From Oscillospiraceae bacterium (lineage in GTDB: Bacteria > Bacillota > Clostridia > Oscillospirales > Oscillospiraceae): a stretch of DNA of 43,835 bases. A model generated the notes under the pieces. The model was given only the letters and a program-made list of their open reading frames with translations. It was not told the origin of the DNA and did no database searches. The stretch lies in contig JAFSJE010000022.1 of the NCBI GenBank assembly GCA_017439425.1, forward strand, positions 1 to 43,835, read 5' to 3'. The translations under genes and the position numbers were made by a program. Shown here in pieces: positions 1 to 43,835 of this stretch. Numbering within the stretch: the stretch's first letter is position 1; the number at the start of each line of letters is the position of its first letter.

Positions 1-271
1 AAGCCGCCTCCTCGGGACGAACGGGCAGTTCTCAATGTCCCTCCACGGCGTTGCTCCGGATAGAGTTTACAGCGAAAGCGTGTCTCCACGCCTCGGGTGG
101 GCTCTTACCCCGCCTTTCCACCATCACCGCAAATGCGGCAGTCTATTTCTGTTGCACTTGTCCGAGGGTCACCCCTGGCCGGTGTTACCGGTTATCCTTG
201 CCCTATGGAGCCCGGACTTTCCTCACGCACAGCCTTTCAGCTTATGCCCGCGACCGTCCGACCTGCTCAGG
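1..271 (-). ncRNA. rnpB: RNase P RNA (type A), 5' part, cut at window edge
   Basis: Catalytic RNA of ribonuclease P, which trims the 5' leader of precursor tRNAs. Read on the minus strand, the sequence carries the conserved GAGGAAAGTCCGGGCTCC block (complement at about 211-229), followed by CATAGGGCA, the CAGTGCAACAGA-like block (here GTGCAACAGAAA), the GGTAAGAGCCCACC segment and the TGTAAACTC block that are all hallmarks of bacterial type-A RNase P. The 5' end is placed near 271 from the promoter at 277-305. The 3' part (closing strands of P1 and P4) lies beyond base 1, so the gene is incomplete here. Open reading frames across this stretch on the plus strand are spurious. Type A rather than Bacillus type B fits Clostridia. 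Confidence 0.93.
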
Positions 272-276
272 AGGCT

Positions 277-305
277 ATTTTAATATAAAAAACCGCCATT
301 GTCAA
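277..305 (-). promoter_or_regulatory. sigma-A promoter of rnpB
   Basis: On the minus strand TTGACA (300-305) and TAAAAT (277-282) are separated by 17 bases. Transcription would start at about 270, just at the predicted RNase P RNA 5' end. It sits back to back with the murD promoter. Confidence 0.8.
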
Positions 306-314
306 ATGGAATGA

Positions 315-343
315 TTGAAAAATATTCTGTAAAGGTATATAAT
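315..343 (+). promoter_or_regulatory. sigma-A promoter of the murD operon
   Basis: TTGAAA (315-320) and a perfect TATAAT (338-343) with a 17-base spacer. The start point would be near 350, giving a leader of about 30 bases before the murD start. The ribosome site GAGGTG is at 369-374. Confidence 0.8.
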
Positions 344-378
344 ATATCGGTTAAAGAATAAAGCTTACGAGGTGCATA

Positions 379-1746
379 ATGACGCTTAGCGATTATCTTC
401 ACACTCTGTGCGGGAAAAAGGTTGATGTTCTCGGTATCGGCATATCGAACCGCCCGCTTATAAGACTTTTACTGAGGAGCGGCATCGAGGTCGTTGCGAG
501 AGATAAGACTCCGCGCGAAAAGCTCGGAGAAACAGCCGACGAATTTGAAAAGATCGGCGCAAAGCTGGTTCTTGGAGAGAACTATCTGAAGGGAATAGAC
601 GGCGACGTTATCTTCCGCTCGCCCGGAATAAGACCCGATCTGCCAGAAATCGTAGCCGCTGTTCAGAACGGATCAGTTCTCACAAGCGAGATGGAGGCGT
701 TTTTTGAGGTCTGCCCGTGCGATATTATCGCCATCACCGGCTCAGACGGAAAGACCACAACAACCACCGTCACATCTGAGATACTCAAGCGCGACGGCAA
801 AAGAGTGTGGGTTGGCGGCAACATCGGAACTCCGCTTCTTGACAAGGCTGAGGAGATGAGCGCTGACGATATCTGCGTGCTTGAGCTTTCAAGCTTCCAG
901 CTAATGACATTGAACAAAAGCCCGAAAATCGCAGTCATAACTAATGTGGCTCCGAATCATCTCGATGTCCATAAGGGCATGGAGGAGTATGTCTGGGCAA
1001 AAAAGAACATTTTTGACCGCGCTTTACAGCCCGAGAAGGTAGTTCTGAACGCAGATAACGACATTACGGCTGACTTTGCAAAGGACGCCGGACACCCTGT
1101 TATGTTCTCGCGCAGGGGAAGAGTCAGCGAGGGAGTTTACCTTGAAAACGGTGATATCTGCGCCTCGTTCGACGGCACCACAGAGCGCATAATGAGCGCC
1201 GACTCGATATTCCTGCCCGGCGTACACAATATAGAAAACTATATGGCGGCGTTTGCCGCGACGTGGGGCATCACCTCTAAGGCGGCTATGGTCGAGACTG
1301 CGCGCTCCTTCAAGGGAGTTGAGCACCGCATTGAATTTGTCCGCGAGCTGAACGGCGTAAAGTTTTACAACGATTCCATCGCCTCAAGCCCGTCGCGCAC
1401 AACAGCGGGACTTCGCTCCTTCAAGCAGAAGGTTATACTTATGGCGGGCGGCAAGGACAAGGGCGTGCCGTTCGATTCGCTCGGCGCAGAGATTGCAGAG
1501 CACGTCAAGACGCTCGTTGTCACCGGTTGGACGGCTGAAAAAATCACAGAGGCGGCAAAAAACTCCGGCTTTACCGGAGAGATAATCCACGAGGATGATT
1601 TCTGCGACGCTGTCAGAGCCTGCTACAAGGCGGCAGAGAGCGGCGATATCGTGCTGATGAGCCCCGCCTGCACATCATTTGACAGATTCAAAAACTTCGA
1701 GGAGCGCGGTAAGCTCTTCAAAAAGACTGTTATGGAGCTTAACTGA
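379..1746 (+). CDS. murD: UDP-N-acetylmuramoyl-L-alanine--D-glutamate ligase
   Basis: Cytoplasmic Mur ligase that adds D-glutamate to UDP-MurNAc-L-Ala in peptidoglycan precursor synthesis, using ATP. The 455 aa length is normal for the family. The N-terminal Rossmann part holds a VLGIGISNRP stretch; the central domain shows the ATP loop TGSDGKTTTTT with K125, the later NVAPNHLDVHK motif typical of Mur ligases, and the NDSIASSPSRT and GGKDKG motifs of the C-terminal half. The ATG at 379 has GAGGTG at 369-374. It is the first gene of a plus-strand series reaching 7832; its TGA overlaps the next ATG by one base (TGATG), suggesting translational coupling. Function is assigned from family knowledge and clear motifs. 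Confidence 0.96.
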   Translation: MTLSDYLHTLCGKKVDVLGIGISNRPLIRLLLRSGIEVVARDKTPREKLGETADEFEKIGAKLVLGENYLKGIDGDVIFRSPGIRPDLPEIVAAVQNGSVLTSEMEAFFEVCPCDIIAITGSDGKTTTTTVTSEILKRDGKRVWVGGNIGTPLLDKAEEMSADDICVLELSSFQLMTLNKSPKIAVITNVAPNHLDVHKGMEEYVWAKKNIFDRALQPEKVVLNADNDITADFAKDAGHPVMFSRRGRVSEGVYLENGDICASFDGTTERIMSADSIFLPGVHNIENYMAAFAATWGITSKAAMVETARSFKGVEHRIEFVRELNGVKFYNDSIASSPSRTTAGLRSFKQKVILMAGGKDKGVPFDSLGAEIAEHVKTLVVTGWTAEKITEAAKNSGFTGEIIHEDDFCDAVRACYKAAESGDIVLMSPACTSFDRFKNFEERGKLFKKTVMELN

Positions 1747-2981
1747 TGGATAAAAGAGTAACAGAGCTTGCTGAAAAGGTTGAGGCAAAGCTTAAAGAGA
1801 AGTTCGCAAAAATTGACAGAACCGCGCTCACTAATACCGAGCGCCTGCTTGAAATCTACAGAGAAAACCGCGTTTCGGCAAATATGTTCGCCGGAACGAG
1901 CGGATACGGATATGATGACCTCGGAAGAGACACATTTGAGAAGATCTTTGCGGAAGCTATGGGCACCGAAAAGGCGATTGTGCGCAATAACTTCGTTAAC
2001 GGCACTCACGCGATCGCGACTGCTATGTTTGCTTGCCTGAGGCCGGGCGATATACTCCTTGCCGCAACCGGCGTTCCTTATGACACGCTGCAGTCTGCAA
2101 TCGGACTTACCGGCGACTATCCCGGATCGATGAAATACTACGGAGTCGGCTACGATGAAGTTCCGCTTTTTGAAAACGGCGAGCCGGATCTGGAAACAAT
2201 AAAAGCTAAAGCGGCGGATAAGAGAGTCAAATGTGTTGAAATCCAGCGCTCCAGAGGTTACGCAAACCGCCCGACGCTCAGCGTTCAGAAAATCGGCGAG
2301 ATCTGCGATATCGTCCACGCTGTAAATCCCGAGGCGAAGGTCGTAGTTGATAACTGCTACGGCGAGTTTGTTCAGGAGATAGAGCCGACAATGGTTGGCG
2401 CCGACCTCGTAGCCGGCTCGCTTATCAAGAACCCCGGCGGCGGGCTTATCGCTACCGGAGGATATGTCGCGGGAAAGGCTGAGCTTGTCGACGCTGCGGC
2501 CATGCGGCTGTCCGTTCCAGGTATCGGCGGCGAGTGCGGCTCATACGAGGGCGGTTATCGCCTGCATTTCCAGGGCTTTATGAACGCGCCTCACATTGTC
2601 GCTCAAGCGCTGAAAACCGTCATCTTCTGCGCCGGTATGCTTGAGGAGCTCGGCTACAAGGCTTCGCCCGCGTCAGGTGAGGAGAGATACGATATAATTC
2701 AATCCGTGGAGCTCGGAAAGCCCGAGCTACTGGAGAAGTTCTGCCGCGGAATACAGTTCGCTTCGCCGGTGGACAGCTACGTTACGCCCATTCCCTGGGA
2801 TATGCCGGGGTATGAGGATCAGGTTATTATGGCTGCCGGTACGTTCGTTCAGGGCGCTTCAATCGAGCTCAGCTGCGACGGCCCGATGCGCGAGCCGTAC
2901 ACGGCGTTTATGCAGGGCGGACTTAACTATGAGCTTGGCAAGCTCGGCGTTATGAATGCCATTGATATGCTGCTGAAATAA
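1746..2981 (+). CDS. PLP-dependent methionine gamma-lyase / aluminium-resistance family protein
   Basis: A 411 aa fold-type I PLP enzyme of the family annotated as methionine gamma-lyase family or aluminium resistance protein (related to Bacillus YnbB). The PLP lysine is predicted in the motif GSLIKNPGGG (K228), with the cofactor-binding Asp in VVVDNCYG (D202). The substrate is not settled for this family; cleavage of a sulfur amino acid or similar is inference. The start overlaps the murD stop by one base, and no separate promoter is apparent. The association with murD and cell-envelope genes does not by itself reveal a role. Length and ends agree with an intact family member. Confidence 0.88.
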   Translation: MDKRVTELAEKVEAKLKEKFAKIDRTALTNTERLLEIYRENRVSANMFAGTSGYGYDDLGRDTFEKIFAEAMGTEKAIVRNNFVNGTHAIATAMFACLRPGDILLAATGVPYDTLQSAIGLTGDYPGSMKYYGVGYDEVPLFENGEPDLETIKAKAADKRVKCVEIQRSRGYANRPTLSVQKIGEICDIVHAVNPEAKVVVDNCYGEFVQEIEPTMVGADLVAGSLIKNPGGGLIATGGYVAGKAELVDAAAMRLSVPGIGGECGSYEGGYRLHFQGFMNAPHIVAQALKTVIFCAGMLEELGYKASPASGEERYDIIQSVELGKPELLEKFCRGIQFASPVDSYVTPIPWDMPGYEDQVIMAAGTFVQGASIELSCDGPMREPYTAFMQGGLNYELGKLGVMNAIDMLLK

Positions 2982-3023
2982 AACGCTGAGCGAGCGCATA
3001 TACTGCCCGTAGGGGTGAAGAAT

Positions 3024-7832
<4,809 letters not shown>

Positions 7833-7836
7833 AAAT

Positions 7837-7862
7837 AATCCGGCAGGATAACCTGCCGGATT
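7837..7862. terminator. bidirectional terminator between convergent genes
   Basis: A perfect 11-bp stem (7837-7847 with 7852-7862) with a 4-base loop. An A-rich flank on the left gives a U-run for the minus-strand gene, and TTT follows on the plus side. It serves both the ligA operon and the phosphofructokinase gene. Confidence 0.85.
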
Positions 7863-7879
7863 TGTATTGATGGGATAAC

Positions 7880-9121
7880 TTACTTTGCGAGGACTTTCTT
7901 GAGTCTTGCAAAGCGGGGAAGGCCATTTTCAAGCTTGCGCTCAGGCTCTCCGGCGATAAGGGGAAGAGCGTAATCGGCGAAGTCGGAGGTGATGCCGTTG
8001 TGATCGGGGGTAATCCACTCAAGCGGAACCTTCTTCTCGTAGTTAGCGACGGAGGTAAGCGGGAGGAGGATCATCTCGCAGGTGTACTTGCCGTCGACCA
8101 TGACTCTCTTGAAGCCGACCATCTTGCCGGTCTCGCCGTTAACGGCGGCCTCAACGGCGGTCTTGCCTGCGAGGAAGCTCTCGTCGATATCGGTCTGGCT
8201 AGCGAGGTGGGCGCCGCAGCGCTGGAGAAGGCTGAGCTCGATGCCGCGAACCTTTGCACCGGTCTTTTCCTTGACGACGTTTGCAAGGTGAGCGGCGAGT
8301 CCGCCGAGCTGAGCGTGACCGAAGCCGTCGGTAGCGGAGGCCTTAGCCTCGGATACGAAGGTGCCGTCGGCATAGTGGATGCCCTCGGAAACGGCGACTA
8401 TGCACTTGCCGTTCTTATTGTAGATGTCGGTGACGTCCTTGAGGAACTTGTCCATATCGAAGTCGACCTCGGGGACATAGATAAGGTCGGGGCCGCAGCC
8501 TACGGTGGAGGCGAGGGACGCGGCGGCGGTGAGCCAGCCGGCGTGACGGCCCATGATCTCAATAACGGTGATCATGCCGGTATCGTAAACTCTGGCGTCC
8601 TTATAAACTTCGCAGACGGAGGTCGCGATGTACTTTGCCGCGGAGGCGAAGCCGGGGCAGTGGTCGGTGCCGTAGAGGTCGTTGTCGATGGTCTTGGGAA
8701 CGCCCATTACTCTGCAATCCCAGCCGGACTTTGCCATATAGCGGCTGACCTTGTCGCAGGTATCCATGGAGTCGTTGCCGCCGTTATAGAAGAAATAACG
8801 GATGTTGTACTTCTTGAAGATCTCAAGAATACGCTTGTAGTCGGTATCATCAACATCGGGGTCGGCGATTTTATAGCGGCAGGAGCCGAGCTCGGAGGAA
8901 GGAGTGTTAAGGAGAAGTCTGAGCTCCTCGGCATCCTCCTGACCCATATCATAGAGCTGATCTGCGAGCATACCCTTGATGCCGTGCGCCATGCCGTAGA
9001 CATTGGTGATGCAGTCAGAATCAAGTGCAGTGCGGATAACACCGTACGCAGACGCGTTGATTACAGAGGTGGGGCCGCCGGACTGGCCGATAACGGCAGC
9101 ACCGATAAGTTTTTCGCTCAT
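7880..9121 (-). CDS. pfp: Pyrophosphate-dependent 6-phosphofructokinase
   Basis: Converts fructose 6-phosphate to fructose 1,6-bisphosphate with PPi as phosphate donor, a reversible step of glycolysis. The 413 aa protein has the GGPTSVINAS loop near the N-terminus, GGNDSMDT (114-121) and PKTIDNDL (142-149). In the PFK family the acidic residue at the second variable position of GGxDS (D117) and the lysine of PKTIDND (K143) mark PPi enzymes, whereas ATP enzymes have Gly at both places, so PPi use is inferred from these residues. D146 is the predicted catalytic base, and EIMGRHAGWL binds the sugar phosphate. GGGAGGT sits at 9129-9135 before the ATG. It is divergent from the aldolase gene. Confidence 0.94.
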   Translation of the reverse strand: MSEKLIGAAVIGQSGGPTSVINASAYGVIRTALDSDCITNVYGMAHGIKGMLADQLYDMGQEDAEELRLLLNTPSSELGSCRYKIADPDVDDTDYKRILEIFKKYNIRYFFYNGGNDSMDTCDKVSRYMAKSGWDCRVMGVPKTIDNDLYGTDHCPGFASAAKYIATSVCEVYKDARVYDTGMITVIEIMGRHAGWLTAAASLASTVGCGPDLIYVPEVDFDMDKFLKDVTDIYNKNGKCIVAVSEGIHYADGTFVSEAKASATDGFGHAQLGGLAAHLANVVKEKTGAKVRGIELSLLQRCGAHLASQTDIDESFLAGKTAVEAAVNGETGKMVGFKRVMVDGKYTCEMILLPLTSVANYEKKVPLEWITPDHNGITSDFADYALPLIAGEPERKLENGLPRFARLKKVLAK

Positions 9122-9157
9122 TGGAATTACCTCCCATTATTTTTTGATTACAAATTG

Positions 9158-9186
9158 ATGATAACATATTTCTTCCGGATTTTAAA
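9158..9186 (-). promoter_or_regulatory. promoter of the phosphofructokinase gene
   Basis: On the minus strand TTTAAA (9181-9186), 17 bases, then TATCAT (9158-9163) preceded by TGT, an extended -10. It stands back to back with the aldolase promoter about 20 bases away. Confidence 0.55.
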
Positions 9187-9208
9187 GTGTATTTTTCTAA
9201 AATTTGAC

Positions 9209-9236
9209 TTGAAATCAGAAAACATTATGGTAAAAT
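9209..9236 (+). promoter_or_regulatory. promoter of the aldolase gene
   Basis: TTGAAA (9209-9214), 16 bases, then TAAAAT (9231-9236) with an extended TGG just before it. AAAGGAG at about 9259-9265 supplies the ribosome site. Confidence 0.65.
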
Positions 9237-9274
9237 ATATCTATCCATCAAATTGCTAAAAGGAGATGTTTGCA

Positions 9275-10261
9275 ATGGGAATCGTAACTTCCAAAGAAAT
9301 GTTCAAGAAGGCTTACGACGGCGGCTACGCAATCGGCGCTTTCAACGTTAACAACATGGAGATCGTTCAGGGAATCACTGAGGCGGCCATCGAGCTTCAC
9401 GCTCCGCTTATCCTTCAGGTTTCCAAGGGCGCCCGCAACTACGCAAAGCATGTCTATCTTATGAAGCTCATCGAGGCTGCTGTTCAGGACGCTGAGCAGA
9501 CCGCCGGTTTTGATCTTCCTATCGTCGTTCACCTCGATCACGGTGATTCCTTCGAGCTCTGCAAGAGCTGCATCGACGGCGGCTTCAGCTCCGTCATGAT
9601 CGATAAGTCCGGTCTTCCCTTCGAGGAGAACATCAAGATCACAAAGCAGGTCGTTGAGTACGCTCATGATCACGGCGTTGTCGTTGAGGCCGAGCTCGGC
9701 ACTCTCGCCGGCGTTGAGGATGAGGTCAACGTATCCGCTGAGAATTCCAGCTACACCCGTCCTGAGGACGTTCAGGAGTTCGTTGAGCGCACCGGATGCG
9801 ACTCTCTTGCCATCGCCATCGGTACAAGCCACGGCGCTTATAAGTTCACTGCTAAGCAGTGCACCCGTGATCCGATCACCGGCAAGCTCGTTCCGCCTCC
9901 TCTCCGCTTCGACATCCTTGAAGAGGTCTCCCGCCGTCTTCCCGGCTTCCCGATTGTTCTTCACGGCTCCTCCAGCGTTCCCCAGGAGTTCGTTGACAAG
10001 ATCAACAAGTTCGGCGGCAAGATGCCCGACGCAGTAGGCATCCCCGAGGAGCAGCTCCGCGAGGCCGCAAAGATGGCAGTCTGCAAGATCAACATCGACT
10101 CCGACCTCCGTCTTGCGCTCACTGCCTGCATCCGCGAGCACTTCTGGGAGCACCCCGATCACTTCGATCCGCGCCAGTATCTCACCCCCGGCCGCGCCGC
10201 AATCCGTGAGATGGTCAAGCATAAGATCGTAAATGTTCTTGGCTGCGACGGAAAAGCTTGA
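9275..10261 (+). CDS. fba: Class II fructose-bisphosphate aldolase
   Basis: Zinc-dependent enzyme that splits fructose 1,6-bisphosphate into dihydroxyacetone phosphate and glyceraldehyde 3-phosphate, the step after the divergent phosphofructokinase. The 328 aa protein has the class II signature VVHLDHGDSFE, with D88 as proton donor and H89 as zinc ligand, the EAELGTLAGVED stretch, GTSHGAYKF with a further zinc-binding His, and LHGSSSVP plus NIDSDLR for phosphate binding. I start at the ATG at 9275, nine bases after AGGAG; an ATG at 9266 directly abuts the ribosome site and is unlikely to be used. Codon use is strongly biased, as expected of a highly expressed gene, and this produces a long meaningless ORF on the other strand. 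Confidence 0.97.
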   Translation: MGIVTSKEMFKKAYDGGYAIGAFNVNNMEIVQGITEAAIELHAPLILQVSKGARNYAKHVYLMKLIEAAVQDAEQTAGFDLPIVVHLDHGDSFELCKSCIDGGFSSVMIDKSGLPFEENIKITKQVVEYAHDHGVVVEAELGTLAGVEDEVNVSAENSSYTRPEDVQEFVERTGCDSLAIAIGTSHGAYKFTAKQCTRDPITGKLVPPPLRFDILEEVSRRLPGFPIVLHGSSSVPQEFVDKINKFGGKMPDAVGIPEEQLREAAKMAVCKINIDSDLRLALTACIREHFWEHPDHFDPRQYLTPGRAAIREMVKHKIVNVLGCDGKA

Positions 10262-10287
10262 TTTTCTGGTATGATATAGTATATAAT
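10258..10287 (+). promoter_or_regulatory. promoter of the P-type ATPase-like gene, overlapping the fba terminator
   Basis: TTGATT (10258-10263) runs over the fba stop codon; TATAAT (10282-10287) follows after 18 bases. The predicted start near 10294 falls within the 5' arm of the fba terminator hairpin, so transcripts from here would not fold that terminator. Confidence 0.6.
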
Positions 10288-10320
10288 AGACACTGACGTA
10301 AAAGTCAGTGTCTATTTTTA
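10285..10320 (+). terminator. intrinsic terminator of fba
   Basis: A perfect 13-bp stem (10285-10297 with 10304-10316), six-base loop, followed by a T-run to about 10319. The left arm overlaps the -10 box of the next promoter. Confidence 0.85.
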
Positions 10321-10344
10321 TACACTACGGAAGATGGTGATATT

Positions 10345-12168
10345 ATGGATGAAAAGTCTAATCTGAATAACGAGCTCGATCCCGTCGAGGAGATGCTGGT
10401 TGACAAGCTAACAGAGCAGGGGAGCGAAGCGGCTCCTGAACAAGCGGAGAAGATTACTGACTCCGAGATCGCAGAAACAGAGCCAGACGCTGTAGACGAC
10501 GCCGAAGAGATTGAGGCTCCTGCCGAGGAGCTTTCTGAGGAGGATGAATTCTTCAACTCCGTCGGCGAAACTATTGAGAATACAGTCGAAACAGGCGAGC
10601 TTCCTGCAAAGCAGAAGGTTCCGTTCGCGCTCTCCGGAGCATTTCTGAACGAGGCGATAAGAGTTCTTGCCGGATTGATCCTTCTCGTGTTCAGCAGGAT
10701 GAGCTTTGTTGCTTCTCCGCTTGATACGATCCTTGCGCTTGCCGCAGTAGTCGTTTGCGGTCTGCCGCTTGTCCTTCGCGCGCTTGAGGATTTCAAGAGC
10801 AGGAACTATCTGAACGAGAATGTCATTGTTTTCGCGGCTTGCGTATTCTGCGTATTGTTCGGCGGCGTTGTTGACGGAGTTATCGCACTTGTGATTGCCG
10901 ACGTGGGATTTAATCTCAGAGATTACGCTCTTGACTGGTACCGCGGCGAGTCCGATAAGCTTCTGAAGGGCGCAAGCTCCGACACTGAACGCGATATAGT
11001 TGAACCTACCTTCCACATTATCGACTCATATTTCACTCCTGCGGTCGCATTTGTTGCTGTCATCAGCGGACTTTTGTCTCTGATTTTTGCCGGAGATAAT
11101 CTTCTTCCTCGGCTTTGCAGCTCCTGTGCGGTTCTTGCCGCAAGCGCGCCGCTTATGATCACCGCCATAACCGCTCTTGTCTACGATATCGGAAAGGGAA
11201 GCGCCATTAAAAAGGGCATCCGCTTCACGGACGTCAAGAGCATTGTTTCAGCAGCGAAGCTTTCAAGCGTTATTTTCAACAAAACCGGAACTGTGACCGC
11301 CGGCAAGTATTACGTCAGCGGAGTTTATCCCGTAAAGATCAGCGCAAAGCAGCTTATTTCGCTCGCGGCTTACGCCGAAATCTACTCCAATCATCCGCTT
11401 GCAGAAGCAATCAAGTCGGCTTACGGCGCAGAGCTTGATCCGCGCAGAGTAACTCAGCAGCGCGAGGAGAAAGGCTCTGGCAGCTTTGTACAGCTTGCGG
11501 GCGGCAATATTGTCGCCGTGGGCAATATCGAGCTTATGGAGAAGCTCGGAGTCAAGGGCGATATGATCCCATCTGACTGCGTTTCTGTTTACGTTGCGGT
11601 CGGAAAGACCTTCGTCGGCAGAATAGACTTTGAGGATGAGGTCAACCCCGGCGCGGCTGAGACTGTCTCGCGCATTAGAAAGTGCGGAGTTGCGAACGTT
11701 GCGCTCATGACAGGCGACAATACCCTCAGCGCCACAAGAATAGCACGCGGTATCGGCATAAGCGAGGTATATGCCGACTGCACGCCCCGCGATAAATACG
11801 AGAGAGTACAGTACATCATGGGTCAGCAGCAGAAGGATGAATGCCTCGGCTACATAACATCAGCCAATAGCGACGTTCGTGCAAGCGAGCTTGCCAACCT
11901 CAAAATCGTTCTCGGCGAGAATGAATCAAATCTCGCGGGAACTGCCTTTATTCCGTCCGGCGATATAGCCGCCATTCCCGCGCTTATAAACGAGGCGAAG
12001 GCCATTAACCTTATGGTTAAGATATGCACCATAGCTATCCTTGCAGCAAAGGGACTGAGCATCCTTCTCGCGCTCATCGGCATAGTGGGAGTAAGCTTTG
12101 TCGTGTGTCTTGACGTTGTTGTTGCCGTAGCGGCCGCGTTTGCCGCCATGTTCAGACTCGGCAAGTAA
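10345..12168 (+). CDS. Degenerate P1B-type (heavy-metal) ATPase-like membrane protein, probable pseudoenzyme
   Basis: A 607 aa open gene related to heavy-metal P-type ATPases but stripped of catalytic residues. Residues 1-90 are acidic and low complexity. Transmembrane segments follow (about 95-190 and 220-275). The actuator domain with TGES, normally between the segment pairs, is absent: only about 30 residues join them. The metal-site CPC is replaced by SSC, although the following stretch still aligns with the family (APLMITAITALVYDIGKG). The phosphorylation motif DKTGT reads NKTGT (N312, codon AAC at 11278-11280). The HP motif (SNHPLAEAI) and MTGDN (455-459) remain, but GDGxNDxPAL has become TSANSD (505-510). 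Two C-terminal segments close the protein. Transport is therefore very unlikely; a regulatory, binding or scaffold role is inference. It has its own promoter and is not broken by stops. Confidence 0.85.
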   Translation: MDEKSNLNNELDPVEEMLVDKLTEQGSEAAPEQAEKITDSEIAETEPDAVDDAEEIEAPAEELSEEDEFFNSVGETIENTVETGELPAKQKVPFALSGAFLNEAIRVLAGLILLVFSRMSFVASPLDTILALAAVVVCGLPLVLRALEDFKSRNYLNENVIVFAACVFCVLFGGVVDGVIALVIADVGFNLRDYALDWYRGESDKLLKGASSDTERDIVEPTFHIIDSYFTPAVAFVAVISGLLSLIFAGDNLLPRLCSSCAVLAASAPLMITAITALVYDIGKGSAIKKGIRFTDVKSIVSAAKLSSVIFNKTGTVTAGKYYVSGVYPVKISAKQLISLAAYAEIYSNHPLAEAIKSAYGAELDPRRVTQQREEKGSGSFVQLAGGNIVAVGNIELMEKLGVKGDMIPSDCVSVYVAVGKTFVGRIDFEDEVNPGAAETVSRIRKCGVANVALMTGDNTLSATRIARGIGISEVYADCTPRDKYERVQYIMGQQQKDECLGYITSANSDVRASELANLKIVLGENESNLAGTAFIPSGDIAAIPALINEAKAINLMVKICTIAILAAKGLSILLALIGIVGVSFVVCLDVVVAVAAAFAAMFRLGK

Positions 12169-12185
12169 AAAACCGAAATAATATT

Positions 12186-12247
12186 AAGCTCCTTTTAAGC
12201 TTTTTGGGTTATAATTTGCCCATAAAGCAAGAAAGGAGCTTTTTCTT
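12186..12247 (+). terminator. long-loop inverted repeat: terminator of the ATPase-like gene containing the next gene's ribosome site
   Basis: AAGCTCCTTT (12186-12195) pairs with AAAGGAGCTT (12232-12241) across 36 bases and is followed by TTTTCTT. The right arm contains the AAAGGAG ribosome site of the gene at 12248, so read-through RNA could hide that site. Within the loop lies a TATAAT (12210-12215) without a clear -35; RNA started there would lack the left arm. Confidence 0.5.
12210..12215 (+). promoter_or_regulatory. possible -10 box for the second phosphodiester glycosidase gene
   Basis: A perfect TATAAT 33 bases before the start codon. No good -35 hexamer is seen 16-18 bases upstream, so this is tentative. 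Confidence 0.35.
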
Positions 12248-13129
12248 ATGAAAAAATACGCATTCGGAATACTTTTCAGCCTTTTTCTGACTGCATTTAC
12301 GTTATATTCTCTGCTCGATGTGTTCGTTATCCCGCGCACATACGCCGGCGCCGTCGAGCAGGCTGTGGAAGCCGAGGCTGAGTCTATTTCAACGGAAGCA
12401 CAGGATGAATCTATATCAGATGAGTCGGTAGGAGAGCCGGAAATCACAATCAGCACTTACCGGGAAAACGACACTACGGTCTATGTGGCGGATATCGTCG
12501 TACCGGATCCGAGCTGGCTGAAAACTGCGTTCGCTTACGACACCTACGGCAAGAATATTAAGGATAAAACGAGCAATATTGCCGCTGAGCACAACGCTGT
12601 CCTTGCGATAAACGGAGACTTTTACGGCTCTCGAAACACCGGATTTGTAGTTCGCAACGGAGTTATCTATCGAGATACGAGCTCCGGCGGCGAAGCGCTT
12701 GTGATTTACTCGGACGGCAGCTTTGAAATCGTAAACGAGGACGATACCACGGCACAGGAGCTTGTGCAAAACGGAGCCGTGCAGGTGCTCTCGTTCGGGC
12801 CGGCGCTTGTGGAGAACGGCACTATCAGCGTAACCAAGTCAGACGAGGTCGGCAAGGCGATGGCGTCGAATCCTAGAACGGCTATAGGTATTATAGACGA
12901 GAATCATTATATATTCGTAGTAAGCGACGGAAGAACAAGTGAAAGCGAGGGACTGAGCCTTCTCGAGCTTGCGGAATTCTGTCAATCACTCGGCGCCGAA
13001 ACAGTCTATAATCTCGACGGCGGCGGCTCGTCAACGATGGTATATCTGGGTGAGGTAATAAATAATCCGACAACAAGCGGCAATAATATCAAGGAAAGGG
13101 AAGTGAGCGACATTGTTTATATCGGATAA
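12248..13129 (+). CDS. Phosphodiester glycosidase family protein (NAGPA-like), membrane-anchored
   Basis: A 293 aa protein with one N-terminal hydrophobic segment (about residues 5-27), likely an uncleaved anchor or signal peptide, then an acidic linker and a phosphodiester glycosidase domain. Motifs shared with the SLH protein at 5649-7832 are LAINGDFYGSR, FGPALVENG, NPRTAIGI, VVSDGRTSES and VYNLDGGGSSTMV. Proteins of this kind are often annotated as exopolysaccharide biosynthesis protein. The real substrate is unknown; action on phosphodiester-linked wall glycans outside the membrane is inference. GAAAGGAG at 12231-12238 gives the start. The next small gene begins close to its stop. Confidence 0.85.
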   Translation: MKKYAFGILFSLFLTAFTLYSLLDVFVIPRTYAGAVEQAVEAEAESISTEAQDESISDESVGEPEITISTYRENDTTVYVADIVVPDPSWLKTAFAYDTYGKNIKDKTSNIAAEHNAVLAINGDFYGSRNTGFVVRNGVIYRDTSSGGEALVIYSDGSFEIVNEDDTTAQELVQNGAVQVLSFGPALVENGTISVTKSDEVGKAMASNPRTAIGIIDENHYIFVVSDGRTSESEGLSLLELAEFCQSLGAETVYNLDGGGSSTMVYLGEVINNPTTSGNNIKEREVSDIVYIG

Positions 13130-13148
13130 TAGTATAGTTCGGGCAAAT

Positions 13149-13505
13149 ATGCTGAAAAAAGCCCGGGCGTATTTCATAGTTTCTATGCTTGTAGCGCTTT
13201 TCGGCGCCATATACGAGCATTTCAGCTTCGGGGTGTATTCATTCTTCATGGTGTTCGCCTTTGCAATACCGCTTATTCTCGGCGCCGTGCCGGCTATGTA
13301 TCTCGGAATGAGAGAAAGAGCAGTAATGCCTCCGCCGATGGCATCGAAGCTCTGGAGAGCAGGTATTGCTGCACTGACTGTCGGCTCAATTTTTCAAGGC
13401 GTTATAGAGATATACGGAACTGACAGCGAAATGACCGGAATATATGCATTGATAGGCTCGCTGATGCTGATTTCCGGAGCCATTTCCGCACTATTTAAGA
13501 AATAA
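13149..13505 (+). CDS. Small integral membrane protein, function unknown
   Basis: A 118 aa, very hydrophobic protein with about four membrane segments (YFIVSMLVALFGAIY; FFMVFAFAIPLILGAVPAMYL; AGIAALTVGSIFQGVIEIYG; IYALIGSLMLISGAISALF) and a basic C-terminal KK. I do not recognise the family. I prefer the ATG at 13149 (MLKKARAYF, positive residues before the first helix), though its ribosome site is weak; an in-frame TTG at 13113, overlapping the end of the glycosidase gene, has a purine-rich site 12 bases upstream and would add 12 residues. It is probably co-transcribed with the glycosidase and ends in a strong hairpin. Confidence 0.7.
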   Translation: MLKKARAYFIVSMLVALFGAIYEHFSFGVYSFFMVFAFAIPLILGAVPAMYLGMRERAVMPPPMASKLWRAGIAALTVGSIFQGVIEIYGTDSEMTGIYALIGSLMLISGAISALFKK

Positions 13506-13541
13506 CGATGCAGGGGTTCGTGATGAACCCCTGCATCGTTA
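13503..13541. terminator. hairpin shared by convergent genes
   Basis: A perfect 17-bp stem (13503-13519 with 13525-13541) and a five-base loop. It includes the stop codons of both the membrane protein gene and the recombinase gene. No long T-run follows on either side, so termination efficiency is uncertain. Confidence 0.65.
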
Positions 13542-14573
13542 CTCGTCTTCGTTCTTTTCATCCTTTTCCTCGTCCTTGTCCCTGCGCTTAAAAGAGGCGA
13601 GAGGAGAGAGTTTTGCGGCTTCTCTGAGCCCGGATGACTCGACGTGAGTATATATTTCGGTGGTATTGAGGTGCTCGTGTCCTAAAAGCTCCTGAAGAGT
13701 TCTTACGTCAACGCCATTGTGCAGCATAAGAGTAGCGGCAGTGTGGCGCAGCTTGTGCGATGAATACTTTGAGCTGTCAAGACCGGCAGCTTTGATATGT
13801 TTTTTAACAAGTGCATGTACGGTTGAGCGAGATATTCTCGTGCGCTGAGAGGAGAGAAAGAGCGCCTCGGGATCCTTCGCGGCGATGGATCTGCGAACTA
13901 TAAGATAATCATCAAGGGCGTCCTGACAAGCATCGTTAAGATAGACCACGCGCTCCTTACCGCCTTTTCCGAGCACACGGAGAGAATCACCGTGAATATC
14001 CGACTGATCAAGTCCTATAAGCTCGGAAATACGCAGTCCGCAGTTCAGAAACAGGGTAATGATGGCAAAATCGCGCTCTCTGTTAGCTCCGTCAACACTT
14101 GTTAATAAATTAACGCTTTCGTCCTCGCTGAGATAACGAGGCAGAGTTTTCATGATTTTCGGAGAGTCGAGATCCTGAAGAGGATTGACGTCGAGAAGCT
14201 TTGCCTTGTTAGTTAAGTATTTATAGAAGGAGCGGATAGTCGATATCTTGCGAGCGCGGGATGTCGCCGTCAGACCCTTGGCTGAATGTGAGCTCTTCGG
14301 ACTTTTTTCACGCTCACGAGACAGATATGCAAGATAGGAATATACGTCTGAGAGAGTGATAGATCTGATGAAACTTATATCTACGTCGCTGATAGATATT
14401 TCATCAAAAGGAGTCTTTGCAGGCACGGTGTCTTTTTCAAGCTTCATGTATTTGAAAAAGGTTCTTAAATCGAGATAATATTCGTCTACGGTTTTCTTTG
14501 AGTGGCCTTTGACGGTTTCGTGATAGACGAGAAACGATTTGATAATCTCCGGCACCTCGGAACGATAATCCAT
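13539..14573 (-). CDS. Tyrosine recombinase of the XerC/XerD type
   Basis: A 344 aa site-specific recombinase. The N-terminal SAM-like core-binding domain spans about residues 5-125 and the catalytic domain about 143-320. All catalytic residues are present: R181 (CGLRISEL), K206 in the beta-hairpin (GKGGKERVVYL), H273 and R276 (SHKLRHTAATLML), H299 (LLGHEHLNTTEIYTH) and the nucleophile Y308. The last 25 residues are a charged tail rich in Asp, Glu and Lys. Chromosome dimer resolution is the usual job of such a protein when encoded with housekeeping genes, but a XerC, XerD or integrase identity cannot be decided from one sequence. GAGGTG precedes the ATG. The gene is downstream of radA but has its own promoter. 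Confidence 0.9.
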   Translation of the reverse strand: MDYRSEVPEIIKSFLVYHETVKGHSKKTVDEYYLDLRTFFKYMKLEKDTVPAKTPFDEISISDVDISFIRSITLSDVYSYLAYLSREREKSPKSSHSAKGLTATSRARKISTIRSFYKYLTNKAKLLDVNPLQDLDSPKIMKTLPRYLSEDESVNLLTSVDGANRERDFAIITLFLNCGLRISELIGLDQSDIHGDSLRVLGKGGKERVVYLNDACQDALDDYLIVRRSIAAKDPEALFLSSQRTRISRSTVHALVKKHIKAAGLDSSKYSSHKLRHTAATLMLHNGVDVRTLQELLGHEHLNTTEIYTHVESSGLREAAKLSPLASFKRRDKDEEKDEKNEDE

Positions 14574-14595
14574 AAAAACACCTCGCTTAATTTTT

Positions 14596-14604
14596 ATTAT
14601 ATCA
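14596..14604 (-). promoter_or_regulatory. extended -10 promoter of the recombinase gene
   Basis: On the minus strand TGATATAAT (14596-14604), an extended -10 with perfect hexamer. The -35 region is weak. The start would be near 14589, just before the ribosome site. Confidence 0.5.
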
Positions 14605-14645
14605 TAAATTGAAAGAGAGGTCTATTGGCAAAATACACAAACTTA

Positions 14646-14669
14646 TGAACAAAATAAAAATTTTGTTCA
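14646..14669. repeat. AT-rich palindrome upstream of the recombinase gene
   Basis: TGAACAAAA (14646-14654) and its exact complement TTTTGTTCA (14661-14669) around a six-base A-rich spacer. It lies between the radA end and the recombinase promoter and could be an operator or an extra terminator; neither can be decided here. Confidence 0.5.
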
Positions 14670-14690
14670 AAGTGGGGTAGGCTAAAACGC

Positions 14691-14718
14691 CCGGAAACAG
14701 CCTGTAAGCCATTTCCGG
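14691..14718 (-). terminator. probable terminator of radA
   Basis: CCGGAAA/TTTCCGG arms (14691-14697 and 14712-14718) with a 14-base loop, followed on the minus strand by GCGTTTTAG. The stem is short, so the call is moderate. Confidence 0.5.
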
Positions 14719-14726
14719 TGCGATTT

Positions 14727-16082
14727 TCATTTAATCAGCAGCTCAAAAGCCTCTCTGATTGTCTTGACCTCAATGAGCTTTATTCCATCCGGTATATTGA
14801 TAAGTTTTCTGCGCTGCATCGGAATTATACATCTTTTAAATCCGAGTCTTTTGATCTCTACAATTCTCTGTTCAAGCTGAGTTACGCTTCTTAATTCTCC
14901 GGTCAATCCGACTTCGCCGATTGCAACGAGATCATCAGGAATCGGCTTGTCCGTATAGCTTGAGCCGATTGCCAGCACAGCCGCAAGATCTGCCGCAGGC
15001 TCGTCAATGCTGAGTCCGCCGATCACGTTGATATATCCGTCGAAGCCGCCGATTTTCAAACCGCCTCGTTTTTCGATTACCGCCATCAGGAGCATCGCTC
15101 TGTTGTAATCAAGTCCGTTCGACGTTCTTCGCGGCACATTGAAGCTCGACATCGTCATCAATGCCTGGATCTCTGCAAGCACAGGTCTTGTGCCTTCCAT
15201 AACGCACGTTACACAGGTTCCGGGAGTGTTTTCCGGCCTGCCGCTCAGCAACAGCTCGGACGGATTCGGAACCTCCTGTAGTCCGGCTTCGGTCATCTCA
15301 AATACGCCGATTTCATTGGTTGAGCCAAATCTGTTTTTAGCAGAACGCAATATCCTGTGGCTTGCAGACTGAATGCCCTCAAAATATAGTACGCAATCCA
15401 CCATATGCTCGAGTACCTTCGGGCCGGCAATCGCGCCCTCCTTATTGACGTGACCGATGACAAATACCGTAACGCCGTAGGTTTTTGCTATCTTCATCAG
15501 TTGATTTGTGCATTCCTTGACCTGCGCGACAGAGCCTGCTGAGCTGTTGAGCTCCGGCGAATAAAGAGTCTGAATGGAGTCGATTATCAGCATATCCGGC
15601 TTTGCAGATTCGAGCGTATCGAGTATATCGTCCATATTCGTTTCGCTAAGCACAAAAAGGTTTCCGGTACGCACCTTAAGGCGCTCTGCGCGCATTTTGA
15701 GCTGGCGTTCGGATTCCTCACCGGTTACATAAAGAATCGTCTGCTCGCGGCAGATGTATACGCAGATTTGCAGTAAAAGCGTCGATTTACCGATTCCCGG
15801 AGAGCCGCCGAAAAGCACGAGCGAGCCCTTTACACAGCCGCCGCCGAGAACTCTGTCAAGCTCAGCGATACCGCTCGAGAAGCGCTCCTCCTCGGCAGTA
15901 TCAAGCTCAGCGAGCGTTCTGGGAAGCCTCTTGATTCCGCGGCTGACGGCATTTTTTGCGCTTTTAGACTCTGCCGGCACCTCGATTATGGTGTTCCAGC
16001 TCCCGCATGAGGAGCACTGACCCATCCACTTCGGGAACTCATTTCCGCATTCTGTGCAGTAATACGTTGTCTTTTGCTTCAT
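14727..16082 (-). CDS. radA: DNA repair protein RadA
   Basis: A 451 aa RecA-like ATPase that promotes branch migration during recombinational repair. Domain order is complete: an N-terminal four-cysteine zinc finger (CTECGNEFPKWMGQCSSCG, residues 9-27), a RecA core with Walker A GGSPGIGKST (about 92-101), Walker B in MLIIDSIQTL, the RadA-specific KNRFGSTNEIGVFEM motif, and a C-terminal Lon-protease-like domain with the GLDYNRAMLLMAVIEKR and GEVGLTGELRSV stretches. It lies 12 bases after the amidase gene and is probably co-transcribed with it from the promoter at 16836-16864. Confidence 0.97.
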   Translation of the reverse strand: MKQKTTYYCTECGNEFPKWMGQCSSCGSWNTIIEVPAESKSAKNAVSRGIKRLPRTLAELDTAEEERFSSGIAELDRVLGGGCVKGSLVLFGGSPGIGKSTLLLQICVYICREQTILYVTGEESERQLKMRAERLKVRTGNLFVLSETNMDDILDTLESAKPDMLIIDSIQTLYSPELNSSAGSVAQVKECTNQLMKIAKTYGVTVFVIGHVNKEGAIAGPKVLEHMVDCVLYFEGIQSASHRILRSAKNRFGSTNEIGVFEMTEAGLQEVPNPSELLLSGRPENTPGTCVTCVMEGTRPVLAEIQALMTMSSFNVPRRTSNGLDYNRAMLLMAVIEKRGGLKIGGFDGYINVIGGLSIDEPAADLAAVLAIGSSYTDKPIPDDLVAIGEVGLTGELRSVTQLEQRIVEIKRLGFKRCIIPMQRRKLINIPDGIKLIEVKTIREAFELLIK

Positions 16083-16094
16083 AATTGCCTCAAA

Positions 16095-16790
16095 TCAAAA
16101 AATATAGTTCGAAATATTGCCAATTACTAATAAAGTAAGCAGCTTTTGATGTTCATTTGTTTCAAGCTTTACTGCCTCGTCCGGATTTGATAAAAAGCCG
16201 CACTCAACAAGAAGTCCCGGACATTCTGTCTTTGCAAACAGATAGATATCAGAAGCGACCGGCTTTGCAGTACGCTTTCCGTCGAAGTTAACGTACTGCG
16301 TGAAATCCGACTGAATCTTTTCGGCAAGCTCCTTGCAATCTCCCTTGAAGAAAACCTGTGCGCCGGACGGTGACGCAGACGTGTATTTATTCTGGTGAAC
16401 AGAAACGAGAAATGCGCCGGAACATGAATTGACAAGCTCAACTCTTGCGCGAGTATCCGCGACCTTTTTCTTTCGTATCGTGTCAGCCTCGTCCGGATAG
16501 ATGATATCGTCCGTTTCTCGGGTCATGATCGGCTTATAGCCCAGAAATTCGGCAAGAAGCTTGATTCTTTGCGCTATTTCAAGATTTATTTCGCTCTCGC
16601 ATTTACCGGTTACTGACACAGCGCCTCCGTCAGCTCCGCCGTGTCCGGCGTCGATTATCAAAACTGCACCGCTCTCATCAGCGATAGCCGGAACGCTCGT
16701 CAGCTCCGAAGCACTGTTTATCGATACGTAAAACAGCGCAAAAAGAACAACTGCGCTGAACAACAGTCCTGCAAAAGGTCGGTAATTCAT
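16095..16790 (-). CDS. cwlD: N-acetylmuramoyl-L-alanine amidase (Amidase_3, CwlD-like)
   Basis: A 231 aa zinc amidase that cleaves the amide between MurNAc and the stem peptide. After a short N-terminus a hydrophobic segment (about residues 7-25) acts as signal or anchor. Zinc ligands and catalytic residues are visible as DAGHGGADGG (H50), the CESEINLE region, FLVSVHQNKY and the catalytic Glu in LLVECGFLSN. Size and single-domain design match CwlD, which together with PdaA makes the muramic-delta-lactam of spore cortex; this name is inferred and a vegetative amidase is possible. The ATG at 16790 follows GAGGGGAG; a longer in-frame start at 16835 would lie inside the promoter's start-site region, so it is rejected. 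Confidence 0.82.
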   Translation of the reverse strand: MNYRPFAGLLFSAVVLFALFYVSINSASELTSVPAIADESGAVLIIDAGHGGADGGAVSVTGKCESEINLEIAQRIKLLAEFLGYKPIMTRETDDIIYPDEADTIRKKKVADTRARVELVNSCSGAFLVSVHQNKYTSASPSGAQVFFKGDCKELAEKIQSDFTQYVNFDGKRTAKPVASDIYLFAKTECPGLLVECGFLSNPDEAVKLETNEHQKLLTLLVIGNISNYIF

Positions 16791-16835
16791 GCTGCCCACT
16801 CCCCTCTTACAAAGCCTATGAGAGGGTACAAGCAC

Positions 16836-16864
16836 ATTATACTTTGAAAGCTGTGATTTTGCAA
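16836..16864 (-). promoter_or_regulatory. sigma-A-like promoter of the amidase-radA operon
   Basis: On the minus strand TTGCAA (16859-16864), 17 bases, TATAAT (16836-16841). The -35 box overlaps the U-run of the sigF terminator. The leader also carries CCCTCT/AGAGGG arms (16802-16826) that could mask the ribosome site. Confidence 0.7.
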
Positions 16865-16895
16865 CAAAAATGCTCAGGCGAGCAGCCGCCTGAGC
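16862..16895 (-). terminator. terminator of the spoIIA operon, overlapping the sigF stop
   Basis: GCTCAGGCG (16872-16880) pairs with CGCCTGAGC (16887-16895), six-base loop; on the minus strand a TTTTTGTT run follows. The stem is made from the last seven codons of sigF including the TGA. Confidence 0.8.
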
Positions 16896-17572
16896 TCATT
16901 TATCGCTCTTTTTTCGATTCTTGATACCTGCACCTGACTGATTCCGAGAATATTTGCCGCCTTTTCCTGTGTCAGATCTCTGAAAAAGCGAAGCAGTATC
17001 ACTTTCCGTTCCCGGTCATCGAGCGAGCCTATCGCTTCCTTCAGCGCAACCCTTTCTATGAGCTCGTTTTCTCCTCTTTTGTCGGCTATAACGTCCTCAA
17101 GCTTCCCGCCTCCGTCATTTATCTCAGACTGCAAGGATTCGGGTGCAGTAGTAGCCTCGAGTGCAAGGGCGATATCCTCCTTAACAATTCCGGTCAGCTC
17201 GCTGATTTCCGTAATAGTAGGCTCTCTGCCGAGCTCATGAGATAATCTGTTCTCAGCCGATCTGATAATCAGAGCGCGCTCCTTTATGGTGCGAGATACC
17301 TTGATTTCACCGTCATCGCGCAGAAAGCGGCGAATTTCACCGGCAATCTTCGGTACTGCATACGTGGAAAACTGAGTGCCGTATTCCTCGTCGTATCCGG
17401 CGACTGCCTTCATAAAACCAACGCACCCGAGCTGATACAGATCGTCCTTTTCCACACCACGTCCCCAAAATCTTCGGCAAACGCTCCAGATAAGGCCGGA
17501 GTTTTCCACAATCAGCCGTTCCATCGCATCTTTATCGCCGGATTTTGCGCTTTTTATGTAGTCAGCATTCAT
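16874..17572 (-). CDS. sigF: RNA polymerase sporulation sigma factor SigF
   Basis: A 232 aa forespore sigma factor, the first compartment-specific regulator of sporulation. Region 2 includes the core-binding and -10-binding stretch DLYQLGCVGFMKAVAGYDEEYGTQFSTYAVPKIAGEIRRFLRDDG; region 3 and the region 4 helix-turn-helix (LTQEKAANILGISQVQVSRIEKRAI) complete the protein. Length matches the SigF/SigB/SigG group, and the place directly after spoIIAB settles the identity. The ATG overlaps the spoIIAB stop as ATGA. The final codons form the arm of the operon's terminator, so the C-terminal coding sequence is under RNA-structure constraint. Confidence 0.96.
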   Translation of the reverse strand: MNADYIKSAKSGDKDAMERLIVENSGLIWSVCRRFWGRGVEKDDLYQLGCVGFMKAVAGYDEEYGTQFSTYAVPKIAGEIRRFLRDDGEIKVSRTIKERALIIRSAENRLSHELGREPTITEISELTGIVKEDIALALEATTAPESLQSEINDGGGKLEDVIADKRGENELIERVALKEAIGSLDDRERKVILLRFFRDLTQEKAANILGISQVQVSRIEKRAINELRRLLA

Positions 17573-18003
17573 CTTGACCGTTTTGCTATCCTGCGACGCA
17601 TTATGACTGTCGTGCCCTTTCCGGGTCTTGAGCGCACGCGCAGAGAATCCATAAAGCTCTCCATTATCGTAAAGCCCATGCCGCTTCTCTCCTCACCTCC
17701 TGTGGTGAAGAGCGGTTCGCGCGCCTCTTCGACGTTCTCAATTCCCCTGCCGCGGTCTTTGATGGTTATCTCAACCGTGTCCTCCGGCAGCAGGCGGCAC
17801 TTGAGCATTACTTCACCGATATTGTCGGGATAGGCGTGTACTATGCAGTTTGTGACTGCCTCAGATACCGCTGTTTTGATATCGCCGAGTTCTGATACGG
17901 TGGGATCGAGCTGCGATACAAAAACCGCTACCGCTCCCCTTGCGAAGCCCTCGTTTGCCGAGAGCGATGGGAAGATTACTTTCATTGAATTTATTTCATT
18001 CAT
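17569..18003 (-). CDS. spoIIAB: Anti-sigma F factor SpoIIAB
   Basis: A 144 aa GHKL-fold serine kinase that holds SigF inactive in the predivisional and mother cell and phosphorylates SpoIIAA. The ATP site is intact: N-box SEAVTNCIVHAYP, the DRGRGI G1 box and the GMGFTIMESFMD G2 region, ending in GKGTTV. AGGAGG at about 18011-18016 gives the start and overlaps the spoIIAA stop. It is the middle gene of the classic three-gene spoIIA operon and overlaps sigF by four bases. Confidence 0.96.
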   Translation of the reverse strand: MNEINSMKVIFPSLSANEGFARGAVAVFVSQLDPTVSELGDIKTAVSEAVTNCIVHAYPDNIGEVMLKCRLLPEDTVEITIKDRGRGIENVEEAREPLFTTGGEERSGMGFTIMESFMDSLRVRSRPGKGTTVIMRRRIAKRSR

Positions 18004-18015
18004 TTCTATACCTCC

Positions 18016-18336
18016 TTATTCGCTTAACGGAGCGAGAATCTTTATGAGTCTGTCAAGTCCCGAGGCGTCGAGAACTCTCTGCGGCTGAGACTGCGCGTTC
18101 GCTACCGCAATTCTGCCGCCGGTGGAGTTCAGCAGCTTGTACGCCTTGAGAATTATCGCAATTCCGCTTGAATCCATGAATGTGACCTTTGACATATCTA
18201 GAATACAATCTCGAGGCAGCTCGGCTTCAAGCTTGTCCATAACCTCGCGCATAATTGAGTGTGCCGTATGATGATCTATTTCACCGGACAGATACAGCGT
18301 CAGCCTTGTGCCGTCCTCATTTCGGCTCGTTTTCAA
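18016..18336 (-). CDS. spoIIAA: Anti-anti-sigma factor SpoIIAA
   Basis: A 106 aa STAS-domain protein which, when unphosphorylated, displaces SpoIIAB from SigF and so starts forespore gene expression. The phosphorylation-site motif FMDSSGIA is present with the target serine at about S57. The start codon is TTG at 18336, supported by AAAGGAG at 18345-18350 and the absence of any nearer ATG before conserved residues. The gene follows valS on the same strand, separated by that gene's terminator. In Bacillus the operon is under SigH and Spo0A; no convincing SigH or 0A box could be made out, only a TATAAT at 18396-18401. Confidence 0.95.
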   Translation of the reverse strand: MKTSRNEDGTRLTLYLSGEIDHHTAHSIMREVMDKLEAELPRDCILDMSKVTFMDSSGIAIILKAYKLLNSTGGRIAVANAQSQPQRVLDASGLDRLIKILAPLSE

Positions 18337-18360
18337 ATGATCAGCTCCTTTGTGCGAAAA

Positions 18361-18392
18361 AAATACCCCTGTAGCTTTGTACAGGGGTATTT
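18361..18392 (-). terminator. terminator of valS
   Basis: A perfect 13-bp stem (18361-18373 with 18380-18392), six-base loop, followed on the minus strand by a run of seven T. It is placed only a few bases before the spoIIAA ribosome site. Confidence 0.88.
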
Positions 18393-18395
18393 TAC

Positions 18396-18401
18396 ATTAT
18401 A
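18396..18401 (-). promoter_or_regulatory. possible -10 box for the spoIIA operon
   Basis: TATAAT on the minus strand, between the valS stop and the valS terminator; the -35 is poor. A start near 18389 would fall inside the 5' arm of the valS hairpin and so bypass it. Confidence 0.35.
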
Positions 18402-18440
18402 CGTTCTGAATTTTGAGTCGAAGAAGGTCGCAGACTCTAA

Positions 18441-21056
18441 TTATTTAAGTCCTGCGAGGGTCTCCTCGAGGTTCTTGATGAGCGCGCGGAGCTTTTCGGC
18501 TCTGTCACGCTCGACCTGAACAACGGCTTCAGGCGCGCGGGAAACGAAGCTCTCATTGGCGAGCTTGCGCTCCTGGTTCTCAAGGAAGCCGCGGTTCTTC
18601 TTGAGCTCCTGCTCGATTCTTGCGCGCTCCTTGTCAAGATCGACAAGCTCTGCCATCGGAAGCGCCATCTTTGCGTATGCGGAGTTGATGACAACATAGC
18701 CGTCACCGCCGATATCAGCGTCAGCGCCGAAGATATCTACCTCGCTTGCGGAGGCGAGGCGCTCAAAGTACATTTCCGTACCCTTGAAGGCTTCGGGATA
18801 TGCGGTGGAAACGATGACCTTTGCCTTCTTGGATGGCGGGACGTTCATCTCAGCGCGGCGGGAACGGATAGCGCTGATGGACTCCATGACCATCTCAAAG
18901 TCGCGCTCCTCAGTCGGGAAGCTGAGCGCGTCGGTGTATTCGGGGAATTTTGCGATGATAAGCGCCTCTTCGTTGTGCGGAAGCGCATCGTAAATCTCCT
19001 CGGTGATAAACGGCATAAACGGGTGAAGAAGCTTGAGTATCTCTGTGAGAACGTAGAGAAGAACGTGCTGAACGTCCTCATCGCCTGCCTGAAGGCGCGG
19101 CTTGGAGAGCTCGATATACCAGTCGCAGAAGGTATCCCAGATGAAATCGTAGATCTTCTGAGCGGCAACGCCGAGCTCATAGCTGTCGAGATTGTCCGTG
19201 ACCTCTTTTGCGAGGGTATTGAGCTTGGAGAGAACCCACTTATCGGGAAGCTCGAGCTTCTCGGGAAGCTTGTTCTCCGTAACCGTGAGGTTCATCATAA
19301 CGAAGCGGCTTGCATTCCAGATCTTGTTGCAGAAGTTGCGCATAGCCTCGCACTTCTCCTCATAGAAGCGCATATCGTTTCCGGGGCTGTTTCCGGTAAT
19401 GAGGTTGAAGCGAAGCGCGTCGGCGCCGTACTTATCGGCAATAACGAGCGGATCAATGCCGTTTCCGAGGGATTTGGACATCTTTCTGCCGAGGCTGTCG
19501 CGGACTATACCGTGGATAAAGACCTTGTCGAACGGCTGCTTTTTCATATGCTCCATACCGGAGAAGATCATTCTGGAAACCCAGAAGAAGATTATATCGT
19601 AGCCGGTGACGAGCACGCTCGTAGGATAGAAATAGTCGAGATCCTCGGTCTTGTCGGGCCAGCCGAGAGTGCTGAACGGCCAAAGTGCAGACGAAAACCA
19701 AGTGTCGAGAACATCCTCCTCACGGGTAAGGTGAGTGCTGCCGCACTTCTCGCACTTTGTCGGGTCCTCTCTGCTGACGTTTATATGATTGCAGTCGTCG
19801 CAGTACCAGGCGGGAATCTGATGACCCCACCAGAGCTGACGGGAGATGCACCAATCGTGGACGTTATTCATCCAGTTGAGATAGGTTTTCGAAAAGCGCT
19901 CGGGGATATACTTTACCGTTCCGTCCTCAACAACGCGGATTGCGTCCTTTGCGAGCGGCTTCATCTTTACAAACCACTGAGCGGAGATAAGCGGCTCAAC
20001 GTCGTTGTGGCAGCGATAGCAGGTGCCGACGTTGTGGCTGTAATCCTCGACCTTGACGAGATAGCCCTCTCTCTCGAGATCCTCAACGATCTTCTTGCGG
20101 CACTCGTAGCGGTCAAGTCCTTCATATGCGCCGCCGTTTTCGTTGATGGTGCCGTTATCTGCAATAACGCGGATTACCTCGAGGTTGTGTCTTAGTCCGA
20201 CCTCAAAGTCGTTGGGGTCGTGCGCCGGGGTCATCTTGACTGCGCCGGTACCGAAGCCTATCTCGCAGTATTCGTCGCCTACAATGGGGATCTCCCTGCC
20301 GACAAGCGGAAGAATGCAGGTCTTGCCGATAAGGTGCTTATGTTTATCATCCTCGGGGTTGACAGCTACGCCGGTATCTCCGAGCATAGTCTCAGGACGA
20401 GTCGTTGCGACAACAATCTCGCCCGAGCCGTCGGAGAGCGGATAGCGGATGTGCCAGAGATGGCCGGGCTTGTCAACATACTCAACTTCAGCGTCGGAGA
20501 GCGCCGTAAGGCAGTGCGGGCACCAGTTGATGATGCGGCTGCCCTTGTAAATGAGGCCTTTCTCATAGAGGGAAACGAACGCCTCGCGGACGGCCTTCGC
20601 GCATACATCGTCCATAGTGAAGCGGCTGCGCTCCCAATCGCAGGAAACGCCCATCTTCTTCTGCTGCTCGACAATGCGGCTGCCGTACATTTCCTTCCAA
20701 GCCCAGACGCGCTCAAGGAACTTCTCTCTGCCGAGGTCATAGCGGGTAAGGCCCTCCTTGACTCTCAGCTCCTCCTCTACCTTTATCTGGGTCGCAATAC
20801 CGGCGTGGTCAACGCCGGGAAGCCACATAGCATTGTAGCCCTGCATACGCTTATATCTTGTAAGGATATCCTGCAAGGTGCAGTCAAGCGCGTGTCCCAT
20901 GTGGAGCTGGCCTGTAACATTGGGTGGCGGCATAACGATGGAAAATGGCTTTTTGGACTCATCGCGCTCGGCGTGGAAATACCCCTTCTCCATCCACATA
21001 TCGTAAATTTTTGATTCGACCTCTTTTGGGTCGTAGATTTTCGGAAGCTCTTTCAT
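18441..21056 (-). CDS. valS: Valine--tRNA ligase
   Basis: Charges tRNA-Val in the cytoplasm. The 871 aa class I synthetase shows the HIGH motif as [12 protein letters not shown] near residue 45, the editing (CP1) domain with [18 protein letters not shown], the [14 protein letters not shown] signature, the anticodon-binding domain and the C-terminal ValS coiled coil ([20 protein letters not shown] onward). I start at the ATG at 21056, nine bases after GGAG (21066-21069); a longer start at 21071 has no ribosome site, since that GGAG lies within it. A perfect consensus promoter lies 40 bases upstream and the leader is too short for a T-box. Confidence 0.97.
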
Positions 21057-21093
21057 TCTTTCTGTCTCCATTAGAATAAAATTTAACTAATAA

Positions 21094-21122
21094 ATTATAG
21101 TCAATAAGAGCTAAATTGTCAA
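21094..21122 (-). promoter_or_regulatory. perfect consensus sigma-A promoter of valS
   Basis: TTGACA (21117-21122), exactly 17 bases, TATAAT (21094-21099) on the minus strand. The start point would be near 21087, leaving about 30 bases of leader. Confidence 0.88.
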
Positions 21123-21136
21123 GCATTATGCAATAA

Positions 21137-21168
21137 ATGAGCCGCTTACCCTGAGATAAGCGGCTCAT
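21137..21168 (-). terminator. hairpin after the receiver-like gene
   Basis: A perfect 12-bp stem (21137-21148 with 21157-21168), eight-base loop. Only TTATTG follows on the minus strand, so it is a weak or factor-aided terminator; it separates the secreted-protein operon from valS. Confidence 0.6.
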
Positions 21169-21199
21169 AGCGCCGAAGCATAATAGAATATCTCCTGCC

Positions 21200-21583
21200 T
21201 TAAATGCTGTCGAGCACTGCAACAAGATAATTGTCTGTCGCAGAGGTGAAAATGAAGCTCTCAATGCTGCCCTGCTGCTTTGCGCGCTTTACGCCGTTGA
21301 CGATTTTCTCCGGCGCGTAGTCATCTACGATGAATATTGCCTTGCAGTCCGGGCAGCTTTTTTGAAGGCGCCCTATCTGATCTTCCCTATCCTCCGGACG
21401 GCGTGGGCTGTAATCCGTAATATCCATAAGAACGGTTACGGGCTTCAGTGCTCTCGCTTTGTCGATGGTCTCCTCAGGACTCAGAGATACGACGACAGAA
21501 ACGTCGCTGAGCTCCTGACTTATGAGGCGACAGATAGCGGCTCCGTACAGCTCAGACTGCATATCAAGTATCACAGTCCTCAA
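21200..21583 (-). CDS. Single-domain receiver-like protein
   Basis: A 127 aa soluble protein with the alternating beta-alpha pattern of a CheY-like receiver and no output domain. A possible phospho-acceptor Asp is present (VTVLMDITDYS, D54). The usual pair of acidic residues near the N-terminus is reduced (VILDMQSE keeps one), and the conserved Lys of the fifth strand is not evident (SIESFIFTSA), so phosphorylation is doubtful. The ATG overlaps the preceding lipoprotein gene (ATGA), so a cytosolic regulator is made from the same mRNA as three exported proteins. A binding or pseudo-receiver role linked to the kinase operon upstream is inference. Confidence 0.65.
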   Translation of the reverse strand: MRTVILDMQSELYGAAICRLISQELSDVSVVVSLSPEETIDKARALKPVTVLMDITDYSPRRPEDREDQIGRLQKSCPDCKAIFIVDDYAPEKIVNGVKRAKQQGSIESFIFTSATDNYLVAVLDSI

Positions 21584-23178
21584 TATCCGCTCCCCTCCTC
21601 CACTCTCTCAAAGAAATCATCAGGGTCGGTGTCGCCGAAGAACAGCATACCATATCCGAATTCGTTTATGCTGATGCGGATTATCCTTCCGTCCTCAGAG
21701 AGAAAATCGATATATGTACGCTTATCGGTTTTGAGCGGAGTAAGCTCGATGCCGCCTGCAACAGTGGTAAAGCCTCCGTCAGCTGTATAGAGCCGTTCGG
21801 TCTTTCGCGGTGTGACAGTGCTTCCGCTGAGCTTGAATTCATCGGAGATAAGCTCCGGAACTCCGTTATCGCCGATTCTGTACATTCCTGCAGTGTCGAG
21901 ATAAAACTCATCGCCGTAATAGAATTCGTTGGAGAGCATTTTAAGGTGCTCGGTGTCATAGCACATCTCGTCAGCAAAAGCGAGCTCAGTGTCGGCGACA
22001 AACGTGATCTTGTCGCTTCCAAGCTCATAGACCTTTCCGAGGCGCGAGACATCGCCAACGGGAACGCGCAGATAGACGTAATAGGTGCCGTTTTTCTTAA
22101 TAAGCCAGCAGGTAGGGCTGTAACCATAGAACTCCTCCGACATATCAATGCCGTTTACGCTGACAGTCCAGAAGCCGGTGTACTCTACCTCGTCGAGATC
22201 CCAGTACATGGATATAACGTGGTTCTCATCCGGAGTGTATGTCACGCCGTACTCCATCGGAATGATCCAGGAATCAGACTGCGTCATGCACTCGGGCTTC
22301 ACAAGGTCGGGATAGTCGAAGTAGCTCAAAAATACGATGTGCCCGTCCTTTTCGCTGCTGATCGTATCGCCGTTCACCATCACCATTACGCCTCCGTTTG
22401 CGAGCGCAAAGGAAACGGAGCCGTCGCCGGTATCGACAGAATTCTTTATGATCTCGAGAGCGTCGGGATAGAACTCCGTGAACGGATAGTTATACTGGAA
22501 CGCCTTGAAGATAATCTCTCCGAGCGAGTCGGTTTCAATAAATGCAGTTTTGAAAGTGTCCATTCCGCCGTTTTTATCAAGGTTAACAGCAAAATATGTG
22601 ACGCTTTCAAGCTCGAGGCGCGGATCGCTCAGCCACGCTTTGACATAGTAAGAGATATAGTCCTCGTCACAGCGGGTCATATAGAGCGCTCTTTCTATGG
22701 AGTACCAACCGTGATCGTCAGCACTCATCTGCGCGGAATATTTGAGCGTTTCGGCATCGGCGGAGGTCATATAGCTGAGATTGTTTGAGAGCTGCTTTAT
22801 CGACTCCTGCAATGCCGGAGATAGCTCCGGAGCTTCCTGCATATCCCCCCATGTTTCGTAGCCCGGAGTCAGCACAGGGCCTCTCGCGGAGATATATATT
22901 CCGCGCTCGTCAGGAGCCATTGAATACTCGTAGGATACAGTGACGTCAACCTCTTTTGGAGCCGTCTGAACCTCGGGAGCGGGCTTGGGCTCTGTATTAA
23001 CCGGCGGATTCTCCGGAGCGGGCTCGTCCGACGGCTTCTCGTTCGAAGGCGCAGGCTCTTCCGTCTTGGGCTTGTCTGTCGAAATCGGCTTGTTCTCCGG
23101 CTGAGAAGGGCTTGACATACATCCGAAAAGCATCAAAAGCGCAAGCAGGCAAGCAAATATTCTTATGACTTTATTCAT
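21580..23178 (-). CDS. Putative lipoprotein, function unknown
   Basis: A 532 aa exported protein with a lipoprotein signal (MNKVIRIFACLLALLMLFGC, lipobox LFGC) followed by a proline- and glutamate-rich linker of about 60 residues and a large acidic, aromatic-rich domain of mixed beta character. No catalytic motif was recognised. I start at ATG 23178, which begins a normal signal peptide and has GGTGG upstream; an ATG at 23193 inside the previous gene would add five residues and has poor spacing. It is third in a four-gene minus-strand operon (1090 aa beta-helix protein, lipoprotein, this, receiver-like protein). Confidence 0.72.
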   Translation of the reverse strand: MNKVIRIFACLLALLMLFGCMSSPSQPENKPISTDKPKTEEPAPSNEKPSDEPAPENPPVNTEPKPAPEVQTAPKEVDVTVSYEYSMAPDERGIYISARGPVLTPGYETWGDMQEAPELSPALQESIKQLSNNLSYMTSADAETLKYSAQMSADDHGWYSIERALYMTRCDEDYISYYVKAWLSDPRLELESVTYFAVNLDKNGGMDTFKTAFIETDSLGEIIFKAFQYNYPFTEFYPDALEIIKNSVDTGDGSVSFALANGGVMVMVNGDTISSEKDGHIVFLSYFDYPDLVKPECMTQSDSWIIPMEYGVTYTPDENHVISMYWDLDEVEYTGFWTVSVNGIDMSEEFYGYSPTCWLIKKNGTYYVYLRVPVGDVSRLGKVYELGSDKITFVADTELAFADEMCYDTEHLKMLSNEFYYGDEFYLDTAGMYRIGDNGVPELISDEFKLSGSTVTPRKTERLYTADGGFTTVAGGIELTPLKTDKRTYIDFLSEDGRIIRISINEFGYGMLFFGDTDPDDFFERVEEGSGY

Positions 23179-23183
23179 AATTC

Positions 23184-24176
23184 TTACCACCATACCTCGC
23201 TCGGGTATTCAGTCGGGATATCCTCCTCAGTGAAGCCGAAATACTCCGCTATATATTCGAGTGTGAAGTCCTTATAATACTCCTGAAGCTCCTTTGAGAA
23301 GCCCGGATCCTCATTAGTCCAGCCTTGATCTCCGAAGCGGCGCACATTGACAACGAAAAGGAATGAGCCGTTATCGTCCTCGACCGTAATCTCAAAATGC
23401 ATTGTGCCGTTTTCAACAGTCGCAACGACGTTGTAGAAGTAGTTGGGGCCCCAAGTGCCGTCGATGGTCATGGTATTCTCATAGAAATCGAGGTCACAGT
23501 CGAGGTCTGTGAAGTGATAATTGCCCGCGTCAAGTCCGATGAACGCATTGACGCCGCCGGTGTTGCAGAGGAACCTTGCGATAACGTTGGAGTAATTGCC
23601 CTCGATATCGGCATAAGCGCCGGTGCAGTTTATGTACTTTCCAAGGCCCTGCCAGTCGCCGGTAAAGATTGCGTCGGCTCTCAGCGGAGGCTCGGGACGG
23701 ACGATGTCATCGCCTCTGCCGTAGTAATACTCATAGGTGAAATCATCTGTCGGGTCACCGTTATAGAGGCTGAGATAATTGCCGTCGATGTGGCCGGTGT
23801 AATCTATCTCCATGCCCATGTAGGACTCCTTCATGGTAACGTCGTTTCCGTTCTGAGTCCAGGTTACGTCAAGCTCAAGGTCGTCGCGAAGGTGCTTACC
23901 CTTTCCACCCTTTTCCAGGATAAGAGTAAACGGGGTCTCATAATCTCCGCTGCCGTCTCCGACGGTGCGCTGACACAGACCGGTCCACTCTCCCTCGACA
24001 GAGTTGGAGCTTGCCTCATTATCTGTGGGCTTGGAAGAGTCGGCTGCGGGCTTTGTATCGGCTGCGGAAGTGGGTTTATCATTGGCTTTGGGTGCGTCGG
24101 TGCCGCCACCGCCTCCGCAGGCGCAGAGCGAGAGCACGAGAACGAGTGAAAGAATGACTGCCAACGCTTTTTTCAT
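23184..24176 (-). CDS. Putative lipoprotein, function unknown
   Basis: A 330 aa exported lipoprotein: signal peptide with lipobox LSLCAC, a glycine run, then a Lys/Thr/Ser/Asp-rich linker to about residue 58. Two beta-rich modules of similar look follow (EGEWTGLCQRT... and FTGDWQGLGKYIN...), each starting with a GxWxG-type pattern as in lipocalin-like or DUF-type beta-barrels, which suggests an internal duplication; this is visual inference. A strong AAAGGAGG site precedes the ATG. It is 14 bases downstream of the 1090 aa gene and overlaps the next gene's alternative start. Confidence 0.75.
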   Translation of the reverse strand: MKKALAVILSLVLVLSLCACGGGGGTDAPKANDKPTSAADTKPAADSSKPTDNEASSNSVEGEWTGLCQRTVGDGSGDYETPFTLILEKGGKGKHLRDDLELDVTWTQNGNDVTMKESYMGMEIDYTGHIDGNYLSLYNGDPTDDFTYEYYYGRGDDIVRPEPPLRADAIFTGDWQGLGKYINCTGAYADIEGNYSNVIARFLCNTGGVNAFIGLDAGNYHFTDLDCDLDFYENTMTIDGTWGPNYFYNVVATVENGTMHFEITVEDDNGSFLFVVNVRRFGDQGWTNEDPGFSKELQEYYKDFTLEYIAEYFGFTEEDIPTEYPSEVWW

Positions 24177-24190
24177 TTTCTTTTCCTCCT

Positions 24191-27100
24191 TTAATCTGCA
24201 CTTGAATAGAGCTTATTTGTCTCGATATACACTCCGCGCTCACTCGTCCAGCCGACGTTGAAGCCGAGAGCATTGCCGAGGTCGCGAAGCTGGAAATATG
24301 TATGCGCGCCCTTTTCAGTGTTTATATAAAACGCCGTTAAGGGCTGAGGAATACCGTCCACCCCGGTGTCGTTCATATTCGCAACGTAAGGCTTTTCTCC
24401 GGTAAAAGGAATCACGCCCTCAGTGCCGTTTGTGTGAGTGTACGCCGTGCGCGTCTCGCAGTTTGTTCCGACGCCCTGTACATACACCACGTCGAACTGC
24501 GCGTTCGTTCCGTTCAGAAGCGAGGCTATGTCGCGAAGCCGGACGTAGTTTGTGCCGTTTTTGTTCTTGTCAAGCAGCATATACATCTGTATATCTACCT
24601 TTTTGCCGTCAATCTCGATAGTCTGATGGTTTTCGTATGCTGTTCCTGAGGCGGGTATCTCCTTGCGCTCTATCGGCATTGTCTGAAGAGACTGCCCGTT
24701 CTTGACCTCAAGCTCCGTCGCCGGGAATTTATAGGTAATGGTGGCGGTATTGCCGCTTATAGATACCTTTGCCTTCTGGAAGTTTACGGTCGCATTTACC
24801 TTATCCGCAAACTCAAAACCATCGTTAAGCTTCACTTTTGCAGTAAATGTGTACTCCTTGCCGCCATCAAACGCTCCGGAAGCATCATAGCTCGCGCTTA
24901 CAGCGGTGAGAGCAGCGGTATTGAGAACATCGAAGTCGGTCTCCGGCTCGTTTCCGGTCATCGGAGGCATTACGCTGACGAGCGCTATATCGCTGACCTT
25001 ATTGGCGTCCGCGACAACAACGGCGTTGACGGAGAACCATACGTTGCCGCCCTCTACTATTATTCCCTCATAGGAAGCGGCGGAGTAATAAGTGATTGCA
25101 TCGTCGGCAACGAAGTTGGAATCAGTCGAACAATCGAAGCTTATATCGTAGGCAGTGCCCGGCTGAATCTTTGTGCTCCAGAATGCATCGAGGCTGCTCG
25201 CTCCCCTGACGAGCTGCCAGCCGCCGGAGAGGGTCTTGCGGACGTAGACCTCATCATCCTTGCCGTGGGTCTTAATTGTTGCCTGGATGTTGCTGCTATC
25301 CTTGTAATTAACTGTTGCGGTGACTCCCTCAAGATACTCTCCCATCGTAGAGCCGCCAACCATCGAAGGAAGCGTGATGAAAGCCTCAGCCTTCGGAACG
25401 GGGTTTATTTTGTATGTGGTCTCTATCACAAGGTCGTCACCCTGCTGCGTCTGTATTGAAGTTGCGGCGCAGTTTACCTTGGCATAGGGGCTGAAATAGT
25501 AGCCGTCATTTGCCTTTACGCGAACAACAATCTCGTAGCTTTCGCCCGCGTTATACTGAGAACCGGCGTTGATAAAATATCCGGTGGTCGAGCTTGCAAT
25601 ATGCCAGCTTGTGATGGTTGCCATATCGGTAAATTCAGGCAACAGCTTCGGCTGAGGAATGGTGCCGCCGACAACTGCTACGGGAATATCCACAACAAGA
25701 CCGTTTATCTTTACTTTGCCGTTTTCCTTATCGTAGCTGTGACCGCAGTCGCAGGTGAATGTCGTAACAGCGCCGAAATCGCTCGAAACGTAGGAGTGCT
25801 TCTCCTCCGCTATTTTTACACCGCAAACAGAGCACTGCTGATAATGTGTCGCTTCATCATAGTGCCATGACCAGTCCTCATTCAGTTCGTGATTGCACTC
25901 AAACGGGAAAAGCTGACTCCACACGACGGCATAGGTGCCGTCGGAAGAAAGCTGAACAAGAGCTGGATTCGAGCCGAGAATAGCAAACTTTGTTGCGTTT
26001 GTGAACTTATACCCGCGCTTTGCGTTGACTGTTGCTTTTGCGAGGTAATTGCCGAAACGCACCTCATGTGCGCCGGTGATGAGCTCGTTATCTCTGTACC
26101 ACATTGTGCTGACAGAGGCGATCCTGTCATCATTGACCGTTATTGTGTTCTGGTCAATGGTCATATTCTTAGCCATAGTACCGAGAAGCGCGACTGTGGA
26201 AATGTTTGTCACATCGGCTAAATCGGCAGGAGAGTATGTATATACCTGCGATGCCAGCCCGCTGATGGTAAGAGTATGAGCCTCTCCGCCTGCTGTGTTT
26301 TTCATTTTGGAATTTGACCACTGCTCCTGATAGTATGGATTTCCGTCAAGCCATACCCAGTAATCCTCACCGAGCCATTCCTTCGCAACGCCGAGATTTC
26401 CTGCTCCCTGACCATAGTTACCGTAGCCGTGAGAAAGAGCTGAGGCGCCGTAATCACTTCCTTCGTCTGCTAATCTGTCGTATTCAGCGACAAACTGGGT
26501 CATATCAAAACCGTTTCCGGCGTCTATTGACTGATTCGGAACAATTACGTTTTTCAATAGCTGAGTTTTATAGCAGCCTGCATTAAGATGAATGTCAACA
26601 TCTTTGGAAACTCTGATCGCGTCAGCGTTTGCCATTCCGTACATAGTACCGCCGTTTATTGTAAGCTCACCTTCATTTGCAAGCAACGCGGCCGCCCTTG
26701 TGTAAGTAAGTCTGACGTCCATGTATGAGAGCTCAAATTGCATATCGAGATTGCTGTAACCTTTTCCGGTAAGCTTGCCGCCCTCAATGGTTACAGTGCC
26801 GCTGTTCAGTGTAACGGCATTGCCGTTGACGATCTGGTAGGCATTTCCGTCATACCTGCAGGCGATAGCCTTTGCAAGGACGCCGAATGCGATAGTATTA
26901 TTCAGCTGCTGATCGAACATGTCGACTCGCATACCGTTATAAACCCATATTTCTTTAGCGCGTCCGGCTTCGATCTCACCGCTTTTTAGGGTAAATGATC
27001 CGCCGTCAACAACGATGGTATCACGGTATCTGACGTCGCTGTTCGTGTAGTTCGGTGTGTAGCGGTACTTGTTGACGTCGACAATATCTCCGTCCGCCCA

Positions 27101-27463
27101 GAGCTTGCCGGATTGCTTCGTCGAGCTGTCGCGAACGATAAGCTCCGCACCGGCCGGTACGCGAATAAAGGTAAATCTGCCGCTGCCCGTGGCGTTTGCC
27201 TCAACCTTATGCCCGGCAAGGTCGATAGTCTTGGTGCCTCTGCCGAGAGTGATGAAGGTCGAGCCGAGCTCACTTATAGAGGCTGAGGCGATTATATCGT
27301 TCATTATCACGATATCGGCGTCGCCGTCAGCCTCAAGAGCTCGTTTGAGATTTAACTCTCCGTAGATTTCCTTCCTCTCGGCGGCGCTGACATTTACGCT
27401 TAGCGCAGGAGCAAGCGAAAGGAGCATTATAATCGAAAGAACTATTGAAATTGCTTTTTTCAT
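24191..27463 (-). CDS. Large secreted beta-helix protein with Cys-rich module and C-terminal stalk domain
   Basis: A 1090 aa exported protein. Signal peptide at residues 1-27 (ending VNVSAAE). Residues about 30-330 have repeated short strands of the type GGSFTLKSGEIEAG and NSGTVTIEGGKLTG, the look of a right-handed beta-helix. A Cys/His/Trp-rich module follows (CNHELNEDWSWHYDEATH, then CSVCG, and TFTCDCGHSYDK), similar to repeats in surface proteins of gut Firmicutes. Then come three related beta modules, each with an FxGxxY...KxxDGYxF-like pattern. The C-terminal about 130 residues match the copper-amine-oxidase-N-like stalk domain (NYVRLRDIASLLNG ... YFQLRDLGNALGFNVGWT). No LPXTG or SLH anchor is seen. 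It leads the operon; a role in surface attachment or glycan binding is inference. Confidence 0.82.
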   Translation of the reverse strand: MKKAISIVLSIIMLLSLAPALSVNVSAAERKEIYGELNLKRALEADGDADIVIMNDIIASASISELGSTFITLGRGTKTIDLAGHKVEANATGSGRFTFIRVPAGAELIVRDSSTKQSGKLWADGDIVDVNKYRYTPNYTNSDVRYRDTIVVDGGSFTLKSGEIEAGRAKEIWVYNGMRVDMFDQQLNNTIAFGVLAKAIACRYDGNAYQIVNGNAVTLNSGTVTIEGGKLTGKGYSNLDMQFELSYMDVRLTYTRAAALLANEGELTINGGTMYGMANADAIRVSKDVDIHLNAGCYKTQLLKNVIVPNQSIDAGNGFDMTQFVAEYDRLADEGSDYGASALSHGYGNYGQGAGNLGVAKEWLGEDYWVWLDGNPYYQEQWSNSKMKNTAGGEAHTLTISGLASQVYTYSPADLADVTNISTVALLGTMAKNMTIDQNTITVNDDRIASVSTMWYRDNELITGAHEVRFGNYLAKATVNAKRGYKFTNATKFAILGSNPALVQLSSDGTYAVVWSQLFPFECNHELNEDWSWHYDEATHYQQCSVCGVKIAEEKHSYVSSDFGAVTTFTCDCGHSYDKENGKVKINGLVVDIPVAVVGGTIPQPKLLPEFTDMATITSWHIASSTTGYFINAGSQYNAGESYEIVVRVKANDGYYFSPYAKVNCAATSIQTQQGDDLVIETTYKINPVPKAEAFITLPSMVGGSTMGEYLEGVTATVNYKDSSNIQATIKTHGKDDEVYVRKTLSGGWQLVRGASSLDAFWSTKIQPGTAYDISFDCSTDSNFVADDAITYYSAASYEGIIVEGGNVWFSVNAVVVADANKVSDIALVSVMPPMTGNEPETDFDVLNTAALTAVSASYDASGAFDGGKEYTFTAKVKLNDGFEFADKVNATVNFQKAKVSISGNTATITYKFPATELEVKNGQSLQTMPIERKEIPASGTAYENHQTIEIDGKKVDIQMYMLLDKNKNGTNYVRLRDIASLLNGTNAQFDVVYVQGVGTNCETRTAYTHTNGTEGVIPFTGEKPYVANMNDTGVDGIPQPLTAFYINTEKGAHTYFQLRDLGNALGFNVGWTSERGVYIETNKLYSSAD

Positions 27464-27512
27464 ATTCTTTCCTCCCTATATATATTTTTACAAGTACATT
27501 TTATCTCAATAT

Positions 27513-27546
27513 ATAAAAATAGTCACTGGCACAAGTGCCAGTGACT
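27513..27546 (-). terminator. terminator of the signalling operon
   Basis: AGTCACTGGC (27521-27530) pairs with GCCAGTGACT (27537-27546), followed on the minus strand by ATTTTTATA. It separates the regulator gene from the secreted-protein operon downstream. Confidence 0.82.
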
Positions 27547-27550
27547 CAGA

Positions 27551-28180
27551 CTATTCATCCTCGAGCGTTGTAACAATCAGCTTATTTTCGATTAAAGCGG
27601 CAAGAAGCTCGTGCTTATTCTGAAAGCCTCCCTTGTCGACGATCTCATTTATATTCCACCTTACGCCGTTTTTTGTTATTTTCAGCTCCTCTGCGATTTC
27701 ATCGTAGGTCATGCCCTTGACAAATCTTCTCAAAATCGCAAGCTGGCGTGGAGAAATATCATCGGAGAAAAAGCCCTTGAGCTCGACTGAGGGCGAAGCC
27801 TCGGGAAAAACCCGCTCGCCCTTTAAGGTTCTGCGGATAACGTCCATAAGCTCAGCTTCACCGTGATCCTTATACCACAGACTGTCAGCGCCTCCCGCCT
27901 TCGCCCCGGCGAGAATCTCCGGATCAATGAGGCTTGTTACGATCACAACCTTTGTACGCGTGGCGGCCCGTATTCTCTGTCCTGCGGCAAGACCGGAGTG
28001 ATTGTGAAGCGTCTGTACGTCCATAACCACAAGGTCGATCGCGTTTTGCCTGCATACCGCTTCGGCATCAAATGCGTCGCGGTAAACACCGCAGAGCTCA
28101 AAGCCACTCTCATTACGCAGTATCTGAGCAAAATGGTTCTGCATGAACATATTATCTTCCACAAGTAAAGTCTTTATCAT
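27551..28180 (-). CDS. Response regulator with LuxR/NarL-type helix-turn-helix
   Basis: A 209 aa two-component regulator. The receiver domain (residues 1-120) has the acidic pair E8/D9, the phospho-acceptor D54 (LVVMDVQTL), T82 and K104 (LWYKDHG), so it is expected to be phosphorylated. The C-terminal DNA-binding domain has LSPRQ-like DISPRQLAILRRFVKGMTYDEIAEELKITKNGVR, the LuxR pattern. The ATG overlaps the kinase stop as ATGA. A terminator follows, and then the operon for secreted proteins on the same strand, which is a natural candidate target; that link is inference. Confidence 0.92.
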   Translation of the reverse strand: MIKTLLVEDNMFMQNHFAQILRNESGFELCGVYRDAFDAEAVCRQNAIDLVVMDVQTLHNHSGLAAGQRIRAATRTKVVIVTSLIDPEILAGAKAGGADSLWYKDHGEAELMDVIRRTLKGERVFPEASPSVELKGFFSDDISPRQLAILRRFVKGMTYDEIAEELKITKNGVRWNINEIVDKGGFQNKHELLAALIENKLIVTTLEDE

Positions 28181-29379
28181 ATCTCCGGCTCCTCCGGCAA
28201 AACTATAATGAGCGCAAAGTTCGGGTCGGTTGCAATATGCATCTCTCCGCCGGCTCTCTCGATTTTTCTGCGCAGGCTTGAGAGCCCGCCGCCCTCTCTG
28301 ACATCACCCTCTGGCGGTCTGCCGTTATTGCTTATCGTCACGTTGCAGAGCTTGCCGTATTCACGAATAACTACCTTGACAGCGTTGCCGCCTGCGTGCT
28401 TTACGCAATTTGTGACGCACTCTCCGGCGGCGGAAACTATTATCGAAGCAAGCTCTCTCTCGCGCGGAAGATAACCCTCAAGCCTCAGCCGAACGCCGAT
28501 CTCCGCGGCTTTTTTCACCGCGGCTTCAAATGAATCCGGTTCGAAAAATTCGCCTCCGCTGAAATAGCTGACCGCCTCTCTGAGCTTTGCAATCTGAGCC
28601 TCGGCATCGGAATCCGAGCCGTCGATAAGTCCGCTTATTGCAATCAGCGACGAGCCAATATCGTTATGCACCTGCATTTTTATCGCAAGAGTTTCCTCTT
28701 CTCTGATCCTGTCGGCGAGGCGGGAGTACATACGCCTGAGCTTCAAATTTGTCAACCTGAGCTGATTATTCTCATGCCTCAGCCTTTCAAGCGAGTTATA
28801 CAGCTCGGTCACGTTCTGAACGGTGAACTCGGTAACATTTTCGTCGCGCAGCAGCGTAGAGTCCAGGCGCCTTACTGTGCCGTCCGGAAGTCTGAATAGC
28901 TCTTTTTCGTCGGGTATCCGCTCAAAAGCGGAAAAACCTATTTCGATATCGCTCGATATCTGCGGAATTGCAGAGAGAACGTCGCTCATAGCCCGGTTAA
29001 CGAGTATCGTTTTTCCGTCAGCGCCGTTGAACGATATACCGGTGTCGAGATTGTCGAGCGCCTCGCGTATGGAGTCATTCGTTATGCGGTTTCGCCTGCG
29101 GCGATAAACAGATACAAACCGGTATACGGCTCTTGCGAGAATCGCGGCGATCAGAAGTGCGATCATAAGCCACGGAAAAGAGATGACAAGCTCTTCCCTT
29201 GCCGGTCTCAGCAGAGAAACAAGCAGTGCGCCGAGTACAAACACCGCGATATCAGCAATGCTTTTTTCACCGCTGAAGCGAACGTAGATGCAGAGAAAGA
29301 GTGATATGAGAGATACGAGAAATAGAAATCCGCACAATAAAAGCCGCATATCAAAAGGAATAAGCGAAAACTCAGTCAT
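28177..29379 (-). CDS. Sensor histidine kinase (HisKA_3/HATPase_c type)
   Basis: A 400 aa kinase. Membrane segments lie at about residues 11-33, 42-57 and 68-86; a PAS-like region follows (about 105-195), then a coiled coil, the phospho-acceptor helix with MQVHNDIGSSL (H238), and a HATPase_c domain with N-box SAAGECVTNCVKHA (N324) and G-box NNGRPPEGDVREGGGLSSLRRKIE. All needed residues seem present. I start at the ATG at 29379, eight bases after GGGAGG; this start overlaps the upstream stop by eight bases, so the two proteins are translationally coupled. It presumably phosphorylates the adjacent regulator. Confidence 0.9.
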   Translation of the reverse strand: MTEFSLIPFDMRLLLCGFLFLVSLISLFLCIYVRFSGEKSIADIAVFVLGALLVSLLRPAREELVISFPWLMIALLIAAILARAVYRFVSVYRRRRNRITNDSIREALDNLDTGISFNGADGKTILVNRAMSDVLSAIPQISSDIEIGFSAFERIPDEKELFRLPDGTVRRLDSTLLRDENVTEFTVQNVTELYNSLERLRHENNQLRLTNLKLRRMYSRLADRIREEETLAIKMQVHNDIGSSLIAISGLIDGSDSDAEAQIAKLREAVSYFSGGEFFEPDSFEAAVKKAAEIGVRLRLEGYLPRERELASIIVSAAGECVTNCVKHAGGNAVKVVIREYGKLCNVTISNNGRPPEGDVREGGGLSSLRRKIERAGGEMHIATDPNFALIIVLPEEPEI

Positions 29380-31036
29380 CGTTATTCCTCCCTTCAAGCG
29401 GAAGGACGCACTCATCTTCATCGACAAAGGCGGCCGGAAAGCTCTCTTTTAGCGAGAGGGCATCAATATTGCCGTCAGATACTACGCTGCAACGCAGATG
29501 ACCGTTAACTGATGTGATCATTACCGAAAGATTGCGCAGATTACGAAGATCAGCTTCAACGCAGAACTCAAAAAAATCGTAAGCCTCAGCAATTAGCGCG
29601 ACGGGAATGTATTCCTTTCCCGTATCCACAAGGTACGCGCCGCTTATCCCGAGTTTTTTAAGCGCGTGAAATGACTCCGCGAGTGCGTTAACAAGCTTAG
29701 CCTCGGGCGCAAAGCCGGAAGCCTCGGCAGTCAGCACTATATCTCTCCTGCGCTTGATAAAGCTGCCGAGAACTGATATTTCTGCGAGAATCCTGCGCTT
29801 TTCCGTGGGGTCTGAAACGAGAGTATATTTGTCTGTAAGAGCGTTGATCGCGCGAAGCTGGGACGCGGTCTTTCTGTTCATGAGGTCATAGAGTTTGTTC
29901 TGCACCTCTATTGCTCTGTGCTCACGCTCACGGCGATATTCAAGCTCCAGGAGCGCGTTACGCTCACCGAGCTCCTCCTGCCTGTCCTCAAGCTCCTCTC
30001 GCACGCGCAGAAGTTCTGATATATCCTCAGTCCAGACAGCCCAGCCGCCGCGGATCGGCATTTTACGAAGAAGCTTGCCGCCGGGCAGAATAATCCCCTT
30101 ATCATCGTATTTTTTGATTATTTCAGGCGAAATATGCTCAGCGTCGAGAGAAGCATATTTCAGATCGTATGCTGAGTCGAAAATCTGCATTCCGAGAGTT
30201 TTCGAGGCTGAAAACAGATCGTTATACCGCGTGTTGGACTGAATAAGGCCGCTCTGTATGCAGCACTCAAAATAGAGAACGAACAGAAGGCAGTCAACTA
30301 TCGCAAGATCGCCAATAAAAAGGCTCAGAACAGGTATGTTCATTTGAAAGATGATTATATAAACAACAGCGGCGGCAAAAGGTATCATCGGCAGCCATAC
30401 AAGTCTTTTTGACTTCGGAACTCTGCACCGCATAAGCATAACGATAAGCGAGCCAAGCGCAAGAACGATACCCCAGAGCGCCGCTATATAGAACACCGCA
30501 CCGTATGTATAATTGCTCTCGCTTTTGACACCGTCCGGGAAAACGAAGGCAAGAGAGTGCAGATCATTTGTCAGAACAAGCAGAATTATCGCGCCTGTAA
30601 TGCACCAAAGAAAATATATCCATTTCGGCAGACGATAGTTTTCACTTTTGCCGAGACAGAGCGATATAAGAAAGCTGAGGTGCGGAATAGTCAAAAGCGG
30701 AACATAGTACAGATACCACATTAAGCGCGAGGCGTCCATATTCGTTATGAAGCGCCACTTGTACTCTCTGATAACGAGCCAGAAAACAACCAGAACAGCC
30801 ACAACGAGCATCATGCGCTTTACGTTTTTCTGCACTACTCTTCGATATACGGAAAAGCCCCATACGCTGAACATTCCGAGGTAAATAAACTCTCTCGATG
30901 TTTCGAGAAGGTGCGTAACCACGTCATTCTCTACCTTTTTTGCGAAAAAACCGAAGAAAGCGGCTATGACCACGCCGAGAGCACACAATGCCGCCGTTTT
31001 ATAAGCGTGCTTTGAAACGAGCTCCAACGCGATCAC
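29372..31036 (-). CDS. 7TM histidine-kinase-like protein without catalytic residues
   Basis: A 554 aa membrane protein. The N-terminal half has seven to eight hydrophobic segments (about residues 14-260) like the 7TM sensor region of HisKA_7TM proteins. A PAS-like piece (about 270-340) and a long coiled coil (340-385) follow. Where a HisKA_3 kinase would have its ELHD histidine box the sequence reads YDLMNRKTASQL, with no His; the region matching the ATP-binding domain has no N-box (YDFFEFCVEADLR) and no G boxes after VSDGN. It therefore looks like a sensory pseudo-kinase that may signal by pairing with the true kinase encoded next. The start is GTG at 31036 or, with better ribosome spacing, TTG at 31027. 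Confidence 0.8.
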   Translation of the reverse strand: MIALELVSKHAYKTAALCALGVVIAAFFGFFAKKVENDVVTHLLETSREFIYLGMFSVWGFSVYRRVVQKNVKRMMLVVAVLVVFWLVIREYKWRFITNMDASRLMWYLYYVPLLTIPHLSFLISLCLGKSENYRLPKWIYFLWCITGAIILLVLTNDLHSLAFVFPDGVKSESNYTYGAVFYIAALWGIVLALGSLIVMLMRCRVPKSKRLVWLPMIPFAAAVVYIIIFQMNIPVLSLFIGDLAIVDCLLFVLYFECCIQSGLIQSNTRYNDLFSASKTLGMQIFDSAYDLKYASLDAEHISPEIIKKYDDKGIILPGGKLLRKMPIRGGWAVWTEDISELLRVREELEDRQEELGERNALLELEYRREREHRAIEVQNKLYDLMNRKTASQLRAINALTDKYTLVSDPTEKRRILAEISVLGSFIKRRRDIVLTAEASGFAPEAKLVNALAESFHALKKLGISGAYLVDTGKEYIPVALIAEAYDFFEFCVEADLRNLRNLSVMITSVNGHLRCSVVSDGNIDALSLKESFPAAFVDEDECVLPLEGRNNDD

Positions 31037-31050
31037 ATCCTTTCGACGTT

Positions 31051-31079
31051 ATTATAGATTAATCGCGGGAAATAGGCAA
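31051..31079 (-). promoter_or_regulatory. sigma-A promoter of the signalling operon
   Basis: TTGCCT (31074-31079), 17 bases, TATAAT (31051-31056) on the minus strand, directly after the terminator of the glycosidase operon. Confidence 0.72.
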
Positions 31080-31087
31080 GGAAAAAA

Positions 31088-31116
31088 GAAAAATCACCCT
31101 TATCGGGTGATTTTTC
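31088..31116 (-). terminator. terminator of the galactoside operon
   Basis: A 12-bp stem (31088-31099 with 31105-31116), five-base loop; CTTTTTTC follows on the minus strand. Confidence 0.85.
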
Positions 31117-31121
31117 AAGCC

Positions 31122-32699
31122 CTATTTTGAGTAATAATCAACGGTTCCAAGCTTTGTAGTGACCGTTATTGTATCCGGGTCAGCCGTATAATCACCCATT
31201 TTAAGCTCGAGAAGCTTCTTGTAGAAAGCGACCTTTTCCGGCGTATACGCGCCCATGTTATCGGAGCAAAGGAATACGCCGCCGATAACTCTGTCAACTG
31301 TCGCAAGGTTTTCCTTCTGCTTGGGCGTGAGCTTTATGTTATCGTCGCGCAGGAAGAATACGTCGGGATCAGAGAGAAACGCCCTGCCGTTGAGCTGACG
31401 GCGGAAGAACGTAGTTTCCATCGCGTGCTTCGTGCTGACTCTCTCACGGTGCATAGCGTGCATATAGAGTGCGTCGTCCCAGTCGAGGCTGACGTCGCAG
31501 CTGACGCGGCAGTACTCCACAAGTCCGAACGCAGGCATAACGGGAACGCCGCAGCCGAGAATCGGATGATCGCCGCACAGCTCACGCAGGAACTTCATCG
31601 CCCGGATCATGCGTCCCGCACGGCTCTCCCTCTCATTCCCGAAGGGAGCGGCGCCGTAGAGGAAGTCGAGCTTTACAAGGTCGAAGCCCCACTCGTCGAA
31701 AACTCTTCTGAAGGTCTCGCGGATGTACGCTTCAACCTCAGGCTTGTCGAAATCGAGCGAGCAGAAACCGCCCCAGTTACTACCGCAGCTCCACGGCTCG
31801 CCGTCAACGCGAATAAACCAGTCCTGATGCTCCTTGTAAACTCTGGAAGAAGTGTTCGCCACGAAAGGCGCGAGCCACAGACCTGCCTTGAAGCCCTTTG
31901 CGTGGATTGCATCCGCAACAGGCTTAAGGCCGTTCGGGAACTTTACGGGATCGGTTTCTAGCCAGTCCCCGACGTTCGGCTCCCAACCGTCATCGACCTG
32001 AAACAGATCGCCGGCGTCAAGAACATTAGCGCAGCCATCGAGATCCTCGATGATGCTCTTTTCGGAAATGTCCTCATAGCGGTTATACCAGCTTGAATAG
32101 CCCTTGATGGGCTCAGCGGGCAGTCTTTTTATTCCCATAGCCTCAAACCAGCCGTCGAAAACCTCGTTCTCAGAGCCGGTCTTTACATAGAGGTCAAAGG
32201 CGTGGAAATCGCCGTCACACAAAACGCCCTCGCAGTCGCGTGTTATCGTGAATTCACCCGTCCACGCATCGTGGGTAAAGAGCGTGTAGCCGGGCTCCTC
32301 GTCAATAGAGCCGAAGAAGCGATAAACTGTGCCGTTTCTGAAGTAGCAGTAGCTCTCGCCTTGGAAGAATCCAGGTCTGTACGGATAGTCGACAAAGTGA
32401 TAGTCGCCGTAGCGGTCAAACTTATATTTATCAACAAGCGGCTTCGGAAGTCTGTTTAAACCGCGCGTGCGGCGCAGTCTTGTAACCTCGCGGCAGTTTG
32501 TCCAGGTCTGATAGCCATTGAAGAACGCCTTTTCGTCCCTTGCGATTTTGACGTTGGCTTTTCCGACAACGCTTTTAAGCTTGCCCTTCGGGAGGTTTAT
32601 AACAATGTGATTTGCGCCGTCAGCGAGGGAGGCTTTCTTAGTGAAAGATGTAGTTCCTTCGTCTGTTTCCACGACGACAGTATATTCAAGCTCCATCAT
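31122..32699 (-). CDS. Alpha-galactosidase, glycoside hydrolase family 36
   Basis: A 525 aa retaining glycosidase with no signal peptide, so cytoplasmic. An N-terminal beta-sandwich (residues 1-190) precedes a TIM barrel. Family motifs are GYSSWYNRYEDIS, LFQVDDGWEPNVGDW, FKAGLWLAPFVA, the nucleophile in FDLVKLDFLYG (D345) and the acid/base Asp in CRVSCDVSLDWDD (D402). It should release terminal alpha-galactose from small sugars such as melibiose or raffinose types; exact substrate is inference. The ATG overlaps the transporter's stop as ATGA, and the three genes GH2, transporter and GH36 form one operon. Confidence 0.9.
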   Translation of the reverse strand: MMELEYTVVVETDEGTTSFTKKASLADGANHIVINLPKGKLKSVVGKANVKIARDEKAFFNGYQTWTNCREVTRLRRTRGLNRLPKPLVDKYKFDRYGDYHFVDYPYRPGFFQGESYCYFRNGTVYRFFGSIDEEPGYTLFTHDAWTGEFTITRDCEGVLCDGDFHAFDLYVKTGSENEVFDGWFEAMGIKRLPAEPIKGYSSWYNRYEDISEKSIIEDLDGCANVLDAGDLFQVDDGWEPNVGDWLETDPVKFPNGLKPVADAIHAKGFKAGLWLAPFVANTSSRVYKEHQDWFIRVDGEPWSCGSNWGGFCSLDFDKPEVEAYIRETFRRVFDEWGFDLVKLDFLYGAAPFGNERESRAGRMIRAMKFLRELCGDHPILGCGVPVMPAFGLVEYCRVSCDVSLDWDDALYMHAMHRERVSTKHAMETTFFRRQLNGRAFLSDPDVFFLRDDNIKLTPKQKENLATVDRVIGGVFLCSDNMGAYTPEKVAFYKKLLELKMGDYTADPDTITVTTKLGTVDYYSK

Positions 32700-34096
32700 G
32701 AGTTTCTTTCCTTGACAAGGCGGGCGTTCTTCTCAATCTCGGCGTCGTCAAGCTTGAACTTTTTGCCGAAGAAGAAGAAAACAACGATGAGAAGAATGAT
32801 CGGGCCTACGGTCATGAGAAGACGCAGTCCGGTAAGCGTGGAGGCGGACTGAACGGCGACGGCAGCCTCATCGTCGGCGTTGCCGACAAGTCCGATGGCG
32901 TCAAGACCGATACCGGTAATAAACACGGAAAGGCCAGAAGCGAGCTTAACAACGAAGGTCTGCATGGAGAAAATGACGCTCTCCTCGCGGTGACCGGTTT
33001 TGAGCTCGCCGTAGTCAACGGTGCTGGAGAGAAATACGGTGGTCAGAACTGAAAGCATACCGTTTGCGGCAAATACGAGTATTCCGGGGATGGTGATGAG
33101 AACGAGGTTTCCGCTGAAGCCGAGAAGGCAGAACGCGAGAATGAGGATATATCCGAGAATGCTCATTCCGACGGAAACCTTGAAAATGCTGATATTGGAG
33201 AGCTTTTTGCGGAGGATCGGATAGAGGATCATCATACCGAGAATCTGGAATCCGCCGCCGACTGTGGAGAACAGAGTGTAATTGCCTCTCCAGCCCTCGC
33301 CGCCCATATCGTACTTGAAGAAGTAGATGATGAGGTTTGAGGTGAGATAAAGCGCGGAGTTGATTAGAACGATGGAAAGAACGACGATGAGCGCCTGATC
33401 GTTTTCAAAAAGGGACTTGAACATCTCGCCGACTGTGGCTGTTTTCTGCTCCGCGATCTTGTGCTCCTTGATGGCAAAGCAGCAGATGATCTCAGTTACA
33501 ACGAAGATAACTGAAACGCCGAGAGCGAAATACTTAAGACCGACGATATCGTTGCCGCCGCCGAGCATACCGACGAGGAGCATCGTGAGCATAGCGATGA
33601 GCGCGCTTCCCACGCCGGCGCAGGTACGGCCGATAACGGAGAGATTCTCAGTCTCAGCCGGAGTGTTGGTGACTGCGGGGATCATGGACCAGTAAGGAAT
33701 GTCCATCATCGTGTATGTAACGCCCCAGAGAATGTAGACGACGGAGAAATAGACCATAAGTCCGGCGTTATCAAGACTCGTCGGCGCGGCAAAGAGCGCG
33801 TAGAGCACGAATGCATTGAGAACAGTGCCGGTAAAGAGCCACGGACGGAAGCGACCCCATCTCGTGTTCGTCTTCTGTACGATGATACCCATAAACGGAT
33901 CGTTGAATGCGTCGAATACTCGCGCAATCATAAGAATAAGACCTACAAAGGTCGCGCTGAGGTGAAGAAGATCCTGATAATAATAGAGAATGTAGCTTGA
34001 GGAAAGCGCGTAGACCATATCCTTTCCGACGGCGCCTATACCAAACGCCACCTTCTGCCATACGGTCATTTTCTGATTTGCCAGTGTCTTGCCCAT
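32696..34096 (-). CDS. GPH-family sugar:cation symporter (MelB-like)
   Basis: A 466 aa polytopic membrane protein of the glycoside-pentoside-hexuronide:cation symporter family, part of the major facilitator superfamily. About twelve hydrophobic segments are visible. The family signature near the end of the second helix, ARVFDAFNDPFMGIIVQKTNTRWGRFRPW, is very clear, as is SSYILYYYQDLL in helix one. It should bring an oligosaccharide or glycoside into the cell for the two flanking glycosidases. GGAGGAG precedes the ATG. Sugar and coupling ion cannot be read from the sequence. Confidence 0.93.
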   Translation of the reverse strand: MGKTLANQKMTVWQKVAFGIGAVGKDMVYALSSSYILYYYQDLLHLSATFVGLILMIARVFDAFNDPFMGIIVQKTNTRWGRFRPWLFTGTVLNAFVLYALFAAPTSLDNAGLMVYFSVVYILWGVTYTMMDIPYWSMIPAVTNTPAETENLSVIGRTCAGVGSALIAMLTMLLVGMLGGGNDIVGLKYFALGVSVIFVVTEIICCFAIKEHKIAEQKTATVGEMFKSLFENDQALIVVLSIVLINSALYLTSNLIIYFFKYDMGGEGWRGNYTLFSTVGGGFQILGMMILYPILRKKLSNISIFKVSVGMSILGYILILAFCLLGFSGNLVLITIPGILVFAANGMLSVLTTVFLSSTVDYGELKTGHREESVIFSMQTFVVKLASGLSVFITGIGLDAIGLVGNADDEAAVAVQSASTLTGLRLLMTVGPIILLIVVFFFFGKKFKLDDAEIEKNARLVKERNS

Positions 34097-34117
34097 TTTA
34101 GAAGCTCCTCCTATATA

Positions 34118-36451
34118 TTATTGCGCGATTGTGAAATCTATGGTCACGGGCTGAAGCCCAGCCGCCTTCACAACAGCTTTGCCTTTACCCGATTTGCCAA
34201 CTGTTCTGACATAAGCTCCGCACATTCCACCCTCGGCGGTGACTACTGCGGGGCCGACAAGCTCGATATCCCCCTCAGTCTCAACCGAAACGGGAATCTG
34301 AGCGAAGGAAGCGATATTTTCGTTCTCGTCGAGGATCCTGATGCGAAGCGATGACATATCGTATTTATCGCCCTCGGTGAGCGAGGTCTTCGTGGGTCTG
34401 ACCTCGAGGTGAAGTCTGTTGCCGGGGGTCTTGGTCACACTCTTGACTACCTTGCCGCCGGAGATCGCCTCAAAGCGCCAGCGGGTCGCCTCGCCGCCCC
34501 AGTTGCCTATGTACTTGCCGTAGAGCGCGACGCCGTCCTCATATTTAAGGCCGTAGCGAAGCATACACCACCCGAGCTTTAATTTGTACTTGAGCGGCAG
34601 ATTACTCATTCCGTAGTCCCACGCGGCGACGAGGCACTCGCGGACAAGCGACTCTTTCTTCCCTTCAAAGCCCTCCTGCGTGTGAAGAAGCTCGCCGATA
34701 ATATCGTCGATGAGTATCGGGCCGTGCTTCAGTCCCGCCCAATCCTTTGCTTTGAAGCTTGTGACGTAATTATCGTTTTTATAGAGCTTAACCTCGTCCG
34801 CGTTAGTAAACGCCCAGACCTTGCCGAGATTCGCTCCCGCGTAATCGCCCATATCGAAGCTGGAGCCTATTTCAAGCACCGGCTCCTTCTCGCCCTGGCT
34901 CGCGTAGGTCGCGGCGGCGAGCTTCGGATTGCGGAATGCGTCGAGAACGCCGTGATAGCATATCCTGTCGCCGGAGCCGAAATCCTTGTGCGTGTTGTAA
35001 TCGAACATACACCAGCCGAAGCAGCCAGCGTGCTCGTTATCCGCAAGGGCAGCGTTCAGAACTCTCGCGTGTCTCAACGCGTGCTCCTGGCGCTTTTCCC
35101 ACGGATCAAAGGACTTAGTCGGGAACATATGGCCGGAGTGCTCAGAGATAAGGAAGCCCTTATTCATATCGGTCGTGACCTTGCTTTTCGGGCGGCAGCC
35201 GTCGTTCGTGCCGATGTGGCTGAAATCGTTGAAGGCGTATACATCCTCGAGAAGGCTCGATTTTTCAATAAATCTGACGCCGCTCGTGGGCCTTGACGGA
35301 TCGAGCTCGTGCGCGATGGCGTTTGTGCGCTTATAGAACTCGTCGTTATCCACCGATTCGTTGATTCGTACTCCCCAGAGCACGATCGAGGGATGGTTGC
35401 GATACTGCATCACCATCTCTTTAACGTTCTCGCACGCCTGATCCTGCCATTTCTTATCACCGATGTGCTGCCAGCCGGGGATCTCGGTAAATACGCAGAG
35501 ACCGAGCCTGTCGCATTCGTCAATGAAATACTGGCTCTGCGGATAGTGGCTTGTGCGGACTGCGGTGACCTGCAGCTCGTTTTTGAGAATTCTCGCGTCC
35601 TCACGCTGAAGACTCTCCGGAGCGGCATAGCCCATATACGGCCAGCACTGGTGGCGGTTAAGTCCGCGCAGGAAGCTTTTTTTTCCGTTCAGATAGAAAC
35701 CGTCGGCCTTGAACTCGACTGTTCTGACGCCGAATGTGGTCTTCTGCTCGTCACATTCGTTCCCTTTCTTAACTTTTACTGCGCAGGTATAGAGATTCGG
35801 GTTATCGTTATCCCATACCTTTGCGTTCATAAGCGAGAGAGTTGCCTCTCCGGAGGTGATATCAGCCATTCCGCAAACCTCGCCGCTTGGGTCAATGAGC
35901 CTGACCTCTGCTGACTCCGGTTTACCGGAGAACGTCGCCTTGACGTTTACCTTGTCAAGCGACGGCGTTGTTACGAAAATATCCTCAACGTAGGTTTCGG
36001 GTCTTACGTCAAGCCAGGCTTCTCTGTAAAGACCGCCAAAGGTAAGGTAGTCGATTACAAAGCCGAAGGGCGGGGTCGAGCCGTTTTCGGTGCAGTCAAG
36101 CTTGACTGTGACAGTGTTCTCTCCGATATGTACAAGCTCGGAAATATCTACTCTGAACGCAGTGTAGCCCGTTCTGTGCTCGCCGGCAAGAATACCGTTT
36201 ACGAATACAGTCGCTATATGACCCGCGCCGTCAAACTGCAGAAAGAGCTTTTTGTCGGTCATCTCCGGCGTTATATCGAGCGTTCTGCGATAGCCGCAGA
36301 TCATTTCGTAGTCTGAGTTCAGCGCGTAATGCAGCGGCATCTCGCGCACGTTATGCGGGAGTCTTACCGGAGTTCCGCGCTTTTTGCCGCTTAAAAAATC
36401 GTTATCCCAGGAATCTGTGAATTCCCAGAAATTGCAAAGGCTTATCATCAT
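34118..36451 (-). CDS. Glycoside hydrolase family 2 protein (beta-galactosidase/beta-glucuronidase type)
   Basis: A 777 aa cytoplasmic enzyme with the GH2 order: sugar-binding jelly roll (about residues 5-165), immunoglobulin-like domain (165-250), TIM barrel (250-540) and a C-terminal beta region with an Ig-like DUF4982-type part. Catalytic residues are the acid/base Glu in LWGVRINES (E365) and the nucleophile Glu in FLISEHSGH (E437). RLLN-like FLRGLNRHQ and RTSHYP are further GH2 motifs. Activity toward beta-galactosides or beta-glucuronides is family inference. The start is one of two adjacent ATGs (36451 or 36448) behind AAGGAG; the upstream in-frame TTG lies in the ribosome site. First gene of the operon. 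Confidence 0.9.
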   Translation of the reverse strand: MMISLCNFWEFTDSWDNDFLSGKKRGTPVRLPHNVREMPLHYALNSDYEMICGYRRTLDITPEMTDKKLFLQFDGAGHIATVFVNGILAGEHRTGYTAFRVDISELVHIGENTVTVKLDCTENGSTPPFGFVIDYLTFGGLYREAWLDVRPETYVEDIFVTTPSLDKVNVKATFSGKPESAEVRLIDPSGEVCGMADITSGEATLSLMNAKVWDNDNPNLYTCAVKVKKGNECDEQKTTFGVRTVEFKADGFYLNGKKSFLRGLNRHQCWPYMGYAAPESLQREDARILKNELQVTAVRTSHYPQSQYFIDECDRLGLCVFTEIPGWQHIGDKKWQDQACENVKEMVMQYRNHPSIVLWGVRINESVDNDEFYKRTNAIAHELDPSRPTSGVRFIEKSSLLEDVYAFNDFSHIGTNDGCRPKSKVTTDMNKGFLISEHSGHMFPTKSFDPWEKRQEHALRHARVLNAALADNEHAGCFGWCMFDYNTHKDFGSGDRICYHGVLDAFRNPKLAAATYASQGEKEPVLEIGSSFDMGDYAGANLGKVWAFTNADEVKLYKNDNYVTSFKAKDWAGLKHGPILIDDIIGELLHTQEGFEGKKESLVRECLVAAWDYGMSNLPLKYKLKLGWCMLRYGLKYEDGVALYGKYIGNWGGEATRWRFEAISGGKVVKSVTKTPGNRLHLEVRPTKTSLTEGDKYDMSSLRIRILDENENIASFAQIPVSVETEGDIELVGPAVVTAEGGMCGAYVRTVGKSGKGKAVVKAAGLQPVTIDFTIAQ

Positions 36452-36479
36452 AGCCTCTCCTTCCAAACATACTGTGTAT

Positions 36480-36507
36480 ATTTTACACTTTTTAATAAAA
36501 ATTGCAA
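36480..36507 (-). promoter_or_regulatory. promoter of the galactoside operon
   Basis: TTGCAA (36502-36507), 16 bases, TAAAAT (36480-36485) on the minus strand. No catabolite-response palindrome of the usual form was made out by eye. Confidence 0.6.
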
Positions 36508-36556
36508 TATAATTTTCATTATTTTGACATAAGGAGAGAAGCTAAATTCCTTTTGC

Positions 36557-36585
36557 TTGACAAATATTCGCTGATAAACTAAAAT
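36557..36585 (+). promoter_or_regulatory. sigma-A promoter of proS
   Basis: TTGACA (36557-36562), 17 bases, TAAAAT (36580-36585). The leader is only about 27 bases, which leaves no room for a T-box. Confidence 0.78.
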
Positions 36586-36618
36586 ATATAAAATATTTTT
36601 CAGGAAGGATGTAATACT

Positions 36619-38058
36619 ATGGCCAAGGATAAAAAAGTCACCGAAATTACCGATATGGACGTTGACTTTGCCCAATGGTATACCGATATCTGCCGCAAGG
36701 CTGAGCTTGTTGAATACGCAAGCGTAAAGGGCTTCACAATTCTCCGCCCCTACGGCTACGCAATCTGGGAGAACATTCAGTCCATCATGGACAAGGAATT
36801 CAAAAAGACCGGACATCAGAACGTCGCTATGCCGGTTCTCATTCCCGAAAGCCTCCTCAAAAAAGAGGGCGAGCTTGTTAACGGCTTTGCTCCCGAGGTC
36901 GCATGGGTAACTGAGGGCGGCTCTGAGAAGCTTGAGGAGCGCCTTGCGTTCCGCCCGACGAGCGAGACTATGTTCTGCGATCACTGGCACAACGTGCTCC
37001 AGACATACCGTCAGCTCCCGATGCTCTACAATCAGTGGTGCTCCGTTATCCGCTGGGAAAAGACCACACGACCCTTCCTCCGCTCCAGAGAGTTCTGGTG
37101 GCAGGAGGGTCACACCATCCACGAGACTGCTGAGGAGGCCGAGGCCGAGACTCAGCAGCAGCTCAACTGCTACGCCGATTTCTGCAAGAACGCACTTGCT
37201 ATGCCCGTAGTCAAGGGCCGCAAGACCGATAAGGAGAAGTTTGCCGGCGCCGAGGCTACCTACACCATCGAGGCGATGATGAAGGATCACAAGGCTCTTC
37301 AGAGCGCAACGAGCCACTATTTCGGAGATAAGTTCTCCAGAGCCTACGACGTTACCTATACCGGCCGCGACAATAAGCTCCAGTATCCGTTCCAAACCTC
37401 TTGGGGCAGCACTACCCGCCTTATCGGCGCCGTTATCATGACCCACGGAGATAACAACGGGCTTGTACTCCCCCCTGCTATAGCACCTATTCAGGTCGTT
37501 GTTCTTCCGATCGCTCAGCATAAGGAGGGCGTTCTCGACAAGGCTGCCGAGGTCGTCGCAAGACTTGAAAAGTCCGGCATCCGCGTAAAGGGCGATTTCA
37601 GTGAGCAGAGCGCAGGCTGGAAATTTGCCGAGTGGGAAATGAAGGGCGTTCCCCTTCGCCTTGAGCTTGGCCCGCGCGATATAGAGGCCGGTCAGTGCGT
37701 CGTCGCAAGACGCGACAATGGCGAGAAGGTCACAGTCAGCCTCGATGAACTTGAGACTAAGATCCCTGAGCTTCTCACTGCCGTTCATGACGGACTCTAT
37801 GAGAAGGCTCTCGAGAACCTCAACAAGCACACCTACGCCGCAACTACCGTCGAAGAGGTCAAGGACGTATTCGAGACCAAGGGCGGCGGATTTGTAAAGA
37901 CCATGTGGTGCGGCGAAGAGGAATGCGAAGTTAAGATGAAAGAGCTTGCCGGCGTATCCAGCCGCTGCATGCCCTTCCAGCAGGAGCATCTTGCCGACAC
38001 CTGCCCCGTCTGCGGCAAGGCTGCTAAGACGATGGTCGTTTGGGGCATAGCTTATTAA
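36619..38058 (+). CDS. proS: Proline--tRNA ligase (short, eukaryote/archaea-like type)
   Basis: Charges tRNA-Pro. The 479 aa length, the lack of the inserted editing domain found in E. coli-type ProS, and the C-terminal zinc-binding region (MWCGEEECEV ... CPVCGKAAKT) ending in Tyr are features of the ProS type 3 subgroup common in Firmicutes and Bacteroidetes. Class II motifs appear as FRPTSETMFCDHW, and RWEKTTRPFLRSREFWWQEGHT, with TSWGSTTRLIGAVIMTHGD near the active site. AGGAAGGATG supplies the ribosome site. The TAA overlaps the next ATG by one base. Confidence 0.96.
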   Translation: MAKDKKVTEITDMDVDFAQWYTDICRKAELVEYASVKGFTILRPYGYAIWENIQSIMDKEFKKTGHQNVAMPVLIPESLLKKEGELVNGFAPEVAWVTEGGSEKLEERLAFRPTSETMFCDHWHNVLQTYRQLPMLYNQWCSVIRWEKTTRPFLRSREFWWQEGHTIHETAEEAEAETQQQLNCYADFCKNALAMPVVKGRKTDKEKFAGAEATYTIEAMMKDHKALQSATSHYFGDKFSRAYDVTYTGRDNKLQYPFQTSWGSTTRLIGAVIMTHGDNNGLVLPPAIAPIQVVVLPIAQHKEGVLDKAAEVVARLEKSGIRVKGDFSEQSAGWKFAEWEMKGVPLRLELGPRDIEAGQCVVARRDNGEKVTVSLDELETKIPELLTAVHDGLYEKALENLNKHTYAATTVEEVKDVFETKGGGFVKTMWCGEEECEVKMKELAGVSSRCMPFQQEHLADTCPVCGKAAKTMVVWGIAY

Positions 38059-38597
38059 TGAACATCTGCGTTTATCTCTCCGCGCAGGAGGGGCGGGATC
38101 CCGAGTACCGCAAATTCGTCACTGAGCTCGGTCATCTTATTGGCAGCAGCGGCAATACGCTTGTATACGGCGGCTCAAAGTCCGGTATGATGGGCGCAGT
38201 CGCTGACGCGGTGCTTGAAACCGGCGGCAAGGTGATCGGAGTTGAGCCGAGATTTTTCGTCGAGGCCGAATTTCAGCACGACGGAATTACCGAGCTTCTC
38301 ATTACCGAAACGATGAACGAGCGCAAGGAAAAGCTCGTTGATCTGAGCGACGTTTTTATTGCCCTGCCCGGAAGCACCGGCTCTCTTGAGGAGATTGCCG
38401 ATACCGCTTCCATGATAAAGATGGGCTTTATCGACAAAAAGCTTATTATTGCAGATTATAAGGGCTTCTATTCCCCTCTTAAAAAGCTGTTTGAGAATAT
38501 GATAGAGGGAGATTTTGTAAAGCGCGAAGAGCTCTCCGGAATAATTTTTGCAGACTCTCTTGATGAAATAAAAGAAAAGCTTGACAATTTAGTGTAA
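38058..38597 (+). CDS. LOG-family protein (TIGR00730 Rossmann fold) with altered signature
   Basis: A 179 aa protein of the LOG/lysine-decarboxylase-like family, whose studied members cleave nucleoside 5'-monophosphates to base and ribose 5-phosphate (cytokinin riboside phosphoribohydrolase). The fold is complete: NICVYLSAQEG, VYGGSKSGMMGAVADAVLE, and the region ALPGSTGSLEEIAD where the family usually has PGGxGTxxE. Here G and T are both replaced by Ser, so activity may be changed; the Glu is kept. The start overlaps the proS stop (TAATG); an upstream TTG inside proS is rejected. The -35 box of the tRNA promoter lies in the last codons. Confidence 0.85.
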   Translation: MNICVYLSAQEGRDPEYRKFVTELGHLIGSSGNTLVYGGSKSGMMGAVADAVLETGGKVIGVEPRFFVEAEFQHDGITELLITETMNERKEKLVDLSDVFIALPGSTGSLEEIADTASMIKMGFIDKKLIIADYKGFYSPLKKLFENMIEGDFVKREELSGIIFADSLDEIKEKLDNLV

Positions 38598-38610
38598 TTA
38601 ATGATATTAT
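38581..38610 (+). promoter_or_regulatory. promoter of tRNA-Leu
   Basis: TTGACA (38581-38586), inside the end of the LOG gene, 18 bases, then TATTAT (38605-38610) with an extended TGA before it. Confidence 0.75.
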
Positions 38611-38613
38611 AAC

Positions 38614-38634
38614 ATCTGCCCGTTGAGGGCAGAT
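38614..38634 (+). other. hairpin in the tRNA leader
   Basis: ATCTGCCC (38614-38621) pairs with GGGCAGAT (38627-38634), five-base loop, ending two bases before the tRNA. No U-run follows, so it is more likely a leader structure for 5' processing than a terminator. Confidence 0.55.
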
Positions 38635-38636
38635 AT

Positions 38637-38724
38637 GCGCGAGTGGTGGAATTGGTAGACTCGCCAGATTCAGGTTCTGGTGTCCACTCCGGACGTGCGG
38701 GTTCAAGTCCCGCCTCGCGCACCA
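38637..38724 (+). tRNA. tRNA-Leu(CAG)
   Basis: An 88-base class II tRNA with encoded CCA. Acceptor GCGCGAG (38637-38643) pairs with CTCGCGC (38714-38720), discriminator A, then CCA at 38722-38724. The anticodon arm is CCAGA-TTCAGGT-TCTGG, anticodon CAG, for codon CUG. A long variable arm and the T arm GCGGG-TTCAAGT-CCCGC follow. It has its own promoter and a terminator, and it borders the mobile element. Confidence 0.97.
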
Positions 38725-38725
38725 T

Positions 38726-38770
38726 ATCGAGTGGTCATAACGGATTTTTCCGTCTGGCCACTCGATTTTT
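38726..38770 (+). terminator. terminator of tRNA-Leu
   Basis: ATCGAGTGG (38726-38734) pairs with CCACTCGAT (38758-38766); an inner ACGGA/TCCGT stem caps it; TTTTT follows to 38770. It ends ten bases before the recombinase stop codon. Confidence 0.85.
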
Positions 38771-38779
38771 ATATATCAA

Positions 38780-40486
<1,707 letters not shown>

Positions 40487-40717
40487 TTAATCCTCCTCTC
40501 CAGCAGCCGAACAGGCATATTCGCCATTATTATCTGCTTTTGATTCTTGAATTGTCAAATCTGCGAAAGGACTATTCAGATACTTTTCAAGCTTATCTGA
40601 CAAGGTTTCCTTTGTTTTTGACGGAGCATAGACGGATGATACAACGTAAGTCACTCCGTTAATCCGGTAACGGCGCTCGTCAGCGCCGATTCCCACGATC
40701 CAGTTATCCTTGCTCAT
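40487..40717 (-). CDS. TnpW-family small transposon-encoded protein
   Basis: A 76 aa protein directly before the recombinase. The core RYRINGVTYVVSSVYAPSKTKETLSDKLEKYL fits the pattern of TnpW-family proteins (a short beta-hairpin of type GxTYxVxxxFxxxxKETxxDKxxRL followed by a helix) that accompany serine recombinases in clostridial elements. Function is unknown; help in excision is a guess. The start overlaps the ParB stop (TAATG) and the stop is at the recombinase start, so it is translationally linked to both. Confidence 0.7.
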   Translation of the reverse strand: MSKDNWIVGIGADERRYRINGVTYVVSSVYAPSKTKETLSDKLEKYLNSPFADLTIQESKADNNGEYACSAAGEED

Positions 40718-41568
40718 TACCTTTCCTCCCTGTCGCGTATTCTTTTGCGGTAGAGAAGCTCGAGACCTGCGGCAATATCCTTCTTTATGTCCTCATCCGT
40801 GTAATTGTCGGGGAAGTACTCACGGAAATCATCGCGGCAAAGGCGTATCTGCTCACGCTGATTCGGCTTTGGCTCATATAAGATGAGCTGCATTTTAGTT
40901 TCACCGAGGTTTCTGCTCTCCGATACTCTGTGAAGCCTCACCGCCTGAGAGTATGACGGCGTCATGTCCTCACGCTCTATGAAGCCCGAAATAAATCTCT
41001 GCTGACCTTCTGAGAGGTACGAAAGCTCAACGCCGACTGAGAGCGCCATTTTCCCCTCGTCCATCAGCCGTAAGAGCGGCGGTATCAGGTAAGTCAGGCG
41101 AATGTAGCGTTGAACCGTTCTTCCGCTTTCGGTGTCGGATATTTCATCTCTCGACTTGTGGCCATTTTGTCCACAAGCTTGTCCTTGATGACTTATCGCA
41201 TCGAGCTTCAGTTTATACGCATACGCTTTCTCGCTCGGAAGAATATGCTCACGGTGCAGATTGCAATCCACAAGCTCTATCGCCGCCGCATCGCGGTCTA
41301 TGTTATGCACAAAGGCAGGAATATCAGTGATTCCTGCCTTCTTTGCCGCGTACAGTCTCCGATGGCCGGAGATAACCTCATACTCATCGGTGCAATAGAT
41401 CGGTCTTATGATAAGCGGCGTCATTATTCCGTTATTGCGGATACTCTCGGTGAGAGCTTCCATTTCTTCGTTGTCCTCCACCTTGTAGGGGTGACCCTCA
41501 AAGGCATGGAGCTTGCTGATCGGTATTTCTGTGATCTGATTATTGTTATTCGCATCCAATTGGTTCAT
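40717..41568 (-). CDS. ParB/RepB/Spo0J-family protein (orphan)
   Basis: A 283 aa protein with an N-terminal ParB nuclease-like domain: IPISKLHAFEGHPYKV, MEALTESIRNNGIMTPLIIRP, and the box II motif VISGHRRLYAAK (GHRR at 68-71), followed by LVDCNLHREHILPSEKAYAYKLK and a helix-turn-helix region (ESGRTVQRYIRLTYLIPPLL). No ParA ATPase gene adjoins, as is common on conjugative and mobilizable elements, where such proteins may regulate or stabilise the circular form. The ATG overlaps the preceding stop as ATGA. Confidence 0.88.
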   Translation of the reverse strand: MNQLDANNNNQITEIPISKLHAFEGHPYKVEDNEEMEALTESIRNNGIMTPLIIRPIYCTDEYEVISGHRRLYAAKKAGITDIPAFVHNIDRDAAAIELVDCNLHREHILPSEKAYAYKLKLDAISHQGQACGQNGHKSRDEISDTESGRTVQRYIRLTYLIPPLLRLMDEGKMALSVGVELSYLSEGQQRFISGFIEREDMTPSYSQAVRLHRVSESRNLGETKMQLILYEPKPNQREQIRLCRDDFREYFPDNYTDEDIKKDIAAGLELLYRKRIRDREER

Positions 41569-41897
41569 AACCTCCTATACTCGTCCTGGATATAAACAAT
41601 TACCATCTTTTCATTCCATAAATGCGCTTCGTCCAGCGCGGCCTGAAGCAGCTGAGCTGCCTTGAGACTGGTGTTCGATGCAATTTTCAAAAGCTGGTGC
41701 AGCACGTTGCACAGTCTACGATAATCCCGGATCAGGATCGGAAATCCCGGTGGAAAGATTTCTCTGGTTGTCTTGCCGGCAAGAACGCGACGGCAAAATT
41801 CTTCCCTTTTGAAGATTGTCCGCCTTACCTTTTCATTGAGGCTGCGCAGCTCCTCTCCCGTCAATCGAACTGTCAGCTCACATTGCCGTTTTCTCAT
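41565..41897 (-). CDS. MobC-like mobilization protein (ribbon-helix-helix)
   Basis: A 110 aa protein beginning ELTVRLTGEELRSLNEKV, the ribbon-helix-helix pattern of relaxosome accessory proteins, followed by FKREEFCRRVLAG and a helical C-terminus resembling the MobC family (LCNVLHQLLKIA). Such proteins bind oriT and help the relaxase. I start at the ATG at 41897, nine bases after GAGGGG; longer in-frame starts at 41906 or 42065 lack proper spacing or run far into the preceding gene. It overlaps that gene by 20 bases and ParB by four. Confidence 0.75.
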   Translation of the reverse strand: MRKRQCELTVRLTGEELRSLNEKVRRTIFKREEFCRRVLAGKTTREIFPPGFPILIRDYRRLCNVLHQLLKIASNTSLKAAQLLQAALDEAHLWNEKMVIVYIQDEYRRL

Positions 41898-42429
41898 CGT
41901 TATCATCCCCTCCGTAGAAAGCTGCGATCTCACAGTAACACTCCCGCAGCTCATAGAGCGCCTTCTCCAGCTCCGGAATGTCAATAAATCCCGTTTTATA
42001 GGCTCGGGCAAGAATATCATCAAGGCGGAGGCCCGGACGATTGAGCATTGTACGCAGTGCCTCACAGTCCGGCTGCGGCGTATGGATTAACTCGGCAGCG
42101 CTGAGTTCTCTGCGAACATACTTGGAACAGTCCGTCCCCGCTTCCTTCGCCCGGCGCTTGACCATATCCATTTCTTTTTGCGTAAGCCGTATGCGGAGGC
42201 GCTTATCTCGATTATTGCGGACCGGCGCATTCTCAGCCGGTGTCGGGGTCTCAGGGACCTCCCTGAAAGCTGTCTGTGGGGGCAAATCCTGATTTGTACC
42301 CCCGCAGGCGTTGCTTGTCAGAGTGTGACCACGCACATTTGTCTCGACGGGATTGGTCTGTGTATCTGTCACCGTCGGAACAGCTTGCTTAGGCTTTTCT
42401 TTTGTTTTTCTCTTTTTGAATATAAACAT
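41878..42429 (-). CDS. Mobilization protein with ribbon-helix-helix domain
   Basis: A 183 aa protein. The first 75 residues are basic then Pro/Thr-rich and probably disordered. Next is DKRLRIRLTQKEMDMVKRRAKEAGTDCSKYVRREL, a ribbon-helix-helix domain of the type in plasmid mobilization relaxosome proteins, then a helical tail ending in acidic residues. AAGGAGG precedes the ATG. It lies directly beside the candidate oriT at 42477-42522 and heads the overlapping series of genes leading to the recombinase. No relaxase follows it, which is unusual. Confidence 0.78.
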   Translation of the reverse strand: MFIFKKRKTKEKPKQAVPTVTDTQTNPVETNVRGHTLTSNACGGTNQDLPPQTAFREVPETPTPAENAPVRNNRDKRLRIRLTQKEMDMVKRRAKEAGTDCSKYVRRELSAAELIHTPQPDCEALRTMLNRPGLRLDDILARAYKTGFIDIPELEKALYELRECYCEIAAFYGGDDNDEKTAM

Positions 42430-42476
42430 TATCTTCCTCCTTATTTGTGCTGATGTGAATGAGCTTTAGCTTGTAT

Positions 42477-42522
42477 CGAACATTGTTCGTACCCCCTTCT
42501 AACCTATATCAAGGTCAGAAGG
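42477..42522. other. candidate origin of transfer (oriT)
   Basis: Two inverted repeats lie side by side in the gap upstream of the mobilization genes: a perfect 13-base palindrome CGAACA-T-TGTTCG (42477-42489), and an imperfect one, CCTTCT-A-ACCT / AGGT-C-AGAAGG (42495-42505 with 42512-42522) with a six-base loop. Position next to relaxosome genes and paired repeats fit an oriT; the nic site cannot be named. Operators for the mobilization operon are an alternative. Confidence 0.45.
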
Positions 42523-42565
42523 TGCAAAATGTTCCTGCGGTGGAAAAAAATTTAAAAAAATTTCA

Positions 42566-42587
42566 GGCGGAGCTTTTTTGCTCCGCC
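42566..42587 (-). terminator. terminator of the sigma-like gene
   Basis: GGCGGAGC (42566-42573) pairs with GCTCCGCC (42580-42587), six-base loop; TGAAATTTTTTT follows on the minus strand. Confidence 0.82.
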
Positions 42588-42594
42588 CGTGTTG

Positions 42595-43437
42595 TCAGTC
42601 CTCTATGAACATTTCAAATTTTTCTCTCATAGTTTGCAATCGCTTCGTCACCGCGCTATGGTTCTTGAAGCCGAGAGCTTTTGCTATCTCTGCCTGTGTT
42701 CTTCCGGCTTCACGCATTTCAAAGATACGCTGTTCGGTTTCATCGAGAGTAGAGAGGAACGAATCCCGGAGGAGGAAATAGTCATTGCTTTCCTCATCGC
42801 TCATTCTGCCTATAAGCTCCCCGTTCTGCTCCGATAGCGACAATATGCTCCCGATTCGCGTTTTAGAGTGGTTCCATTTATTGTAGAAGTTTATGCTGTC
42901 CCGGTTTTCCTGCTCGGTGTAATCCTCGTGCGTTGGCAGCTCATTTGCAAGCTCAAATATCTCCGGCATCTGCTGACCGACTACAAGCGTAGTCAAAAGC
43001 TCCTCGTTTACCACCGAGGTTACGCGGCTTGTTATTATCTCCATATCTTCGTCAGTAAGATATTCTTCCGTTTTGCCCTTAGCCTCGCAATAGCTTTTCA
43101 TCGCTGTCTCAAACAGTGGTGAAAACATTTCGAGATATGTATCCATTGCCGCCGTAGTTTCGCTCTCACTGCTTAACACCTCTGCCGCTTTCTCGGCAAT
43201 ACTGTCAGCGTCGGCTCTGATAAGAAGATTAACGGGATGCTGCGCTGAAAAGTTGCCTATGTTTCGACTTATTCCGGCTTCTCTCAGATCGGTCCGAAAA
43301 TATCCTCGAATGAGTTTTGAGAGCTCTGCCTCTGCCAATCTCGACGCTCTTATTTTTTCCGTGGGAGCATCCTTTGTGATGTCTGTTTTCGCAAGCCCCT
43401 CGAGCAGAATCTTCTTTTGATTATCTGTGTATTTCAC
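42595..43437 (-). CDS. Sigma-factor-like DNA-binding protein of the mobile element
   Basis: A 280 aa soluble, helical, acidic protein. The C-terminal 55 residues (FLSTLDETEQRIFEMREAGRTQAEIAKALGFKNHSAVTKRLQTMREKF) form a helix-turn-helix of sigma region 4 type. The N-terminal 220 residues are not recognisable as sigma region 2, so it could be a divergent sigma factor or another regulator. The start is taken as GTG at 43437, eight bases after AAAGGGG; longer ATG starts at 43473 and 43464 fall on or just after the promoter -10 box at 43472-43477. It is monocistronic, with its own promoter and terminator. Confidence 0.7.
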   Translation of the reverse strand: MKYTDNQKKILLEGLAKTDITKDAPTEKIRASRLAEAELSKLIRGYFRTDLREAGISRNIGNFSAQHPVNLLIRADADSIAEKAAEVLSSESETTAAMDTYLEMFSPLFETAMKSYCEAKGKTEEYLTDEDMEIITSRVTSVVNEELLTTLVVGQQMPEIFELANELPTHEDYTEQENRDSINFYNKWNHSKTRIGSILSLSEQNGELIGRMSDEESNDYFLLRDSFLSTLDETEQRIFEMREAGRTQAEIAKALGFKNHSAVTKRLQTMREKFEMFIED

Positions 43438-43471
43438 GCTCAGCGCCCCTTTCAATTTATCCATCGACCGC

Positions 43472-43480
43472 ATTATACCA
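43472..43480 (-). promoter_or_regulatory. extended -10 promoter of the sigma-like gene
   Basis: TGGTATAAT on the minus strand (43472-43480), with a weak -35. Start near 43465, leader of about 28 bases carrying AAAGGGG. Confidence 0.55.
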
Positions 43481-43638
43481 CACAGCTACGTCCGTTATAT
43501 GGGACATATCACTGCGCTGGCCCTGTCAAGCAGACTTTTTTTGGAGAGTGCTATCTATATGTATGTAGGATTTGTAAATCATATATCTGTCTTTCAGAAA
43601 GGTGCCCTCAAGTTTTCCGCGATATAGATAATAAACAA

Positions 43639-43665
43639 TAAAGTGGCAAGCTTTTTGCCACTTTA
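43639..43665. terminator. hairpin, possible terminator
   Basis: TAAAGTGGCAA (43639-43649) pairs exactly with TTGCCACTTTA (43655-43665), loop GCTTT. A or T tracts are short on both sides, so direction and function are unclear. Confidence 0.45.
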
Positions 43666-43762
43666 AGGAAAAATATGAGCCCTTTCCGTTTTGCTGATAT
43701 GCTCCCTCTATGAGAGACAGTGAAAGAATAAAATCACTGTCAAACATAGGGGGAGTATTTTT

Positions 43763-43835
43763 ATGGGACAAAGACAAAAGCTTGAAGTACGGGAAAAGGT
43801 CAAGATTATCCGAGACCAGATAGCTGGAAAATACA
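43763..43835 (+). CDS. N-terminus of a probable IS transposase (OrfA/helix-turn-helix type), cut by window edge
   Basis: Only 24 codons are visible: MGQRQKLEVREKVKIIRD and a few more. A short basic N-terminus running into a REKVKII helix is the usual opening of helix-turn-helix transposase subunits such as IS3-family OrfA. AGGGGGAG at 43748-43755 is a strong ribosome site. The gene is on the opposite strand to the rest of the element, as expected of an independent insertion. The IS family cannot be fixed from this fragment. Confidence 0.5.
   Translation, partial: MGQRQKLEVREKVKIIRDQIAGKY

Follow-up and report, generated by a model that had tools for sequence, protein, structure and literature searches.

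The window, a 43,835-nucleotide stretch of genomic DNA from an Oscillospiraceae bacterium, carries a P1B-type ATPase homologue that is very probably a conserved, non-pumping pseudoenzyme of P1B descent. By sequence comparison, this protein has lost the actuator domain, the phosphorylated Asp, the metal site and the Mg-binding loop, while its membrane segments, its nucleotide pocket and HAD motifs II and III are under purifying selection. The Asp and the actuator domain are both needed for pumping by P-type ATPases, and it is from their loss that we infer the absence of pumping. As to its present role, we tentatively favour a nucleotide-responsive membrane regulator or scaffold that would be expressed together with glycolysis.

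Architecture and motifs of the window protein

The pseudo-P1B-ATPase gene (10345..12168, plus strand) is an intact open frame of 607 codons with no internal stop, as the initial annotation had it, and encodes a product of 607 residues. Pfam places a HAD Hydrolase match at residues 309-481 (PF00702, 7.6e-14) and no E1-E2_ATPase match (PF00122) in the protein, NCBIfam models for heavy-metal P-type ATPases match approximately residues 222-602 (best 7.5e-45, far under the cut-offs of these models), and among solved structures the best sequence matches are to chains of CopA and ZntA. The protein, whose parts all lie on the plus strand, opens with an acidic N-terminal tail (residues 1-96; 10345..10632) of 31 D/E and 5 K/R, with no Cys or His in its first 95 residues. 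Hydropathy and alignment then reveal membrane segments matching MA, MB, M1 and M2 (residues 104-196; 10654..10932), a linker of only 28 residues at the place of the actuator domain and its TGE loop (residues 197-224; 10933..11016), segments matching M3-M4 (residues 225-281; 11017..11187), the cytosolic P and N domains (residues 300-550; 11242..11994), to which PF00702 and the P1B models match, and segments matching M5-M6, with K569 and D590 (residues 553-604; 12001..12156). Against an eight-helix criterion the hydropathy peaks fit MA to M6, with M1 and M2 merging into one peak.

All four features of a competent P1B ATPase that we looked for (the DKTGT Asp, the actuator TGE, CPx in M4 and GDGxND) are missing. 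NKTGT occupies residues 312-316 (11278..11292), with N312 replacing the phosphorylated Asp; APL (A268-P269-L270; 11146..11154) aligns to the CPC metal site; and TSANSD (residues 505-510; 11857..11874) stands at the place of GDGxND, so that HAD motif IV is lost. The initial annotation had read each of these losses correctly except for the metal site, where it took SSC as the replacement of CPC; SSC (259-261) lies nine residues upstream of the aligned counterpart. Marks of descent are present in the sequence match, the tree position and the SxHP motif of the N domain, here SNHP (residues 348-351; 11386..11397). The protein also keeps GSG (with G377 and G379; 11473..11481), VGN, the MTGDN of HAD motif II (residues 455-459; 11707..11721) and, as motif III, TPRDK with K484 (11782..11796). 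The persistence of the HP motif, the MTGDN loop and the aligned membrane segments was thus rightly noted, but the accompanying statement that all catalytic motifs are lost goes too far: it is true of the Asp, TGE, CPC and GDGxND and untrue of motif II, K484 and the N-domain residues H350, G377 and G379.

With the Zn/Cd group of P1B ATPases (ZntA, CadA; TIGR01512, TIGR01525) the window protein shares common descent, the membrane plan, the P-N head, SxHP, TGD and the motif III Lys, and in the tree it adjoins this group, apart from the CopA-like rows. Unlike ZntA and CadA, it has no actuator, phosphorylatable Asp, CPC, GDGxND, Cys/His tail or neighbouring arsR. The possibility that the pump is split, its actuator domain being the product of another gene, can be ruled out in the window genome (95.5% complete), in which PF00122 occurs only in two full ATPases. 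An intact Zn/Cd-type ATPase (L002) is encoded in the same genome, on another contig than the pseudo-ATPase.

Conservation and selection among congeners

The gene was found in 29 of the 34 genomes of the window's genus (L003-L006, L035-L059). Every one of the 21 good-quality congener genomes (>=90% complete, <=5% contaminated) carries it; completeness is 76-87% in the five genomes that lack it. No stop interrupts 28 of the 29 copies; the exception is in G205, where the copy has an in-frame TGA and runs off the contig. Two copies, L038 (stop, cut) and L050 (cut), were left out of the alignment, the motif table and the conserved-position comparison, which therefore cover 27 members. A scan of contigs with a single protein returned one close relative (L033) and one distant ATPase.

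The catalytic losses recur across the genus. The position of the Asp is N in 24 of the 29 congeners, S in four and D in one (L039, as DKRGT); the actuator domain is found in none of the 29, and GDGxND in none of the 27 aligned, the nearest form being GNGKND in L058. CPC is intact only in L037 among the aligned members, and the series that it heads (CPC in L037, CPI in L035 and L036, CPV in L038, APL in the window, CVY and others in the rest) indicates that the metal site decays stepwise within the genus. Of the 27, the window protein and four near relatives retain the M5 Lys and M6 Asp, which the remaining 22 have lost.

Identity to the window protein drops to 26% among congeners, and S348, H350, G377, G379, G393, N394, T456, G457, D458, P481 and K484 are invariant in all 27 aligned members. 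Within SxHP it is the Ser and His that are invariant, the Pro being variable. At the pocket Glu (E345), six members have retained Glu, 18 have Gly, two Asp and one Val. Nineteen positions are conserved at >=93% both in the pseudo-ATPases and in 52 intact Zn/Cd-type ATPases from the genus and the family, of which 15 are, by our own assignment, motif or pocket positions. A further 11 positions, including R426, N459, R487, Y490 and Q495, are nearly fixed in the pseudo-ATPases only and rare in the 52 intact proteins. The invariance of the pocket residues, set beside the decay of the metal site, shows that selection acts on the nucleotide side of the protein and not on the metal side.

Whole-gene dN/dS (Nei-Gojobori) ranges from 0.049 to 0.322 in 10 pairs, with 0.074 for the window against G181. 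For intact P1B ATPases in nine of the same genome pairs it is 0.093-0.411, the pair at 0.411 being possibly non-orthologous; the pseudo-ATPase value is lower in four pairs and higher in five. This comparison of orthologues, which the initial annotation had proposed, places the gene within the range of intact pumps. The P-N head alone gives 0.021-0.207 in eight pairs, two L040 pairs with a misplaced domain cut being left out. Although these values are rough, with dS >1 in three pairs, they exclude neutral decay of the pseudo-ATPase. A recent mutant or an assembly error is ruled out by the occurrence of the same state in 29 congeners, and this recurrence excludes chance. The suggestion that this is no recent mutant but a conserved pseudo-ATPase is supported, with the gene in 29/34 congeners, all 29 copies actuator-less and dN/dS low; close relatives with both DKTGT and an actuator domain, which would have spoken against it, are absent from the genus, and intact relatives appear only deeper in the tree (G101, G054, G183).

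Linkage to fba and broken pumps in other genera

Directly upstream of the pseudo-ATPase lies fba, encoding a class II fructose-bisphosphate aldolase (9266..10261, plus strand; PF01116, 4e-98), and this order is found on the same strand in 27 of the 29 congener loci, the contig ending 678 and 507 bases before frame residue 121 in the two others. An automated count with a gap <300 bases gave 26/29, L049 having been missed through a late start pick. No arsR gene lies between fba and the pseudo-ATPase. Other neighbours vary: among 19 non-window loci with long flanks, the window's next gene recurs in one and the xerD-like gene close to it in five. The surroundings of the window's pseudo-ATPase include two genes for phosphodiester glycosidases (NAGPA; 5649-7832 and 12248-13129), one with S-layer homology domains. 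Near the right end of the window, at 38780-41568 (minus strand), genes for a serine recombinase (PF00239, PF07508) and a ParB_N protein (PF02195) seem to belong to a mobile element.

The gap between the two genes holds a terminator-like hairpin followed by a U-run (10285..10316, plus strand; 13 pairs, -20 kcal/mol, z -7.4), which a terminator scan did not list. A sigma-70-like promoter match, TTGATT-18-TATAAT (10258..10287, plus strand), overlaps this hairpin. The gene had been credited with its own promoter, and a match is indeed present, but it is a match to consensus only, it overlaps the hairpin and its U-run, and it is one of three such matches in a 501-base stretch, against 0.5 expected. 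A TATAAT box also occurs in the gaps of L004 and L035-L039, and apparent stems, judged with no shuffle control, occur in many other congener gaps.

A second aldolase specialised for the pump was considered and ruled out: no second match to the window fba was found in the window genome, and linked and unlinked fba genes are interspersed. Nor did we find a residue signature of linked fba (>=80% of 32 linked and <30% of 75 unlinked rows), which disfavours direct contact between Fba and the pseudo-ATPase. The five congeners without the pseudo-ATPase are also without an fba orthologue, but missing contigs in these incomplete genomes explain this equally well, and obligate co-loss of the two genes was not accepted. 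Within the genus, fba of the window subclade (L003, L004, L035-L038) matches that of G107, G012 and G080 at 90-91%, as near to these as most subclade members are to each other, and that of the rest of its own genus at only 74-79%, yet still stands beside the pseudo-ATPase; this suggests replacement of fba in place. Long open frames antisense to pfk and fba (8000-9259, plus strand; 9248-10222, minus strand) are probably spurious effects of codon use, and can displace the true genes in simple ORF picking.

We then inspected the DNA that follows fba in 118 genomes from 78 other genera of the same family, chosen by hand from fba matches. No ATPase-like gene follows fba in 93 of these, three stretches were too short, and 22 genomes (13 genera) have one; by genus, 62 of the 78 have none in the genomes read, and three more have none or stretches that were too short. 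In 19 genomes of 10 genera the gene, located 4-81 bases behind fba (to the first start codon), encodes a broken ATPase, for a total of 20 genes, one genome having two and two genes being cut by the fetched stretch. In three genomes of three genera (G054, G183 and G032), fba is followed by an arsR-family gene (PF01022) and this in turn by an intact ATPase; in two further genomes of the genus of G183, fba is not followed by an ATPase-like gene. Both the linkage to fba and the repeated inactivation in other genera go beyond the initial annotation.

The broken genes differ in what they have lost. The actuator domain is missing and CPC kept in g95 and g28 (a Cys/His tail is present in g95 and one g28 copy), both are lost in g5, g41 and g102, and g79 combines a missing actuator domain with NPC for CPC. 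The actuator domain is kept in g70 with a changed TGE and Asp replaced by Ser, TGE is kept in g4 with Asp replaced by Asn and CPC lost, and g51 and g94 show mixed states. As the Asp is still present in 14 of the 20 genes, the inactivity of those 14 would rest on their other losses. In the fba-linked pseudo-ATPases of other genera HP and TGD have mostly disappeared, and nearly all pseudo-ATPases outside the genus retain the M5 Lys and M6 Asp. In G028, two fba genes are each followed by their own actuator-less pseudo-ATPase (L063, L156), a duplicated pair.

In g72, g98 and g81, related pseudo-ATPases stand away from fba. Those of g98 (L146, L150) have an actuator-like domain without TGE and lie just upstream of yebC; the intact L147 of G101 lies in the order arsR, pump, yebC, so that a second gene context exists. 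An order-wide mixed-profile search of 394 genomes scored three candidates per genome and is worthless as a negative: among the matches listed, none spanned the actuator-less region outside the genus, and the known G003 case was missed as well. Of 66 background ATPase frames, four (three genes) without the motifs were moved to the pseudo-ATPase set; the 64 'canonical' rows, which are intact by selection and include a few duplicate loci, comprise the remaining 62 minus one L194 duplicate, plus three from fba loci.

Phylogenetic analysis groups the pseudo-ATPases in one clade beside other Zn/Cd-type pumps, together with the intact proteins of G054, G183 and G101 (SH-aLRT 99 in a tree of 106 rows; 100/99 in a careful 45-row tree; 18 and 11 of the 29 genus members included, respectively). 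The intact protein of G032 falls outside, and its fba link may therefore be separate. No fba match was found in the G101 genome (78% complete), in which arsR is present. On the careful tree and its bootstrap trees the actuator-less state requires five changes (5-95% range 5-5), and at least four by the starred branches. A single origin of actuator loss was rejected (AU p 2.5e-9), and so was the grouping of every inactive protein into a single clade that excludes the intact ones (p 2.7e-4); these p values are rough, since both groups were named after viewing the first tree and several branches are long. Deep supports are moderate (84/76, 88/86, 92/87). These results suggest that the actuator domain was lost about five times, five being an estimate, and such evidence for the repeated origin of a pseudoenzyme is unusual. 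In the ancestor, fba was likely followed by a metal regulator of the arsR type and then by an intact pump; the regulator was probably lost later, and regulator and pumping likely disappeared in several lines.

Candidate functions of the pseudo-ATPase

We propose that a zinc/cadmium-type P1B ATPase gave rise to this pseudo-pump, in which pumping would have been lost. The protein would sit in the membrane, its P-N head is predicted to bind a nucleotide or another phosphometabolite without hydrolysing it, and the bound or unbound state would hold or regulate a partner. Binding is suggested, with less weight, by the invariant S-H, GxG, GN, TGD and Lys, whose contact roles we take to be those assigned in CopA work. 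When the phosphorylated Asp is mutated to Asn, ATP binding can become tighter. This role would probably be tied to glycolytic flux, given the placement with fba; that the output is the control or anchoring of a glycolytic partner is speculative. Against the proposal stand the pocket Glu, kept in only 6/27, the lack of a residue signature in linked aldolases, the related pseudo-ATPases away from fba in g72, g98 and g81, and the many genera, most of those read, with no ATPase behind fba. A nucleotide role common to all lineages is disfavoured, as HP and TGD are lost in most of the other fba-linked ones. More simply, the linkage could mean that the gene lived on fba transcription after the metal regulator had disappeared.

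A membrane scaffold only, with the head kept for its shape and the acidic tail docking partners, would dispense with the nucleotide altogether. We consider this rather unlikely, though it would account for lineages that lose the pocket motifs and keep the fold and the membrane segments. Its appeal also lies in the tails: a short LTVDDILKEYHAEN-like motif is found again and again in the acidic N-terminal tails of the genus, for example in L056 (18 of 29 by a loose pattern, nine by a stricter one), and the g81 protein (L030, in G081) ends at its C-terminus in EFTLEDILKEFRDQ. This motif, perhaps used for docking, does not occur in the window protein itself, and a scaffold leaves unexplained why, in the genus, few positions of the protein are as conserved as the pocket residues. 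When the tail motif was searched as a DNA pattern in the 34 congeners, 12 genomes gave one match each, six in pseudo-ATPase tails and six elsewhere, and a reversed control matched in two genomes; one of the six elsewhere (G217:C131) is the end of a frame that closely precedes a gene for a pseudouridine synthase.

It is improbable that the protein is an ATP-independent carrier or channel whose membrane part conducts a metal or another solute downhill. The membrane segments do align throughout, and the window protein, its four near relatives and nearly all pseudo-ATPases of other genera have both the M5 Lys and the M6 Asp; within the genus, however, the remaining 22 aligned members lack these residues and CPC is intact in 1/27, and conduction would leave the selection on the P-N head unexplained. 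More doubtful still is a regulatory or dominant-negative partner of the cell's intact P1B ATPase, or a metal buffer or sensor. The genome does encode L002, and descent from a metal pump is probable, but the metal-binding residues are lost, no arsR gene lies alongside and L002 is on a different contig. P-type pumps of this class are, moreover, thought to act as monomers. The metal sensor raised in the initial annotation is disfavoured on the same grounds, CPC and the Cys/His tail being gone and arsR missing between fba and the gene. A slowly decaying passenger tolerated through transcription with fba would fit the different motif sets lost per lineage and the in-frame stop of G205 (1/29), but is very unlikely given 28/29 copies without a stop despite identity down to 26%, the low dN/dS and the new, nearly fixed residues.

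To return to the nucleotide-responsive regulator or scaffold, its nearest precedents lie in other systems. Other HAD-superfamily pseudoenzymes have likewise lost the motif I nucleophile and the motif IV acids and kept motifs II and III; unlike them, the window protein keeps a membrane pump body. The aldolase of animal glucose sensing is a class I enzyme. In that system, according to the available part of the source, aldolase occupancy is reported to a membrane ATPase through aldolase, TRPV and V-ATPase (PMC6720459), an ATPase of unrelated type and a connection shown by experiment, where here there is gene order only. Degenerate P-type ATPase domains are already known from apicomplexan cyclases: as far as the accessible text goes, Plasmodium GC-beta carries a degenerate P4-ATPase domain fused to a guanylyl cyclase (PMC6592433). 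The likeness lies in a P-type body without signature residues, in GC-beta attached to another function; GC-beta differs in being eukaryotic, of the P4 class and a cyclase fusion, and the accessible text does not describe actuator loss (PMC6592433). In Plasmodium GC-alpha, the sister of GC-beta, the portion of the paper at hand reports that the Asp of the appended ATPase domain is required (PMC7858053), so that this domain would not be dead. We found no passage on inactive or pseudo pumps in the available part of a 2023 review of P-type ATPases (PMC10654040). Among the matches listed in a search of the open literature (titles and abstract starts, most subscription papers lying outside it), none described a bacterial family of actuator-less or aldolase-linked P-type ATPases.

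A broader reading would have a metal pump linked to the family's aldolase gene turn repeatedly into a non-pumping, membrane-anchored partner of glycolysis, with the actuator lost about five times, and in this genus into a nucleotide-gated sensor by which the membrane would learn of the energy or fructose-bisphosphate state. We regard this as unlikely; if true, it would be a bacterial counterpart, in principle, of the sensing of glucose by aldolase and a membrane ATPase.

For annotation, the finding carries a warning, since in 22 genomes outside the genus fba is followed by an ATPase-like gene, and in 19 of them this gene is a broken pump. P-type ATPases are a textbook machine in which the Asp and the actuator are held to be indispensable; here these parts appear to have been discarded repeatedly, with the rest under selection. 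Such proteins are natural separation-of-function variants, and the question they pose is what use a pump body has without pumping, one that the tie to a core glycolytic gene makes testable. Taken together, the dead pump probably has a new job.
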